Shown in pieces: positions 1-64,000 of a stretch of DNA of 64,000 nucleotides. Numbering within the stretch: position 1 is the first letter of the stretch; each line of letters begins with the position of its first letter. Origin of the DNA: Kordia sp. GTDB taxonomy: Bacteria > Bacteroidota > Bacteroidia > Flavobacteriales > Flavobacteriaceae. The position numbers and the translations under genes are program-made. Location of the stretch: positions 1 through 64,000 of the forward strand of contig NZ_JAKVBC010000006.1 in assembly GCF_022447245.1 (NCBI RefSeq). Direction: 5' to 3'. The notes under the pieces were generated by a model. The model was not told the DNA's origin. It did no database searches and worked only from the letters and a program-made list of their open reading frames with translations.

Positions 1-54
1 GTTTGAAATTGGAAAAGAAAATCGTAGGTTTACATCTAACTTAATTAAAACCAT

Positions 55-672
55 ATGAAATCTTTATTTACTTTAGTTTCCTTATTTTTGGCTGGAAACT
101 TATTTTTTGCCCAAGCACAAAGAGACGCTTCTAAAGAACCAAAGGCTGGTTTGATTGTAACTATCAATGGCAAAAAACATACAGTCTCAGAAGGAGAAAC
201 TGTTAGACAAAATGGCACATCGGTTTCTGTAAAAATTGCGGATTCTCGTAGTTTTAATAATGGAGCTATTGCTTTTGATTATCCGTCAAATTTTGGTTTT
301 GAATATGATGAAGACATCGGATATAAAAACTGGATGTTTGATGGGAACAATGTAGTAATCATGTATTTTGAAATTGCTCAATCTGGTAGTTTAGATTCGT
401 TTGTTTCTGAAATTACAAACCGTTACGGAAGGCAAAATTGCAAAGTAGAAAAAAAATCTATTAAACTTGGCGGAAGAGAATTATTTGGAAAACGAATTAA
501 TGTGAATTTAATGGGCGAGCGACTTAGACAAGATTTTTATGAAATTCCTATGAAAGATGGAAAGGTTCGATTGCTAGCTTTCCAAGATTCTATAGATACT
601 TACGGCAACCCTACTGAGGAAGGCATTAAAACGATTAACATGATTGGAAAAACTATTACATATAAAAAATAA
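55..672 (+). CDS. Secreted protein of unknown function
   Basis: A 205-residue protein starting at an ATG. Residues 1-22 form a classical signal peptide (basic start, hydrophobic LFTLVSLFLAGNLFFA, cut near AQA-Q), so it is exported to the periplasm or outer surface. The mature part is polar with no membrane segment and no motif I recognise. It stands alone: the next real gene on this strand is 700 bases downstream, with a decayed gene on the other strand between. Function unknown. Confidence 0.75.
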   Translation: MKSLFTLVSLFLAGNLFFAQAQRDASKEPKAGLIVTINGKKHTVSEGETVRQNGTSVSVKIADSRSFNNGAIAFDYPSNFGFEYDEDIGYKNWMFDGNNVVIMYFEIAQSGSLDSFVSEITNRYGRQNCKVEKKSIKLGGRELFGKRINVNLMGERLRQDFYEIPMKDGKVRLLAFQDSIDTYGNPTEEGIKTINMIGKTITYKK

Positions 673-759
673 TTGTACATCGCAATAGTTGAAACGCTAG
701 TCAGCAAATTTCTTACCAGTGCTTTTTTTGATTATTACAAGTTACTATCTTATTACCGC

Positions 760-1175
760 TTAAACTGTATTTTCGGTTGCAGTTGGCACTGTATGATGCA
801 CAAAGTTGTCAAAAGGTCTTTTGAGTAGATTGATAAACTTTGAAGATTTTTCTTCACCCATAAATGTATCAATACCATATATAATTTCTGATTTTTCTAA
901 CTCAGAATATGTGGAAAAAGTCGATCCCAAATTGTGAGCGTATCACTAAGATGAATTTGATGAAATCGCCATAAAAATGGCGACTTACCAATATCAATTC
1001 TAAAGCTTCTGAATCAGTATCTGAAACCAATTGAAAATCGATAGTTTCACCACTAAAAAACTCAAAAAAATCTGCATAATTTATAGAAATAAAGCTATCA
1101 ATCGGAATAGGTTTTGCTGAAGTACCTATAGCAATATCAGTGTTATTAATTGCTTCTAAAAGTAAAACTATAGAT
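760..1175 (-). pseudogene. Decayed gene remnant, family unknown
   Basis: On the minus strand a frame runs from an upstream stop through about 85 codons (containing IGTSAKPIPIDSFISINYAD) and ends at a TGA. A shifted frame picks up immediately and continues for about 45 codons (containing GIDTFMGEEKSSKFINLL) to a TAA. Both parts have protein-like composition and join at one point, which is what a single frameshift in a former gene would give. No good start codon remains. I do not recognise the family. The rest of the 673-1387 gap shows nothing further. Confidence 0.4.
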
Positions 1176-1387
1176 TACTAAACTTACTTTTAGAATAGAA
1201 TTTTATGACTAAGCTTTACCTTATCAAAATTGATTGATTGTATAGTTTAAAAAAAAAATGAGTGAATGGAAGTTTTTATGTAGCGAATGTTTTCTTTTTT
1301 GAAGTAAACCTTTTTACATAAAGAACTTTTTTAAAGTCTTCTATTATTTCTTAAATTGAGACACAATTTTAACCAACTAGCAATCAA

Positions 1388-2659
1388 ATGAAAATGTATT
1401 CTTTTACCTCAAAACTGTATATGTTTTGTATCGTATTATTGTTATTTTCTTGTGGAAGTGACTCTAAAGAAAAAGCAAAAACAACTCCCGAAACTACAGT
1501 CAAAGAAGTCGAAAAAGCTGAAGAAACACCTAAAGTCGACAATACGTATTATGCTTGGGTTGAAAATATCAATGTGCGTGACGCAGCAAACACGAAAGGA
1601 AAAGTAGTAGGAACCTATACTTCAGCTGATCCTTTAGAATTTACAGGAACCAAATCAGACACCAAAGAAATTATTGTTCTTCGCGGTGTTGCGTATGACG
1701 ATTACTGGATGAAAGTAACCACTAAAGACAACAAAGAAGGCTGGGTTTATGGTGGCGCAGTACAGAAAAAAGACGGTCAAAAAGGAAATGGAATTATTAC
1801 CAAGAAAAAATTTGACTTTGCACATTTTGGTAAGTTTGATATTTCTTCTTGGACCGATTTAGGCATTACCAAAAGTGAAGGAGGCGATGCTGAAACTGTA
1901 AATTACAGCTATCTAAAAGACAATCAAATTATAGAAATTGAACGAACTGAAGTTGGCGAATACGGATATTATTGTACGTTTAAACTGATGGACGCCAAAA
2001 GAAATCTTCAAAAAGAACGCAAATTTAGTTATACAGTTGAAATGGGTGACTCAAGTCCAAAAATGGAGCTTACCGAAACTGTAAAAGATTATGTGAAAAA
2101 GAAAGAATACACACGTTCTCAAAACATCAAGAAACACTTTATGCAACTGAACGCTAAACCAGAAATGGTAAATGGTGAATGGAAAGAAAGTACTTTGCAA
2201 GAAACTGCAGCAACTACAGAAGAAAGCGCTCCAACTTTAGAAGAAAGTGCCTTAGATAAAAAAACAGCTTTTGCAAGACCTATGCAAGTCATTACAAGTA
2301 TCAATAGTTTACCTGACGAATTTAAAGATGGTTGTAGCTGTTCCTTCCGAACACATCCAAAAGATTATGATACTTTACTTATTATGGGAACTTATGAAGA
2401 TGCGCCTAAAGCAAAAGCTATCATTAAAATCAACGGGAAATACGTAACACTAAAAAGTAAAAAACCAGAAAATCCAGATTATAAAAGAGGTGATCATTTC
2501 AGACATTATTACAACAATCAATACGATTTAAAGTTTTCGTTAACAAAAGACGGACAAGATGATGGTGGCGGACCACAATACACTGGAACCATGCATTTGG
2601 CTTCCAAAGATGGTTCCGTAGATACGAACATAAACATTTTTGGTGGCTGCGGTTGCTAA
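1388..2659 (+). CDS. SH3-domain lipoprotein
   Basis: 423 residues. The N-terminus is a lipoprotein signal: hydrophobic residues 8-20 followed by the lipobox LLFSC-G, so Cys at about 22 would be lipidated. After a Lys/Glu/Thr-rich linker (about 25-50) comes an SH3b-like domain (about 52-125, with NVRD and GWVYGG signatures typical of bacterial SH3 repeats), which usually binds cell-wall or peptide ligands. The remaining 300 residues are polar, with a second acidic linker around 270-290 and a Cys-rich end (CGC). Start chosen as the only ATG directly before the signal. Ligand and role are unknown. Confidence 0.75.
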   Translation: MKMYSFTSKLYMFCIVLLLFSCGSDSKEKAKTTPETTVKEVEKAEETPKVDNTYYAWVENINVRDAANTKGKVVGTYTSADPLEFTGTKSDTKEIIVLRGVAYDDYWMKVTTKDNKEGWVYGGAVQKKDGQKGNGIITKKKFDFAHFGKFDISSWTDLGITKSEGGDAETVNYSYLKDNQIIEIERTEVGEYGYYCTFKLMDAKRNLQKERKFSYTVEMGDSSPKMELTETVKDYVKKKEYTRSQNIKKHFMQLNAKPEMVNGEWKESTLQETAATTEESAPTLEESALDKKTAFARPMQVITSINSLPDEFKDGCSCSFRTHPKDYDTLLIMGTYEDAPKAKAIIKINGKYVTLKSKKPENPDYKRGDHFRHYYNNQYDLKFSLTKDGQDDGGGPQYTGTMHLASKDGSVDTNINIFGGCGC

Positions 2660-2706
2660 ACTTCTGTAAAATAATTACTTTCAATATAGATTCAAATACT
2701 TTATGA

Positions 2707-2991
2707 ATGAATTATATTGATACAACTAATGTCACTATTGAACAACATGGTTTTAATTTATTTTGAATAGGAATTGTCTCCTATATAAGTGCCTTTGACA
2801 TTTTGAAAGGCAATAAAAGTAACATATTCTTAGCAGCACTTGTGGGCGGGTTGGCTGATTTAAGCTATTTTATATTTTTAGATTTAGGAGGATTTGTAAA
2901 ATTCATGCCAGGTACCCTAATGACTACATTTTCATATACAGCTATTATTTTAAGTTTTTATGTATATTTTTGAACAAAACTAACAGCGTGA
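2707..2991 (+). pseudogene. Small membrane protein broken by two in-frame TGA codons
   Basis: From the ATG at 2707 one frame gives about 94 residues if TGA at 2764-2766 and 2971-2973 are read through. The product would hold two to three hydrophobic helices (for example IGIVSYISAF, NIFLAALVGGLADLSYFIFL and TTFSYTAIILSFYVYF). Both TGAs fall where Trp would fit a membrane protein (LF-x-IG, YF-x-TK), suggesting TGG-to-TGA changes. The final TGA (2989-2991) lies 3 bases before the next gene. Family not recognised. The preservation of one frame across two stops is the evidence for a recent loss. Confidence 0.5.
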
Positions 2992-2994
2992 CTT

Positions 2995-3333
2995 TTGACA
3001 CTACACAATAAAAAATTCATCACAACTGAAAACAAACACGGACTTTCCTCAAACAAAACCATTTTTCAGTATTTCCAAGAAGGGACAACGATTACTGGAA
3101 CGTACAAAGGTGGAGAAATTCGAGAAGGTTTTGTAGTAGGAAAACAGGTTGCCGAAAATCGTATTGAACTTTTATTTCAATCCATTACTAAAAATGGTGA
3201 GTTAAAAGCTGGAGCTTCTAAAGGTGTAATTTCATTGTCTGATGATGGGAAATTACTTTTAAACTTTGACTGGAACTGGTTGAACGGAGATCAGTCTGGC
3301 GGAACGTCTTCGTATGTGGAACTTACTGCGTAA
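2995..3333 (+). CDS. Small protein of the family often labelled 'N-acetylglutamate synthase-like'
   Basis: 112 residues, rich in beta-strand pattern and Gly turns (GTYKGGEIREGFVVG, SDDGKLLLNFDWNW). This resembles the short Bacteroidota/Firmicutes proteins frequently mislabelled N-acetylglutamate synthase; real enzymatic activity is not implied. The only usable start in frame is TTG at 2995, since a stop precedes it by one codon. An ATG here may have been lost, or TTG is used. It overlaps the 3' end of the convergent 3323-4864 gene by 11 bases. Function unknown. Confidence 0.55.
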   Translation: MTLHNKKFITTENKHGLSSNKTIFQYFQEGTTITGTYKGGEIREGFVVGKQVAENRIELLFQSITKNGELKAGASKGVISLSDDGKLLLNFDWNWLNGDQSGGTSSYVELTA

Positions 3334-4864
3334 TAAATTTTAAATCTTGATATAAAACACGTAAATCTTTATAACTTTTCAATAAGGAATAGAGAATTTT
3401 TGCCCAACCCAATAAACCGAGGGAAAGGTTTTTAAAAATATAAAATGCAAATCCAATCATTTTACAACCAATACTAAATGCCTTTGATTGTTTTTGTAAT
3501 TTCAATGCGCCAGCAGCTGCATCTTCAGGGCTAATCGATTTAGATACATAAATGGAAGTGTCCATATCTTTCGAAAATTTAAAAAACATTCCATTACTTA
3601 CCATCCCGCCTCGAAGATATACATCAATTGATTTTACAACTTCCACAATACCTTTACCAACAATTTTAAATGCTTTAGACACAAAGCGATAAAAACCTTT
3701 AAACAGATTGTTTTTAATGAACGAAACTACTTTTCTTCCAATCTTTTTAATCCAGCGCCATACACGTTTCAATCCGTCCCATAAGCGCATGCCTTTCTCT
3801 TTGACAAACTCCCATGCTTGCCTGATATTGCTTGTCGTCTTTTGAACATTTTCAGGAACAATTATTTCTTTGGCAATTTCTTCACTTGCATCATCCGCAT
3901 TAAAAGCAGTATCATTTTCATCATCTCGAAGTGCTTTCCCGATTCCTAAAAAAAGTTGTTGTGTAATTTTTAGTGCTAGCTTATCCGCAACCGTAATACT
4001 TTTCCCTTCAAACTGTCTGTAATACAACGAAATTGCTTCCCATAATTCGCCGCCTTCATTATATTTAAAATTATCGCGCCCATCAATGGACACTTCATAC
4101 CCTAAAAGCCACAATTCAATCTTGACACAATTCACCATAAATGTTTTGGACAAAGCTCTATCAATTTCTCTCTGCGTTTTATCGGTTGATAATCGTAAAA
4201 AGAAAGATCCGCTAGTAGGTTTTGAGCGTTTGGCTATGGCATAGGTTAACGCTTCTTGATCAAAAAGTAATTGAAGTGTTTCATAGTTAAAGTCTGCCAC
4301 AAAACGTTTCTTTCGTATCAAAAATATATGTAGAATACGATTGAATTTCTGTAGTGCTTTTCTAGATAAAGGATCTGATTTTGGACGTGGTTTTCTTGAG
4401 TACAAACCCAAACACCAAAGTCGTAATTGAATAGCGCGATGCACTGCGCTTTTAACAGACGGTTTTACTTGTCCATTTTCAAACCATTTTGTGGTACTGA
4501 GTTCAGATTCAAAACTCACCAATTCATCTAGCGCATACCAAGTTTCATCGCCTACCCAACTATCTTGAGTTAAGCCAGCATCACGTTGAAATTTTAAAAC
4601 CGCTTCTTGTATATCATCAATTTTTTTATGAATACGTCGCGGTTTTATTCTTCTTCTTAGATATCCCAAAAGATACAATCTTGAAGCTATGGTTTGCAAG
4701 CGTATTTTTTGATTTTGCACATCAAATGCTTCTGTTTTGTTTTCTGGAACAGAATTGACAAAACCTTGCTTTTTCACACCTTCAAGAATGTCTTCAAATT
4801 GCCCTAACTGATGCACTTCTGAACCAGAAACTTTGGGCAATGTATATGCTGGAAATCCGCTCAT
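3323..4864 (-). CDS. Peptidoglycan-binding-domain-like protein with hydrophobic C-terminus
   Basis: 513 residues. Around residues 55-115 the pattern RLQTIASRLYLLGYL ... VLKFQRDAGLTQDSWVG matches a PG_binding_1-type fold (helical, N-acetylmuramoyl-peptide binding), and a second degenerate copy may lie at about 140-200. Residues 350-400 are strongly basic and amphipathic (WDGLKRVWRWIKKIGRKVV), followed by a weakly hydrophobic end. No signal peptide is visible. It is the second gene of a pair with the 113-residue gene 7 bases upstream. Such domains occur in proteins tied to phage-tail-like or injection systems, but no structural genes of such a system lie in this window, so the role is open. Confidence 0.6.
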   Translation of the reverse strand: MSGFPAYTLPKVSGSEVHQLGQFEDILEGVKKQGFVNSVPENKTEAFDVQNQKIRLQTIASRLYLLGYLRRRIKPRRIHKKIDDIQEAVLKFQRDAGLTQDSWVGDETWYALDELVSFESELSTTKWFENGQVKPSVKSAVHRAIQLRLWCLGLYSRKPRPKSDPLSRKALQKFNRILHIFLIRKKRFVADFNYETLQLLFDQEALTYAIAKRSKPTSGSFFLRLSTDKTQREIDRALSKTFMVNCVKIELWLLGYEVSIDGRDNFKYNEGGELWEAISLYYRQFEGKSITVADKLALKITQQLFLGIGKALRDDENDTAFNADDASEEIAKEIIVPENVQKTTSNIRQAWEFVKEKGMRLWDGLKRVWRWIKKIGRKVVSFIKNNLFKGFYRFVSKAFKIVGKGIVEVVKSIDVYLRGGMVSNGMFFKFSKDMDTSIYVSKSISPEDAAAGALKLQKQSKAFSIGCKMIGFAFYIFKNLSLGLLGWAKILYSLLKSYKDLRVLYQDLKFITQ

Positions 4865-4871
4865 TTAGCCA

Positions 4872-5213
4872 TTAGTTAAATGTGCTTTTAAATAATCCTA
4901 ATAAGCCAATACGTGTTTCAATTCCTGCTTTTACAGCATTTTTATGTACTTCTAAAGTAATCTCAGGAATATCATCTAAATCTTTCTTTACGAAGTTATA
5001 CGAGTCGCCATCAAACTGTGCTAAAGTTTCAGCAACTAAAATAATAGAACCATCTTTTTTATTCTTTTCTTTCTCAATTTCAGTTCGTATATCTTTATAT
5101 CCTTGATCGTTATTAATACTCAATGTCAAATCGCCCGTAAAGGTTTGTACGTGTAATGATGATACATCTTCAATGGCATCATTCAATTTTTTTAATGCTT
5201 GTTTAAGTCCCAT
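4872..5213 (-). CDS. Small hypothetical protein, partner of the PG-binding-like gene
   Basis: 113 residues, no signal peptide or membrane segment. An N-terminal amphipathic helix (LKQALKKLNDAIEDVSSL) is followed by an alternating strand/helix region with DLTLSI and DGSIILVAETLAQFDGD. It ends 7 bases before the 513-residue protein, so the two are almost certainly cotranscribed. I do not recognise the family. Confidence 0.6.
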   Translation of the reverse strand: MGLKQALKKLNDAIEDVSSLHVQTFTGDLTLSINNDQGYKDIRTEIEKEKNKKDGSIILVAETLAQFDGDSYNFVKKDLDDIPEITLEVHKNAVKAGIETRIGLLGLFKSTFN

Positions 5214-5409
5214 GTGTTTAAATTAATGTTAATGTGTATTTCTATTTGTAATTTCATTACTTAATTTTGAAAAGATAGCAAAAAAATCAGCGCCCACACA
5301 AAGAAAAAACTGCAAAGACAGCAATAAATGAATAAGCGTAAAACGGAACTTTTATACAGTGTAAGGCACATAACATTGATATTATTAGTGTTAACGAAAT
5401 GAAATACAC

Positions 5410-5417
5410 TACATTTG
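5410..5417 (+). promoter_or_regulatory. Putative Bacteroidota -7 box (TACATTTG)
   Basis: TACATTTG fits the Bacteroidota sigma-ABfr -7 consensus TAnnTTTG and lies 18 bases before the helicase ATG at 5436. I see no convincing -33 TTTG at the expected distance, so this is a weak call. Confidence 0.35.
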
Positions 5418-5435
5418 CGCAAAATTTACACGGTT

Positions 5436-6788
5436 ATGTCTACGTTTCAGGATTTTGACTTATCGAAACAGTTGCATTATGCAATTGAAGATTTAGGCTT
5501 TACAACGCCAACGCCCATTCAAGAGCAATCATTTTCTGTGATTCGTTCTGGAAAAGATGTAGTGGGAATTGCACAAACAGGAACAGGAAAAACATTTGCC
5601 TACATGTTGCCGCTGTTGCGCGATTTGAAATTCTCAAAGCAAGTCAATCCACGAACTTTAGTCTTGGTACCAACACGCGAATTGGTGATTCAGGTGGTAG
5701 AACAAATTGAGTTATTTGCCAAATATATCAATGTGCGAATTGTGGGCGTGTATGGTGGTGTAAATATGAATACACAGGCGCAAAACTTAAAACAAGGCGC
5801 TGATATCATTGTAGCTACACCTGGTCGTTTGTACGATTTGGTATTGAGCAGAGCATTACAACTAAAGGCGATCAAAAAGTTAGTCATTGATGAGGTAGAT
5901 GTAATGTTGGATTTAGGATTTCGTTATCAAATTACCAATATCTTTGAATTACTTCCCGAACAACGTCAAAACATTATGTTTTCGGCAACCATGACGGATG
6001 ATGTAAAAGTTTTGATTGATGATTTCTTTGTTTCGCCACATACCATTTCTATTGCGGTAAGCGGAACGCCACTAGACAATATTTCGCAAACTTGTTATGC
6101 CGTTCAAAACTTTTATACGAAAGTCAATCTGCTAACACACTTATTAAAAGATGCAGAAACCTACAGTAAAGTTTTAATCTTTATTACCAACAAACGTTTG
6201 GCAGACAGATTGTTTGAATCATTACAACGCGATTTTGGAGAAGACGTCGCAGTAATTCACTCTAATAAAACTCAGAATTACAGAATTCGTTCTATTGAAA
6301 ACTTTAATGCTGGAGAAAACAGAATTTTAGTGGCAACCGATGTCATGGCGCGTGGTTTGGATTTGGATATGATTACACACGTATTCAATTTTAATACGCC
6401 AAACTATCCAGAAAACTATATGCATCGCATTGGTAGAGCTGGTAGAGCACAAGCCAAAGGAAACGCTATTTTATTCTACACGGAAAAAGAAAAAGAATTC
6501 AAAGAAGCTATCGAAAGTTTAATGCAGTATGAAATTCCAAAACTTGAATTTCCTGAAGAAGTTGTCATTTCATCGGAATTAGCACCAGAAGAACAAACGC
6601 GCATTCGCGAACATAACAATCCTTCCAAAACAGAAGGTTTAGCTGCAGGCTTTCACGAAAAGAAAGATAAAAACAAGAAAACTAACCAAGGTGGTTCGTA
6701 TCGAAGAGAAATCGCAAAAAAATACAAAAAACCAAAAACAAGAGGCGATAAAAATTACAATCGTAGAAATAAGAAGAAACGTCGTTGA
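5436..6788 (+). CDS. DEAD-box ATP-dependent RNA helicase (RhlE/CshA-like)
   Basis: About 450 residues. It unwinds RNA duplexes using ATP, in RNA turnover, ribosome assembly or cold adaptation. All helicase motifs are present: Q motif (GFTTPTPIQEQSF), motif I AQTGTGKT, Ia PTRELV, GG, TPGR, motif II as DEVD (a known variant of DEAD), motif III SAT, and C-terminal ARGLD and HRIGRAGR. After about residue 370 the tail becomes basic and disordered (KKDKNKKTNQGG, then RRNKKKRR), a typical RNA-binding extension. ATG 5436 is chosen over an upstream TTG because the Q-motif region starts directly after it. Monocistronic. Confidence 0.93.
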   Translation: MSTFQDFDLSKQLHYAIEDLGFTTPTPIQEQSFSVIRSGKDVVGIAQTGTGKTFAYMLPLLRDLKFSKQVNPRTLVLVPTRELVIQVVEQIELFAKYINVRIVGVYGGVNMNTQAQNLKQGADIIVATPGRLYDLVLSRALQLKAIKKLVIDEVDVMLDLGFRYQITNIFELLPEQRQNIMFSATMTDDVKVLIDDFFVSPHTISIAVSGTPLDNISQTCYAVQNFYTKVNLLTHLLKDAETYSKVLIFITNKRLADRLFESLQRDFGEDVAVIHSNKTQNYRIRSIENFNAGENRILVATDVMARGLDLDMITHVFNFNTPNYPENYMHRIGRAGRAQAKGNAILFYTEKEKEFKEAIESLMQYEIPKLEFPEEVVISSELAPEEQTRIREHNNPSKTEGLAAGFHEKKDKNKKTNQGGSYRREIAKKYKKPKTRGDKNYNRRNKKKRR

Positions 6789-6907
6789 TTGATCTGTTAA
6801 CATATCAATTGGAAAATATACTAAATTAATGATTGCCTTGTTAATTTTCAAATTGACACATGCTATAATCAACCAATTGTTTTATTAAAAATCACTATCT
6901 TATAGAT

Positions 6908-7324
6908 ATGAAAAAAATCGTTCTCTTTTTTGCAATGCTACTGACCAATTTCTGCTTTGGTCAACAAACCGCTGCAATCATCGATCAAGAAAATCGAAAA
7001 TGTGTTGAAAACACCACACCAACAACAAAAGGTAGTGTAGAGTGCGAAAAAGAAGCCTTAGCTGCTTGGGAAAAACTAATGAACGAAGTGTTGCTACAAT
7101 TAAAAGCAAACTCAAAAAACACGGCAGTAAATTTACTATTCGACTCACAAACCCACTGGGTCAAGTTTCAAAAAGAAGACTTAGCATATTACAAAGCGTT
7201 TTATCACAAACTATACGAAGGTGGCACAGTGACAATGGTGGCAGTTGCAACACATGAAAAGCAACAATTTCGTGAACGCACCCTGTATTTACTAAGTTTT
7301 CTTGAGTTATTGCAGGAAGAATGA
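6908..7324 (+). CDS. LprI-like (DUF1311) secreted protein
   Basis: 138 residues with a signal peptide (KKIVLFFAMLLTNFCFGQ, cut before QQ). The mature part has the DUF1311/LprI pattern: an N-terminal CVE, a second Cys in VECEKEALAAWEKLMNEVL, then W-containing helices, ending in a long helix (ERTLYLLSFLELLQEE). Members such as mycobacterial LprI inhibit lysozyme, and others are simply periplasmic proteins of unknown role. The usual paired cysteines are visible (C40, C54 approx.). Stands alone. Confidence 0.65.
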   Translation: MKKIVLFFAMLLTNFCFGQQTAAIIDQENRKCVENTTPTTKGSVECEKEALAAWEKLMNEVLLQLKANSKNTAVNLLFDSQTHWVKFQKEDLAYYKAFYHKLYEGGTVTMVAVATHEKQQFRERTLYLLSFLELLQEE

Positions 7325-7544
7325 TCTTTTGATATTCCTATAAAAACTACAATAAAAAATGTCTTTGCGAGAGTTTCAAAGAAACTTGCCAAACTCATAC
7401 TTACATACTATAGCATAATATATGATAAAAAGATGACCGCGTTACACTTGTAATGACGCATTAAAAAAAGTCTAAAAAGGAGTGATCTTCAAATCATAAA
7501 TCTGTAGTTTCAATAATGTGCTTTTATTTGTAGCATTGATTACC

Positions 7545-7552
7545 TATATTTG
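7545..7552 (+). promoter_or_regulatory. Putative -7 box (TATATTTG) for the LexA-like regulator
   Basis: TATATTTG matches TAnnTTTG and lies 30 bases before the ATG at 7582. A TTTG at 7527-7530 is closer than the usual -33 spacing, so the upstream element is uncertain. Confidence 0.4.
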
Positions 7553-7581
7553 TAGTAACGTAGATTTTAAACCCAAACGTT

Positions 7582-8346
7582 ATGCGAAATATTCAAAAAA
7601 ACATCAAGCATATGCGAACGCTCAAAGGACTTTCCCAAGAACGTTTTGCTGAAGCTTTAGGCTGGTCACGCTCTATGGTTGGTTCGTATGAAGAAGGAAG
7701 ATCTGAACCGCCAATTGATCGTTTAATTGACTTGTCTGATTTTTTTAAACTACCAATAGACATTTTAGTCAAAAACGATCTAACACAAGCCAAAGACAGT
7801 TCGTTTATGCAAGTGGGAAATCAGCGTTTACTATTTCCGATCACGGTAGATGAAAATGATGAAGAATTAATCGAAATTATTCCAACACAAGCCTCTGCTG
7901 GTTATTTAGCAGGTTATGCCGACCCTGAATATATTGAACAATTACAGAAAATAAAGTTGCCTTTTTTACCGACAGGAACGCATCGTGCTTTTCCGATTAA
8001 AGGTGATTCTATGTTGCCAGTAAAAGATGGTTCGTATATCGTAGCAAAGTTTGTAGACGATATCAATGATGTCAAAGATGGACGCACCTATATTGTTTTG
8101 ACAAAAAATGATGGTTTGGTGTACAAACGCGTTTCTAGACATTTTACAGGGCAAGGTTTATTATTGACCAGTGATAACAAAGCATACGAACCTTTCACGG
8201 TACAGAACGAAGATGTATTGGAGCTTTGGGAATTTACTTGTTGCATTAATACGCAAGAATATGATGAAAAAGAGCTGAAACTTAGTAGTATTATGGCAAT
8301 GTTTCGCGAATTACAAGTAGAACTGGAAGCTATTCAACGAATGTAG
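7582..8346 (+). CDS. XRE-family regulator with LexA-type S24 peptidase domain
   Basis: 254 residues. Residues 5-60 form an HTH_3 domain (LKGLSQERFAEALGWSRSMVGSYEEG). Residues about 100-215 form a LexA/UmuD-like S24 domain with the nucleophile Ser in KGDSMLPV and the general-base Lys in LVYKRVSR. An Ala-Gly pair in ASAGYLAGY sits just before the domain and could be a self-cleavage site. It is therefore a candidate damage- or stress-responsive repressor. The next gene, an exonuclease/GIY-YIG nuclease, starts 5 bases after its stop, so both are one unit, fitting a DNA-repair theme. Similar S24 regulators next to dinB/umuD-type genes are common in Flavobacteriia. Confidence 0.88.
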   Translation: MRNIQKNIKHMRTLKGLSQERFAEALGWSRSMVGSYEEGRSEPPIDRLIDLSDFFKLPIDILVKNDLTQAKDSSFMQVGNQRLLFPITVDENDEELIEIIPTQASAGYLAGYADPEYIEQLQKIKLPFLPTGTHRAFPIKGDSMLPVKDGSYIVAKFVDDINDVKDGRTYIVLTKNDGLVYKRVSRHFTGQGLLLTSDNKAYEPFTVQNEDVLELWEFTCCINTQEYDEKELKLSSIMAMFRELQVELEAIQRM

Positions 8347-8351
8347 AAATT

Positions 8352-9734
8352 ATGTCTCAACACCAAATTTATACGATCATTGACGTTGAAACAACGGGAC
8401 GTAGTAATAAAATTACGGAGATTTCCATCTTTAAATTTGATGGAGAAACCATTGTGGATGAGTTTACTTCTTTGGTAAATCCGAATGCACTCATTCCGAC
8501 ACATATTACAGCGTTGACAGGAATTGACAACGCGATGGTTGCTGACGCTCCAACATTTGCCGAAATTGCCCAAGATGTATTAAACATTACCAAAGACAGC
8601 ATTTTTGTGGCACATAATGTCAATTTTGACTACAACGTTATTCGCAATGAATTTAAAGCTATAGATATTGACTTTCGTCGGAAGAAACTCTGTACGGTTC
8701 GTTTATCGCGCGCATTAATTCCAGGATTGCGATCATATAGTTTGGGGAAACTGTGTAAATCGCTTAGCATTCATATTTCCGATCGTCATAGAGCACGTGG
8801 CGATGCCGCTGCAACAGTTGTTTTATTTCAATTGCTATTAACGAAAGAAGATGCCGAAGCAACCTTTAAACAATTCTTAACAAAAGAATCCAAAGAAGCT
8901 ACTTTACCGCCACATTTGCCCAGTAAGATTTTTGACGATTTGCCAACATCGCCTGGTATTTATTATTTCAAGAATAAAAAAGGGAAGATTATTTATGTAG
9001 GAAAGGCAAAAAACATTCAAAAACGGGTGTTGAGTCACTTCTATAACAAATCTAAAAAAGAACTCGATTTATGTCGTGAAACTGCCGATATTGATTACGA
9101 ATTATCTGGAAGTGAACTCGTTGCTTTACTCATGGAAGATGCTGCCATCAAGCAACATTATCCGCGATACAATGTGGCTTCCAAACGCATACCAAAACGC
9201 TTTGCTATTTTTGAATATGCAGATCGTCGTGGTGTTCGACATTTAGCCATTAACGATGCCAAAGTAATTCAAGATCCTCTGCTTATTTTCTATAATATTC
9301 GCGATGCTAGAACCTATATGGAACGTTTGTGTATGCAGTTTGAATTGTGTCCAAAATACTGTCATTTACAAGAAAACGTTCAAGAATGTTCACACTTTAT
9401 GATTCAATCCTGCCAAGGAATTTGTAAAAATGAAGAAACTGTAGAGAACTACAACCATCGTGTACAACAAGCCGTTGATTACTGCAAAGAGTCTTCACAA
9501 AACATCGTAATCAAACAAAAAGGAAGAAACATACATGAAGAAGCCTTTATCATTGTCAAAAACGGTTTGTATCTTGGGTATGGTTTTATTGATAATGATT
9601 TACAAATCAGTCATACCGATGAACTTGAACATCACTTAATCAAACAAAAAGACAATATAGATGTGCAACGTATTTTGCGTAAGGTTTTGGTAAATGCGAA
9701 GTTGCAGGCTAGTGTGGTTTTTGGAGTGAGTTGA
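8352..9734 (+). CDS. DnaQ-type exonuclease fused to UvrC-like GIY-YIG nuclease
   Basis: 460 residues. Residues 6-170 form a DEDDh 3'-5' exonuclease: ExoI IDVETTG, ExoII VAHNVNFDYNVI, ExoIII HRARGDAAA. Residues about 195-275 form a GIY-YIG domain as in UvrC/Cho (PGIYYFKNKKGKIIYVGKA, then KRVLSHF), followed by a C-terminal UvrC-like Cys-containing segment (CPKYCHLQENVQECSHF). This fusion is an established bacterial family thought to act in DNA repair. The preceding LexA-like regulator is 5 bases upstream, suggesting co-regulation by DNA damage. Full length for the family, no defects. Confidence 0.9.
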   Translation: MSQHQIYTIIDVETTGRSNKITEISIFKFDGETIVDEFTSLVNPNALIPTHITALTGIDNAMVADAPTFAEIAQDVLNITKDSIFVAHNVNFDYNVIRNEFKAIDIDFRRKKLCTVRLSRALIPGLRSYSLGKLCKSLSIHISDRHRARGDAAATVVLFQLLLTKEDAEATFKQFLTKESKEATLPPHLPSKIFDDLPTSPGIYYFKNKKGKIIYVGKAKNIQKRVLSHFYNKSKKELDLCRETADIDYELSGSELVALLMEDAAIKQHYPRYNVASKRIPKRFAIFEYADRRGVRHLAINDAKVIQDPLLIFYNIRDARTYMERLCMQFELCPKYCHLQENVQECSHFMIQSCQGICKNEETVENYNHRVQQAVDYCKESSQNIVIKQKGRNIHEEAFIIVKNGLYLGYGFIDNDLQISHTDELEHHLIKQKDNIDVQRILRKVLVNAKLQASVVFGVS

Positions 9735-9968
9735 TAGATTCATGTGAAAAAAATATCTTATTTTGACTTAAAAGTTATATCTAAAAAAATATTTTATGAT
9801 GAATTAAAATGGAGAAAAAGAAACGATAAATTATCTTTATAAAAACCCCAAAAAGTCCTAGGAATACTTTAAAATAAAAAGTAGTTATCTTGATGTAAAA
9901 TCATAATCATTAGGATACTTCAATTCATATATGAAGGTTCACAATAAGCAAGAAAAAAATATCAATTA

Positions 9969-10454
9969 ATGGAGAAAGGTTTAAAAATAAATGGAGAAGA
10001 AATCGAATTCAATAAATGGTCAATTGGAGAGATTACTTATCCATGTATAACTAAAAGTTTTAAGCTTAAATTCGATGAAATAAGATTGATAGCGCTATCT
10101 CCAAGATTAGCAATGGATGACGAAATATTGATGATTACAATAATAGATACAAAAGGAAAATTTCGACAATTTAGTTGTTATGAATTTGGCAAAGAACCAA
10201 TCAAAAAATTTGAGAAAAAGTTAGATTTAAAAAGTTTAAGAGAAATTGAATGGGAAAAATTCTCATGGGAAGAACATGAGAATGGTATTACTGACAAAGT
10301 AATTTATCCAAAAAAGTTGTACTGGGAAGATTTATTTGTCAAACCTAAAAATTTGAAAAAAATCATCATTCAAATTTTGAAATTTTTATTAATCAAAAAA
10401 TCAATAAGCGGTAAATTTAATCCTAAAATCGAAAAATATTTAAACAACAAATGA
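9969..10454 (+). CDS. Hypothetical protein
   Basis: 161 residues, very Lys/Ile-rich and without a signal peptide. The first 75 residues look like beta-strands (LIALSPRLAMDDEILMITI, then TKGKFRQFSCYEFG), reminiscent of a PH-like domain, and the end is a basic amphipathic helix (LKKIIIQILKFLLIKKS). No family recognised. The last 4 bases overlap the start of the GNAT gene, implying cotranscription. Lower GC and A-rich codons than its neighbours hint at acquisition. Confidence 0.6.
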   Translation: MEKGLKINGEEIEFNKWSIGEITYPCITKSFKLKFDEIRLIALSPRLAMDDEILMITIIDTKGKFRQFSCYEFGKEPIKKFEKKLDLKSLREIEWEKFSWEEHENGITDKVIYPKKLYWEDLFVKPKNLKKIIIQILKFLLIKKSISGKFNPKIEKYLNNK

Positions 10455-10900
10455 TCAAAAAACTGCAACAGACTAACAATGAAACCGCAGCAGAAATTCG
10501 TTCTGTTTTTCAAGTTTCGTATGCTGTAGAAGCCAAATTATTAAAAGCTATTGATTTTCCTCCGCTAAAAAGACAGCTAGAAGATTTTATCAATAGTAAA
10601 ACTCAATTTTTTGGATACCTTACAAACAATGAACTTGCAGGAGTTGTTGAAATTGATCATAATACAGAACGTACCTACATTAAAAGTTTGGTAGTTGCTC
10701 CTAAATTCTTCCGACAAGGAATTGCTTCTCAATTACTAGAATTTGTTTTCGATACTTTTGATTCCAATGTGTTTATGGTTGAAACTGGTGTAGCTAATGA
10801 TCCTGCAACAACCTTATACAAGAAATTTGGTTTCAAAGAAGTGAAACAATGGGACACTGATCACGGCGTTCGAAAAGTAAAATTTGAACGTAACATCTAG
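10451..10900 (+). CDS. GNAT-family N-acetyltransferase
   Basis: 149 residues. The acetyl-CoA-binding A motif is clear (SLVVAPKFFRQGIASQLLEFV, with the Q/R-x-x-G-x-A core) and is followed by the B-motif helix (TTLYKKFGFKEVK). Such enzymes transfer an acetyl group from acetyl-CoA to an amine; the substrate cannot be read from sequence. Overlaps the upstream hypothetical gene by 4 bases (ATGA). Confidence 0.82.
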   Translation: MIKKLQQTNNETAAEIRSVFQVSYAVEAKLLKAIDFPPLKRQLEDFINSKTQFFGYLTNNELAGVVEIDHNTERTYIKSLVVAPKFFRQGIASQLLEFVFDTFDSNVFMVETGVANDPATTLYKKFGFKEVKQWDTDHGVRKVKFERNI

Positions 10901-10983
10901 AACTATTTCTGTAAAAAATTAGTCTTCCTAAAAAATAAATAAGAACTTCGTAAGCACTAGTGTTCATCACAAGCCAAATCGTC

Positions 10984-11823
10984 ATGCCAACAGAAAATAT
11001 ACCCGAAATTTATCTTACAGACACCAAACAGAAACCTGATGTGTTTGTCTATGATTTTAAAATGACGAGTGATGTCGTAAAAAGTAAAGTCAATTTAGGT
11101 ATGAATATGTTTAGCTTTTTACAAGTGGGAAAGAAACAAGTTCATTTTGCAGGAAATGCTATTGCCGTTAACAAAGAACAATCTTTACTACTGAAAAAAG
11201 GAAATTGGTTATGGACTGAGTTGTTAGATACTGAAGCCGTGTATTATTGTAAGCTTTTGTTTTTTTCTGAAAAGATACTCAAAGAATTTTTAGAAAAACA
11301 TACAGAAACCACAGCGGTTTTAAAAGATGAAGTTCCGTATTTTGTAATTCGCAATGACGCGTATATTACTTCGTATCTAAATTCGTTAGCCACGATTCAC
11401 GAAGCGCCAGCAATTTTTAAGGAAAACTTACTTTCTGTAAAGTTTGAAGAGCTTCTACTCTATCTTATCAATAAATATGGAAATACGTTTACACTTTACT
11501 TACAATCTTTAATTGTTGAAGAAAGTTCCTCTTTTAAAGATATCGTTGAACGTAAAATACATTCCAATCTCAAACTAGAAGAAATTGCTTTTTTATGCAA
11601 TATGAGTTTATCAACTTTCAAGCGTCATTTTATCAAAGAATACAAGGTGTCTCCAGGGAAATGGTTGCAAGACAAACGTCTTCAAAAAGCAAAAGAAATG
11701 TTGATACAAGGAGATAGTAAACCCTCTGATATTTACTTCGATTTTGGATATAATAACCTTTCTAATTTCAGTATTGCGTTTAAAAACAAATTCGGAATTA
11801 GTCCAAGCAAAATCTCTCAATAA
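10984..11823 (+). CDS. AraC-family transcriptional regulator
   Basis: About 279 residues. The C-terminal 95 residues carry two AraC helix-turn-helix motifs (LEEIAFLCNMSLSTFKRHF and SDIYFDFGYNNLSNFSIAF, ending in FGISPSKI). The N-terminal part is a cupin-like sensing domain of the AraC_N type. I prefer ATG 10984 to the GTG at 10960 because the conserved part begins after it. It reads toward the GlcG-like gene 117 bases downstream, which it may control. Confidence 0.85.
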   Translation: MPTENIPEIYLTDTKQKPDVFVYDFKMTSDVVKSKVNLGMNMFSFLQVGKKQVHFAGNAIAVNKEQSLLLKKGNWLWTELLDTEAVYYCKLLFFSEKILKEFLEKHTETTAVLKDEVPYFVIRNDAYITSYLNSLATIHEAPAIFKENLLSVKFEELLLYLINKYGNTFTLYLQSLIVEESSSFKDIVERKIHSNLKLEEIAFLCNMSLSTFKRHFIKEYKVSPGKWLQDKRLQKAKEMLIQGDSKPSDIYFDFGYNNLSNFSIAFKNKFGISPSKISQ

Positions 11824-11940
11824 CTCTCTATTATAAATTTTGACCTTTTTTCATAAATCATTGACCTTTTTTGGTAATCTGAAAATGGACTTTCGTCTGT
11901 TATTTTGCAGTCTAAATATGAATTAAAAAAATAAAGGTTT

Positions 11941-12339
11941 ATGAATATTACATTAAAACAAGCAGAAAAAATTATCGCAGTAGCAAAAGAAAAATCTATC
12001 GAAATAGATACAAAGATGAATATTGCTGTAGTGGATGCAGGAGCAAATTTAGTTGCTTTTGGACGTATGGATGGCGCTTGGTTAGGATCGTTAGACATCT
12101 CTATCAAAAAAGCAAAAACCGCACGTTATTTTGATATGAATACAGGCGTTATTGGAGAGTTATCACAACCAGGTGGTTCACTTTACAATATTGAACATTC
12201 TAATAATGGATTGATTACATTTCCTGGCGGCGTACCTATTAAAAATGCAGCAGGTGAAATTATTGGAGCTATTGGTGTAAGCGGTAGTTCTGTTGAAAAT
12301 GATCATATTGTTGCAGAAGCAGGTGCTTTAGCTATATAA
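11941..12339 (+). CDS. GlcG/HbpS-family protein
   Basis: 132 residues matching the whole GlcG/HbpS fold: [53 protein letters not shown] and [20 protein letters not shown]. Members bind heme (HbpS) or are found beside glycolate and propanediol genes; the biochemical role is usually unknown. No signal peptide, so cytosolic here. The AraC regulator upstream on the same strand is the likely controller. A strong hairpin terminator follows. Confidence 0.85.
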
Positions 12340-12365
12340 CAATACAAAAAACATTTTTTGTATCA

Positions 12366-12393
12366 AAAAATCCCGCCAGGTAGCGGGATTTTT
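12366..12393. terminator. Bidirectional rho-independent terminator
   Basis: Perfect 11-bp stem AAAAATCCCGC/GCGGGATTTTT with loop CAGGTA, placed between the convergent GlcG-like and acs genes; it supplies T-runs on both strands. Confidence 0.9.
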
Positions 12394-12413
12394 CAATTAT
12401 TAAGATCGTTATT

Positions 12414-14321
12414 TTATAAAGCGTTGTCCATAATGTCTTGTACAACTTCAGGATTCAATAAGGTACTTGTATCACCTAAATTACTGGTATCTTTTCCAGC
12501 AATTTTTCGTAAAATACGACGCATGATTTTCCCTGAACGTGTTTTCGGCAAACCGCTCGTAAATTGTATTTTATCTAGTTTAGCAATTGGTCCAATTTGT
12601 TCTGTGATGATTTGGTTGATTTCTTTACGCAAATTATCATGATTTCTTCCTTCTCCTGTTTCTTTTAAGGTTACATAGCCGTATAAAGCATTTCCTTTAA
12701 CGTCATGCGGAAACCCTACAATTGCAGATTCTGCCACTGCTGGATGTTCGTTGATAGCATCTTCTATTGGAGCTGTTCCTAGGTTATGTCCCGAAACAAT
12801 AATGACATCATCTACTCTACCCGTAATTCTGTAGTAACCTACTTCATCGCGCAAAGCGCCATCGCCTGTAAAATATTTGTTTTCATAAGCAGAGAAATAC
12901 GTGTCTTTGTATCGTTGATGATTTCCCCAAATGGTTCGTGCCATACTCGGCCATGGAAACTTAATACACAGTCGTCCATCTACTTGATTTCCTTTGATTT
13001 CTTTACCGTTTTCGTCCATCAACGCAGGTTGAATTCCTATAAATGGTAAGGTTGCATAGGTTGGTTTTGTTGGTGTTGCATACGGAATTGGTGTAATCAT
13101 CATTCCTCCTGTTTCAGTTTGCCACCATGTATCTACAATTGGCGCTTTTCGCTTTCCAACATTATCGTCATACCAATGCCAAGCTTCTTCATTGATTGGC
13201 TCTCCAACAGTTCCTAATACTTTTATTGAAGATAAATCATGTTTTTCTAGATGTTCTACACCTTCTTTTGCCAAGGCGCGGATAGCCGTTGGCGCTGTAT
13301 AAAATTGATTGACTTTGTGTTTTTCTACAATTTCCCAAAAACGTCCAAAATCAGGATAACTTGGCACACCTTCAAACATGACAGTCGTTGCTCCATTACA
13401 TAAAGGTCCATATACAATATAGCTATGCCCTGTAATCCAACCGATATCCGCTGTACACCAATACACATCTTCTTCTTTATATTGGAATACATTTTTAAAG
13501 GTATATGCAGTGTACACCATATAACCTCCTGTGGTGTGAACCATTCCTTTAGGTTTTCCTGTAGAACCTGAAGTGTAGAGTATAAATAATGGATCTTCTG
13601 CGTTCATGATTTCAGGCACACAATCTATATAAGCTTCATCAAGTAAAGGTTGCAACCAATGATCGCGCCCTTGTTCCATATGAATGTCTGTGTTAATTCT
13701 TTTAGCTACCAATACACTCTCTACACAAGGGCAATCCGTCAAAGCTTCATCTACAATTCCTTTCAAATCGATAGTTTTTGCTCCACGATAGGAACCATCA
13801 CTTGTAATGACCATTTTACACGTAGCATCATTGATTCTAGTAGCTAATGCTGTAGAAGAAAATCCTGCGAATACCACAGAGTGAATTGCTCCAATACGAG
13901 CACAGGCAAGTACTGAAATTGCTAATTCTGGAATCATAGGTAAATAAATACACACACGATCGCCTTTTTGAATTCCTTGTTCTTTTAATACATTGGCAAA
14001 ACGACATACCTTTTCATGCAATTCATGATAGGAAATATGTTGTGCTTCTTCTTCTGGATTGTTCGGTTCAAAAATAATCGCTGTTTTATCGCCACGAATA
14101 TGTAAATGACGATCAATACAGTTTTCTGTAATATTTAACTTTGCGCCTTCAAACCATTTCACTTCTGGCTTTGTAAAGTCCCAACTTAGTACATTGTCCC
14201 ACTTTTTACGCCACATAAAATGTTCTTCGGCAATTTCTTCCCAAAAAACTTCTGGATTTTGAACTGATTTTCGATATACTTGATAGTATTCTTCTAAGTG
14301 TTTTATATGATAATTACTCAT
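12414..14321 (-). CDS. acs: Acetyl-CoA synthetase
   Basis: 635 residues, the normal length. It makes acetyl-CoA from acetate, CoA and ATP through acetyl-AMP. Signatures: the N-terminal ACS region (EYYQVYRKSVQNPEVFWEEI), the A3 AMP-binding loop YTSGSTGKPKGMVH, WCTADIGWITGHSYIVYGPL, GTVGEPINEEAW, WWQTETGG, GDGA, and the catalytic, acetylation-regulated Lys in GLPKTRSGKIMRR. The acetate-type symporter and its small partner lie directly upstream on the same strand (173-base gap), forming an acetate uptake and activation module. Complete. Confidence 0.96.
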   Translation of the reverse strand: MSNYHIKHLEEYYQVYRKSVQNPEVFWEEIAEEHFMWRKKWDNVLSWDFTKPEVKWFEGAKLNITENCIDRHLHIRGDKTAIIFEPNNPEEEAQHISYHELHEKVCRFANVLKEQGIQKGDRVCIYLPMIPELAISVLACARIGAIHSVVFAGFSSTALATRINDATCKMVITSDGSYRGAKTIDLKGIVDEALTDCPCVESVLVAKRINTDIHMEQGRDHWLQPLLDEAYIDCVPEIMNAEDPLFILYTSGSTGKPKGMVHTTGGYMVYTAYTFKNVFQYKEEDVYWCTADIGWITGHSYIVYGPLCNGATTVMFEGVPSYPDFGRFWEIVEKHKVNQFYTAPTAIRALAKEGVEHLEKHDLSSIKVLGTVGEPINEEAWHWYDDNVGKRKAPIVDTWWQTETGGMMITPIPYATPTKPTYATLPFIGIQPALMDENGKEIKGNQVDGRLCIKFPWPSMARTIWGNHQRYKDTYFSAYENKYFTGDGALRDEVGYYRITGRVDDVIIVSGHNLGTAPIEDAINEHPAVAESAIVGFPHDVKGNALYGYVTLKETGEGRNHDNLRKEINQIITEQIGPIAKLDKIQFTSGLPKTRSGKIMRRILRKIAGKDTSNLGDTSTLLNPEVVQDIMDNAL

Positions 14322-14493
14322 GGTTGGTTTGTGTAATTTTGAAGGTTTGTTGTTTTAATTGTATGTTCTATTTTATAAATTTTATGACGAGTTATTCTTG
14401 TTTTTAAAATTGCGGATTAAATTACGAAGATTTTTTCCACTTTCAATCCTAAAATGAATTCTATAACATTCTTCTTTCTTTTATGATATCTGA

Positions 14494-16266
14494 TTAATGA
14501 CTGGAAGCTTCTCCTGCTCCAGAAGGAATTCTAATATTTTCTACCAAGTCTTGTACTTCTTTTGGTGGCGCAGCTGTAAGTCTAGAAACGACAATGGAAA
14601 CGACAACATTTACGAGCATTGCAATGGTTCCAAAACCTTCTGGCGATGTTCCAAACCACCATTCGCTTTTTGGTAATGGATCAAAGACCATCCATAATCC
14701 CGTTTTATAGACAATCATATAGATCAGCATTAACGTAATTCCAACAATCATTCCTGCTACAGCGCCTTGCTTATTCATCCGTTTGTCAAAAATTCCTAAG
14801 ATAATCGCTGGAAAAAATGATGCTGCCGCCAAACCAAATGCCAAGGCGACGACGGCGGCGACAAATCCTGGTGGATATATTCCAAACAATCCTGCAATGA
14901 TGATTGCTACTATAATTGAGATACGTGCCGCTAATAATTCTCCTTTTTCTGAAATATTCGGCTTTAATTGCTTTTTGATTAAATCATGAGAAATCGATGT
15001 AGAGATTACCAGTAATAATCCTGCGGCAGTAGATAATGCTGCTGCTAATCCACCAGCAGCTACTAGTGCAATAACCCAATTTGGCAAGTTTGCAATTTCT
15101 GGATTTGCTAAAACCATGATATCTTTATCCACATATAATTCATTGGCTTCTGAATTTGCATTAGACACCAAACGTTCTCCATGTGCACCACGTGCATGTA
15201 TGTATTTAGGTTTTCCTACCAATGCATCTCCTGCTACATATTGAATTTTTCCATCGCCATTTTTATCTGACCACGCAATCAATCCTGTATTTTCCCAGTT
15301 TTTGAACCATACTGGAATTTGCTCATATTCTTTATTGCTTACAGTTTCAATTAAGTTGGTTCGGGAAAATACTGCAATTGCTGGTGCTGTTGTATATAAA
15401 ATTGCAATAAATAATAATGCTAATCCAGCAGATTTACGTGCATCTTTTACTTTTGGCACGGTAAAGAAACGTACAATTACATGTGGTAATCCTGCTGTAC
15501 CTACCATTAACGCCAAAGTAATGGCAAATACGTCCCAAGTAGATTTGGTTCCGCTGGTATATTCATTAAAACCGAGTTCCGTGTGTAATGTATCGAGCTT
15601 ATCAAGCAAATACGTTCCGCTTTCTATTTCTCCTCCCATTCCAATTTGCGGAATAATATTTCCTGTCATTTGCATGGAGATAAAGAATGCTGGTACCATA
15701 AAGGCAAAGATTAGCACACAATATTGCGCCACTTGTGTATAGGTAATTCCTTTCATTCCACCTAAAAAAGCAAAGACTAAAACTACTGACATTCCAATGA
15801 TGACTCCGAGATTTATATCTACTTGTAAGAATTGTGAAAATACAATTCCCACACCGCGCATTTGTCCTGCTACATAGGTAAAAGATACAATTAAGGCACA
15901 GATAACTGCTACGGTTCTGGCAGTGTTTGAATAATAGCGATCTCCAATAAAATCGGGGACAGTAAATTTTCCAAATTTCCGCAAATACGGTGCTAAGAGC
16001 AGTGCTAATAATACATATCCGCCAGTCCATCCCATCAAAAATACAGAACCGTCATATCCTGCAAAAGAGATCAGTCCTGCCATACTTATAAACGATGCTG
16101 CACTCATCCAATCGGCTGCAGTTGCCATACCGTTTGCTAAAGGAGAAACGCCTCCGCCAGCTACATAAAATTCTTTTGTTGAACCTGCGCGCGCCCAAAT
16201 AGCGATTCCAAAATATAATGCAAAAGTAACTCCTACTAAGATCCAAGTCCACGTTTGTACACTCAT
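14494..16266 (-). CDS. Sodium/solute symporter (ActP/VC_2705 subfamily)
   Basis: 590 residues with about 13 predicted membrane helices. The SSS-family core is clear (DWMSAASFISMAGLISFAGYDG, then LLALLLAPYLRKFGKFTVPDFIGDRYY and AGLPHVIVRFFTVP). A polar loop of about 95 residues between helices (DKNGDGKIQYVAGDALVG region) is typical of the VC_2705 group, which occurs with an 86-residue DUF4212 subunit, present here 27 bases upstream. With acs downstream the substrate is probably acetate or a similar small carboxylate; this rests on context. Confidence 0.9.
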   Translation of the reverse strand: MSVQTWTWILVGVTFALYFGIAIWARAGSTKEFYVAGGGVSPLANGMATAADWMSAASFISMAGLISFAGYDGSVFLMGWTGGYVLLALLLAPYLRKFGKFTVPDFIGDRYYSNTARTVAVICALIVSFTYVAGQMRGVGIVFSQFLQVDINLGVIIGMSVVLVFAFLGGMKGITYTQVAQYCVLIFAFMVPAFFISMQMTGNIIPQIGMGGEIESGTYLLDKLDTLHTELGFNEYTSGTKSTWDVFAITLALMVGTAGLPHVIVRFFTVPKVKDARKSAGLALLFIAILYTTAPAIAVFSRTNLIETVSNKEYEQIPVWFKNWENTGLIAWSDKNGDGKIQYVAGDALVGKPKYIHARGAHGERLVSNANSEANELYVDKDIMVLANPEIANLPNWVIALVAAGGLAAALSTAAGLLLVISTSISHDLIKKQLKPNISEKGELLAARISIIVAIIIAGLFGIYPPGFVAAVVALAFGLAAASFFPAIILGIFDKRMNKQGAVAGMIVGITLMLIYMIVYKTGLWMVFDPLPKSEWWFGTSPEGFGTIAMLVNVVVSIVVSRLTAAPPKEVQDLVENIRIPSGAGEASSH

Positions 16267-16293
16267 AATGTTTGTTTTTAAGTTTAGTTAGGG

Positions 16294-16554
16294 TTACTCG
16301 TCGAAACCGTATTTTTTGTCTAATTTGTTCATCAATCGCACATATACAAAGATGAGAATCACAAATACGTAGATAGATCCTTGTTGCGCAAACCAAAAGC
16401 CTAGTTTGAATCCGCCAAGCCTGAATTGATTGAGTTCTTCACTGAATAAAATTCCGCAGCCATACGAGACCACAAACCAGATGGATAATAAGATGAGTAA
16501 GTATCTCAGATTTTCTTTCCAGTAAGCTTTCGCTCGTTTTAGTTTGTCGCTCAT
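16294..16554 (-). CDS. DUF4212 small subunit of the symporter
   Basis: 86 residues with two membrane helices (ILLSIWFVVSYGCGILF and GSIYVFVILIFVYVRLMNKLD) separated by a short polar loop containing FKLGFWFAQQ, the hallmark of DUF4212. Members are encoded just before VC_2705-type sodium/solute symporters and are thought to be an accessory subunit. First gene of the symporter-acs unit. Confidence 0.9.
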   Translation of the reverse strand: MSDKLKRAKAYWKENLRYLLILLSIWFVVSYGCGILFSEELNQFRLGGFKLGFWFAQQGSIYVFVILIFVYVRLMNKLDKKYGFDE

Positions 16555-16924
16555 GGTTGGTTGGTTTTATAAGTAAATCAAGATTTGAAGTCCTTATTTT
16601 GAATTACGCTTACTAATATACATATTGATTTTAATTTACAACTACTTTTTCTACCAGTAGCTTTATTCGTCCCACATACTACTGTATATTTACTTTACTT
16701 GAATCAAAGTCAATTTCTTTTTAAATATGAAAAGACGCTTTCGTTATCGGAGGATTTATTGTTGAAGAAGGTTTAACAGGAATTTGATCTATTAAGCGAA
16801 CTTTAGTTAACTTTTTTGTTCCTTACTCTTTACAACTACTGTTCAAACATTAATTTCTGGGCTTTCTTCCGCTATTCTATTTTTTCTGTATGTTGATTCA
16901 TTATTAATTTTTAAATCGATTATT
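16555..16924. other. Intergenic region between divergent units
   Basis: 370 bases of AT-rich DNA between the divergently transcribed symporter and the small GG-leader peptide. It must hold promoters for both. No coding frame or strong hairpin is visible. Confidence 0.5.
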
Positions 16925-17026
16925 ATGTTAGAGAAATTAGAAAAATTCAAAATTGAAAATCCTCAAGTTATATACGGAGGCGATAAAAAACTTTCCATCC
17001 AAGACGGAAGTGGTGGTCCTGAATAA
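16925..17026 (+). CDS. Small GG-leader peptide, probable RiPP precursor
   Basis: 33 codons: an amphipathic leader (LEKLEKFKIENPQVIYGG) ending in a double-glycine site, then a 14-residue Gly/Ser-rich core with DGSGGPE. The leader pattern (alternating Leu/Lys, then I-x-GG) is that of Bacteroidota natural-product precursors cut by C39-type exporters. A strong terminator follows 7 bases after the stop. It points toward the 3' end of the grasp-with-spasm operon on the other strand. Whether those enzymes modify it is unknown; its core differs from the two precursors at 19.7 and 20.2 kb. Confidence 0.6.
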   Translation: MLEKLEKFKIENPQVIYGGDKKLSIQDGSGGPE

Positions 17027-17033
17027 TTTTTTT

Positions 17034-17051
17034 AGCGAACTTAGGTTCGCT
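17034..17051 (+). terminator. Terminator of the 33-residue peptide gene
   Basis: Perfect 7-bp stem AGCGAAC/GTTCGCT with loop TTAG, followed by TTTCATTT. Closely related hairpin words occur at 17231-17246 downstream of the convergent operon. Confidence 0.75.
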
Positions 17052-17230
17052 TTCATTTAGTTCGTCTATTCAAATTTAATTTACTTTAGCTTAAAACACT
17101 GAAAGACTATTGATTATAATTTTAGATTTTTTTACAAAACAATACTCAAAAAAAATTTAAACAAAAACCAATAAATTCTAAAAATAGATAATCAAATATT
17201 TACAAATAAGCGAACCCAAGTTATAAGCAA

Positions 17231-17246
17231 GCGAACTTAAGTTCAC
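17231..17246 (-). terminator. Hairpin at the end of the grasp-with-spasm operon
   Basis: On the minus strand GTGAAC-TTAA-GTTCGC forms a 6-bp stem right at the stop of the SPASM protein; a second GGTTCGCTT follows at about 17203-17211. The sequence is related to the 17034-17051 terminator. Confidence 0.5.
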
Positions 17247-18271
17247 TACTTACTTCCTCTTAAGTTGTCTTCCCATTTACCATTGTAAGGGTTATAGTTG
17301 CATTTGAGAGGCTTGGAGTAAATATTATCACTTTCTCTAAAAGCTCTACAGTCGGTACAGATATAACGAAATTCACAGTCTTTACATACTTCAATCTGAT
17401 CTTTTGTAATATTCCAATATTTGTTTACATCTTCTTCTTTAGAATCAAATATTTCGGTTAGGGTAGTTTCTTTAATATTCCCTAAAGCTTCAGGTATCGA
17501 AGGGCAATTTTTTATGTCTCCATTTTCGATTATGGACAGCTTTTTATTTAAACAGGAGTTAAATTGTTGACTTTCCGTAAACAAATCCAGATTTACTTGA
17601 AATGAATTTTGACAAATAATTCCACAGTTTTTATTATTTACTATTTTATGTTTAACTACTGATATCTTATTATAATCTTTATAACGTTCATCTTCTGCGT
17701 CTGTCGCATTTGACAGTAAGATGCTCATTACTCTTTGGTTTTCTATTAAAAACTTATCAATGTCTTCATATGGAAAGTTTTGAAGTACTAAATAAATTCC
17801 AACAATTTTAGTTTTTTGTATTGATTGAAGTATGTTTTGTAATGTTTCATTACTTACATCTACATAGAATCTCAATTCGAGATATTGTACGCCTAATTTA
17901 ATAAGGTCATTTACTATTTCTGTTTCTTTTTCTTGAAAATAATCGCCATATTCAATAATCATATTTGTAATCACAGAAGGAGTCTCCCAAGTAAGATCTA
18001 ATTTAGGAAACAAATGATTCTCAGTCGTAAGATGCACAAGTTCTTCTTTTTGAAGTTGATCTAATTGATTGAGAATTTCATCTTCATATTCTTTGCCATA
18101 GAACTCGATTATTTCTTCAATTGTTTTGTTGGAATGTGCTACAAGAATATCATGAAGCACCATATCTATTTCAAAATATGTACTACGTTGTATATCGCAA
18201 ACGATTACATTTTTTGCTCCTTTCACAGGAATGCAATTAGCAAAAAGACGTATGTAATTGGATTTATTCAT
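17246..18271 (-). CDS. Grasp-with-spasm system SPASM-domain peptide maturase
   Basis: About 341 residues. The C-terminus has a SPASM-type cysteine cluster (NCPSIPEALG, then CKDCEFRYICTDCRAF and PLKCNY), as in radical-SAM peptide maturases. The N-terminal barrel-like part lacks the CxxxCxxC radical-SAM motif, which is characteristic of the SPASM partner in grasp-with-spasm systems. It probably acts with the ATP-grasp protein on the GG-leader precursors. ATG 18271 is preferred to the upstream 18349 start because it overlaps the preceding small gene by 8 bases (ATGAATAA), a normal coupling, and the family begins at NYIRLFANCIPV. Confidence 0.82.
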   Translation of the reverse strand: MNKSNYIRLFANCIPVKGAKNVIVCDIQRSTYFEIDMVLHDILVAHSNKTIEEIIEFYGKEYEDEILNQLDQLQKEELVHLTTENHLFPKLDLTWETPSVITNMIIEYGDYFQEKETEIVNDLIKLGVQYLELRFYVDVSNETLQNILQSIQKTKIVGIYLVLQNFPYEDIDKFLIENQRVMSILLSNATDAEDERYKDYNKISVVKHKIVNNKNCGIICQNSFQVNLDLFTESQQFNSCLNKKLSIIENGDIKNCPSIPEALGNIKETTLTEIFDSKEEDVNKYWNITKDQIEVCKDCEFRYICTDCRAFRESDNIYSKPLKCNYNPYNGKWEDNLRGSK

Positions 18272-18491
18272 TGATGAAATGTATTTTTGAAATTGGTTTA
18301 TAGCATGGTCGACAAGCAGAACGTTTTGAATTGTAAACTGGAAATTCATCTAAACCGAGAAAATTTGAAACATCTATTTTTGCTGATTGTTCTTTAATTT
18401 CTGGATTTTTAAAAAACAGCGGCAACTGATTTTCTAGGTGTTCAATTGATTCCTTTAGCGCTCCTTTTTTATTTAACTTTTTTGTTTTCAT
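18264..18491 (-). CDS. Small CxxC protein inside the grasp-with-spasm operon
   Basis: 75 residues, no signal peptide and no GG motif. The N-terminal half is a charged helix (KESIEHLENQLPLFFKNPEI); the C-terminus holds RSACRPCYKPISKIHF. It overlaps the upstream ATP-grasp gene by 23 bases and the downstream SPASM gene by 8 bases, so it is translationally coupled to both and surely part of the system. It may be a modified peptide, a leader-binding adaptor or a scaffold; sequence alone cannot decide. Confidence 0.65.
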   Translation of the reverse strand: MKTKKLNKKGALKESIEHLENQLPLFFKNPEIKEQSAKIDVSNFLGLDEFPVYNSKRSACRPCYKPISKIHFINE

Positions 18492-19464
18492 CTATTAAGT
18501 ATTTTGCAAGTTTTTTTTCTAAATTATAATTGCATGGATACGATACCATCCCAAATTGACCAACAGGGTTTATCTCTAAGAAGTAATACTTGCCATCGGT
18601 TGATTTTATGAGATCCAAAGAACCTATGTTATACTCAGCTTTTCTACAGAATTTTTTTACATTTTCTTCAACTTCCTTTGGAAGGATAAATGGCACTGTT
18701 CTATTTGGTTTTGCATCATTATAATTTCTAAAATCTACTTGAGTTTGCTTGTCATTTTGTGAAAAGATAGCCATGGAATAACAGGTGTCGTTTAAATAAA
18801 AAACTCGAATTTCAAATTCTTTAATAATTTGTTGTTGAAACAGTGATTTGAAGAAAGTGTCTTCAATTTCCTCTTCTATTTGATTAGCAGTAAAACTTTT
18901 TGTGTACAGAATTAGCGTCTCCACAATATCATTTTCAATTGAACTCGAAAAAAAAGGTGTTTCAGAAATAGGTTTACATATAATTCTTTCATGCTTTTTT
19001 GCAAATTGACTTAGTTTATACTTGTTAGAGGTTATAATGTATTCTGGAACCGATAAATTACACGACTTTGCGATTTCTAAATTCTTTATTTTGTTTGCCG
19101 ATGTTTTTTCTGGACGAGTAGTCCAAACTTTACTATTTAGTTTTGAATGTAAGAATGACCTCAAAATTCCATTTTCTTGTCTAAGTGATCTTAATAGTGT
19201 GCTTGAATTTTTGGCTCCCAGAGCATCATAATATTCTTCATTTTCAAAATTAATTAGTCCTCGGGAAGACCATCTACGATTCCAAATAACGGTTATAGCT
19301 TCGGAGTTGAAACTTTCAAACTGTATCTGCCCATTGATAATATCTGCCTTATTCATGAAATCTTCACCATTGAGTCTATAATAATCTCCGTTAAATGTAT
19401 CAAGCCAATCCATAACTTGATTGGTTGTGTCTTCCATTTCAGACTTACTAATTATTAATATCAT
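18469..19464 (-). CDS. Grasp-with-spasm system ATP-grasp peptide maturase
   Basis: 331 residues of the RimK-like ATP-grasp class used by graspetide-type systems, where ATP-dependent ligation links Asp/Glu side chains to Thr/Ser/Lys in a precursor. Visible features: an N-terminal pre-ATP-grasp domain (ILIISKSEMEDTTNQVMDWL), the family-typical VIWNRRWSSRG, KPISETPF in the ATP site, and the metal-binding end LEINPVGQFGMVSYPCNYNLE. It heads a three-gene minus-strand operon, about 200 bases downstream of a precursor gene. Cores of the nearby precursors are rich in D/E/T/S, as such a ligase would need. Confidence 0.85.
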   Translation of the reverse strand: MILIISKSEMEDTTNQVMDWLDTFNGDYYRLNGEDFMNKADIINGQIQFESFNSEAITVIWNRRWSSRGLINFENEEYYDALGAKNSSTLLRSLRQENGILRSFLHSKLNSKVWTTRPEKTSANKIKNLEIAKSCNLSVPEYIITSNKYKLSQFAKKHERIICKPISETPFFSSSIENDIVETLILYTKSFTANQIEEEIEDTFFKSLFQQQIIKEFEIRVFYLNDTCYSMAIFSQNDKQTQVDFRNYNDAKPNRTVPFILPKEVEENVKKFCRKAEYNIGSLDLIKSTDGKYYFLEINPVGQFGMVSYPCNYNLEKKLAKYLIDENKKVK

Positions 19465-19611
19465 ATTTTAAGAATTTAAATGAAGTTTCTAAAACCTCTA
19501 ACCATAATTATTTTTGATATAGCATCGAATATTATTTGATTCGAGGGATAATTACTGTTTTTTTTAATGATATGCAATTTCATTTGCTAGCATCATTGAA
19601 TTAATCATAAC

Positions 19612-19650
19612 AGAAAAACATAAGGAGAGTAAAAAAATGCACCTCCTTAT
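19612..19650 (-). terminator. Terminator after precursor 1
   Basis: On the minus strand ATAAGGAG ... CTCCTTAT makes an 8-bp stem with a 15-base loop and then GTTTTTC. The same hairpin recurs after precursor 2. Confidence 0.7.
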
Positions 19651-19667
19651 TAGTTGCTTGTAGAAAA

Positions 19668-19844
19668 TTACATTACACTGCCAGAAGTATCATCGTCTGA
19701 TAGATAATCATTAATTAATACCCCATTTACATAATCAAGTGTTGAAATATGGGTTCCTCCAGTTCTAGAACTTCTGACACCTCCTATTATGTTACCAGCT
19801 TCTTTCTTTGTGATTTCTTTTTTTGTGAATAATGAAGTTTTCAT
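19668..19844 (-). CDS. GG-leader RiPP precursor 1 (grasp-with-spasm)
   Basis: 58 residues. The leader (KTSLFTKKEITKKEAGNIIGG) ends with a GG cleavage site; the 36-residue core contains RSSRTGGTHIST and finishes with DYLSDDDTSGSVM, giving the acidic and hydroxyl side chains that an ATP-grasp ligase could join as esters. The leader is nearly identical to that of precursor 2. It lies just upstream of the maturase operon, has its own upstream dyad element and its own terminator. Confidence 0.8.
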   Translation of the reverse strand: MKTSLFTKKEITKKEAGNIIGGVRSSRTGGTHISTLDYVNGVLINDYLSDDDTSGSVM

Positions 19845-19889
19845 GAATTTTACGTTTAAGTTTACCTACTCTGTTGATGTAATCTCTTT

Positions 19890-19918
19890 GGAAAGTTTTC
19901 GGCATCCCTTTTCCAAAT
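19890..19918 (-). promoter_or_regulatory. 29-bp conserved dyad element, copy 1
   Basis: Contains GGGATGCCGAAAAC flanked by TTTGGAAA and TTTCCAAA half-sites (minus-strand sense; the right arm runs past the 29-bp core). It is identical base for base to copy 2 and ends exactly 45 bases before the ATG of its precursor, as copy 2 does. Likely a regulator-binding site or an RNA hairpin controlling precursor expression. Confidence 0.65.
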
Positions 19919-20070
19919 TGTTAGTATTTTGGTTTTCTATGCTTTTAAATTTTAATAATTGAAAGTATTCTAAACATATACTAGATTAGGTAGTTTGAGA
20001 TGAAATAAATGTTCAATTACCCACGATTTACAAATCTTTGCTATATATACTATTGAATCTATCAAAAACA

Positions 20071-20109
20071 GAAAAATGATAAGGAGCGTAAAAAATATAC
20101 CCTCCTTAT
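20071..20109 (-). terminator. Terminator after precursor 2
   Basis: Stem ATAAGGAG/CTCCTTAT with a 15-base loop, followed on the minus strand by an A/T-rich tract (CATTTTTC). Matches the terminator of precursor 1. Confidence 0.65.
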
Positions 20110-20127
20110 TAGTTACTTTATAGAGAA

Positions 20128-20322
20128 CTATATGTTATCAGTAAAAGGTTCAGTGTCAGAAGCAGAGTGGTCGTCTCTTACGCCACCCCAAGGAACTACA
20201 TAACGAAGTGTTTTTCTCATTCCAATGGTGGCCATTTCACCACTAGTTGGAGTATCAACACCACCTGTTATTTTACCAGCTTCTTTCTTTGTGATTTCTT
20301 TTTTAAACAATGAAGTTTTCAT
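20128..20322 (-). CDS. GG-leader RiPP precursor 2 (grasp-with-spasm)
   Basis: 64 residues. The leader KTSLFKKEITKKEAGKITGG is almost the same as in precursor 1 and ends at GG. The core runs VDTPTSGEMATIGM, an aromatic and basic middle (LRYVVPWGGVRDD), and the acidic/hydroxyl tail SASDTEPFTDNI. It is the first of two tandem precursor genes reading toward the maturase operon. Divergently placed 317 bases away is the TPR-AraC regulator, a plausible controller. Confidence 0.8.
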   Translation of the reverse strand: MKTSLFKKEITKKEAGKITGGVDTPTSGEMATIGMRKTLRYVVPWGGVRDDHSASDTEPFTDNI

Positions 20323-20367
20323 ATATTTTGATTTTAATATTTACCTACTCTATTTATCTAATCTTCC

Positions 20368-20396
20368 GGAAAGTTTTCGGCATCCCTTTTCCAAAT
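20368..20396 (-). promoter_or_regulatory. 29-bp conserved dyad element, copy 2
   Basis: Identical to copy 1 and again 45 bases from the ATG of its precursor. The inverted repeat is shorter here because the flank reads CCGGAA instead of CCAAAG. The rest of the 20323-20639 gap is AT-rich and must hold the promoter of the divergent regulator. Confidence 0.65.
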
Positions 20397-20639
20397 GCTA
20401 CTATTTTTTAAATGAATTATTGACTCAAAGAAAGTGTGTTAGTGTTGGTAAACAAAGGAATGTAATTGGTGTTTTATAAAAGATCAATTGTGTTTTTATA
20501 AAACATTACATGTATGTTTCCTCATTTTTGTATGTTTACAAAACTGTTTAAATGCTAATTAATATTTTTAGATGATTTTCTTCTTCAATGGAATGGAACT
20601 TCTCATTATATTTTTAGATAATTTCAATAATATTATTTT

Positions 20640-22349
20640 ATGCCTAATAGACAATTATCTCCTTATATTCTTAAAAGAATTTTATTTTTTATACTCTTTT
20701 GTAATTTTTCAATACTGTATGCACAGTCAGATTCTTTAGCGCATAAATCATATGAAGATTTAGATTCGTTGTATTTGAAGTATAGATATAACAACCCTAA
20801 AAAAGCTAAAATATATGCAGATAAACTTTACGCAAAAGTTCAAGTTACTAAAGATGATAAAAAAATTGGGGAAGCCTTATATAGAAAAGCTTTTATAGCT
20901 CAATCATTAAATGATAATGATAATGCTTTTAAATATGTAGAAAACTCGCTTTCTATAGCAAAAAAAATAAATAGTGACTCTTTAATCTTAAAAAACATCG
21001 CTCTAAAAGGAGATATTTTTTCGCTAAAGGGAGATTATGAAAATGCTTTTGATAAATATTTATCAGCGAAAAATATTGCGAATAGTATGGGCAATATTAA
21101 TGATATTATAAGTATAAATCATAAGATGGGCTATCTAAAAAAACAAACTAAAGATCTAAAAGAAGCAATACAAATATTTATTGAAAATTTAGAATTAATT
21201 CGTCAGCAAAAAAGTAGTGATTTAGAACGTTTAGAAATTAAAAGTCTTAGCCTTCTTACAGATACATATCAAAGAATGCAAGATTATAAAAATGCTGAAT
21301 TATATGTTAATCAAGCATTACAAAAAAACTCCATTAATAAATTTCAAGATTTATATATTTACAACTCTTCTAATAAGTTCATTATCAGTTTTTTGCAGGG
21401 AAAATATAATGCCAGTATTAATCATATAAATTCTTTAATTCACACCATTTTAGAATCTGGTGATCGACTATCATTAACAACATCATATTTATATCTGGGC
21501 AAAAATTATCGAGAATTGAAAGAATGTGATAGTGTAATAAAGTATTATAAAAAAATAGAAAAAATCACATCTGAAGAAGATTTTATTTTTCCAGAGATGG
21601 AAGAAGTTTATCAGGGTCTTGCAATTTGTTATTCTTCATTAGGCAATAATGAAAAAAGTATAGAGTATCAAGAATTATCTATCAAATTAGATGAAAAAAA
21701 TGATAAAATTAATGTAGACATCAATAATAAGATCCATGAAGAACATGATGTTGTTCCTTTAAGAAAAAAAATAGCATCTTTGGATGATTATGGACAAGAA
21801 CAAAAAAGTCTTGCTACATTTTGGTATAGCACCTCTGCGATTTTGGTTTTATCGTTGCTGTTATTTTTCTTTTTATATAGGAAAAAACAACAGCAGGCTA
21901 AAAAACGTTTTCAAGAACTTTTACAAACTATAGATACCTTAGAGCAAGTTAAAACAGAACCACAATCGTTAAAGACTACTGCATCTATAATTACAGATGA
22001 AAGTGTATTGGAAATTTTAGAAGGCTTAAAAACGTTTGAGGAAAAAGAATATTATTTACGACAAGATTGCACTTTAGCCTTTGTTGCCAAAAAGTTAAAA
22101 ACCAATACGTCTTATTTATCAAATGTGATTAATACCTATAAAGAAAAATCGTTTAAATCTTACCTTACCGAATTGCGAATAAACGCAGCACTGATTCGCT
22201 TAAAGAATGACCCAAAATTAAGAGCGTATACTATCAAAGCCATTGCTGAAGAATTTGGTTTTAAACGTCAAGAAACGTTCTCTAAAGCTTTTAAGGCACA
22301 AACCAAAATACTCCCGTCACATTATATTAAAAGTGTTAAAAATCAGTAA
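20640..22349 (+). CDS. Membrane-anchored TPR protein with AraC-type HTH
   Basis: 569 residues. A signal or anchor helix (ILKRILFFILFCNFSILYAQ), tetratricopeptide repeats from about 40 to 360 (for example GEALYRKAFIAQSLNDNDNAF, AIQIFIENLELI), a membrane helix at about 395-415 (ILVLSLLLFFFLYRKKQQ), a coiled linker, then an AraC HTH at about 470-565 (CTLAFVAKKLKTNTSYLSNVI ... EFGFKRQETFSKAFK). This is a common Flavobacteriia one-component regulator with a periplasmic TPR sensor and a cytoplasmic DNA-binding domain. It lies between GG-leader peptide genes on both sides and probably senses a peptide or envelope signal to control them (inference). Confidence 0.85.
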   Translation: MPNRQLSPYILKRILFFILFCNFSILYAQSDSLAHKSYEDLDSLYLKYRYNNPKKAKIYADKLYAKVQVTKDDKKIGEALYRKAFIAQSLNDNDNAFKYVENSLSIAKKINSDSLILKNIALKGDIFSLKGDYENAFDKYLSAKNIANSMGNINDIISINHKMGYLKKQTKDLKEAIQIFIENLELIRQQKSSDLERLEIKSLSLLTDTYQRMQDYKNAELYVNQALQKNSINKFQDLYIYNSSNKFIISFLQGKYNASINHINSLIHTILESGDRLSLTTSYLYLGKNYRELKECDSVIKYYKKIEKITSEEDFIFPEMEEVYQGLAICYSSLGNNEKSIEYQELSIKLDEKNDKINVDINNKIHEEHDVVPLRKKIASLDDYGQEQKSLATFWYSTSAILVLSLLLFFFLYRKKQQQAKKRFQELLQTIDTLEQVKTEPQSLKTTASIITDESVLEILEGLKTFEEKEYYLRQDCTLAFVAKKLKTNTSYLSNVINTYKEKSFKSYLTELRINAALIRLKNDPKLRAYTIKAIAEEFGFKRQETFSKAFKAQTKILPSHYIKSVKNQ

Positions 22350-22449
22350 CATGCAAATTTGATATTTTATAAAACATCAATTAAAAAATTAGCAGGATTT
22401 AAAAAGATTTCCCATCTTGTTTTCGATAACTAAACAAATAATTCGCATT

Positions 22450-22686
22450 ATGAAAAATTTAAAGTTTAAAAAAATAAAAATCGCTAAAATTAATAATTTG
22501 AGCATGATTTTAGGTGGAAATAACGAGCCAGGTAGATATCAAGAAACTGTAATTTATAATTGTTTGCCAGACACTTTCACATGCCCGCCTAAATTTACCG
22601 AGGATCCTAATTACACTACCTGTCAAACAACAAACCTTGGAACAAAAACACTAGGAGATTTTGCCGAAACTTATGAATGTGGCTGA
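22450..22686 (+). CDS. GG-leader peptide with Cys/Thr-rich core, lanthipeptide-like
   Basis: 78 residues from ATG 22450. A Lys/Ile-rich leader (NLKFKKIKIAKINNLSMILGG) is followed by a 55-residue core with four cysteines and many threonines (YNCLPDTFTCPP, YTTCQTTNLGTKT, ETYECG). The leader style is that of Bacteroidota class I lanthipeptide or related precursors, but no LanB/LanC-type enzyme or exporter is in the window. The upstream in-frame start at 22417 is rejected because the leader motif begins at 22450. A long hairpin lies 41 bases downstream. Confidence 0.65.
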   Translation: MKNLKFKKIKIAKINNLSMILGGNNEPGRYQETVIYNCLPDTFTCPPKFTEDPNYTTCQTTNLGTKTLGDFAETYECG

Positions 22687-22727
22687 TAATTTTTATTCTA
22701 AAATAGATTTAACTGGAGTATTGTTTT

Positions 22728-22760
22728 GGAGTATTGAAAAGTATAGTTTTTCAATACTCC
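22728..22760 (+). terminator. Terminator after the Cys/Thr-rich peptide gene
   Basis: 13-bp perfect stem GGAGTATTGAAAA/TTTTCAATACTCC with a 7-base loop. GGAGTATTG also occurs as a direct repeat just before it. The T-tract is weak. Apart from this hairpin I see nothing in the 271-base gap. Confidence 0.6.
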
Positions 22761-22957
22761 CAATTTTAATAATTACTGATATACAGCGACTTACAAAAAA
22801 ACCTCGTGTCGCTTTTCTTTTTTTCCTTATTTTTCATAGTACTGTTGTTTTATACCTTCTTTATACCCTCAATTCGATAATCAAGGGTTGTCTTTTTTTA
22901 TTTTCACTATTTAATATTCTTTATTTGATAAATTATTAATTTCAAAATCATTTAATC

Positions 22958-23083
22958 ATGAAAAAAAGAAAGCTTAAATCTTTAATTCTAAACAAGAAGT
23001 CTGTTTTTAATTTAGAGGCAATTCAAGGAGGCAATAAACCTATTAAGGATAAACCATTCGATGACTCCTGGGCATTTTGTTAA
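22958..23083 (+). CDS. Short class I lanthipeptide-type leader peptide, core possibly frameshifted
   Basis: 41 residues. The leader (KKRKLKSLILNKKSVFNLEA then IQGG) is the standard Bacteroidota class I lanthipeptide leader form (K-L-x-S-L-x-L-N-K-K-S-V-x-N-L). After GG only 16 residues remain (NKPIKDKPFDDSWAFC), with one Ser and one Cys. In the +1 frame the sequence stays open to 23150 and would add HLRTVVVGGKSLPTITE, which looks more like a core. It may therefore be a frameshifted or decaying precursor. Confidence 0.55.
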   Translation: MKKRKLKSLILNKKSVFNLEAIQGGNKPIKDKPFDDSWAFC

Positions 23084-23271
23084 TGTAAATTATAATCATC
23101 TTAGGACAGTCGTGGTTGGAGGAAAAAGTCTTCCGACAATAACTGAATAAAATCCTGCTTTTTTAACTCATTATGTCTATAAATTATTAAAAAGCGTTGA
23201 GTATGTTTTGAGTATTTTGAAATAGTTTTAAACTTTTCTTATTATATGTGCCATATTGAAAAGTAAAGCTT

Positions 23272-24089
23272 CTACTTTTTCAAAATAGTTCGCATGCCTC
23301 TTTTGATGATATATGCCGTTTCTTTGGAATCGGATTCCTTTTTGCCATTGTGCACAAAGTGACGAAACCCAATTTTGTTGTGACTTGCTAGCATCATTCA
23401 ACCAATTTCCAACGGCATCACGCACACATTTTGAAGTATCTGATTTTAGTGAACTTAGTATTGGTAATGCTTTTGATGGATTTTCTTGAAAGGTTGGTGT
23501 TTTTTTGTCCAAGCACCAATTGATCGCATAGATTCTACAGCAAATCGACGTACATTTTCATCACTACTGGTAGTCCATCTCGTTAACAATTCTAGGGAAG
23601 TGTCTAAATCAGTAATCATACGTTCTTTTGTGGCAAAAATGACAACTTCGCGCAGACCAAAATGTGAATCAGCTGCATACGGTTTCATCGCTTCCAATAA
23701 GTCAGGAACTGAATCTTGATGTGTACTTTGTGCCCAACATGCCCAACAACGTACTAAATCTGAAGTACCTCTTTTTAGGTTGTCATATATTTCTTCATTA
23801 GAAGTTTATAAACCTAAAGTTTTCCCAATGACTTTTGTGTTGCTATTGGCTGTTGGCTTTTTTGTGCATTAACCGCTACTTCAAAATCGTCATACCAAGC
23901 TAATTTATCAAGAGATCCCAATGTAATTTTTAATAATCCCAATTGATCTGTCGCCAACCATTCCATTAAGTTCTTTGTTTCTACCAAACCTTTGTTTAGG
24001 TATTCAACTACTTCAGGATTCAAATCTTTTAAACTTCTTGGTCCTTTTCTATCAAGTATATGTGCTGGAATTAGTTCTCTTTCACTCAT
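23272..24089 (-). pseudogene. DNA alkylation repair protein (AlkC/AlkD-like HEAT family), decayed
   Basis: The intact N-terminus SERELIPAHILDRKGPRSLK and HEAT-like repeats (LREVVIFATKE, LELLTRWTTSSDENVRRFAVESM, WLNDASKSQQNWV) identify the alkylpurine-excision family. It is split over three frames: a frameshift and stop near 23800-23815, a shift in an A-run near 23500 (after GAWTK), and one near 23340 after CAQWQK, beyond which the restored frame ends ESDSKETAYIIKRG...LKK and stops at 23272. The start overlaps the TetR stop by 8 bases, so it was the second gene of that operon. Not functional as read. Confidence 0.8.
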
Positions 24090-24717
24090 GTTTTTTTGTG
24101 CTTATATTCATTTGTTGAAATGCAGTTCTCCCTTTTTTTGTTAAGTACGGAAATATTTTTGTTTTGAGCAATAGAGCATGTTTTGAAATTTCTTCTTGTG
24201 TAATAACATCGTTTTCTAAAGAAAGTGATGGAAGCCAAAAGTCGTTTAAAATTTTGAGCTCTTTAAATAAGTAAACATATTCATCTTCTATGATTTCTTC
24301 TCGTATTAAATCGAGTCTTATCAATTCAGACATTAATAGTTTAAATTGCTGTTCTCTTATTTTGATGAGTTCTCTGTAATGTGTTTGTATTTGCGAATAA
24401 TTTCGAGTGATGTGCACAAAATCGAGCATGATAAAACGATATTCATAAAAATTTTCCGCAATGAGATCAGAGATTTTGAAAAAGCTTTCTAATAGATTGT
24501 CCTTACTAACATTTTGAAGTGTCATTGCATCCATCTTGGCTACCAATTCAAGATATAAAGACACTACAATATCGTCACGTTTTTTAAAATGATAGGTTAA
24601 ATTTCCTAAACTAATGTTCATATCATTTGCGATGGTACGCAGCGATACTTTGGAAATTCCCTGTGCATTGAAGAGTTGTAACGCAGTTTCTAAAATTTTT
24701 TCTTTGGTTTTTTTCAT
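24082..24717 (-). CDS. TetR-family transcriptional repressor
   Basis: About 211 residues. Residues 3-50 form a TetR_N HTH (KEKILETALQLFNAQGISKVSLRTIA ... ISLGNLTYHFKKRDDIV); the rest is a helical ligand-binding domain. ATG 24717 (MKKTKEK) is preferred over 24732 because the longer start runs into the operator. Two 16-bp near-palindromes lie in the short space before the divergent FAD monooxygenase gene, so it probably represses both itself and that gene until an aromatic or lipophilic ligand binds. The broken alkylation-repair gene is cotranscribed. Confidence 0.88.
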   Translation of the reverse strand: MKKTKEKILETALQLFNAQGISKVSLRTIANDMNISLGNLTYHFKKRDDIVVSLYLELVAKMDAMTLQNVSKDNLLESFFKISDLIAENFYEYRFIMLDFVHITRNYSQIQTHYRELIKIREQQFKLLMSELIRLDLIREEIIEDEYVYLFKELKILNDFWLPSLSLENDVITQEEISKHALLLKTKIFPYLTKKGRTAFQQMNISTKKHE

Positions 24718-24733
24718 TAAAAATAATTCCAAT

Positions 24734-24749
24734 TAGTACAAATGTACTA
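24734..24749. promoter_or_regulatory. TetR operator, site 1
   Basis: TAGTACAAATGTACTA, an almost perfect palindrome, 17 bases upstream of the repressor start. Its half-sites TAGTACA/TGTACTA are shared with site 2, centre to centre 25 bp away. Confidence 0.75.
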
Positions 24750-24758
24750 TTTTTGTAT

Positions 24759-24774
24759 TAGTACACTTGTACTA
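24759..24774. promoter_or_regulatory. TetR operator, site 2
   Basis: TAGTACACTTGTACTA, a second palindrome with the same half-sites, 15 bases before the monooxygenase ATG at 24790. Confidence 0.75.
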
Positions 24775-24789
24775 TTTACATGTTGCATT

Positions 24790-25935
24790 ATGAAAACAAT
24801 TACAATTATAGGTGCAGGAATTGGAGGTTTAACAACTGCACTCGCCTTAGAACAAAAAGGATTTCAAGTAGTTATATATGAACAAGCCAAAACTATAAAA
24901 CCTATGGGAGCTGGCATTATGTTAGCTAGCAATGCTATGAAAGTGTATCAAAATTTAGGTATTGATGTTCAATTGATTTTAAATGCCAATCCGTTATACT
25001 CCATGAATATTACGGATAAAAACTTGAACGCATTCTCGAAGATAGATTTACAATATTTTAAGCATACATATAATTTGCAAAGCATTTCTATTCATAGAGG
25101 AAAACTCCAAGAAATACTACTCCAAAATTTAAAAACGACTGAGATTCATTTACATCATACTTTAGATAGCTTAACTAAAGAAATTGATGGATATACATTG
25201 CAATTTCAAAATGGTCAACAAATAAAGTCTTCCATCATATTAGCTGCAGATGGTATTTATTCCAACGTTCGAAACGTGCTTTTCCCTAATAGCAAACTCC
25301 GTTCTATGAAACAGGTTTGTTGGCGTGGTGTTGCGAATTTTACATTGCCCAAAACATATCAAAATGAGTTGAATGAAGCTTGGGGAAATGGCGATCGTTT
25401 TGCATTTGTTCAGCTTCATGAAAATCAAATGTATTGGTATGCTGTAAAATCATTTACACAGCACAAAGATGAGTTTTCTACAGAAGATTTGTCATCGTAT
25501 TTTTCAAGTTATGCTTCTATTGTACAAGAAATTATAACTACTACTCCATCGCAAAATATTCACGAGACAGTCATTGAAGATTTACAACCCATTTCTAGTT
25601 GGCATGATGAATTTGCTTGTTTGATTGGTGATGCGGCACATGCTACAACTCCAAATATGGGACAAGGTGCTTGTCAGGCAATCGAAGACGCCTTAGTCAT
25701 TGCAAATTGTTTGAAAGAGTGTGATACTACAGAAGAAGCTTTTCGTAAGTACCAAAAACAACGTAAAGCTACTGCTCACAAAGTAGTGAAACAGAGTTGG
25801 CATATTGGTAAAATATCACATTGGAAACATCCTGTAGCAACGTTTTTAAGAAATGGTTTGCTTCAAATTTTTCCTCAAAAATTGAATAGAATACAGTTAG
25901 AGAAATTATTTCAACTTCAAAAAACTCCCGCATAA
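24790..25935 (+). CDS. FAD-dependent monooxygenase (UbiH/salicylate-hydroxylase type)
   Basis: About 381 residues. N-terminal Rossmann FAD motif ITIIGAGIGGLTTALALEQKG followed by E in VVIYEQA; mid-protein AADGIYSNVR (the DG motif of aromatic hydroxylases); C-terminal LIGDAAHATTPNMGQGACQAIEDA (GD motif for FAD ribityl). This is a group A flavoprotein hydroxylase using NAD(P)H and O2 on an aromatic or polycyclic substrate; TetX-like enzymes belong to the same superfamily. ATG 24790 is used because the motif starts there; the 24742 frame crosses both operators. Divergent from the TetR gene and probably controlled by it. Confidence 0.9.
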   Translation: MKTITIIGAGIGGLTTALALEQKGFQVVIYEQAKTIKPMGAGIMLASNAMKVYQNLGIDVQLILNANPLYSMNITDKNLNAFSKIDLQYFKHTYNLQSISIHRGKLQEILLQNLKTTEIHLHHTLDSLTKEIDGYTLQFQNGQQIKSSIILAADGIYSNVRNVLFPNSKLRSMKQVCWRGVANFTLPKTYQNELNEAWGNGDRFAFVQLHENQMYWYAVKSFTQHKDEFSTEDLSSYFSSYASIVQEIITTTPSQNIHETVIEDLQPISSWHDEFACLIGDAAHATTPNMGQGACQAIEDALVIANCLKECDTTEEAFRKYQKQRKATAHKVVKQSWHIGKISHWKHPVATFLRNGLLQIFPQKLNRIQLEKLFQLQKTPA

Positions 25936-26415
25936 ATGAACGTACTCAATATTCATATTCGAAAAATTGAAGTTTCCAAAGCAACACTTCTTCCTTTGTT
26001 TGCAACACTTTCTAAAAAAGAAGATCGTATTTGGCCAAAAGAAAAATGGCCTTCCATGCGTTTTAAAAACGGACTTATCATAGGTGCTGAAGGTGGACAC
26101 GGTCCTGTGCGCTATAAAGTGCTTGAATATGATGCTGACGGTTATGCAATGTTTGAGTTTTTAAAACCAAAAGGCTTTGTAGGAACGCATACTTTTCAGA
26201 TTACCGAGATAGACGAAAATACAAGTGTAATAAAACATACAATTTCTATGAAGACACAAGGATTTGGAACTTTTTTGTGGATTTTTGCGATTCGATGGTT
26301 ACATGATGCTTTGTTAGAAGATGCCTTTGACAAAGTAGAAAATCAATGTATAAATACTAAAAAAACTACTTCATGGAGTTTGTGGGTTAAAATTTTGAGC
26401 AAAGTCCTTAAGTAG
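25936..26415 (+). CDS. SRPBCC-fold-like protein, partner of the monooxygenase
   Basis: 159 residues, starting directly after the monooxygenase stop, so cotranscribed. Strand-rich with RIWPKEKWPSMRF, GAEGGHGPVRYKV and THTFQITEIDENTSVIKHTISM, a layout reminiscent of START/SRPBCC proteins that hold hydrophobic ligands, and a hydrophobic helix near the end (FGTFLWIFAIRWLHDALL). Probably binds or processes the same substrate as the flavoenzyme. Family assignment tentative. Confidence 0.6.
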   Translation: MNVLNIHIRKIEVSKATLLPLFATLSKKEDRIWPKEKWPSMRFKNGLIIGAEGGHGPVRYKVLEYDADGYAMFEFLKPKGFVGTHTFQITEIDENTSVIKHTISMKTQGFGTFLWIFAIRWLHDALLEDAFDKVENQCINTKKTTSWSLWVKILSKVLK

Positions 26416-26426
26416 TGTTGCCTACA

Positions 26427-27111
26427 CTACATTATCCTGGAAAAGGCAACTTTTACACTGCTTCCATCTACAATGTGAAGGTACACAACAAATATTTTAA
26501 TTGCTCCCCATTTATTTCTAATTTCATATTGATTACTGTTTACAATCTCAATGTTTTTGATGCCTTCGTATGAAGGCGGAATGACTTCTTTGGAAGTATT
26601 TAGCGCTACTGCAACTACAGAGTGTAAACCAAACATGCAATATAAAAGTTCACTTTGGTCACTCTTACTCGTCAAACGAACCGTGGCGTACTCTTTCACA
26701 AAATAATCAAACGATTGGTATTGTTGTAAATGAACTGTTCCTGATGTAACTATAGTTGTATCTGCCTTTTTTTGTGGAGAAAATAAACCTATTTCTAAAG
26801 GTTTATTTCTTTCTTCATTTAAATTTATCACCTGTTGAAATCCAAAAGATGTATCTCTCCAAAACGAGTAGAGAATTGAAGTTCCGGATTGTGCTACTAG
26901 CAAAGTATCCCAAGTAGAAGAAAATATAGATAGTTCTTGTTTGTAATTGTTACTTGCTTTAAATGACCATATAACAGGAACAGACACGTTTAGGTACATC
27001 TTCCCATAGTCTTGATATGCCAACTTTGTAACCTGATTTATTTGATAGTTGTTGTTGTTCTAATAAGATTTTAAAAGAGCCTAAAACACATATACTTAAA
27101 AACAATACCAT
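26427..27111 (-). pseudogene. Hypothetical membrane-anchored protein with an N-terminal frameshift
   Basis: The long frame (26427-27023, 198 residues, first usable codon TTG) lacks an ATG. A frame shifted by one base upstream gives a hydrophobic N-terminus (VLFLSICVLGSFKILLEQQQ, then SNKSGYK) from an ATG at 27109-27111, and the two join at TACAAAGTTGGCA. The body is beta-rich (YLNVSVPVIWSF, EIGLFSPQKKADTTIVTSG) with no known motif. That upstream ATG lies inside the terminator hairpin of the protease gene. Either a frameshifted gene or a short gene starting at TTG. Confidence 0.45.
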
Positions 27112-27132
27112 CCAATTTTTATTGGATGGTAT
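27105..27132 (-). terminator. Terminator after the PatA/PatG-type protease gene
   Basis: Perfect 12-bp stem ATACCATCCAAT/ATTGGATGGTAT with a TTTT (minus strand AAAA) loop, followed on the minus strand by TGTTTTT. It lies 15 bases after the reconstructed stop of the protease gene. Confidence 0.85.
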
Positions 27133-27147
27133 TTTACCTTGATTTTA

Positions 27148-29414
27148 CTATTGAAGTCTTGTATCAAAAGTAGCATCTTCTGTTAAAGATAAGTTTACGA
27201 TGTAGATAGTTTGCCCAAAAAAGTTTTTTGATTCTTGGTATGTGTTTCCTGCTTCAAAAACAGCATTATCTAATGTCTGTCAAATTGGAGGTAAGTCGTC
27301 TTTCTTCGTATTTAAAAATACAGGAACTGGTTTGTTTGCTCCAACAATTACCAACGCAAGTGTAGCAGATTGTGATCTTGCTGTTAACGTTAAGGTTTGA
27401 ATTGCAGAAGTTGATTGTCCTCCAATAGACTTATATTGATCTACGTTTTTGCTACTTGACGAAAGCTTATAGTCTGGCGATTTCCCTCTGTTTAATGTGG
27501 TTACATACAATCGATTTAAAATAGAAATCAGCTGTTCTTTTAGTTTAGGTTCTTTAATTCCCATTGATTTCAATAATGCTTTCAAGGTCCAATCCTTTAA
27601 CCCATAAGCAACAGGTGTGACTGATTCTACATAGTTTTGATTAATTAATTTTGATTTACCTGAAATATAAACTGGTAATACCATTCACATTACATCATCT
27701 TTACCTTTATTGTCTACAAAAAGACCTTTTGGCAACGCAGTTCCTGGCTTCACAGTTCCAGCACTAAACTTTCTTGTATAGTTCACATAAATGTTACAGT
27801 CAATTCCTACATTGTCGCGCAAAAAAGTAGCCATTGTTAAATAAATTGGATCACTAAAAGTTACTAATTGAGGACTTATGGCATACATAGGAGTAGCATT
27901 GACGTTTAACAACCAAATTAACTGGCTTGTCATTAAGATGTTCTCTCGATTTCCTAAAGCATCCGTATACAATAAAAATGCTGCCATAGACTTATGATCA
28001 TGTGTAGAATCTGTTAACTCTTTAGCCAATGCGCCAGGTTCTTCGCTTCCATTTGAATTTGTAACCTTTGGAAGATTTTCATACCATGTTTTCATTAAGG
28101 CAGTAAATGTGTCTAAGTTATTTCGTGTACCAAAATCATACGATGGTTGTCCAATAGCATCGATTAATTGAGTATTTCTAAAAGTAGGGTAACCTCCAGG
28201 ATTAATTGCAGGGTTAAAAGTTGTCTCTGCATTAGAAGGAGTTACATTAGAGGACCATTCACAAGATGATTCTCTAACTTCAGAAGGAGTTACTGTTGAT
28301 ACAGCCAAAGGTGCCGCTGCTGGTGTTACTTCTTCCATTGGAGCTGATATTTCTTGTAGCATTACTGCATCAGGCGGTTGTTCATTCATTGTCCCTAAAG
28401 ACGTTACTTCTGTTTCGTTTTCCATGTTTGTATTATTTAGAGTTAAAAAATTATAAGGATTGATTGATGTATTATTTTTTGGGCGTACAGCAGGACTGAC
28501 CCAAGGTGCTTTCAATATTTTATCAACAGCATAGGCTATATGTAAGCGTCCTACCATAATTGGATCACAATTAATATTTTCATTAATCGTACAAGGCGTC
28601 ACACTTTCCAATAAGATTTATCGAATTGCTAAGAGGTCTTTTTTCTTTCTAACTGTATTTGTATGCTTGCCAAAAGTCCAGCAATTCCACTTACCAAAGC
28701 TGTTGAAAAGCTCGTTCCATTTGCAATAGCTTTCTGGTTGTTAGTACCAGTTGTTGATCCTACAATATCTTCGCCAGGTGCAACCAATCCTTGTTCCGCA
28801 GTGAGTGTACTCCAATTGCTAAAGTTAGAAGCTTTCCCATCTTGTTTTATAGAACCTACAGCTAAAACCGTTGGATAATTTGCAGGCACATGTATACCAT
28901 CTTCTCCTTCATTTCCTGTAGCAGCAATCACCAATACTCCTTTCTTTTCGCATTCTTCCAAAACACTCGCTAAAGAGGCAATAATTAGATTTTTACTGTG
29001 TAGCCTTTCTCCTCCACTTATGTTAATTATATCTGCATTTTGTGCTAACGCACTGCGAATTCCTTGTTCGATATCGGATTGTGAACTACTTAGTAAATTT
29101 GCGTTTTCATCTTCTTGATAAATACTTTTTACCAATCATGAGCAATTTGGAGCAATTCCCAAAATTCCGCTATCGTGATTTGCAAAAATCAAACTACTTA
29201 CAAATGTGCCATGAGTAGAATTCACTTTTTTGTGCATGTATGTATCTAGTAATTTAATATTAGCTTCACGTAAGGCTGGATGTTGTAGATCAACTGTACC
29301 ATCTAATACTGCAATTTTTATCTTAGGATTTCCTTTAGTTATCTTCCAAAGCTTATCAATTCCGGGTAATATTTCAATTATGTTTGCTTGTTGTTCATTT
29401 TTTAGTTTAAATTC
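27148..29414 (-). pseudogene. PatA/PatG-type subtilisin-like protease, broken
   Basis: Reads as one gene of about 750 codons. The N-terminal half is an S8 protease laid out as in cyanobactin PatA/PatG: GIDKLWKITKGNPKIKIAVLDG (catalytic Asp), STHGTFVSSLIFANH (His), INISGGERLH, VIAATGNEG (oxyanion Asn), LAPGEDIVG (read VAPGEDIVG here) and NGTSFSTALVSG (Ser). It continues LLESVTPC and VGRLHIAYAVDKIL. The C-terminal half resembles the PatG C-terminal domain: LIDAIGQPSYDFGTRNNLDT, SQLIWLLNVNATPMYAISP, ISILNRLYVTTLNRGKSP. Breaks: TGA at 29136-29138, a frameshift near 28640, TAA at 28618-28620, TGA at 27685-27687 and 27280-27282; no start codon remains. All three catalytic residues are conserved, so decay is recent. 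Confidence 0.75.
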
Positions 29415-29603
29415 TTAACTCAGAAAGTATATTTTCACACCTTTACTCCTGGTAATTTTCATATATAAAACTATAAATGAAATAAACGGTAATTAAAAAA
29501 TATGAAGTTAATGTGTCGTTTTCATGTTGTGAATACACACTAATTTGTTGTAAAGTCTCCACTAAGGATTCTAATAAGCAATATTGAATTATTGATGAAT
29601 GTA

Positions 29604-30319
29604 TTATCTTAAAATAGTCAATTCCTTAAGTATCTTTTTATATTTCACACCTAAAGTTACACTATGATTTCCACTAAGAATGACTAAATTGTCTTTGGGT
29701 ATAATTTGCTCTTTTGCAAGGTTAATGATAATATATTACAATGTATTTTGCATAAATGTAGTCATATCTAAAACTCTTTGATTTTGCCCAATGAAATAAG
29801 TACGACAAATTTTTCTTTCTCTGTAATAATATTACAGTATCAATTTTCTACTTCTACATACAGTATGTTTTTTTGTAGTACTCTATGTAACACATTTCTC
29901 TTTTTGATGAATAAATTTTTCTTATTGATTATGAAATCCTGATCCTCATTTACAACTGTTAATGATTGTAATTGGATTTTTTCTAAAATATTTTCTAACG
30001 CATAGAGTATTTCTATTTCATTAAAAGGTTTGTATTACACAGCAAAAGGTTTTGTCAACTTTGCACGTCCATAAAAATCCTGATTTTCAATAAAAGCTAT
30101 TCCATCTGGTTTTCCATCAATATACATATCTATAATGATAATATATATGGGTAATCTATTATATAGTAATAAAACTTCTTGGTAACTTGCAGCAACTCCA
30201 ATCACATTATAATAATATGACTCCAAAAAGTTTTTTAAACTTGCTACTTTTTGAGACTTTTCTTTTATTAAAAAACATTTATTGTAACTATCCTGGCAGG
30301 TTTTGAAAAATAAAATCAT
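29604..30319 (-). pseudogene. LytTR-type response regulator, decayed
   Basis: The N-terminal receiver part is readable (YNVIGVAASYQEVLLLYN, IIIIDMYIDGKPDGIAF, ending LTKPFAV). After a TAA at 30035-30037 the same frame continues YKPFNEIEILYALENIL and a LytTR domain (LFIKKRNVLHRVL, NILYVEVEN), then a TGA where Arg or similar is usual, YCNIITEKEKFVVLISLGKI, then a frameshift and another stop before INLAKEQIIPKDNLVILSG and VKYKKILKELTILR. At least three stops plus one shift. Formerly a two-component regulator binding DNA through LytTR. The 29415-29603 stretch holds nothing else I can see. Confidence 0.7.
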
Positions 30320-30541
30320 AGTAATTCAATAAAAAATACATCAATGGAAAAAAAAATGTTGTAAATGGCAGCTATTCATGAGTGAATAAATGATTCAAAG
30401 GTTTTTTCTTGTATTACATTCTTGAATCTTTAAAAATTTAAATAACATTCCTACAGGAAATTACTTGTTTTCATGTTTCTGTTTGGATTCCACAGCATTA
30501 TCTCATAAATTAAGGTACTAAACCCTTCAAAACTACAAACT

Positions 30542-32173
30542 ATGCAAACCTCCAAACAGGAAAAAGATTCCCAAAAAAAGAAAATTAAACATGTGATTGT
30601 GGTGATGTTTGAAAATCGCTCCTTTGATCACATGTTAGGTTTTTTATACAACGATAGTTATAAAAATAAAAATACAGACAAGAAGAAAATTAATGTTTCT
30701 CCACTTGGACATTACTATTCAGGATTGACAGGAAACGAGACCAATCCTGACAATGAAGGAAATGCGCATAAAGTTTTTGCTATTGATAAAAATGATAAGT
30801 ACGCGTACTATATGCCAAAAATGGATCCAGGAGAAGGTTATATGAATACCAATTTTCAGTTATTCGGTAGCTTAAATCCTCCTTATCAGCCTGGAATTGC
30901 TCCAAATCAAGGTTTTGTACGTGATTTTGAAAATAAAATAGGCAATAAATACTTTGGTGATCCACCATATCATCCTTCAAAGAAAACTACAAGTAGCACA
31001 ACAGATTCTAAAAGTACTGCTCCCAAAAAAGTATATGACAAAAACTATGATCATTCCAAAGATTATAAAAATGATAGCTACAAAAACTGGTATCAACATC
31101 ACGAACCACCAACATCTGGTATTGAAATCGTAAGTAAATTTCCTGGAACGGAACCTAATGACATTATGGGTATGTATACGCCAGATACTTTACCTATTTT
31201 ATCAGGTTTGGCAAAAGGCTTTGCGGTGTGCGATCACTATTACTGTTCGGTTCCTTCAGAAACACTCCCAAATAGAGCATTTATGCACATGGCTACTTCA
31301 GAAGGTCATTTGTATGATGAAATAAAGTCATATAGTGCGAAAAGTATCTTTAAAAACCTTTCTGATCACAAGCACAGTTGGGGAATTTTTGCTGATAAAC
31401 TACAAAAACCTTACACGTATAGCTTTTGTCAAGATGTTGCTGATAATCCTACGCCTCCAAATTGTTTTTGTGGAAGTTATGACGATTTTAAATTGGTTTT
31501 AAAAGGAGAGAATGGAGCAAAACTTCCTGATTATGTATTTTTAGAACCTTCTTGGGGAAGCTATGGAAATAGCCAACATCCAAACTATGATGTCGCTGCT
31601 GGTGAAAAATATATGTTAGACATATACAATACTGTACGAGAATCAAAATATTGGGAAGACACACTTTTAGTGATTAATTATGATGAACATGGAGGTTGCT
31701 ATGATCATATCACGCCACCTTATGGAGCAACGCCGCCAAGTCCATCAACACAGAACAAAAACGGATTCAAATTTGATCGCTTTGGTGTACGTGTTCCATG
31801 CGTATTAATTTCTCCTTGGATTGAAGCTGGAACGGTTTACAGAACTAAAGGCGATGTACCGCTAGATCATACGTCACTATTAAAAACGATAGAAAATTTA
31901 TTTGACTTGCCACACTTAACTGAACGAGACAAAGCAGCTTCAGACGTCCTAGATGTTCTTACAAGAGAAAAACCACGAAAAGATAATCCGCTTGAAGGAA
32001 TTGAACCACCAGTGGCAGATGCTTCTGTAAAAATCCCTAATCACGCATCGCAAATTGTAAGAGCACAAGCAGATGCAATTACTGATAAAATCAACAGAGA
32101 TACTGGAACACAAAACACAACTCCTGAGTTCCATTCTGATGAAGAAGCCAATGCTTACATTCATCAAGGCTAA
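30542..32173 (+). CDS. Phosphoesterase family protein (phospholipase C/acid phosphatase type)
   Basis: 543 residues, intact inside a decayed zone. The PF04185-type core is clear: KHVIVVMFENRSFDHMLGFL near the start, NDIMGMYTPDTLPILSGLAKGFAVCDHYYCSVPSETLPNR (metal and active-site region), VFLEPSWG, VINYDEHGGCYDHITPP and DRFGVRVPCVLISPW. Such enzymes hydrolyse phospholipids or phosphomonoesters. No signal peptide is seen, unlike classical secreted PLCs, so export would need another route. The insert at about 130-200 is low complexity (STTDSKST, KKVYDKNYD). A clear terminator follows. Confidence 0.88.
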   Translation: MQTSKQEKDSQKKKIKHVIVVMFENRSFDHMLGFLYNDSYKNKNTDKKKINVSPLGHYYSGLTGNETNPDNEGNAHKVFAIDKNDKYAYYMPKMDPGEGYMNTNFQLFGSLNPPYQPGIAPNQGFVRDFENKIGNKYFGDPPYHPSKKTTSSTTDSKSTAPKKVYDKNYDHSKDYKNDSYKNWYQHHEPPTSGIEIVSKFPGTEPNDIMGMYTPDTLPILSGLAKGFAVCDHYYCSVPSETLPNRAFMHMATSEGHLYDEIKSYSAKSIFKNLSDHKHSWGIFADKLQKPYTYSFCQDVADNPTPPNCFCGSYDDFKLVLKGENGAKLPDYVFLEPSWGSYGNSQHPNYDVAAGEKYMLDIYNTVRESKYWEDTLLVINYDEHGGCYDHITPPYGATPPSPSTQNKNGFKFDRFGVRVPCVLISPWIEAGTVYRTKGDVPLDHTSLLKTIENLFDLPHLTERDKAASDVLDVLTREKPRKDNPLEGIEPPVADASVKIPNHASQIVRAQADAITDKINRDTGTQNTTPEFHSDEEANAYIHQG

Positions 32174-32204
32174 TAAGAAATCCATTCGATAGAAAATTCA
32201 TTTG

Positions 32205-32236
32205 AAAAGCTCAGCAATATTTGTGCTGGGCTTTTT
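32205..32236 (+). terminator. Terminator after the phosphoesterase gene
   Basis: Stem AAAAGCTCAGCA/TGCTGGGCTTTT with one G-U pair, a 7-base loop and a T-run. Confidence 0.85.
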
Positions 32237-32420
32237 AAATAAAAACTTCCAAATTGATTAATACTAGAAAGGCGTTTATAGATATTGTAAATGATCTTAG
32301 ATAAACAATGTGTGTCTTTTAAGCTTTATTGACTAATAAAGAAATTAGCAGTTAGATTTTTCTTATCTACTGTAAAGCAAAAAAATATAATTTATTCAAA
32401 AGTAACTTATAACCAACCAA

Positions 32421-35400
32421 ATGAAAAACCCAAAAAAAACACCCGTTTTAGATGATCGAATCTCACAAATATATCATCTTGCACAACCAGGTTTAATGTG
32501 TATGCCATCCAATGGAATATTCTTAACTATTGAGTTTAATAGAGCTGGTAAAAATGCCAGAGAAGAAGTTTTATTTGCCATTCGCGAATTAACAAGAATC
32601 GCAGAAGAAATGGAAGTAGTATCTAGAATTGTTGCTGGATTTTCAGCTAGAATTTGGAGAAAATGGACTGGAAAAACACCTCCCGGAGGACCAAAATGAA
32701 ATACCATTCTAAAAGAATCCGATTACTTCAGAGATACACAAGGCGATTTATTTTTGTATTTAAAATATGAGGATTTCAAAAATTGTGAACGGCTCAAAAT
32801 AATAACACTCGAATTCTTAGAACCATTTATTAAAAACCTTTCTGAAACGCATGGAAAAATGCGCAAGGACAGAAAAGTATTAGATCATCATTTTTATGAT
32901 GGTATTACAAGTCCTTTCGATCCTGCTCAAGTAGTAGGATCAATTATACGAGATGAAGATACTCCGTATGCTGGAAGTAGTTGGGCATTTACGCAACGCT
33001 TCAATGTGAAATGGGATTTCTTCTCACGCTTAAATACAGATCAAAAATCAGATGTTATTAGTCGTAATTCGGAAGGTGTTATTATTCCTGATGATAACAA
33101 ACGAAGTCATATTCAACGTGCGAGAGTTTACAACAATCAACGTGAAAATTTAAAATTAGTTAGACAGGCACTTCCTTTTGGTCATTCAGTTACAGGAGCT
33201 GGCAGAGAACAAGGAATTTATTTTGTAGCCTACGCTAACGAAACTGCCTCCATGGAGAAAATCATGCGTAGTATGGCTGGTGATGGGCATGGTTCTGCCC
33301 CAGATCATCTATTAAATAATGTACAAGGTATTTCAGGCGGTTATTTTTATCTGCCAAATGTTATGGAACTAGGTTCACAACACGGTTTAGAAAAAAGTGA
33401 TTTCCATGTAGATCCGCATTGGAAAATAAGAAGTAAAAACGGTTGGATGTTTTATAATTCAAATGACTATTTAACGGTAATGGGAACAGATCGTTATCCT
33501 GATCCACCGTCACAACGTATATTACACCTCATAGGAAATATTTTTAGTTTATGGAGAAGTCATTGGTATCAAGTTCGTAATATTCCAGAAGTACCGCATT
33601 TAAAAAACTTCCTTAAGCCTGATGAAAAATGGGTAATGCAAGCTCCGATTCCTATTAGAAAAGGAATGGCAATTAAAAAAAGTTTAAGCTTGGTCAATAC
33701 AAATCCGCATTATCCACAGACTCCAAAAATGTATGCTTGGCAAGCAGATCAATTTCGAATAGATCCGATGGATATTTTATTCGGAATCATGCCTGAACTT
33801 TCGCTAGGACGCGGGAAAGAAATCATGCCAAATTTACGTGATGATGAAAAACAATATGCCTTTTCGCTAATGCTGGATGAATCTTCCGCAATGGGACATG
33901 TGGTGCCAAACCATAAAAAAATGTTGGCTATCGGTTTAGGAGGAATGATCAAAGAAGTAACAACACATGAGAAAAACGCAACAGGAGAGCAACTCACATT
34001 CTATACTTCTTCTCGTTTGGCACTAGAAGGTGTTCAAGGATGGCTGAGCAATTATGCAAACATGGCTACACAAATGGCTAAAGACAAAAAGCACAATCCT
34101 GAAGAGCGTAAAAACCTAAAAGAAATTGCTGCTAGAGCTAAAAAATTAATGACTAAAAAACCGGATAGCTTTATTGAAGCAGTACAGCTCGTTTTTACCA
34201 TGCATGCTTGTTTCCATTTAACAGGAAACCCTGTGGCTGTAGGACGATTAGATCAATTATTAATTGACTTCTATGAAAACGATACTATTTCTGAAGAAGC
34301 AGCACAAGAAATTATTGAAGCATTCTGGATAAAGTTAGGTGAAAAAGCATTGCACAATCGCCATTACGCAACCGATCATGTAAGCTATGGAACAACGGCA
34401 GTTTCCTATATCGGTGGGAATTTCCCTCAAGGTGGCGGAATCAACCAATGGGTACAACAAGTAACTGTTGGTGGATATTTACCAACCAAAGGCAAAAAAG
34501 GAGAACCTGGCGCAAATCCAATTACACTAATGGCATTAAAAGCCTCCAGAAGACTTCCGCTAAATGCACCTTGCTTGTCTTTAAGAATTTATAAAGGCAT
34601 GGATAAAGAACTCTTAACCGAAGCTGGGAAAGCCTTATTAAGTGGCGGAGCACATCCAATTTTATTCCAAGAAGATAGAATGATTAAAGGTTTAAATAAA
34701 TTTACAGGATTCCCAATTGAAGATGCTAGAGATTTTGCTTGTGATGGTTGTTATGAGACTATGATTGCAGGGCAAACTGAATTCTGTTTCAGTAATATTA
34801 CACCTTTTGATGCTTTTGAATGTACCATGAATCAAGGTGCAAAATATAGCATGGCTGGACCAATTTATTTGAATGGTTGGAAAACTTCTTGGCGATCTCC
34901 GCATGCAAAAGATATTAGAACATTTAAAGAATTCAAATCTATTTTCTTACAACATCTTGAGTAGTTTACGGTCCAATTCTTTAATGGCACATTAGAAAAT
35001 TATGGAAACCTATGGAAAATATGTCCAAGTCCGATGCTTTCTACCATGATTGAAGGTTGTGTTGAATCTGGAAGAGATTTAACGAATGGAGGCGCAAAAT
35101 ACCATACCATTGCACCAATGTTTGTCGGTTTGGCTACAACAATAGATTCACTATATGCGATTAAAAAAATGGTGTAAGATATAGAAAGTGCAGTTTGTAC
35201 GCTACCAGAAATGCTTGATTGTTTACAAAACGATTGGGGATATGATATGCAAGAACCTTCACAAAGTACTTTAGAAGGACAAACACGAATTGATGTCACT
35301 GCTAAGCAATATAAACAATGGCGTCAAATAGCATTGAACTTGCCTAAGTTTGGTAACGGACATCTCGAAGTAGATGAAATAGGAACTTGGCTATCCAGAA

Positions 35401-36040
35401 AAATGTGTGATATGGCAATGGATACCTTAAACAACCCGCCAAGTCCATTAAAAGAAACCTTAGAAAATTAGAGAAAAACTATTCAACTCCAAACAGAAAA
35501 TGGAAATTACACCTATGTCCAGGTGTCGGAACATTTGAAGGCTATGTTGGTGATGGAGCCGGTAGTGGAGCCTCTGCTGATGGTCGTAGAAATGGTCAGC
35601 CATATCCATCAGACTTTAGTCCAACACCTGTTCCGCAAGATTTGGATGCCATCCCACAGCACGAAGATTCGACACAACCAATTCCAGGTACGTATAGAGA
35701 AATTTATAAAGCCATGAATAGTTGGGATAGTAAAGAGATTTATCACAAAATTTCAAATGCTTCTCCAGTAGATTTGAATGTAAAAGAAGATTTCCCTCTA
35801 AAGGATATGGTGAAATTCATCACAGAATATTCAAAAGGAAAAGTTGGTTCAAACCTCATCACTATTACCGTAGCAGATCCTGACACTTATCAGATGGCAG
35901 CCCAAGAGCCAGAACGCTTTGAACTAGTCAGAGTTCGAATGGGTGGATGGACAGAGTATTTTGCCGCCATGTTTCCAGAACATCAAAAGCAACACGAAAG
36001 AAGACCGTTTTTCATACCAGAGAAAAAATCAAAAAAATAA
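32421..36040 (+). pseudogene. DyP-type heme peroxidase fused to a glycyl radical enzyme, broken
   Basis: One frame from ATG 32421 to 35471, about 1,200 codons in all. Residues 1-330 look like a full DyP peroxidase: QPGLMCMPSNGIFLTIEFN, DTQGDLFLYLKYED, HHFYDGITSP (distal Asp about 160), RSHIQRARV (proximal His about 230), QGIYFVAYANETAS, GGYFYLPNV. The rest is a PFL/glycerol-dehydratase-like glycyl radical enzyme: ACDGCYETMIAG (catalytic Cys about 777, Glu two on, as in GCxE dehydratase/lyase types), PGVGTFEGYVGDGAGSGASA, and the radical-Gly loop RMGGWTEYF (Gly codon 35945-35947), then PEHQKQHERRPF. Breaks: TGA 32697-32699, TAG 34962-34964, TAA 35175-35177, TAG 35469-35471, and a frameshift between 35472 and 35518. 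No activating radical-SAM enzyme is nearby. Confidence 0.72.
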
Positions 36041-36056
36041 TTTTCTATTTAAAAGT

Positions 36057-36089
36057 AAAAGCTCAATAAATATATGTTGGGCTTTTTTT
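36057..36089 (+). terminator. Terminator after the fusion gene
   Basis: Stem AAAAGCTCAA/TTGGGCTTTT (one G-U pair) and a T-run; related in sequence to the terminator at 32205-32236. Confidence 0.8.
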
Positions 36090-36213
36090 ATTCGAAAAAT
36101 TGCATGGTAAAAAAGGGGTTTATCCCCAAACACAAAAGGTGCAAACCTTACTATATTGATTGATTTTGAGCGTATCTTTATAAGATAGTGTAACCTGCTA
36201 AAATGATTTTCTA

Positions 36214-38331
36214 ATGAAAGCTTCATCAGTTACTAAAAAAACTCAGCCAAAGAAACAACATCAACAATCATTCATTAGGCCAAAAAAGGCAAATACTAGA
36301 TCAGGTACGTCTCAAGAATCTCTTTTTATTCAAGCTAAATTAAGTGTTGGACAACCCAATGACAAGTATGAAAAAGAAGCAGATGCAATGGCAGATAAAA
36401 TTGTAAAGAAAAGTAATTCCCCAAGCACTAAAATTCAACAAAAAGTAACATCAGGAAACACTTCAACCATAAGTCGAGTTCAATTAAAATCAACAAACAA
36501 CAGAAATACAACTTCGACTTCTGCTGCTTTCGCAACCTCATTAAACATATCCAAAGGTGGTGGTCTTCCAATGACAAAATCTGTAAAAAAAGAAATGGAA
36601 TTTGGTTTTGGAAGAAACTTCAACAATGTGCGAATTCACACCGATAGCAATGCTATACAAATGAGTAAAAACATTGGCGCAAAAGCATTTACAAATGGTA
36701 ATAATATCTATTTTAACAGCAATCGATATAGTCCAAATTCTACAAGTGGAAAACGATTATTAGCTCACGAACTGACACATGTAGTACAGCAAAAAAATAA
36801 TACCCAAACAGTACAAAGAGATCCAGATCCAAGTGCTGCAACCAGTACTCCGAATACAACACAAACACAAGCAACTATTGATGCAGTGCCAACCTTAGGA
36901 GGACAAATCGTAATGACAAGTTCCATGCTATCCACGAAAGTAGGTCCACCTAGTCAAAATCAAGATATATTTTTAATCATTGGTCCCACAACAAAAATAA
37001 GTCAGATTGGAACTGTATTATTACCACTTTGGAATACAGCAACACCAGTTACTCCAGAAGGTTCAACAACGCCAAATATTACAACTCCATTAACCGCTGA
37101 TGAATTGGCGAAAGGATTGTTAGTATTCAATCGATACAGATTAGCCATACCGCCAGCAGCAGTTCCGCCTGCAATGACTAACTGGAAAATTGGCATGCGT
37201 TTTCCGTTACCAATACGAGTTGACACAACAACAAATGAAGGTATTTTGCATCCGCTAATTATTAGAAACCTGGCAGGAATATTTGATACTTCTTGGAATC
37301 ATTTACTAGATGAATTGCCTCAACTTATTACGAATACGACACCTGCAGATTTACAACAACAAGCACAAGACTTTTTAGCTACAAATACGAGTGCCCTTTC
37401 TAGAGGAATTGGATTAATGGTAAAAGCAACTCGAAATGCAGTAGCAAACGAGCAACTTATTTTAGAAATTTTCAATGCTGTTGGTAACGGTGCTTTTGAT
37501 TTAGCATTAGATTTCATGCAACACTCAGTTAATAGAGATATTTCACTTTTACAAGGTCAAGAAGCTGGAGCCAGAATTTTGGCTAGAATAACTTCATTAT
37601 TAGCTACTGCTCCTGCTAGTCTGAGTGCGGATCAACAATCCAAACTGCAGCGTTCACAACATATGTTAGGCTTAGTTAGTGCTGTACAACCAGAGCGACT
37701 CACAACTTGGGAAGCTACAACGGTAAATGATCGTATGGTATATGTGATGCGACTTCTGATTGACAACTATAACTTTCCTGTAAATGGAGCCGCTGGTTTG
37801 GTTGGAAACTTATATAGTGAATCAGGTGTTTTACCAAATAGAATTGAAGGTAGTAATATAGCAACGCCAATGCGAGCGAAGAATTTTTCTGGATCCACTA
37901 GAGATTTTACACCAACCCAAATTATGAATAGAAGTTTTAGTGGACAAACTGGACCTAGAAAACCTGGAATTGGTTTGGCACAATGGACCAGTGCAAATAG
38001 ACGAGAAGGTTTATTTGAACATCGTTTTAGAGGCCGTGAAGATGGAGAAAATATAATATTCAATATGGAAGCACAGGTTGATTATTTGGTTACGGAATTA
38101 ATGGGCTCATATACTTCTGTCTATAATGTAATTACTGCCAATGATGTTTCAGTAAATGATGCAAGTGATGAGGTTATTTATAATTTTGAAATTCCAGGAT
38201 CAATTTTATCTGGAGGATCAAAACTACCTAGATCTAATTCGCAAGTACAAACTTCCTTTGGGCATAGGCGAAACAATTCAAATAGAGCTTTACGTGTGTA
38301 TAATGAATCGCAAGCAAATACAGAAGAATAA
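36214..38331 (+). CDS. DUF4157 protein with phage-tail-lysozyme domain
   Basis: 705 residues, no signal peptide. A basic N-terminus is followed by AKLSVGQPNDKYEKEADAMA, typical of the start of DUF4157 proteins. The DUF4157 zinc-protease-like domain is at about 120-195 (MEFGFGRNFNNVRIHTDSN, then AHELTHVVQQ with an HExxH-like motif at about 185-189). A Thr/Pro-rich middle leads to a C-terminal lysozyme-like domain at about 515-690 (NYNFPVNGAAGLVGNLYSES, PGIGLAQWTSANRR, AQVDYLVTELM), as in phage-tail lysozymes. DUF4157 proteins are frequent cargo of extracellular contractile injection systems; no such system is in the window. Start ATG 36214 fits the family. Confidence 0.83.
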   Translation: MKASSVTKKTQPKKQHQQSFIRPKKANTRSGTSQESLFIQAKLSVGQPNDKYEKEADAMADKIVKKSNSPSTKIQQKVTSGNTSTISRVQLKSTNNRNTTSTSAAFATSLNISKGGGLPMTKSVKKEMEFGFGRNFNNVRIHTDSNAIQMSKNIGAKAFTNGNNIYFNSNRYSPNSTSGKRLLAHELTHVVQQKNNTQTVQRDPDPSAATSTPNTTQTQATIDAVPTLGGQIVMTSSMLSTKVGPPSQNQDIFLIIGPTTKISQIGTVLLPLWNTATPVTPEGSTTPNITTPLTADELAKGLLVFNRYRLAIPPAAVPPAMTNWKIGMRFPLPIRVDTTTNEGILHPLIIRNLAGIFDTSWNHLLDELPQLITNTTPADLQQQAQDFLATNTSALSRGIGLMVKATRNAVANEQLILEIFNAVGNGAFDLALDFMQHSVNRDISLLQGQEAGARILARITSLLATAPASLSADQQSKLQRSQHMLGLVSAVQPERLTTWEATTVNDRMVYVMRLLIDNYNFPVNGAAGLVGNLYSESGVLPNRIEGSNIATPMRAKNFSGSTRDFTPTQIMNRSFSGQTGPRKPGIGLAQWTSANRREGLFEHRFRGREDGENIIFNMEAQVDYLVTELMGSYTSVYNVITANDVSVNDASDEVIYNFEIPGSILSGGSKLPRSNSQVQTSFGHRRNNSNRALRVYNESQANTEE

Positions 38332-38371
38332 TCTTTAAATTTTGAAGAGTCGCAATAAAAAGTGTACTATA

Positions 38372-38923
38372 TTAAATACCAGAGTTAGAGTTGCGCAAAT
38401 TATTTTTTTCTTTTAAGAAGCTCAGCGCTTTAGACATTTGAGCTTCCACTGTTTTTATAGAAATATTTAAATCGTCCGCTATCTCTTTATATTTTTTTCT
38501 TTCAAATTTAGCTTTGATAAAAACTTCTTTACACCTTGGAGGCAATTGATTAATAAGTGTATTCAGGTGATTTAATTTTGTTTGATAAGCTTCATCGTTT
38601 TCAGTACTATACGTTTCATATAGCACATTCCATCTTAACGAATCTAAAAAATCTGATTTTGTTTTTTCTTTTCTAACATGTTGCAAAAACTGATTATGAC
38701 AAGCTTTAAAAAGATAATTTTTAATCGATGTAGTAACTTCTATCCTTTTACGATTTTCCCATAGTTTAGAAATTACATCTTGAACTAAATCTTCCGATAA
38801 TTGATAATCGCCACTTAGTTTAAAAACATAATTGCACAACCATTGATAATATTCAGAAAATAAAATTTTAAAAGCATTTTCCTTGCCTTCTTTCAATTCA
38901 TTAAGTAGCTCAAAATCTGTCAT
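38372..38923 (-). CDS. ECF sigma factor (FecI-like)
   Basis: 183 residues: sigma-70 region 2 (FKILFSEYYQWLCNYVFKLS, SEDLVQDVISKLWENR) and region 4 (INQLPPRCKEVFIKAKFERK, YKEIADDLNISIKTVEAQM). Divergent from the FecR-like anti-sigma and TonB receptor genes 116 bases away; together they form the usual Bacteroidota surface-signalling unit in which a ligand-loaded receptor releases the sigma factor. Confidence 0.92.
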   Translation of the reverse strand: MTDFELLNELKEGKENAFKILFSEYYQWLCNYVFKLSGDYQLSEDLVQDVISKLWENRKRIEVTTSIKNYLFKACHNQFLQHVRKEKTKSDFLDSLRWNVLYETYSTENDEAYQTKLNHLNTLINQLPPRCKEVFIKAKFERKKYKEIADDLNISIKTVEAQMSKALSFLKEKNNLRNSNSGI

Positions 38924-39039
38924 TTTTATGAGAAAACTTTAACAAATTAATAAAAAATATAAATATAAGTAGGGGTTTTTTGTTAAAAATACATCTTATA
39001 AACAAAACCACTCTATCAAGCGTTTATAAAAAATAGTAA

Positions 39040-40206
39040 ATGACAAATTATAAAGCTTTAATTAAAAAACTTGCAGAAAATAATATTTCTTCTACCGAAA
39101 AAAGAAAGTTGGAAGAGTGGGTTTTAAGTAATGACGAAAACTTAAAAATATTTTCAGATACTTATAAAGAATATCAAAAGAATATCCATAATGCATTTGA
39201 TACAGATGCAGCTTTCAAAAAATTCAAAAGTTCAATAACTACCAAAGACAGTAAAGTATTTAAACTATCTACATTTTATAAATACGCTGCGGTTTTAATT
39301 ATTTTGATAAGTCTAGGTTACTTTTTATTTGATAACTCTAGCACTGCTAATTTGGAAACCATTGTAAAAACCAATACCGATGTTTCTACAGATAATAATT
39401 CTGGTACTTATATTACTATAAAACTTGCTGATGGTTCTAAAAGGGTAATTACTTCCAATTCAGATGAAGACCTTAAAGATGCTAGTGGAAACATAATTGC
39501 AAATAATAGTGATAAAGGTCTACGTTTTAAAAATGATTTGAAAACTAAAGAACTTGTTTATAACGAAATTTATATTCCAAATGGTAAAATATTCAAATTG
39601 GAATTGTCTGATGGAACAACTGTGTGGCTAAATGCTGGAACTCGTTTTAAATTCCCTCAAAACTTCACTCAGCAAACAAACAATAGAACTGTTTACTTAG
39701 ATGGTGAAGCATATTTTGATGTAACAAAAAATAAGGATAAGTCTTTTATCGTACACACTAAAGATATTAATGTAGAGGTTTTAGGAACACAATTCAATGT
39801 GTCTTCTTATGCTAATGAAGCGGCTGTTTCTACAACGTTAGTGGAAGGTAGTGTAAACGTATTTTCAAATACATCACAAGAAACAAAAATGCAATTACGC
39901 CCTAATTTTCAAGCCAAATACAGTAAAGTTGACCGCCATTTATCTAAGGTAGAAGTCAATACCGAAATTTACACAAGTTGGATTAATAATAAACTGATCA
40001 TAAACAATTTAAAGTTTCATGAAATCTTAAAAAAATTAGAACGTAAATACGATATAAGTATCACGAATAAAGTACATAAATTAAACAATGAAATTTATAC
40101 GGGTGAATTTGAAAATGAAACCATAGAAACCATATTAGAAACCATATCCCTAAGTACAACTTTTAATTACACAATCCATGGAAATAAAATAATTATTACA
40201 AAATAA
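39040..40206 (+). CDS. FecR-family anti-sigma factor
   Basis: 388 residues. A cytosolic N-terminal segment (STEKRKLEEWVLSNDENL), one membrane helix at about 85-105 (FYKYAAVLIILISLGYFLF), then the periplasmic FecR domain (LSDGTTVWLNAGTRFKFP, RTVYLDGEAYFDVTKN, FIVHTKDINVEVLGTQFNV) and a DUF4974 C-terminus (KFHEILKKLERKYDISI, YTGEFENETIETILETISL). It passes the receptor signal to the divergent ECF sigma factor. The receptor gene follows after a hairpin. Confidence 0.92.
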   Translation: MTNYKALIKKLAENNISSTEKRKLEEWVLSNDENLKIFSDTYKEYQKNIHNAFDTDAAFKKFKSSITTKDSKVFKLSTFYKYAAVLIILISLGYFLFDNSSTANLETIVKTNTDVSTDNNSGTYITIKLADGSKRVITSNSDEDLKDASGNIIANNSDKGLRFKNDLKTKELVYNEIYIPNGKIFKLELSDGTTVWLNAGTRFKFPQNFTQQTNNRTVYLDGEAYFDVTKNKDKSFIVHTKDINVEVLGTQFNVSSYANEAAVSTTLVEGSVNVFSNTSQETKMQLRPNFQAKYSKVDRHLSKVEVNTEIYTSWINNKLIINNLKFHEILKKLERKYDISITNKVHKLNNEIYTGEFENETIETILETISLSTTFNYTIHGNKIIITK

Positions 40207-40210
40207 AAAA

Positions 40211-40236
40211 AAGGGAAACGTTGCAGCGTTCCCCTT
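40211..40236 (+). terminator. Hairpin between fecR-like gene and receptor gene
   Basis: AAGGG(A)AACG / CGTT(C)CCCTT around TTGCAG, followed by ATTTTAT. It lies 4 bases after the anti-sigma stop and 54 before the receptor start; probably a partial terminator or mRNA processing/stability element that sets different levels of the two proteins. Confidence 0.5.
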
Positions 40237-40289
40237 ATTTTATATTGATCATTAACCTAAATATTAACGACCAAAACACATCCAAAATT

Positions 40290-43200
40290 ATGAAAAAATC
40301 TTTGAACTCTTGTTATTTCTCAAAGGAATCGGAATCATATAGGAAATTTAAAAACTTAAAAATGAAATTAAGCTTTATTTTAACTTTTGTTTTTATGTGT
40401 CAAATTTTTGCGAATTCTATGTCATCGCAAAATGACATAACCTTCAAATACAATGATGTAAAACTAAAAACAGTATTAAAAGAAATAAAATCACAGTCTG
40501 GATTTAAGTTCTTTTATAATACCAATGAAATAGATGATTCTAAAAAAGTGAGTCTTTCTGTTCAGAATGAAACACTAAATTTAGTACTAAAAAAACTCGC
40601 TGCAATTTCTAATTTTGATTATAAAATTAATGATAATCAAATCGTTTTAACGCAACGAAAAGTACAAGTAGAATCGAAAATTAAATTAAATAAAGAAATA
40701 AAAGGAATTGTAAAAGATGAACAAGGGAATCCTTTGCCCACGGTAAATGTTGTTGTAAAAGGAACTACTATTGGTACGCTCACTGATTTTGATGGTAATT
40801 TTACATTAAATATACCTGACGACAACACCATCGTTGTAATTTCCCTTTTAGGATATGCTCCCCAAGAAATAGATTTTGAAGGTAAAACATTTGCAGAAGT
40901 TATTCTAAAAGAAGATGCAGCACAATTAGACAATGTTCTTATTGTTGGTTCAAGAAACCCAAGTCGTACAGCAGTAGATACTCCTGTAGCAGTCGATGTT
41001 ATTGATATGGCAGGAATTACATCCATAGGCGCTCAACTATCAATAAACGAAATACTCAACTATGTTGCCCCTTCATTTACTTCTCAATCTCAAACTGTAT
41101 CTGATGGCACAGACCATATCGATCCTGCATCATTAAGAGGTTTAGGTCCTGATCAAGTGTTAGTGCTTATCAATGGAAAAAGAAGGCACACTACCTCATT
41201 AATAAATGTAAATGGTACTGTTGGGGCTGGAAGCGTAGGTACAGATATGAATTCTATTCCTACAGCAGCCATACAACGTATAGAAGTACTAAGAGATGGG
41301 GCCGCAGCTCAATATGGATCAGACGCAATAGCTGGAGTTATAAATATAGTTCTTAAAAAAAGTACAGGTGAATTAGATTTGAATCTGACAGCTGGAGCTA
41401 ATTTCAGTAAAAATAGCAATCAATTTGAAGGCGGATCAGATGGAGAAAAATTTCAATTAGACGCCTATTATGGAATACCTATTGGAGAAAATGGTGGTTA
41501 TCTAAGTTTTTCAGGAACCTTATCTACCCGAGAACCTGCGCTGAGAAATAAAGATTATGCTGGCGATATTTTTAGAGGTTTTCATGGCGCCGAAAGAGTT
41601 TTTGCTGCAAATGGAGGTGTCGTTGCAAATATGACACTCGCAGATTATCAAAATGCTGCAGCTGGTATTAATTACCTTGATCCAACAGTAGCCGCACAAA
41701 TAGCTGCTTTAGATGTGACTCAACAAGCAGATATAGATACATTAAGAGATTTATTGAACTTTGATGCAGATGAGCAAGAATTGGCAGCAAGAGGCTTAAC
41801 AAGAAAAGATTTTAGATTTAAAGTTGGAACGTCAAAATTAAGAGAAGGAAAATTCTTTTCCAATCTATCTATTCCATTATCTGAAGAAACTGAAATTTAT
41901 GCTTTTGGAGGTATTAGCTATAGAAAAGGGTTAGCTTCTGGCTTTTATAGACGTCCAGCGCAAGGAGATGGTAGAGCTAACACACCTGCATTTCCAAATG
42001 GTTTTTTACCGAATATAGGTTCTGATATTTTAGACAAATCAGCTTCAGTAGGTATAAAAAGTAAAAGTGATAGTGGTTGGAATATCGATTTTTCAAATAC
42101 ATACGGAAGAAACACCTTTGGGATCACTGTAGGCAATTCTAGTAATGGAACTTTGGGTGTTTCTACACCTCGAAGCTTTGATGCTGGTGGTTTTGATTTT
42201 ATGCAAAACACAACAAACCTTGATGTTAGTAAATTTAACGAAAGTATTTTTAATGGACTTAATATTGCTTTAGGTGCAGAATTTAAAGTAGAAAGATATG
42301 GTATTATAGCTGGAGAGGAAGCATCTTACACTAGCTATGATATAAACGGAAATCCAGTTAATAGCGCAACGCCTGACGATCTTTTAGTTACCAATAACTT
42401 TACAGGAGCAGCATTAGGAGGAGGCGCTCAAGTTTATAGAGGCTTTGATCCTGGAAATGCAATCTCCAAATATAGAAACAACCTTTCTTTTTATGCAGAT
42501 ATTGAAGCAGATGTATCTGAAAAATGGCTAGTAAGTCTTGCGGGACGATATGAAGATTATTCAGATTTTGGAAGTACATTTAATTATAAATTGGCTACGA
42601 GGTATAAGTTATCAGATAAATTTTCAATCAGAGCTGCCAACAGTACTGGATTCAGAGCTCCATCTTTACACCAACAATTTTTTAGCAGAACTAGTACGGT
42701 TTTTGTAGACAATGTTCCTTTTGAGCAAGGTACATTCACAAACGATAGTAGAGCTGCGTCTTTAATTGGAATCGATAAATTAAAAGAAGAAACATCTAGT
42801 AGCTTAAGCATGGGATTCACTGCCAAATTTGGAGATTTCACTGCAACAATTGATGGATACTTAATTAATATAGATGATAGAATTGTATATAGTGGAAGCT
42901 TCGGAAATGGTGGAAATCCTGAGTTAACAGCAATATTTGAAGCTGCAGGAGCAACAAGCGCTCGATTTTTTGTAAACGCAATAGATACGAAATCTAAAGG
43001 TCTCGATATTGTCTTAATTCACAAAAAAAACTTTGGAGAAAACACAACTTTAAAAAACAATTTAGCAGCGACTTTCACGGAAACTACAGTAGATAGAGTC
43101 TTTGTTCCACAACTTATTGAAAATGCAGGGTTGAGTGGTTCATTTTTTGATGGTCAAGAAGAAGCCTTTTTGACTTTAGCCCAGCCTAGAACAAAACTTA

Positions 43201-43547
43201 ATTTATCACATTTATTATCAATGAATTCATGGGATTTTTTATTGCGAAACGTATATTTTGGTGAAGTAACAGATCCTGATGATTTTAACGGTGACCCTAG
43301 AGTAGCTGGTACTGAGGTAAGTCCTGATGCCATTTATAGCGGAAAAATTGTTACTGACCTCTCAGTCACTAAAAATTTTAATGACAATTTTGCAATAACC
43401 ATAGGAGCAAATAATTTGCTTGATGTGTATCCTGACGAAAATAGAGAAGGCGGCTCATCAGGAGATCAATTTGTTTTTTCTAGAAGAACCTCCCAATTTG
43501 GATATTCTGGTAGATTTTTGTTTGCTAGATTAAAACTGTCATTATAA
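40290..43547 (+). CDS. TonB-dependent receptor with STN signalling domain
   Basis: About 1,085 residues from ATG 40290 (an upstream TTG frame is rejected). A long N-terminal export region (hydrophobic LSFILTFVFMCQIFANS at about 37-53), an STN domain (DVKLKTVLKEIKSQSGFKFFYNT), a carboxypeptidase-like domain (IKGIVKDEQGNPLPTVNVVVKG), a plug (RIEVLRDGAAAQYGSDAIAGVINIV), and a beta-barrel ending in GRFLFARLKLSL with a C-terminal aromatic/hydrophobic strand. The STN domain and the adjacent FecI/FecR pair show it is a transducing receptor. The ligand is unknown; no SusD partner is present. Confidence 0.93.
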   Translation: MKKSLNSCYFSKESESYRKFKNLKMKLSFILTFVFMCQIFANSMSSQNDITFKYNDVKLKTVLKEIKSQSGFKFFYNTNEIDDSKKVSLSVQNETLNLVLKKLAAISNFDYKINDNQIVLTQRKVQVESKIKLNKEIKGIVKDEQGNPLPTVNVVVKGTTIGTLTDFDGNFTLNIPDDNTIVVISLLGYAPQEIDFEGKTFAEVILKEDAAQLDNVLIVGSRNPSRTAVDTPVAVDVIDMAGITSIGAQLSINEILNYVAPSFTSQSQTVSDGTDHIDPASLRGLGPDQVLVLINGKRRHTTSLINVNGTVGAGSVGTDMNSIPTAAIQRIEVLRDGAAAQYGSDAIAGVINIVLKKSTGELDLNLTAGANFSKNSNQFEGGSDGEKFQLDAYYGIPIGENGGYLSFSGTLSTREPALRNKDYAGDIFRGFHGAERVFAANGGVVANMTLADYQNAAAGINYLDPTVAAQIAALDVTQQADIDTLRDLLNFDADEQELAARGLTRKDFRFKVGTSKLREGKFFSNLSIPLSEETEIYAFGGISYRKGLASGFYRRPAQGDGRANTPAFPNGFLPNIGSDILDKSASVGIKSKSDSGWNIDFSNTYGRNTFGITVGNSSNGTLGVSTPRSFDAGGFDFMQNTTNLDVSKFNESIFNGLNIALGAEFKVERYGIIAGEEASYTSYDINGNPVNSATPDDLLVTNNFTGAALGGGAQVYRGFDPGNAISKYRNNLSFYADIEADVSEKWLVSLAGRYEDYSDFGSTFNYKLATRYKLSDKFSIRAANSTGFRAPSLHQQFFSRTSTVFVDNVPFEQGTFTNDSRAASLIGIDKLKEETSSSLSMGFTAKFGDFTATIDGYLINIDDRIVYSGSFGNGGNPELTAIFEAAGATSARFFVNAIDTKSKGLDIVLIHKKNFGENTTLKNNLAATFTETTVDRVFVPQLIENAGLSGSFFDGQEEAFLTLAQPRTKLNLSHLLSMNSWDFLLRNVYFGEVTDPDDFNGDPRVAGTEVSPDAIYSGKIVTDLSVTKNFNDNFAITIGANNLLDVYPDENREGGSSGDQFVFSRRTSQFGYSGRFLFARLKLSL

Positions 43548-43616
43548 AATACTATATCCACACAACATGTTTAATTATTATATTTGATTTAGTTTTTTAA
43601 GTGAGAATTAATTCTA

Positions 43617-43644
43617 AGTAGAGCTATGTTAACATAGCTCTACT
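43617..43644. terminator. Terminator after the TonB receptor gene
   Basis: Perfect 12-bp stem AGTAGAGCTATG/CATAGCTCTACT with loop TTAA, followed by GTTTCTTTTT. Confidence 0.9.
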
Positions 43645-43712
43645 GTTTCTTTTTCCAAATCGTTTTAATATAAGTTTTGAATTGATAAAAAATGATGGTG
43701 TTTCAGACTTAA

Positions 43713-44072
43713 TTATACGTCTACAATCTTACACGCTTCAAATTCAACGTCTTCAAAACTAGCTGCAGTCCATTCGCTAAGTTGGCGTAAAATGGGTAAC
43801 AATGCTTCCCCGACTTCAGTCAAAGAATATTCTACACGTGGCGGAGTTTCGGCAAAACGTTCCCGATTAATGATACCATCTTCTTCCAATTCTCGCAATT
43901 GTTCTGTCAATACTTTTTTTGAAATCGTTGGAATAAAAATGAGAAGTTTTCCAAAGCGTAAATTTCCATTTGCCAATATGTAAATAATAATAGGTTTCCA
44001 CTTTCCTCCTATAATATTCATTGCATGTACCAAACTGCAATGATTCGGATTATCAATAACTTTTCGTGCCAT
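43713..44072 (-). CDS. HxlR-family transcriptional regulator
   Basis: 119 residues of a MarR/HxlR winged helix: NPNHCSLVHAMNIIGGKWKPIIIY (with the redox-type Cys near 13), then LTEQLRELEEDGIINRERF and PPRVEYSLTEVGEAL. Divergent from an NADPH quinone-reductase-like gene 113 bases away. A perfect inverted repeat sits at its start codon. Relatives such as YodB, CatR and HypR sense quinones or disulfide stress through that Cys, which fits the oxidoreductase and thiol-protein neighbours. Confidence 0.9.
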   Translation of the reverse strand: MARKVIDNPNHCSLVHAMNIIGGKWKPIIIYILANGNLRFGKLLIFIPTISKKVLTEQLRELEEDGIINRERFAETPPRVEYSLTEVGEALLPILRQLSEWTAASFEDVEFEACKIVDV

Positions 44073-44091
44073 GGTTACGTTTTTGTAACCA
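44072..44091. promoter_or_regulatory. Candidate HxlR operator
   Basis: TGGTTAC-GTTTTT-GTAACCA, a 7-bp perfect inverted repeat overlapping the regulator start; likely autoregulatory and shared with the divergent gene, whose TATCTTTG -7-like box is at 44142-44149. Confidence 0.6.
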
Positions 44092-44185
44092 CAAATTTAT
44101 GCAAAAAACCCTCAATAGTCTCGAAAATAAACTATTAAAAGTATCTTTGTGAAACTTTTAAAAAATTATCAAATCATAAAAAAAC

Positions 44186-44779
44186 ATGAAAAACATATTC
44201 ATTATTAATGGTCACGAGGAATACGAATTCTCAAAAGGAGCATTGAATAAAAGTTTTGTAGAACGAATTGAAAATATACTTCCTAAAGAAGAATTCGACA
44301 TCAAAACAACAACAATGAAAGACGATTTCAACATCGAAGAAGAAGTTGCAAAGCATCTATGGGCCGATGTAATCATACTTCAAATGCCCGTGAACTGGAT
44401 GGCGACACCTTGGAGTTTTAAGAAGTATCAAGATTATGTATATAGTTTTGGAATGGATGGCAGATTGTGTGCTGGCGATGGACGATCAAGACAAGATGCT
44501 ACCAAACAATATGGAACTGGCGGAACCTTACAAGGAAAAAAATACATGCTATCATTAACTTTCAATGCGCCAAAAGACGCTTTCAATAATGAGGATCAAT
44601 GGTTTTTTGCAGGCAAAAGTGTAGATGATTTATTCTTACCTACACACTTAAATTTTAAGTTTTTTGGCATGGAAGCCTTACCAACATTCGCAGCGTATGA
44701 CGTGATGAAAAATCCAACGATTGAAGATGATTTTACACGATTTGATGCGCATATCTCGGATCATATTCTAAATGCTTAA
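44186..44779 (+). CDS. MdaB-like NAD(P)H quinone oxidoreductase
   Basis: 197 residues of the flavodoxin-like Kef/MdaB fold: [21 protein letters not shown] (FMN/FAD phosphate region), [50 protein letters not shown] and a C-terminal [17 protein letters not shown]. These enzymes reduce quinones by two electrons, protecting against redox cycling. Four bases separate it from the next gene. Divergent HxlR regulator. Confidence 0.88.
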
Positions 44780-44782
44780 GTC

Positions 44783-45430
44783 ATGACTTTTGAAAAACGA
44801 TTAGTCAATCTCAAACAGAAAATTGAGAGCGGATTGCCACAAGAAGCAATTCAGATCATGCACCATGCTACAAAGGTCTTGCAAGAAACAGGAATTGAAA
44901 ATACAATTCTAAAAGTAGGCAAAAAAGCACCTGACTTTCGTTTACCAGATCAAAATGAAAATCTGATAAACAGTCAAGATGTGCTCAAAAAAGGACCAAT
45001 GATCCTTACGTTTTATCGTGGGGTTTGGTGTCCATATTGCAATTTAGATTTGAGCAATTTAAAACGACATCTGAGTGTATTGGAAGAAAGTAATGCGACC
45101 TTGCTAAGCATTTCTCCGCAAATTGCTAAGTATAATGCAGAAATTGTAGAACGCCAACGCTTGCCTTTTGATTTGTTATCGGATAAAGGAAATGAAATTG
45201 CTGCTGCATTTGGTTTACGTTGGACAATGGCTGATCCGTTAAAATCTTTATACAACGATCAATTTAAAATCAATTTGCCTACTTATAACGGAGAAGACAG
45301 TTGGACATTACCAATGCCTGCTCGTTATTTGATTGATCAAAAAGGAATTGTACGTTATGCAGAAGCTAAAGCGGATTACACTAATAGACCAAATCCAGAC
45401 GAACTCATCAACGTTTTAAAATCGATTTAA
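44783..45430 (+). CDS. Peroxiredoxin-like protein (AhpC/TSA family)
   Basis: 215 residues with a thioredoxin fold: GKKAPDFRLPDQ, then FYRGVWCPYCNLDL, a CxxC active site where classical peroxiredoxins have a single peroxidatic Cys in PxxTxxC, so it may act as a bacterioferritin-comigratory-like or thiol-disulfide protein. Later segments LLSISPQ and LPFDLLSDKGNEIAAAFGL fit the peroxiredoxin-like group. Operon with the MdaB-like gene, pointing to a quinone/oxidative-stress response under HxlR. Confidence 0.85.
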   Translation: MTFEKRLVNLKQKIESGLPQEAIQIMHHATKVLQETGIENTILKVGKKAPDFRLPDQNENLINSQDVLKKGPMILTFYRGVWCPYCNLDLSNLKRHLSVLEESNATLLSISPQIAKYNAEIVERQRLPFDLLSDKGNEIAAAFGLRWTMADPLKSLYNDQFKINLPTYNGEDSWTLPMPARYLIDQKGIVRYAEAKADYTNRPNPDELINVLKSI

Positions 45431-45520
45431 TTACATATCTTGTAAAGAGACATCCGAATACACTTTAAACTCTTACACCTTACATCATGCTCATTTATCA
45501 TTTCGTTTAAAAATAATGCC

Positions 45521-46429
45521 TTGTACGGTCGCCTATGGGAAGCTCGAAAAATTTGGGGCGGAATTGTAAATGCTTCTCGCTCTTTTGCGATTATGGTGAA
45601 TGATTTTATTAAAAATGAACATGCAAAAGAAAAGTATTCCAAAGAAGAATTGTTCAAAATCAAAAAACAGTTGATCATGCGTCATGTAGCGTGGATGACT
45701 TCATTGCGTTATGCCTTACGTGCACCAAAACCTTGGGAACTTTCTCGAAGCAACAAATCTGATAAGGAATACATGGATGGTATTCAAATCAATGAACGTA
45801 TATATACTTTATCAGAAGAGTTGGATGGTTACGTCACTGAAGAAGAAAAACAATATATTTTAAGCAAAAAAAACAAGCAAGCAGCGTGTATCAACTTACA
45901 ATCTAAGCAACTTCGTTCATTAAAAGAGAGCGGTCATATTTGGGAGTTTTCTTTTTTAGAAATGGAGCAAATGATGGTAGAGTTTTTTACACTACAAGGG
46001 AAAGCGGAACGCATAAAAAACTTTCCTTATCCTAGACAATTTGCTACTTTAAATAGATTCTTTATTTGGATTTTTGTCTTGTTGTTACCTTTCGGAATGA
46101 TGCATGAGTTTGATGAAATTGGAAATGAAATTGTAGCATTGACAGAAACTTGGGAATTGCATCCTGAAGGTAATTTTCATTATATCATTGAATTCATTGG
46201 GCCAAATTTTGTTTGGTTCACCATTCCGTTTAGTGTGATCATTTCTTGGATTTTTCATACGATGGAACGCATTGGTGAAGTTTCAGAAAATCCATTTGAA
46301 GGAATTGCCAATGATGTTCCTGTAACGACAATGGCACGTGGCATTGAAATTGACATTAGACAAATGATTGAAGATGATGTTAATGAAATCCCTGATCCGA
46401 TCGCAGAACAAAATGGTATTCAAATGTAA
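45521..46429 (+). CDS. Bestrophin-family anion channel, N-terminus missing
   Basis: 302 residues from the first usable codon (TTG). The body is a bestrophin: YGRLWEARKIWGGIVNASRSFA, RHVAWMTSLRYALR, NRFFIWIFVLLLPFGMMHEFDE and the end FEGIANDVPVTTMARGIEIDIRQMI. Full-length relatives have about 50 more residues with the first membrane helix before the NNxxYxRxWE motif. Here the upstream frame keeps only a weak trace (ISFKNNAL) and then a stop. The 5' end therefore seems lost or mutated; it may be a pseudogene or a truncated protein. Confidence 0.75.
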   Translation: MYGRLWEARKIWGGIVNASRSFAIMVNDFIKNEHAKEKYSKEELFKIKKQLIMRHVAWMTSLRYALRAPKPWELSRSNKSDKEYMDGIQINERIYTLSEELDGYVTEEEKQYILSKKNKQAACINLQSKQLRSLKESGHIWEFSFLEMEQMMVEFFTLQGKAERIKNFPYPRQFATLNRFFIWIFVLLLPFGMMHEFDEIGNEIVALTETWELHPEGNFHYIIEFIGPNFVWFTIPFSVIISWIFHTMERIGEVSENPFEGIANDVPVTTMARGIEIDIRQMIEDDVNEIPDPIAEQNGIQM

Positions 46430-46454
46430 AAAGATCATTTATTATATGCTATAT

Positions 46455-46489
46455 AAAAACCTGTAACAAAATCCATGTTACAGGTTTTT
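46455..46489. terminator. Terminator after the bestrophin gene
   Basis: Perfect 14-bp stem AAAAACCTGTAACA/TGTTACAGGTTTTT with a 7-base loop. Confidence 0.9.
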
Positions 46490-46594
46490 ATTATTGTATT
46501 GATTTGTCCTATTTTCTGACTGAATGAGGATTCTAGACATCCGCTAAATACTATCCATGTACATTTATGTCATTACATTAAAAAAGACATTACC

Positions 46595-47803
46595 ATGGAT
46601 ATTTTTGAAAGAATACAAAATCACAACGGACCAATTGGAGCATTGCAAGACATCATAGAAGGTGACTTTGCTTTTCCGAAATTTGAAGGAAAAATTTCCA
46701 ACCATATTTTCTTTAAAAATAAAGAACTTATTTGTTGGAGTTATAATAATTATTTAGGGCTCGCAGGCTCAAAAGAAATTGACGAGATCGATACTTTTGC
46801 TCAAAAAAAATGGGGAATTACCTATCCAATGGGTTCCAGAATGATGACAGGCGATACGGTTTTACATGATGAATTTGAGCATAACATGGCTGAGTTCGTC
46901 AAAATGGAAAAAGCCTTGCTACTCAATTTTGGATATCAAGGAATGGTTTCTCTTGTTGATGCTTTATTGTCTCCAAATGATATCGTGATTTCCGATGAGC
47001 AATGTCATGCCTGTACTATCGATGGCATTCGATTGCATCGCGGAAAAAAGTTAATCTACAAACATAACGACATTCATAGTCTAACTGAACAAATACAGAT
47101 TGCACAAGAACTTATACAAAAAACGAACGGTGGCATTCTAGTCATCACTGAAGGCATTTTTAGCATGTCGGGCGCACAAGGAAAATTGAAAGAAATTTGC
47201 GATCTAAAAAAAGAATACGATTTTAGACTTTTGGTGGATGACGCACATGGTTTTGGAGTATTGGGTCCAAATGGAAGTGGCACTGTATGTGAACACAACT
47301 TAGAAGATAAAGTAGATTTATACTTTACAACCTTTACAAAATCAATGGCTTCGTTTGGCGCTATCATTGCGGGCAAGAAAGAAGTAATCAATTACTTTAA
47401 ATACAATCTTCGTTCACAAATGTTTTCAAAATCATTGCCAATGCCAATTGTATATGGTTTGAATGAACGTTTAAAAATTATACAAAAAGCGGACAATCGT
47501 AGAGAAAAATTATTCGCTGTTACAAATCAACTTCAACATGGTTTACAAGAACGCAATTTATTAGTAAAACATGTGGACAGTCATATTACGCCTGTTTATT
47601 TTAACATAAAAATGGAGGAGGTTTTTCATCTTCAAAGAGAACTCGTTCACAATTTTGGTGTGTATTGTTCTGTGATTATTTATCCTGTTGTTCCAAAAGG
47701 CGTAGTTATTTTCAGATTGACACCAACATGTTTGCATACCAAAGAAGATGTACAATATACCTTAGAAGCGTATGATATGGTTTTTCAAAAACTGATGGTA
47801 TGA
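46595..47803 (+). CDS. PLP-dependent alpha-oxoamine synthase
   Basis: 402 residues of the BioF/KBL/SPT/CqsA family, which condense an acyl thioester with an amino acid and release CO2. Signatures: SYNNYLGLAGSKEI, GITYPMGSRMMTGDTVLHDEFE, ISDEQCHACTIDGIRLH, LLVDDAHGFGVLGPNGSG (PLP Asp and His) and FTTFTKSMASFGAIIAGKKE with the PLP Lys in TFTKS. The downstream desaturase (4-base overlap) and GNAT-like gene suggest a lipid-type product such as a sphingoid base, a sulfonolipid precursor or an acyl-ketone signal; the substrate cannot be read from sequence. A BioF role is unlikely because no biotin genes are near. Confidence 0.88.
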   Translation: MDIFERIQNHNGPIGALQDIIEGDFAFPKFEGKISNHIFFKNKELICWSYNNYLGLAGSKEIDEIDTFAQKKWGITYPMGSRMMTGDTVLHDEFEHNMAEFVKMEKALLLNFGYQGMVSLVDALLSPNDIVISDEQCHACTIDGIRLHRGKKLIYKHNDIHSLTEQIQIAQELIQKTNGGILVITEGIFSMSGAQGKLKEICDLKKEYDFRLLVDDAHGFGVLGPNGSGTVCEHNLEDKVDLYFTTFTKSMASFGAIIAGKKEVINYFKYNLRSQMFSKSLPMPIVYGLNERLKIIQKADNRREKLFAVTNQLQHGLQERNLLVKHVDSHITPVYFNIKMEEVFHLQRELVHNFGVYCSVIIYPVVPKGVVIFRLTPTCLHTKEDVQYTLEAYDMVFQKLMV

Positions 47804-48873
47804 AAGCAAAAGTAACATTTCCAAAAGAGTCAGATTTCTTTCACAAAGAACTTTGTCAAGAAGTACAATGTTATTTTGAAACAAATGCGTTTTCTAAATA
47901 TGGAAACACAGGTCTTGTAGCAAAATATATACTTATAAAAACATTATTTTTGATTGCATACTTCCTTGTGTTTTTTGTTCACCAAAGTTACCTTGTGTTT
48001 TTACTTTTTGGTATTCTTGGAGTTTTAGGAATCATTTTGGCGATCAATGTGGCGCATGATGCTATTCATGGCATAGCACATTCCAAGAGTTGGGTGAATT
48101 CGTATTTTAAAATTCAGCTTGATTTGATTGGAGCAAATTCATACACTTGGCAAAAACGACATCAATTTGGACATCATACATTTCCAAATACCCACGGAAA
48201 AGATCCTGATTTGACACAAACAAAAATCGTCAAGATTTTACCAAAAGCCACACACAAATCGTATCATAAATTTCAATATATCTATGTTCCTTTTTTGTAT
48301 GCTTTTTATACGATCAACTGGATTTATATTCGTGATTTTACAGATTTTTTTGCTAAGAATTCATTCTTGAAAAAGATTCCGAAAAAGGAATATGTCAAAC
48401 TGACTGTTTTTAAAATGGTGTATATCTCTGTTTTTATAGTATTACCAATTCTTTTTACATCATTCACTATTACCCAAGTGTTATTTGGACATTTTATTTT
48501 ACATATTGCAGCAAGTTATTTTTTAACATTAGCATTGGTACCATCGCATGTTTCCGAACATGCTGTTTTTGTAACTCCAAACAACGATGGTAAAATGCCG
48601 TATTCGTGGTCGCATCATCAACTAATTACAACGACCGATTTTGCTACCAATTGTCAGTTGACAACCTGGTTACTTGGCGGTTTTAATCATCATGTGGCGC
48701 ATCATTTGTTTCCAAAAGTTTCGCACATTCACTATCCAAATATTACACCTATCATTCAACAATTAGCAAAAAAATACAACGTACCATATCATCAGGAAAA
48801 TAGTGTTTTTCAGGCGTATCAATCACATTTTAATCTTTTAAAAAACAATGGAGAGCAAGCAACAACTATCTAA
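47800..48873 (+). CDS. Membrane fatty-acid desaturase
   Basis: 357 residues with hydrophobic pairs of helices and the three histidine boxes of the membrane di-iron family: HDAIHGIAH, RHQFGHHTFPN and the distal GGFNHHVAHHLFPKVSH, which is QxxHH-like (HHVAHH) as in front-end/linoleoyl-CoA desaturases. It introduces a double bond, or a hydroxyl in hydroxylase relatives, into an acyl chain at the inner membrane. Overlaps the upstream oxoamine synthase by 4 bases and the downstream gene by 26, so translation is coupled. Confidence 0.9.
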   Translation: MKAKVTFPKESDFFHKELCQEVQCYFETNAFSKYGNTGLVAKYILIKTLFLIAYFLVFFVHQSYLVFLLFGILGVLGIILAINVAHDAIHGIAHSKSWVNSYFKIQLDLIGANSYTWQKRHQFGHHTFPNTHGKDPDLTQTKIVKILPKATHKSYHKFQYIYVPFLYAFYTINWIYIRDFTDFFAKNSFLKKIPKKEYVKLTVFKMVYISVFIVLPILFTSFTITQVLFGHFILHIAASYFLTLALVPSHVSEHAVFVTPNNDGKMPYSWSHHQLITTTDFATNCQLTTWLLGGFNHHVAHHLFPKVSHIHYPNITPIIQQLAKKYNVPYHQENSVFQAYQSHFNLLKNNGEQATTI

Positions 48874-49465
48874 AGAAGAACAATTGCAAAACATACAACT
48901 CATCAGAAATCGGTTCTTGAAAAACCCAAGAATGGCATTACTATTTAACAAGGGTAAAAAAAGCTTTTCAAAAAACGTTTTTAATGCAATTAATTATTGT
49001 TTTAAAGTAGCATTGCGTAACAACGGTGTGTATGTTGCTGAAAATAAAAAAACGATTGTGTTGTTTTACGAACATCAAAAACTAAAAAAAAGCTTTGGTG
49101 ATTTTTGGAGATATCTTAAGGTAGTAAAAGGCATTCCGTTAGCAAATATTAAAAAGGTATTACATAATGAAAAAGAGATCAAAAAGCACAAATTAAAAGT
49201 TGTCAATTATATCTATGTCTGGTTCATTGCACAAGAAGAAGGTTATGGGAGTTTGGAAGGTTTGAACGAAATTAACAAAATGCTTTTTAGACTTTCAAAA
49301 GAACGTAAGTTGCCTATTCTCTTTGAAACATCTGATATTCGTTTGATTCGTTTTTACAAACATGTAGGTTTTGATGTGTACAAAAAACTCAAAAATGGCG
49401 AGGAAACCATTTATTTTTTTGCAGATAAAAAGACATTAGATAAACATACATTTTACAATATATAA
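48848..49465 (+). CDS. GNAT-fold-like acyltransferase
   Basis: 205 residues, no signal peptide, very basic. The C-terminal half has a GNAT-like path (KVVNYIYVWFIAQEEGYGSLEGLNEINKML, then PILFETSDIRLIRFYKHVGFDVYKKL, where FYKHVGF matches the B-motif). The acetyl-CoA loop is divergent (EEGYGS in place of Q/RxxGxG/A). It likely N- or O-acylates the product of the oxoamine synthase. Third gene of that operon, starting 26 bases inside the desaturase. Confidence 0.65.
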   Translation: MESKQQLSKEEQLQNIQLIRNRFLKNPRMALLFNKGKKSFSKNVFNAINYCFKVALRNNGVYVAENKKTIVLFYEHQKLKKSFGDFWRYLKVVKGIPLANIKKVLHNEKEIKKHKLKVVNYIYVWFIAQEEGYGSLEGLNEINKMLFRLSKERKLPILFETSDIRLIRFYKHVGFDVYKKLKNGEETIYFFADKKTLDKHTFYNI

Positions 49466-49474
49466 TTTACCCTT

Positions 49475-49829
49475 TTACATATATCCACCATTGCGCATTT
49501 CTTGATCTTCATCCGTAATCATATAAAAATAGGTTCCTGTCTGTACAATATTTCCGTTTTTATCTTGTCCGCCCCATTCGTTTTTATAATTACGAGCTTG
49601 ATATACTTCAATTCTGTTTCTATTAAAAATTTTCACGCTTGTTGCACTCATCCAAGAAATATCAAAAGTATCATTGAGTCCATCACCATTTGGAGAAATT
49701 CCTTGTGAAATGGTGCAATTTTCAAAAATCCAAACCTGCATTTCTCCCAAAGTACCAAATATTGGCTTCGCCTTGTGCGAGTGTGAATGAAAAAGTAAGT
49801 AAAAGTAGTGTGGTAAGTGGTAATTTCAT
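49475..49829 (-). pseudogene. Gliding/T9SS C-terminal-domain protein with a large internal deletion
   Basis: From ATG 49829 a signal peptide (KLPLTTLLLLTFSFTLAQ) and the family start GEANIWYFGRNAGLDF are readable, then a stop. In a second frame directly overlapping this point the sequence continues as the end of the protein: ISPNGDGLNDTFDI, VKIFNRNRIEVYQARNYKNEW, NIVQTGTYFYMI, the type B T9SS sorting domain (CHU_C). The whole middle of what is normally a protein of several hundred to over a thousand residues is absent. Not functional. Confidence 0.75.
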
Positions 49830-49905
49830 AATCAGGTTTTGTATGCAGATGGTTAATTTTAAAAAAGTTGCGTATTATTTTAAAAAGTTTGCGTAAAAAG
49901 TACAT

Positions 49906-50043
49906 ATGCGACTCTCTTTACATAAAAAACAAGCAAATCAATTGCCTGTACAATGCATTCAACTTCCTGAAAACCTTCAAAAGAAACAAATAAAACAAGA
50001 ATCCATTACAACCCTTTCTAACATATTGGCGTCACTCCAATAA
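49906..50043 (+). CDS. Possible small protein
   Basis: 45 codons from an ATG, polar and Gln/Lys-rich (HKKQANQLPVQCIQLPENL, SITTLSNILASLQ), with no signal or family match. Its reality is uncertain; it could be a chance frame before the membrane-protein pair. Confidence 0.25.
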   Translation: MRLSLHKKQANQLPVQCIQLPENLQKKQIKQESITTLSNILASLQ

Positions 50044-50135
50044 AAATTAACTTTTCTCAAAAAAAAAGCAAAAAAAGAGGTTACGTTTTTCTTGCTGTTG
50101 GTATATCTCTACAATAACATAAAGTAAAATCAATT

Positions 50136-50492
50136 ATGAAAAAATTTATCGGAGTTATTGGAGGAGTATTAATCCTAATTTCTGTTTTCTTACCTTCCAT
50201 TACTGTAGGACCTATTTCTGTTAGTTTATGGCAAGGCGCGCCTTCAAAAGGAGCTGTACTTGTATTTATGGCTTTTGGAGCTATTGTTGCCGCATGCTCA
50301 TATCTTGGAAGAAAATGGAGTAAAATAGTTGCTGTCATCTTTGCGATTTTGGCACTTGTTATTGACTTTATTTGGATTTCAGATGCTAGTGGTCAAGGAG
50401 CTTCTACAGGTATTGGATTATGGATTGCTGCAATTGGAGGAATTATGGGAATTGTAGGGGCTTTTATAAAAGATAAAAAAGTTGCTAGTTAA
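50136..50492 (+). CDS. Four-helix membrane protein, paralogue A
   Basis: 118 residues with four hydrophobic helices (KKFIGVIGGVLILISVFLPS; LVFMAFGAIVAACSYL; IVAVIFAILALVIDFIWI; GIGLWIAAIGGIMGIVGAFI). It is a close tandem paralogue of the protein at 50782-51132, from the shared start KKFIGVIGG onward. Function unknown; small inner-membrane proteins of this kind are often stress or envelope related. Confidence 0.75.
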   Translation: MKKFIGVIGGVLILISVFLPSITVGPISVSLWQGAPSKGAVLVFMAFGAIVAACSYLGRKWSKIVAVIFAILALVIDFIWISDASGQGASTGIGLWIAAIGGIMGIVGAFIKDKKVAS

Positions 50493-50514
50493 TATATATT
50501 ACTTCATTAAATAT

Positions 50515-50546
50515 AAAAATCCATTCGTATGAGTGGATTTTTTTTA
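50515..50546 (+). terminator. Terminator after paralogue A
   Basis: Stem AAAAATCCA/TGGATTTTT around TTCGTATGAG with a long T-run. The following 230 bases are AT-rich, with no other feature seen. Confidence 0.75.
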
Positions 50547-50781
50547 TACCTATCATTATTTTAAACCTACTATACACAAGGAAAAAATATTGACTTTTGA
50601 TCAAAAAAAATCACAAATTCTTAAATAAAAAACATAAATTGTAAACATTATTCGTAAAGATCAAAAAACTTACAAATAAAAAATATCTCCTCAATTAATA
50701 ATAGCCTTAAAAGATGTAACCCAGCATCTCTACAAAATCACAATCAATTAATCAAAACTAACTAATTCAAATCAAACTATT

Positions 50782-51132
50782 ATGAAAAAATTTATTGGAG
50801 TTATTGGAGGAATTTTAATCCTTATTTCTGTTTTTTTACCTTCAGTTACTATAGGACCTATTTCGATAAGCTTTTGGGATGCACTTGCTATGAATTCAAC
50901 TGCTTATGCTTTTATTGCATTTGGTATTATTGTAGCACTAAGTTCTTATTTAAGACAAAAATGGAGTAATATAATAGCCGTAATTGTAGCTATTATAACC
51001 TTAGGTCTTGATCTTAAATATATAATTGACGCCTCTAATATCGGATTGGGTTCTGCAGGTATCGGATTGTGGGTTTGTTTAATTGGTGCTATTATGGCAA
51101 TTGCAGGACCTTTCCTAAAAGCAAAAAACTAA
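50782..51132 (+). CDS. Four-helix membrane protein, paralogue B
   Basis: 116 residues, same four-helix plan as paralogue A (LPSVTIGPISISFWD against LPSITVGPISVSLWQ) with a divergent second loop. The two genes are separately terminated and so may be independently expressed. Tandem duplication of an unknown inner-membrane protein. Confidence 0.75.
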   Translation: MKKFIGVIGGILILISVFLPSVTIGPISISFWDALAMNSTAYAFIAFGIIVALSSYLRQKWSNIIAVIVAIITLGLDLKYIIDASNIGLGSAGIGLWVCLIGAIMAIAGPFLKAKN

Positions 51133-51161
51133 TTCAACATTAAATAACTTTATCACATACA

Positions 51162-51196
51162 AAAGCCGCACAAACATCTTCTGTTTGTGCGGTTTC
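51162..51196 (+). terminator. Terminator after paralogue B
   Basis: Stem AAAGCCGCACAAAC/GTTTGTGCGGTTT with a 7-base loop and one G-U pair. Confidence 0.88.
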
Positions 51197-51265
51197 TATT
51201 TTCTAGTATGGTTTCAAATAATTGCTCTTCTTTAACTCCAGAAAGGAAAAACTATATTATCGAAG

Positions 51266-52693
51266 AAGCTTTCTAATTTCTTTACAAATTCTTACGTAAA
51301 TCTTTCAGGAAACTTGCGCTGGAACCATATTTTTAACATTAAACTATTTGCGAATCTCTAACTAATTTATAGTTGTTATAACTACAACCTTGAAATTAAC
51401 ACGAAAGGTGTTGACTATAAATCAGACATTTACAATTACAACATTCGTTATGATGTAGGTTATTATTTAAATGATAAACTAAAATTTGCTTTTGGTGTGA
51501 GTGGAATTCGTTACAATTTCAATCCAGAACAATTAAATCTACTTGATACTACTTCAGTAATTAATTCAAGGAAATTAGATGATAAATTTGCTTTTGAAGT
51601 TGGAATTTATGCAGGTTTAGAATATAAAATTTCTGAAAAACTAACGGCTCAATATGGTATTCGCTATAGCTATTTTAATCGCTTAGTATAGTAGATACTG
51701 AACGATTATGCCAATAATTTGCCTGTAATTTACAATGTAGATTTAGATATTTATGAGCGTGCAAATCCCATTGGAAAAACGACATATGGCAAAGGTAAAA
51801 GTATTGCATCTTTTGATAATTTTGAACCACGATTAGCATTGTCTTATCAACTGAACGAGAAATCTTCTGTAAAGGCAAGTTACAATCGCATGGCACAATA
51901 TCTACATTTAATTTCCAATACAACATCTGCTACACCTTTAGATGTTTGGGCACCAAGTGGGAAGTTTTTAAAACCACAAATAGCCGATCAATATGTGGTT
52001 GGGTATTTTAGAAACTTCAAGAATAATATGTTTTCTATTGAAGCAGAAGCGTATTATAAAACCATAGACAATCGAGTTGATTATATTAATGGTGCTGAAC
52101 TTGTGGCACAAAATACGATTGAAACAGAGATTTTGATCGGAGAATCTAGAGCGTACGGACTAGAATTCTTACTTCGCAAAAACACAGGCGATTTTACAGG
52201 TTAGCTTTCGTATACACTTTCTAAATCAGAACAACGTTCGCCTAGCGTTGCAATTGGCGGTATAGGACTTAACAATGGAAAATGGCACAATACTCCTTGA
52301 GCCAAAACACACGATATTTCATTTACGGGAAGTTACAAACTGAATGAAAAATGGCGATTTGGCGCTAATATGATGTTTCAAACTGGACATCCTGTTACGT
52401 ATCCAAACGGACAGTTTCAATTCAATGAATTGTCCATCGCCATCTACTCTACTTGAAATGCAGATCAATTACCTGCCTATCACAGATTGGATATTTCGGC
52501 AACTTTAACACCCAGAAAAAATAACAATCGTAACTGGAAAGGTGAATGGGTTTTTAGCATTTACAATCTTTTCAATAGAAGAAATACTGCTTCCATATCT
52601 TATGGACAAAATACAGATACAGGTATAAACAAAGCTACACGTACTGCTATTTTTGGCATTATTCCTTCAGTAACCTACAACTTTAAATTTTAA
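51266..52693 (+). pseudogene. TonB-dependent receptor remnant (3' part)
   Basis: A single frame covers about 475 codons of outer-membrane barrel (YDVGYYLNDKLKFAFGVSG, FEPRLALSYQLNEKSSVKAS, YVVGYFRNFKNNMFSIEAEAYY, GLEFLLRKNTGDFTG, FSIYNLFNRRNTASISY, ending IPSVTYNFKF). Stops interrupt it at about 51326, 51689-51694 (TAG TAG), 52202 (TAG), 52298 (TGA) and 52454 (TGA); several fall where Trp is likely. The signal peptide, carboxypeptidase-like domain and plug are absent, so the 5' half is deleted. Formerly paired with the DUF4249 gene downstream. Confidence 0.8.
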
Positions 52694-52696
52694 CTC

Positions 52697-53526
52697 ATGA
52701 AAAAGACAAAAATATATAACAGCACAAGTGTAATTCTTGTAAAACTTAGTTTTTTAATTTCGTGTACAGACACGGTGGATGTTGATGTTCCGAATGCTGG
52801 TAGCAGATTGTTGATAGAGGCTCTCATAAATTGGGAGAAAGGTACTTCGGGACAAACACAAACCATTAAGCTAAGTGAGTCTACTGCGTATTTTGATAGC
52901 AATCTTGATGTTTCTGTTACAGGAGCTTCCGTAATTGTAACCTAAGAAGATGACGGAATGGAATTCATTTTTCAAGATCAGAATAATGGTAATTATGTTA
53001 CGACTAATTTTGTCCCGCAATTAAATCAAGAATATTCTTTAGAAATTCAATACAATGGGCAAACCTAAATAGCAACAGAAAGGTTAATACCTGTTTCTAA
53101 TATTAATTCGATAGAACAAGATATAGAAGGTGATTTGGATGAAAGAGAAATACAGATCAAGATTTTTTTTATGATCCTGAAGATATTAATAATTATTATT
53201 TAGGCGAATTCATTCCTTCCAATTTGCCTTTACGAACCCTTGCGGAACTTAGTGATGAGTTTACCGATGGAAACGAAAATTTTATTGAATATGACAATGA
53301 AAATTTAGTTACAGGCGAAACTGTAGACATAAAATTGTATGGAATTTCAGAACGTTTTTATAATTACATAAGCATAATAATTCTCCAAAATGATGACGCT
53401 GGACTTTTTGCAACAACACCTGTACAATTAAAAGGAAATTGTATCAATCCAAACAATCCTGATGAAGAAGTTTTAGGGTATTTTAGATTGAGTGAAGTAG
53501 ATCAGACATCCTATATAATCAATTAA
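52697..53526 (+). pseudogene. DUF4249 lipoprotein, decayed
   Basis: N-terminus with export-like residues and a Cys (VILVKLSFLISCTDTVDVDVP) and the DUF4249 start RLLIEALINWE, TIKLSESTAYFDSN, VSVTGASVIVT. TAA stops follow at about 52943 and 53066, then near 53150 the frame shifts to FFYDPEDINNYYLGEF and runs to FRLSEVDQTSYIIN at 53526. DUF4249 proteins are typically encoded right after a TonB receptor, as here (3-base gap), and probably assist it. Both members of the pair are dead. Confidence 0.75.
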
Positions 53527-53568
53527 AATAAAGATTTCTCAGTGTTAATTAAGTGTATTTTTTAGAAA

Positions 53569-53602
53569 GGAAAAGCCATATCAATTTTGATATGGCTTTT
53601 CC
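53569..53602. terminator. Bidirectional terminator
   Basis: Perfect 15-bp stem GGAAAAGCCATATCA/TGATATGGCTTTTCC with loop ATTT, between convergent units. Confidence 0.92.
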
Positions 53603-53626
53603 CATTTTAATTCTGATATGAAAAAA

Positions 53627-55681
53627 TTATTTTCTCCAATTATTTAAATTTTTAATTAGGAAAATACTAGTGATCACCATGAGCAATAGCATAAATATTT
53701 CTGAGATATTTCCGCCTTCAAAAATAAGAGCTGTTACAAAATGATATACATTGTATAAACCTGCAATACTTGCCCAAATGAGTGATGTTATTTTAAACCA
53801 TTTTTTAGAAACTTCAATCGTTAATAATCCAAAAAATAGACATAAGCCTTCAAAGAGAATTCTATATATATGATGAAAAAATGGAGCTTCTCCTGTAGCT
53901 CCTTCCATTACTAGGGTTTCATTGTAGTAAATGTTAAACAATCCATACATGTGATGGATAATCCAGCCAATTCCAAGAAGTATCCAAAGGATGACAATTT
54001 TTGTTCTCATAGGTATGTGATTTTTATCTTCAATGTTTTCTGTTTCTAATAAATTTTTGTTCAATTTTTTAGCTTCTTCAGCCAGTAGTTTTTTTCGATT
54101 TCTATAATCGATAGGATATTTTGTGAAAGCACTTTTTTCTTGAATATTTGGTTTTATTTTAATGTACACCAACAAGCCAATAATGGACAAGAATATCCAA
54201 AGAATATCAATCGTAAAAATTTCTATCTGATGATTTTTATAAGTATTCCAAATCCAGTTATTATGCAATATTCCATTTGTAATAGGAATCAAAAAACCAA
54301 AAATTGAACCTAATAATAGATTGGTTCTATTAGTGACATAATTATTGCGCTTGTATCGGAAGAATAGAATAAAAGCCAACCAAACGATAAAGAAAAAAGT
54401 ATATATAGCTGTCTGCTTGTCTACAAAATATCCGTTTGTGAATTTTACAAACAAAAATGACAAAGCTGTTACTGGAAACATTGTTAAACAGATAGCTAAG
54501 TATATATGTCCAACTTTTGCTGTATGGAGTCTTTGGCGAAATGTCATACTCTTTTTATTTCGTGCTTCTATCCAAATAAGTACTCCTGTTAGGATGACAA
54601 AACAGGTGATAAAAGCCAAAATAAAATAGCTAATTTTCATAGAAACGCCTCCATAATTAGCAAAATGCAAGCGTCCCATCAATCGCTGTGAATCTTCTAA
54701 ATAGTTAAACTCACCAGGTTTTTTGATGTCTTCAATTTCACTTGTGTAAGGATTATAAATTATTCGCCCAAGACCAATAAAACGCTCCTTAGCATGCAAT
54801 TCTCCTAAAAGAACATACTTCATATTAGTTCCACCATAATTTTTGATAAAAGCACGAGTTACGGTATAGTTATCCCATTTTTTTGTGTTCTCTATTACAT
54901 ACGTATTTAAGCATGGCATTTTTTCGTTTGAAGGTGCTATCCATTCGTAGCTTTTTACATCTGGGCGCATATCCGCTATCAATTTATCTTGATCACCGCC
55001 GTATAAGAAATTTGCAGGAAGTAATACCAAAATAGACAACCCAAAATAAGCGCCTGTGACTGCAAACATAAATTGATATGGTAACCCTATTACTCCAAGT
55101 GCAGTATGTGAATCTGTCCAAACACGTTTAAGCGTTGATTTAGGATTAAAATGATAAAAATTTGGAATGATTTTTTTCCAATGCACTATAATACCCGTAA
55201 CAATGGCGAATAAGAAAAATAACGCAACAAAACCTGCTAAATAGATTCCTATAATAGGTATTTGTTGAAAAAAGTGCAATCTATATAAAAACTCTCCTAA
55301 ACTGTATTGTTCTTCATAGGATTTTGTTTCTAATGTTTTAGTATCGAGATATAAAAATGTACTATGATCATCTACAGTTTCAGCCAATGTGTCTTTTTGA
55401 GCACTCATAAAGACTGAGATTTCATCACTTTCAACACCAAATCTCAGTTGAACATCTCTACTTCTTAAATCGTAGTCTTCATTGAGTTTCTGTAAAATGC
55501 CATCAAAATCAATATGTTGTTTTTCTATGTGACTTATCGGTGTCGCATCTTCCCATACTTTTATTTCATCTTTAAACAAAGCAAAAGCTCCCGCAAAAAA
55601 AATGATGTACAGCGCAACACTTATGACGATACCACTTACTGTGTGCGTATTAAAGAAAACATTGTAATTTCGCTTAGTCAT
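53627..55681 (-). CDS. PepSY-domain membrane protein (siderophore-iron reductase type)
   Basis: 684 residues. It begins with the PepSY_TM pattern (FNTHTVSGIVISVALYIIFFAGAFALFKDEI), has several membrane helices and conserved WTDSHTALGVIGLPYQFMFAVTGAY, and extra C-terminal helices. Family members (PiuB/FegB-like) sit at the inner membrane and are linked to reduction or release of iron from siderophores. Last gene of a four-gene operon headed by the siderophore receptor; its start overlaps the stop of the 100-residue gene by one base. Confidence 0.87.
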   Translation of the reverse strand: MTKRNYNVFFNTHTVSGIVISVALYIIFFAGAFALFKDEIKVWEDATPISHIEKQHIDFDGILQKLNEDYDLRSRDVQLRFGVESDEISVFMSAQKDTLAETVDDHSTFLYLDTKTLETKSYEEQYSLGEFLYRLHFFQQIPIIGIYLAGFVALFFLFAIVTGIIVHWKKIIPNFYHFNPKSTLKRVWTDSHTALGVIGLPYQFMFAVTGAYFGLSILVLLPANFLYGGDQDKLIADMRPDVKSYEWIAPSNEKMPCLNTYVIENTKKWDNYTVTRAFIKNYGGTNMKYVLLGELHAKERFIGLGRIIYNPYTSEIEDIKKPGEFNYLEDSQRLMGRLHFANYGGVSMKISYFILAFITCFVILTGVLIWIEARNKKSMTFRQRLHTAKVGHIYLAICLTMFPVTALSFLFVKFTNGYFVDKQTAIYTFFFIVWLAFILFFRYKRNNYVTNRTNLLLGSIFGFLIPITNGILHNNWIWNTYKNHQIEIFTIDILWIFLSIIGLLVYIKIKPNIQEKSAFTKYPIDYRNRKKLLAEEAKKLNKNLLETENIEDKNHIPMRTKIVILWILLGIGWIIHHMYGLFNIYYNETLVMEGATGEAPFFHHIYRILFEGLCLFFGLLTIEVSKKWFKITSLIWASIAGLYNVYHFVTALIFEGGNISEIFMLLLMVITSIFLIKNLNNWRK

Positions 55682-55983
55682 TATAAAAATGGATTGTGTT
55701 GGTTACCATAATGATATATTATGTGTAGTATGACAATGATGATGAGATATAAAGTCCAAGCCTTCCAGCCATTTGTAAATAAAAATGGAATAATGAGAAA
55801 TAAACACCAAACCATAAAAACTGTAAAAATAGAAGTGATTAAAACTTCTTTAGGGTATGGTAAAAACAATGGTAAACATAGGTGTATCAAAGCTGTAATA
55901 ATATAACCTCCTATAACACCTGCAGTAATTTTAGCAAATTGATGCCAAGGTGATTTATTTAAATACTTAGGATTAGCTGGCAT
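55681..55983 (-). CDS. Small membrane protein of the siderophore operon
   Basis: 100 residues with three hydrophobic helices (FAKITAGVIGGYIITALIHLCLPLFL; VLITSIFTVFMVWCLFLIIPFLF; WTLYLIIIVILHIIYHYG). The family is a frequent companion of PepSY proteins in Bacteroidota iron operons. Overlaps the upstream 124-residue gene by 11 bases and abuts the PepSY gene. No catalytic motif. Confidence 0.75.
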   Translation of the reverse strand: MPANPKYLNKSPWHQFAKITAGVIGGYIITALIHLCLPLFLPYPKEVLITSIFTVFMVWCLFLIIPFLFTNGWKAWTLYLIIIVILHIIYHYGNQHNPFL

Positions 55984-56347
55984 AAATTGTAATTAATTCT
56001 ACTGTTAGTGAAATGATAAAAGCAACAAATAAATACTTGTAATTAATAAGTTTTATAGGATTGATCATGATTACCAAACTCAAGAGTGTCATCAGAGAAA
56101 TTAGCCAAAAAAGAAGTCCTGATGTATTGCCAAGATAACGTGTACATAAGAATAATGCTATCACATATAAAACACTTCCTATAATCTTTGATAATTTCAG
56201 ATGAGATTGAAACCATTGTTCCAGCACAGTATTTGTGTTTAACATTGCTTTTTTAGAAGTATTAAGCCAAAAAAAGCAGCCAAGTGTCATTAAAAAAATA
56301 ATACTAGTAATCATCGTTATTTTTATAAACCAAGTAACTCCAAACAC
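55973..56347 (-). CDS. Small membrane protein of the siderophore operon
   Basis: 124 residues with about four helices (IKITMITSIIFLMTLGCFFWL; IIGSVLYVIALFLCTRYL; LLFWLISLMTLLSLVIMINPI; YLFVAFIISLTVELITIYA). Unknown function. Located between the receptor (56 bases upstream) and the 100-residue protein, with 11 bases of overlap, so expression follows the iron-uptake operon. Confidence 0.7.
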   Translation of the reverse strand: MFGVTWFIKITMITSIIFLMTLGCFFWLNTSKKAMLNTNTVLEQWFQSHLKLSKIIGSVLYVIALFLCTRYLGNTSGLLFWLISLMTLLSLVIMINPIKLINYKYLFVAFIISLTVELITIYAS

Positions 56348-56403
56348 AAAATGTTTAGAGCTACTTGGTTGGTTGATAATGTGTGACTAATTCAAATAAA
56401 TAC

Positions 56404-59073
56404 TTAGAACTTATAGGAAATTGTTCCTAAGAAAGCTCTTGATGGTTGTGCGTTTACAGTTGTCCATCCTGTGTAATATACTTCGTCTGTAAAGTTGTTA
56501 ACTTTCAGTCCTATTCTAAATTTATCGGCATCATAATACAAGCTTGCATTATAAATGGTATAACTTGGTAGTGTAAATGTTCCCGTGATAGCATTATTTA
56601 CTGTTAAGTTTTCTGATGCTCCATTAAAACCAACTCCAACTCCAAAGTTTTTAGCAAAACTTTCCTCTGGAAATTTATAATCTGCCCAGAAGTTATATAA
56701 TGATTCTGGACCTGCTGATTCTGGTCTTCTTCCTTCAAACTCAGTCAAGTCTCTTCCAGATTGTCCTGTTGTTTGATATAATGCTTTTGTACTGAAAACA
56801 TCAGTATATTCCATATCATTAAATGAATATGAAGCTCTTACATTTAATCCTTCAAAAGGATTAGCATTTAACTCAAACTCTAGTCCTTGACTTACGACTT
56901 GAGCAATATCAATAGTTCTTGGAAATAATGGCACTGTTGGATCAGAAGTTGTAAAATCATCTACTGTGATATGATAGTAACTCACGCCAAAATTCAATTT
57001 TCCTTGTAAAAGGTTTGTTTTTACTCCACCTTCAAATTGCCGTGCTTTTTGTGGTTCAAAAACATCAATAGTTCCGTCAGGATTTACAATTGGATTTACG
57101 TTTACAAAACCTGTTTGATAATTAGCAAATACAGATAATTTATTCTTAAATGGTTGGTATAAGATTCCAGCTGTTGGCGAGAATGTAGTTTTCGTATAAT
57201 CATCTTCAGCTACAACCTCACTTCCATCTTGTATAAAATGATCTAAACGCAATCCAACATTCACTGTTAACTCTGGAGTTACGTTGATTACATTAGAAGC
57301 ATATGCTGCAATAGTTTGTGATTTTAAAGTACCTCTAAACGGTTCTAGTTGATTAAAAACTGCATCTAATTCTGCTCTACTTGGCGAATATGTTGCATTA
57401 GGAGTAAATGTAGTTGGTATTACTTGTCCATCAGCTGATAAAAAAGCATCAAAATATGGGAAAGCAGAGAAACTGTTTTCAATAAAAGCTCCTACTGGCT
57501 CTAAACCAGGAATGCTGTTAAAAAACCCTAATAATTGTGGAAAATTAGAGGTTGAAGTTAATACTGGATTACCGTTTTTATTTCTATTCTTTCTCTTATT
57601 ATGAATATAATCTACACCCAAAACTACTCTGTTACGTACATCTCCAATTTTAAAATCTCCCGTAAAGTTTTGTTGTAAATTGATACGTGTCTCATTTGCA
57701 TCTCTTTGGCTGTATACACGTGTAAAAGAGTCTCTTTGTAATAACGCTTGTGATTCAGCTAGCATTGGATTGATTAATGGATCAATTACAGGCTGAATAG
57801 CTGGTAAAATTGGTTGCAATTCTGGAATTTGGTAAATCTGTTGTAATTGTAAAATTCCGATAGAACCACCATCAAATTGGTATTGGTAATATCCGTCTGT
57901 TTCTGCATAACTACTAGAGAAGATTGTTTGTGATGTCCAATTATCTGAGATTTTATAGTCTGCAATAGCTCTTGCATTAAATGTTAAGTTATCTAAATAC
58001 ACGTCATCAGAAGTAAACGATTTATTTGGATCAACATTTAGCTCATCAACATTCGTAGAAACTAAGGGTAATCCTCTACGTAAGAATAACATCGATGGAT
58101 TGGTTTGCCTTGTTTGTGTAAACTCTATTCCTGCGGAAATATTAAGCCTATTATTCACTCTGTATGAAAGCGATGGTGCTATAAAATATGTATCTCTAAA
58201 ACCTGCATCTTGGAAACTATCTTCTGTCAAGTATGATGCGTTCACTCTAAAGAAAGTATTATTACCCGATCCTAATTCTGTGTTATAATCTGCTGAAATT
58301 CTATGTAAACCAAAAGATCCAGCTGTATAAGAAGCGGTTCCTCCTGTTCCTTGGTATGGCTTTTTAGTTACAATGTTAATCAAACCACCTAAAGAAGTTT
58401 CTGTACTTCCAAATAAGGTAGCTGATGGTCCTTTTATAACTTCGATACGCTCAATGTACGAAGGATCAATGGCACTAAATGTAACTCCTGCTACACCATC
58501 AATTAATCTTGGTTGTACGCTAAAACCACGTGTTGAGAAAAACGCAGTTCCATTCCCTGGAGATCTACCAGTAGCTTCCCATAATTTATAAACACCAGTA
58601 GCGTTTGCCATAGCTTCATCCAAGTCTGTTACGACTTGAGATTCTAACAAATCTGATGTTATAGTCGTATACACTTGTGTATTTTCTATATCTTTTAAAG
58701 GAAGTTTAGATACATAAGCCGTCTTTTTTCTCGAAAACTTATTCTTTCGTGAATCTAAAGTAACAGCTTGTAAAAGCTCATTTCCTTCATACAAAATAAT
58801 ATCTGAAAGATTTACTGGTGCAGTTACAGATATTTCTTTGGTTTTGTAACCAACATAAGAGATTACTAAAACCTTCGCTCCTACTACATTTTCAATTTCG
58901 AATTTTCCATCAAAGTCTGTTTGTGTCCCTTTTTGACTTTCTTTCAAATACACATTTACACCGGCTAACGGAGTATTATTATTATCAATAATTCGACCTT
59001 GAATAGACTCATTCTGAGCCAGAGCACCTGCTGAGATAAAAAATAGCATTAATGTTGCGAATACAATTTTCAT
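56404..59073 (-). CDS. TonB-dependent siderophore receptor
   Basis: 889 residues. Signal peptide (KIVFATLMLFFISAGALAQN), carboxypeptidase-like domain (GRIIDNNNTPLAGVNVYLK), plug with IERIEVIKGPSATLFGSTETSLGGLINIVTKKP, and a barrel ending SRAFLGTISYKF with the C-terminal Phe. The plug pattern and the FhuA-like GGTASYTAGSFGLHRISADYN mark the ferric-siderophore group. Heads the operon with two small membrane proteins and a PepSY protein. A palindrome 68 bases upstream of the start suggests iron regulation. Confidence 0.94.
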   Translation of the reverse strand: MKIVFATLMLFFISAGALAQNESIQGRIIDNNNTPLAGVNVYLKESQKGTQTDFDGKFEIENVVGAKVLVISYVGYKTKEISVTAPVNLSDIILYEGNELLQAVTLDSRKNKFSRKKTAYVSKLPLKDIENTQVYTTITSDLLESQVVTDLDEAMANATGVYKLWEATGRSPGNGTAFFSTRGFSVQPRLIDGVAGVTFSAIDPSYIERIEVIKGPSATLFGSTETSLGGLINIVTKKPYQGTGGTASYTAGSFGLHRISADYNTELGSGNNTFFRVNASYLTEDSFQDAGFRDTYFIAPSLSYRVNNRLNISAGIEFTQTRQTNPSMLFLRRGLPLVSTNVDELNVDPNKSFTSDDVYLDNLTFNARAIADYKISDNWTSQTIFSSSYAETDGYYQYQFDGGSIGILQLQQIYQIPELQPILPAIQPVIDPLINPMLAESQALLQRDSFTRVYSQRDANETRINLQQNFTGDFKIGDVRNRVVLGVDYIHNKRKNRNKNGNPVLTSTSNFPQLLGFFNSIPGLEPVGAFIENSFSAFPYFDAFLSADGQVIPTTFTPNATYSPSRAELDAVFNQLEPFRGTLKSQTIAAYASNVINVTPELTVNVGLRLDHFIQDGSEVVAEDDYTKTTFSPTAGILYQPFKNKLSVFANYQTGFVNVNPIVNPDGTIDVFEPQKARQFEGGVKTNLLQGKLNFGVSYYHITVDDFTTSDPTVPLFPRTIDIAQVVSQGLEFELNANPFEGLNVRASYSFNDMEYTDVFSTKALYQTTGQSGRDLTEFEGRRPESAGPESLYNFWADYKFPEESFAKNFGVGVGFNGASENLTVNNAITGTFTLPSYTIYNASLYYDADKFRIGLKVNNFTDEVYYTGWTTVNAQPSRAFLGTISYKF

Positions 59074-59455
59074 TTTAATTTAGATTAAATAAATATTATA
59101 ATTTTCAACAAAAATATTTCACAAAACTTTAATAACAAAGTTTATTTAGATTAAATTTAAATAAAGAGTATTAAGAAGGTAAATTCAAATTAGTAACGCA
59201 CTATATATGAAGGTTTTTTAACTAAAAAAACTTAAATCTTACTTTACTTTTAAAAAAGACTCTCTTTCCAGGATGAGTCAATAAGAGTTTATCTTTTTCT
59301 ACTAGACAGATTTTTAATGATGTATCTCTACTCAAAAACCTAAATAATTTTCATAATCCTATTTTTAAGGGTTATTTATTAACATATTCACAAAACTTAC
59401 TAAAAAAAGATACCTGCACGTGTAGTGTAAAACTATAATTTGTAGGTTTGCAGTA
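59074..59455. other. Intergenic region between the siderophore and arg operons
   Basis: 382 bases, very AT-rich, between divergent operons. It contains two copies of ATTTAGATTAAAT (59078-59090 and 59144-59156), the second inside the palindrome noted separately, and near the arg end the box TAGGTTTG (59443-59450), a possible -7 element for the leader transcript. Otherwise nothing is visible. Confidence 0.5.
59141..59165. promoter_or_regulatory. Candidate iron-regulator (Fur-like) operator
   Basis: TTTATTTA-GATTAAATT-TAAATAAA, an imperfect palindrome upstream of the siderophore receptor gene; its ATTTAGATTAAAT word recurs next to the start codon. The site type and the iron-uptake context suggest Fur or a related repressor; the assignment is inference. 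Confidence 0.45.
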
Positions 59456-59521
59456 ATGATTGCACAAAATAAAACATACACAATATTACCCGAGGTTCGC
59501 TTCCGACGCCGCCGCTGCTAA
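59456..59521 (+). CDS. Arginine-rich leader peptide of the arg operon
   Basis: 21 codons from ATG 59456 to TAA 59519-59521, ending EVRFRRRRC. Five of the last seven sense codons are arginine (CGC, CGA, CGC, CGC, CGC), four of them consecutive, in a genome whose genes mostly use AGA and CGT. It lies 240 bases before the first gene of an arginine biosynthesis operon and 167 bases before a rho-independent terminator. This is the arrangement of a ribosome-mediated attenuator in which stalling at Arg codons when charged tRNA-Arg is low would let transcription continue. Confidence 0.72.
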   Translation: MIAQNKTYTILPEVRFRRRRC

Positions 59522-59687
59522 TTCTACTAGCTAGTAACACTTTAGTATTTACATTGTTTTATTTATCATTTCTTGAATCATTTTATATCCATAGCATTTT
59601 ATCAAAGTTGCGTTATTTTAACAAATAACAATCTTCCCGTACGCCGCTATTTTATTCGCCGCCCGTAAGGGTGCACTTCTATTTTGG
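59522..59687 (+). promoter_or_regulatory. Arg operon leader RNA with alternative pairings
   Basis: Between leader peptide and terminator: a 12-base palindrome TACTAGCTAGTA (59525-59536) just after the stop, a small hairpin GCCC-GTAA-GGGT with a GNRA-type loop (59661-59672), and segments that can pair with the 5' arm of the terminator: TTCGCC (59656-59661) with GGCGAG (59695-59700), and TTCCC (59634-59638) with GGGAA (59686-59690). These would be anti-terminator pairings. Judged by eye; no folding was run. Locally GC-rich against an AT-rich background. Confidence 0.55.
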
Positions 59688-59714
59688 GAACTTAGGCGAG
59701 TCCGGTTCTTTTTT
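59688..59714 (+). terminator. Leader terminator (attenuator)
   Basis: GAACT-TA-GG / CC-GGTTC with loop CGAGT and a run of six T. It lies 46 bases before the first arg-operon gene, in the same direction, so it must be bypassed for expression. Confidence 0.7.
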
Positions 59715-59760
59715 CCAGATACATCAAATCAACATTTTAATCATTTTTTACTAAAACACC

Positions 59761-60378
59761 ATGGAAATTGTCATTGCAAACAATTCACATCGCGTTTACG
59801 CTGAAACTATTTGTGAAACTATTTTACAAGCTGCTCAAGTAAGAGGAACAGGAATTGCAAAGCGAAAGCCAGCATACGTGATCTCAAAGATGGAGAAAGG
59901 AAATGCTGTCATTGCATTAGATGGCGAAAAATTTGTAGGCTTTTGCTATATCGAAGCTTGGAGTCACGGAAAATTTGTCGCAAACTCTGGACTGATTGTA
60001 CATCCTGACTACAGAGGAAAAGGCATTGCCAAACAAATCAAGAAGAAAATTTTTGAACACTCTAGAACCAAATTTCCCAATGCAAAAGTATTTAGTATCA
60101 CCACAGGATTAGCCGTGATGAAACTCAATAGTGAATTGGGTTATAAGCCAGTTACATTTTCAGAACTTACCGAAGATCAATCCTTTTGGAATGGTTGCCA
60201 AACCTGCAAAAACTTTGATGTATTAAAACGTACAAATCAAAAAATGTGCTTGTGTACAGGCATGTTGTACGATCCAAATTCTAACGAAGCAAAACAAAAA
60301 ACGAAAGTAAAAGAGAAGGTTTTTAAAAGATTGAAAAGTATCAAACAAACCTTATTTCTAAAAAAAGATAAAAAATGA
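59761..60378 (+). CDS. GNAT N-acetyltransferase, first gene of the arg operon
   Basis: 205 residues. The GNAT domain carries the CoA loop NSGLIVHPDYRGKGIAKQIKK (RGKGIA) and an FSITTGLAVMKLNSELGYKPV B motif. The C-terminal part has a Cys-rich stretch (NGCQTCKNFDVLK and MCLCTGMLYD) and a basic tail. As first gene before argG, argC and argD it is likely the N-acylation step that replaces ArgA/ArgJ in Bacteroidota, making N-acetyl- or N-succinyl-glutamate. Overlaps argG by 4 bases. Confidence 0.85.
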   Translation: MEIVIANNSHRVYAETICETILQAAQVRGTGIAKRKPAYVISKMEKGNAVIALDGEKFVGFCYIEAWSHGKFVANSGLIVHPDYRGKGIAKQIKKKIFEHSRTKFPNAKVFSITTGLAVMKLNSELGYKPVTFSELTEDQSFWNGCQTCKNFDVLKRTNQKMCLCTGMLYDPNSNEAKQKTKVKEKVFKRLKSIKQTLFLKKDKK

Positions 60379-61571
60379 AGACTACAAAGAAATTAGTCCT
60401 TGCCTATAGTGGCGGTTTAGATACGTCATATTGCGCCATACATCTCACCAAAGAGAAAAATTTTGAAGTCCATGCAGTAAGTGTAAACACAGGTGGTTTT
60501 ACTCAAAACGAAATTAACACAATAGAAGAAAATGCTTACAAAATGGGCGTTTCAACTTATAAAAATATTGATGCTGTTAAAACCTTCTATGAAAAGGTAG
60601 TGAAATATTTAGTGTTCGGAAATGTCTTAAAAAACAATACGTATCCGCTTTCCGTAAGTGCTGAACGTATCGTACAAGCCATCGAAATTATTGAATACGC
60701 AAAAAGTATTGATGCTAAATATATTGCTCATGGAAGTACCGGTGCAGGAAACGATCAAGTACGTTTTGATATGATTTTTCAAACTTTAGCTCCAGATATT
60801 GAAATCATTACGCCAATTAGAGATCAAAAATTGACTCGTGAAGAAGAAATTCAATATTTACAAGCAAATGGTGTGGATTTGTCTTGGGAGAAAGCAAAAT
60901 ATTCCATTAACAAAGGGCTTTGGGGAACCAGTGTTGGCGGTGACGAAACCTTGACTTCTAATAAATCATTACCAGAAGAAGCATATCCATCACAACTGCA
61001 AAAACAAACAGAAGAAAACGTGCAACTTAGTTTTTTACAAGGAGAATTGGTTGCCGTAAATGGAAAACAAAATGCTCCAGAAATCAATATTGAAATCTTA
61101 AATAAACTCGCTTCTGCTTTTGCAATTGGAAGAGATATTCATGTGGGTGATACAATCGTTGGTATTAAAGGGAGGGTTGGATTTGAAGCGGCTGCAGCGA
61201 TTATTTGTATTAAAGCACATCATTTATTGGAGAAACATACATTGACCAAATGGCAACTGCAACACAAAGAATATCTCTCTAACTTTTATGGAATGCATTT
61301 GCATGAAGGGCAATACCTAGATCCTGTAATGCGTGATATTGAAAGCTACCTAAAAAGTAGTCAAACAAAGGTCTCTGGAGATGTTTTCATTACGTTAAAA
61401 CCATATCATTTCACTCTAGACGGAATTCAATCGAGGCATGACTTAATGAATGCCAAGTTTGGAAGTTACGGAGAAATAAACTCTGGTTGGACAGCTAACG
61501 AAGCCAAAGGTTTCATCAAAATCTTGGGCAATCAAAACAAAATATATCAACACATAAACTCAGAAGCATGA
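60375..61571 (+). CDS. argG: Argininosuccinate synthase
   Basis: 398 residues. Joins citrulline and aspartate with ATP. N-terminal PP-loop VLAYSGGLDTSYCAIHL, AHGSTGAGNDQVRFDMIF, a Bacteroidota-style middle (WGTSVGGDETLTS) and the expected C-terminus (GRVGFEAAAAIICIKAHHLLEKHTL). Normal length. Overlaps the GNAT gene and argC by 4 bases each, so coupled translation within the arg operon. Confidence 0.94.
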   Translation: MKTTKKLVLAYSGGLDTSYCAIHLTKEKNFEVHAVSVNTGGFTQNEINTIEENAYKMGVSTYKNIDAVKTFYEKVVKYLVFGNVLKNNTYPLSVSAERIVQAIEIIEYAKSIDAKYIAHGSTGAGNDQVRFDMIFQTLAPDIEIITPIRDQKLTREEEIQYLQANGVDLSWEKAKYSINKGLWGTSVGGDETLTSNKSLPEEAYPSQLQKQTEENVQLSFLQGELVAVNGKQNAPEINIEILNKLASAFAIGRDIHVGDTIVGIKGRVGFEAAAAIICIKAHHLLEKHTLTKWQLQHKEYLSNFYGMHLHEGQYLDPVMRDIESYLKSSQTKVSGDVFITLKPYHFTLDGIQSRHDLMNAKFGSYGEINSGWTANEAKGFIKILGNQNKIYQHINSEA

Positions 61572-62545
61572 TAGAGGTCGGAATTATAGGAGGCGCTGGT
61601 TATACTGCAGGAGAACTTATTAGGTTATTAGTGCATCATAGCAAAGTCAATATCAATTTTGTATACAGCACTTCCAATGCAGGAAATAAGATCAGCTTTG
61701 TACATCAAGATTTGATTGGTACTACAAACATGTCGTTTACAGATACAATCAATGCAAAAGTTGATTTGGTGTTTTTGTGTTTAGGGCATGGAAATTCGAA
61801 AGCATTTTTAACAGAAAACAAATTCTCAGCAAAAACTAAAATTATTGATCTGAGTAATGATTTTAGATTGAAAAATGATCAAGAATTTGACAATTTATCT
61901 TTTGTCTACGGATTGCCAGAATTGCAAAAAGAAGCGATACAAAAAGCACAAAACATAGCCAATCCGGGTTGCTTTGCGACAGCTTTACAATTGGCATTGC
62001 TTCCATTAGCACAGCATGGATTGTTACATAATGATGTCCATATTAATGCAGTAACTGGCGCTACTGGTGCAGGAACTTCGTTATCAAAAACAACACATTT
62101 TACGTGGAGAGATAATAACTTTTCCTATTACAAACCTTTTACACATCAGCATTTAGGTGAAATTCATCAAACCATGCAACAATTACAAAACGGTTTTGAT
62201 GCTGAAATTCACTTTATGCCAAATAGAGGAAACTTTAGTAGAGGTATTTTTGCAACATTATATACAACATTTGAAGGTAGTTTAGAAGAAGCCGAAATAC
62301 TGTACAATAGTTTCTACAAAGATACCGCATTTACTTTTGTGAGTGACCATCAAGTGCATTTAAAACAAGTAGTGAATACCAATAAATGCCTCTTACACCT
62401 ACACAAACACGAAAACAAATTATTAATCACAAGTAGTATTGACAATCTATTAAAAGGTGCTTCTGGTCAGGCAATTCAAAATATGAATCTGATGTTTGGT
62501 TTTGAAGAAGCTGAAGGATTACAACTAAAAGCTACCTTTTTTTAA
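61568..62545 (+). CDS. argC: N-acyl-gamma-glutamyl-phosphate reductase
   Basis: 325 residues. NADPH-dependent reduction of N-acyl-glutamyl phosphate to the semialdehyde. NAD-binding start VGIIGGAGYTAGELIRLL, KIIDLSNDFRL, active-site Cys in NPGCFATALQLALLPL and GATGAGTSLSKTTHF. Overlaps argG by 4 bases; argD follows 12 bases later. Confidence 0.94.
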   Translation: MIEVGIIGGAGYTAGELIRLLVHHSKVNINFVYSTSNAGNKISFVHQDLIGTTNMSFTDTINAKVDLVFLCLGHGNSKAFLTENKFSAKTKIIDLSNDFRLKNDQEFDNLSFVYGLPELQKEAIQKAQNIANPGCFATALQLALLPLAQHGLLHNDVHINAVTGATGAGTSLSKTTHFTWRDNNFSYYKPFTHQHLGEIHQTMQQLQNGFDAEIHFMPNRGNFSRGIFATLYTTFEGSLEEAEILYNSFYKDTAFTFVSDHQVHLKQVVNTNKCLLHLHKHENKLLITSSIDNLLKGASGQAIQNMNLMFGFEEAEGLQLKATFF

Positions 62546-62557
62546 CAACAAAATATC

Positions 62558-63685
62558 ATGAGTTTATTCAACGTATATCCATTATTCAATATCACACCCG
62601 TTACTGCAAAAGATGTATATGTATACGATCAAAACAATACAAAATATCTTGATTTGTACGGTGGACATGCTGTGATTTCTATTGGACATTCACATCCAAC
62701 ATACGTAACAGCTATTTCAAATCAGTTACGGAAAATTGGGTTTTATAGTAATTCGATTCAAAATCCACTTCAAGAAAAGTTAGCTTACAAATTAACAAGT
62801 TTGTCAAACTGTGAAGGCTATGAACTGTTTTTGTGTAATTCTGGTGCTGAAGCCAATGAAAATGCGCTAAAACTTGCATCTTTTCACACACAAAAAACAA
62901 ACGTCTTGGCTTTTAAAAAAGCGTTTCATGGAAGAACTTCAGCAGCAGTTGCAGCTACAGATAACACAAGAATTGTAGCTCCTATAAATGCACAACAAAA
63001 AGTAGATTTTGTCGATTTGGGAGATTTAGAAACTGTCGAAAATGTATTGAAGCAAGATAAAACTTGTGCCGTCATTATTGAATGTATTCAAGGTGTTGGC
63101 GGCTTGGATGAAAGTACCACCGCATTTTACCAAGGACTCGACATTCTATGCAAACAATATAACACACTGTTGATTGCGGATGAAGTTCAAGCTGGTTTTG
63201 GTAGAACAGGTGATTTCTTTTCGTTTCAAAAACATCTTATTACGCCAGATATAATTTCAATGGCAAAAGGTATGGGTAATGGTTTTCCAATTGGTGGTAT
63301 TTTGATTCACCCAAAAATTAAAGCTTCTCATGGCTTATTGGGCACAACATTTGGCGGAAATCATTTAGCTTGCAGTGCTTCATTAGCTGTTTTAGAGGTG
63401 ATAGAAACACAAGGTTTAATGCAAAATGCTACAGCAATTTCTGAGTACTTTCTAGCGGAAGCTTCCAAAATATCAAAAATTAAAAACACAAAAGGAAGAG
63501 GATTAATGCTAGGCTTGGAATTTGATTTCCCTGTTTCCGAAATCCGGAAAACCTTAATTCATAAGCATCACATTTTTACGGGAAGTGCCGCCAATCCGAA
63601 TGTATTGCGAATACTTCCACCATTAACCATTACGAAACAACACATCAATATGTTTTTTGAAGCATTACAAAAATTAATAGCATGA
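62558..63685 (+). CDS. argD: Acetyl/succinylornithine aminotransferase
   Basis: 375 residues. Class III PLP aminotransferase forming N-acylornithine: YGGHAVISIGHSHPTYV, FLCNSGAEANENALKLA, FKKAFHGRTSAAVAATDN, LLIADEVQAGFGRTGDFF and the PLP Lys in ISMAKGMGNGFPIGG. Overlaps the carbamoyltransferase gene by 4 bases. Confidence 0.94.
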   Translation: MSLFNVYPLFNITPVTAKDVYVYDQNNTKYLDLYGGHAVISIGHSHPTYVTAISNQLRKIGFYSNSIQNPLQEKLAYKLTSLSNCEGYELFLCNSGAEANENALKLASFHTQKTNVLAFKKAFHGRTSAAVAATDNTRIVAPINAQQKVDFVDLGDLETVENVLKQDKTCAVIIECIQGVGGLDESTTAFYQGLDILCKQYNTLLIADEVQAGFGRTGDFFSFQKHLITPDIISMAKGMGNGFPIGGILIHPKIKASHGLLGTTFGGNHLACSASLAVLEVIETQGLMQNATAISEYFLAEASKISKIKNTKGRGLMLGLEFDFPVSEIRKTLIHKHHIFTGSAANPNVLRILPPLTITKQHINMFFEALQKLIA

Positions 63686-64000
63686 AACAATACACAACAA
63701 TTTACGACATAGAAAATATCTCGAATGCGATTCAAGAAGCAATTGCGTTAAAAGAAAATCCATTTGCTCATACTCATTTAGGAAATAACAAAACATTGGT
63801 TATGCTCTTTTTCAATGCAAGTTTACGAACCCGTTTAAGCACAGAAAAAGCAGCTAAAAACTTAGGAATGAATGTCATGATTTTAAACGTAAATGACGCT
63901 TGGAATTTAGAATTTGAAGAAGGTGTCATCATGAATTTGAATGCTTCTGAACATGTCAAAGAAGCGGCGCAAGTCATTTCACAATACGCAGATATCATTG
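63682..64000 (+). CDS. argF: N-acyl(succinyl)ornithine carbamoyltransferase, 5' part
   Basis: 106 codons visible; the gene runs off the window. The carbamoyl-phosphate loop reads FFNASLRTRLSTEKAAKNL, with SLRTR in place of the STRTR of classical OTCase, as in acetyl/succinylornithine carbamoyltransferases (ArgF') of Bacteroides and Xanthomonas. This points to the pathway that carbamoylates an N-acylated ornithine, and a deacylase is expected beyond the window. Starts in the ATGA overlap with argD. Confidence 0.88.
   Translation, partial: MKQYTTIYDIENISNAIQEAIALKENPFAHTHLGNNKTLVMLFFNASLRTRLSTEKAAKNLGMNVMILNVNDAWNLEFEEGVIMNLNASEHVKEAAQVISQYADII

Follow-up and report, generated by a model that had tools for sequence, protein, structure and literature searches.

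A conserved arginine leader with two Arg-rich reading frames before the arg operon of Kordia and other Flavobacteriaceae

Results and Discussion

The region upstream of the arg operon in the window, by which we mean the whole 64,000-nucleotide stretch of DNA from a marine Kordia that was analysed, is a real and conserved arginine leader that carries sequence marks of translation, and it is more elaborate than the first-pass annotation of this DNA had described. Comparison with relatives established its predicted parts, namely two Arg-rich reading frames (ORF1 and ORF2), helix A, the hairpins P1 and P2, and their placement before the arg operon (Table 1). We propose, with a probability of roughly 55%, that the leader acts as a tandem leader-peptide switch which sets expression of the arg operon by the supply of Arg-tRNA. 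Control by an Arg-codon leader is highly probable, gating of ORF2 by helix A is somewhat better than an even chance, and Rho is put forward only tentatively as the output. The gene order that had been claimed to follow the leader, GNAT-argG-argC-argD-argF', was borne out. Divergent from the operon, on the minus strand, lies a gene for a TonB-dependent receptor (56404-59073), and beside it are two small frames and a frame of 684 codons, the block as a whole occupying 53627-59073 on that strand.

Table 1. Positions of leader and operon features in the window.
Feature	Position	Strand	Basis or remark
Sigma-A -7 box TAGGTTTG (TAnnTTTG)	59443..59450	+	ends 5 nt before ORF1 ATG
ORF1, Arg-rich leader peptide MIAQNKTYTILPEVRFRRRRC, ATG to TAA	59456..59521	+	promoter-anchored frame test
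Helix A, 5' strand AAATAAAACA, within ORF1	59467..59476	+	duplex-energy scan
Helix A, 3' strand TGTTTTATTT, upstream of ORF2 start by 8 nt	59555..59564	+	duplex-energy scan
ORF2, TTG start, 31 codons, (M)NHFISIAFYQSCVILTNNNLPVRRYFIRRP and stop, ending ...VRRYFIRRP-stop	59573..59668	+	open frame and start-codon column
P0 hairpin within ORF2, GTTATTTTAACAAATAAC	59612..59629	+	pairing and mutual-information scans
P1 hairpin CGCCC-GUAA-GGGUG, ORF2 stop codon in loop	59660..59673	+	nearly invariant
P2 hairpin with outer stem, 5' bulge whose last base is A, GG/CC and pentaloop CGAGU (UGNGU in almost all relatives)	59686..59710	+	covariation
T6-containing pyrimidine stretch, at best lineage-specific	59706..59716	+	T counts after P2
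G-poor stretch from P2 to GNAT, possible Rho loading region	59711..59760	+	base composition
GNAT acetyltransferase, arg operon gene 1	59761..60378	+	ORF and translation
argG, argC, argD-type aminotransferase, start of argF' (off window end)	60375..63999	+	

Upstream regions used for comparison

The GNAT gene was present in 8 of 11 Kordia genomes and in 202 of 299 genomes of the family, a few of these matches being weak (E about 1e-4). Upstream regions were taken from the window and 7 congeners, from 29 further loci and from two additional sets of 80, giving 197 regions, of which 180 were distinct. One of the sets of 80 was hand-picked from the listed GNAT matches, and the most distant GNAT genes are therefore under-sampled.

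ORF1 and its promoter

The first-pass annotation had pointed to a 21-codon frame with 5 Arg among its last 7 codons and to a GC-rich stretch after it, and both are real features of the window. In Flavobacterium psychrophilum the -7 box is reported to span -12 to -5 (PMC9723704), and on that spacing the box in the window would put +1 near 59455, a single base ahead of the ORF1 ATG, which suggests a near-leaderless mRNA. Among 86 non-redundant two-ORF leaders, the box ends 4 or 5 nt 5' of the ORF1 ATG in 63 and lies within 40 nt of it in 69.

Since the rule by which ORF1 was assigned itself demands at least 3 Arg, the fair test of ORF1 is a promoter-anchored one, in which the first ATG after a TAnnTTT(G/A) box was taken, with no condition on Arg, in 131 non-redundant leaders with P2. 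Such an ATG exists in 97 of them, and the frame that it opens ends with at least 3 Arg in the last 10 codons in 84 of the 97, compared with 0 of 97 for either alternative frame; applied elsewhere in the window, this rule of promoter, ATG and Arg run gave 1 of 37. The frame so tested is ORF1 or, in single-ORF leaders, their sole frame. Thus, the start codon and the Arg run of the original description are both kept in relatives. The promoter-anchored frame was identical with ORF1 in 64 of 71 two-ORF leaders, a subset preselected for Arg.

ORF1 was found in 130 of the 175 leaders that have ORF2, and in 127 of these it is spaced 25-70 nt from ORF2, although in at least two of the 127 two-ORF leaders as used in the mutual-information scan (L090 and L103) the ORF1 call is probably false. 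Most of the remaining 45 have a single ORF, a frame of 22-47 codons that usually ends in ..RRP-stop at P1, and L023 and L031 were grouped with the single-ORF leaders despite having ORF1-like frames. In L032, a single ATG frame (30 codons, ..GERRFFPRRP-stop) sits at the place of ORF2, 183 to 93 bases before GNAT; no ORF1 was found there, and it seems to have been lost.

The Arg codons of ORF1 are CGC in 330 and CGT in 128 of 632 cases, and those of ORF2 are CGC in 366 and CGT in 280 of 779. The GNAT genes (99 counted) prefer AGA, with 418 of 696 Arg codons and only 40 CGC, and 31 ORFs of the window likewise favour AGA (202 of 492). Pairing within P1 would explain part of the CGC and CGT use in ORF2 and none of that in ORF1.

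A second leader frame

The first description included neither ORF2 nor helix A, P0 or the invariable P2 loop. In 8 Kordia leaders a second frame can be seen that is open to ..RRP-stop, and an ORF2 starting with ATG, GTG or TTG (53, 40 and 82 cases, respectively) could be assigned in 175 of the 180 distinct upstream regions. The five regions left unassigned comprise three GNAT upstream regions without a recognisable P2 (L044, L046 and L058), one with a frame of 51 codons that exceeds the length limit (L092), and one without a start (L113).

When the condition on the start was dropped and a stop in the P1 loop was still required, 146 of the 177 leaders with P2 could be compared, the stop not being found by pattern in the other 31. 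The ORF2 frame is open over 24 codons in all 146, as against 20 and 27 of 146 for the other two frames. Two-ORF leaders end in Pro-stop in 102 of 127 cases, and in these 102, which were selected for that end and for an ORF2 start, translation would start at codon -31 in 71 and at codon -30 in 20 (91 of 102), with CTG at neither. Codon -3 is Arg in 98 of the 102, with changes among CGT, CGC and CGA, and codon -2 is Arg in 101. The view of ORF2 as mere structure was ruled out by the open frame together with the column of start codons.

Four regions (L078, L081, L092 and L105) have no stop in the P1 loop, and their Arg-rich frame continues for a few codons to ..VRV-stop or ..VRA-stop; three of them (L081, L092 and L105) have P1 with GCAC/GUGC instead of GCCC/GGGU. 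In L066 and L076, P2 lies about 180-260 bases before GNAT, beyond the usual distance, and an extra stretch ahead of the frame (CGAAAGGGGCT..GCCGACGATTTAGAGTTACTATTAT) is common to both.

The end of ORF2 reads RRP in 101 of 129 non-redundant leaders, and its length is exactly 31 codons in 76 of 175, a count to be read with the preference for 29-34 codons that was built into the choice of start. These two regularities and the frequent Pro-stop end would suit a nascent chain whose C terminus, RRP-stop, arrests the ribosome on the stop codon when free arginine or a related metabolite is present, in the manner of TnaC. The RRP end is compatible with such an arrest, short of proof. However, pairing in P1 would by itself be enough to fix both CGC CC(N) and the stop, the P1 loop gave no stop by pattern in the 31 of 177 leaders mentioned above, and the residues before the end vary, so we regard arrest by the nascent chain as improbable.

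Conserved RNA structure

Pairing was scanned with 24-nt window pairs, the duplex energy within a leader being compared with that across leaders. Helix A was the best of 292 window pairs (60 leaders; t 10.0, mean -7.5 vs -4.9 kcal/mol), and after helix A and its overlapping windows the next pair joins the end of ORF2 with P2 (t 3.2). In a finer scan at P1-P2, the range of which excluded ORF1, P2 reached t about 10 both in the 36 single-ORF leaders and in the 68 two-ORF leaders. P0 pairing gave t 6.7 in two-ORF leaders and t 2.9 for the same window pair in single-ORF leaders; the mutual-information scan was informative for P0 only.

P2 was found in 177 of the 180 regions, with an outer stem of at least 4 pairs in 175; in 170 of the 177 the 5' side carries a bulge of 1-3 nt and the 3' side none. 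Among 131 non-redundant leaders, outer pairs 1-4 are standard in all 131 and pair 5 in 130, each position showing several pair types, but these counts are partly built in, since the outer arms were registered by best pairing, and the duplex scan and the shuffle test serve as their controls. For the two inner pairs the counts are 130 with GC and 131 with GC or AU. The loop sequence is UGAGU in 89, UGUGU in 29, UGCGU in 11, UGUGC in 1 and CGAGU in 1, which is the window, where P2 deviates by having GGCG in place of the GGTG that the search pattern expected.

In an alignment of 48 sequences, changes on both sides were seen in 7 of 13 pairs of P1 and P2 together and in 6 of 8 pairs of P2. P1 is nearly invariant, apart from 3 of the 48 sequences in which a C-G pair has become A-U through changes in both strands, and it is weakly tested because it hardly varies. 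None of 500 shuffles matched the observed measures of the P1-P2 structure, in a test which favoured that structure as it was derived from the same sequences, and slid controls were at most 57% paired. The fold of the whole 259 nt was no better than that of shuffles (z 0.31), and RNAalifold on a MAFFT alignment lost the outer stem of P2 owing to misalignment of the bulge.

The bulge ending in A, the GG/CC pairs and the UGNGU loop hardly vary, in contrast to the covarying outer stem. This would be expected if P2, with P1, were a putative binding site for a protein or for arginine that decides the fate of the transcript, the frames setting the folding only. The single copy of P1-P2, found before the arg operon wherever checked, points the same way, and so does the shape of P2, which we take to resemble the MS2 coat-protein hairpin. 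P2 is, however, small for a metabolite aptamer, and we hold a binding site acting in this way to be unlikely. Unlikely, too, is a combined sensor, in which the two Arg-codon frames in relay would report Arg-tRNA charging and P2 would add a second, arg-operon-specific signal, being bound by protein or arginine and replacing ArgR in the Flavobacteriaceae that carry the operon.

Termination and other outputs

P2 and the T6 after it had been taken for a terminator. The hairpin is present, but a conserved terminator was not confirmed: P2 folds at only -5.0 kcal/mol, and at least 5 T occur in the 8 nt after its stem in 28 of 131 leaders, compared with 19.9% of background windows. By the same measure, T-richness was found in 4 of 41 single-ORF leaders (background 26.9%), 24 of 88 two-ORF leaders (background 15.8%) and 8 of 8 Kordia leaders (background 23.1%), and an uninterrupted run of at least 5 T follows P2 in 1 of the 8 Kordia leaders, that of the window. 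P2 with T6 was rejected as a conserved terminator on account of this background-level T-richness. An intrinsic terminator would be at most Kordia-specific, since T-richness is complete in Kordia and at background level across the family, and a family-wide intrinsic terminator at P2 appears not to be supported. A simple window scan gave one terminator-like site, at P1 and not at P2, where 0.5 was expected.

In a classical attenuator, P2 and the U-tract would form an intrinsic terminator, and a ribosome stalled on ORF1 or ORF2 would allow an antiterminator to form. The T6 of the window, the T-rich Kordia and two-ORF leaders, the one terminator-like site (though at P1) and the weak pairing of the ORF2 end with P2 are in keeping with this. 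That pairing signal did not recur in the finer scan, where 745 window pairs per group gave no clear covarying competitor of P2 and other pairs reach t 2.8, although an invariant helix would escape covariation scans. An antiterminator built by eye from 8 Kordia leaders, in which CUAAUUC of the ORF1 stop region pairs with the 5' arm of P2, was rejected, as it fell outside the best 25 of 292 pairs. The single-ORF leaders and the family as a whole show no excess of T after P2, the hairpin is weak, and a terminator needs no fixed loop or bulge, all of which makes classical attenuation decidedly unlikely. What stands of the attenuator reading in the first-pass annotation is thus the Arg-codon leader before the arg operon, conserved in relatives; no conserved U-tract and no clear covarying helix in competition with P2 were found in the leaders compared.

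The stretch from P2 to the GNAT ATG has 5.8% G and 16.4% C (129 leaders), compared with 10.9% G and 15.2% C upstream of 35 ORFs of the window, and so differs weakly from ordinary upstream DNA. The output might also lie in mRNA stability, with P1 and P2 governing access of RNases as the structures of Salmonella speF do; that precedent (PMC6386406) and the position of the stem-loops directly 3' of the leader stop speak for it, but no nuclease site is known, and we give it little credence.

Distribution and the leader of genus g128

Model R1 found one significant copy of P1-P2 (E <= 7e-4) in 17 of 25 genomes of the family, and these are exactly the genomes with a GNAT gene, the 8 without GNAT (three Kordia among them) having none. 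None of 15 genomes from other families of the order gave a significant R1 match, and three of these have matches at E 0.33-0.54. Three of the 11 Kordia genomes (G004, G005 and G007) have neither GNAT nor P1-P2 and are possible arginine auxotrophs.

Model R2 gave 34 strong matches (E <= 4.2e-8) in 395 genomes of the order, all in Flavobacteriaceae; of its 10 weak matches (E 0.0016-0.01), nine fall outside this family and one inside it (G602). In 395 genomes of the phylum there were 16 strong matches, in genomes repeated from the order set, and 3 weak ones. Most of the 395 had no match under the strict filters used in all searches above 40 genomes, which can miss divergent copies of P1-P2. GNAT and argG adjoin the strong match in 24 of 24 loci examined and 7 more matches adjoin known GNAT positions, G548, G591 and G666 (3 of the 34) having been left out of this check. 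As candidate relatives of P1-P2 outside the family the weak matches were rejected, 13 of 13 being without GNAT, ArgG, ArgC and ArgD in stretches of 1601 or about 3040 bases. Wherever checked, the predicted P1-P2 element is specific to the arg operon and present as a single copy per genome.

Among 20 family genomes listed as lacking an R2 match, 19 fall in g128, a large genus that might, judging by its size, be Flavobacterium. GNAT was sought in 19 g128 genomes, and 15 leaders (L236-L250) are of a type with its own architecture. In these 15 loci ORF1 has two CGG codons (..SR(T/K/I/M)..SPEVR(M/T)L..), and single-sequence prediction gives a pairing like helix A of -5.2 to -11.7 kcal/mol. ORF2 starts with TTG and has 55-63 codons in 14 of the 15, ending one base before the GNAT ATG in 10 and overlapping it in 4; in the remaining leader it has 41 codons and stops short of GNAT. 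This leader was not seen by eye in L252-L254, and G477 has a weak GNAT match only. Since ORF2 of g128 is not Arg-rich and P1-P2 is missing, the parts of the leader appear to be separable. Since ORF2 runs into GNAT, its translation should favour expression, and starvation should therefore open ORF2. The g128 architecture may thus be the best clue to the direction of regulation, and translation of ORF2 looks like an ON signal.

No ArgR and no described arg leader in the genomes and literature searched

The ArgR domain PF02863 was found in 0 of 40 genomes and PF01316 in 0 of 20 (8 genomes being in both searches), and the controls were positive in 8 of 14 and 9 of 14, including E. coli, B. subtilis and a Bacteroides. 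Given that the searched genomes yielded no ArgR, arginine may be sensed in these bacteria through the speed of ribosomes on the leader frames. Rfam gave no match in the window at the gathering score, and a further Rfam search gave one chance-level match (E 6.7). Among the literature matches listed, which lie mostly outside subscription journals, no title or abstract opening described an arg-operon leader in Flavobacteriia; the main text of PMC2965389 makes no mention of arginine or Bacteroid, and that of PMC2864571 none of arginine or argG.

A proposed tandem leader-peptide switch

In the tandem switch that we propose, plentiful Arg-tRNA would let the ribosome clear the near-leaderless ORF1 fast, so that helix A closes and the weak TTG or GTG start of ORF2 is rarely used. 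When Arg-tRNA is short, a ribosome would stall on the CGC/CGA run of ORF1 and the next would queue over the ORF1 start, keeping helix A open and ORF2 translated. One ribosome on the Arg codons of ORF1 (59498-59515) would not cover the 5' strand of helix A, and queuing is assumed. The ribosome on ORF2 would then slow on its ..RR..RRP-stop run beside P1 and P2 and would shield the G-poor RNA from Rho, so that the operon is transcribed; otherwise transcription would end before GNAT. The nearly invariant bulge and loop of P2 are probably read in this final step by a factor, which may be the Rho/RNAP machinery or a protein. Single-ORF relatives would retain only the stage made up of ORF2, P1 and P2.

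Such a leader is a candidate for the control of arginine synthesis in operon-carrying Flavobacteriaceae in which no ArgR was found. Its design would be unusual in placing two leader frames one after the other, with TTG, GTG or ATG as the start of the second and a covarying helix linking it to the first, and in having an arg-specific hairpin with a fixed loop and no conserved terminator tract. Each part of the leader can be mutated in simple reporters. Bacteroidota are mostly without Shine-Dalgarno signals, and this scarcity makes the phylum an informative setting for control of transcription by leader translation.

Comparison with known systems

In attenuators of the trp and his type, a biosynthetic operon is preceded by a short leader that contains a run of codons for the regulatory amino acid. 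The arg leader, known here from sequence alone, is alike in having a short Arg-codon frame before a matching operon, and is unlike in having no conserved U-tract, no clear competing helix and two frames. A helix that links the leader frame with a translation start further downstream, the feature of the ermC/toiL type, is present as helix A, and here it stands before ORF2 and not before an enzyme gene. We know of no P1-P2-like element in the Salmonella orf34-speF leader.

For that Salmonella leader, it is reported that ribosome pausing at the Arg codons alters RNA folding and that translation of the leader blocks Rho (PMC6386406). The two systems share Arg codons in a translated leader frame and a hairpin just after the leader stop, whereas orf34-speF, as described, has one leader frame, controls ornithine decarboxylase and not arginine synthesis, and belongs to another phylum (PMC6386406). 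E. coli toiL-topAI resembles the arg leader in its hairpin between the leader frame and the downstream start, which is opened by stalling and is linked to Rho, but it senses antibiotics and opens the start of the main gene, not of a second leader frame (PMC12121999). Taken together, the reports on toiL (PMC12121999) and orf34 (PMC6386406) indicate that leaders are able to open a start further downstream and to block Rho. In S. aureus, rbfL likewise has an Arg-codon leader that responds to arginine supply; it differs in having two Arg codons (AGA and AGG), in that the ribosome, once paused, covers the ribosome-binding region belonging to the next gene, and in controlling a biofilm regulator (PMC13009471).

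The end of ORF2 also invites comparison with E. coli tnaC, and the probability that we attach to a TnaC-like arrest is given above. The tnaC leader reportedly has its stop after Pro near the regulated point, with Rho as output. It is unlike the arg leader in that its arrest is induced by tryptophan and its operon is catabolic (PMC8429421). Closer in phylogeny, clues for leader-peptide attenuation before amino-acid operons have been reported in F. psychrophilum, with pheA and hisG among the conserved elements (PMC9723704), and an Arg case among those attenuators is possible.
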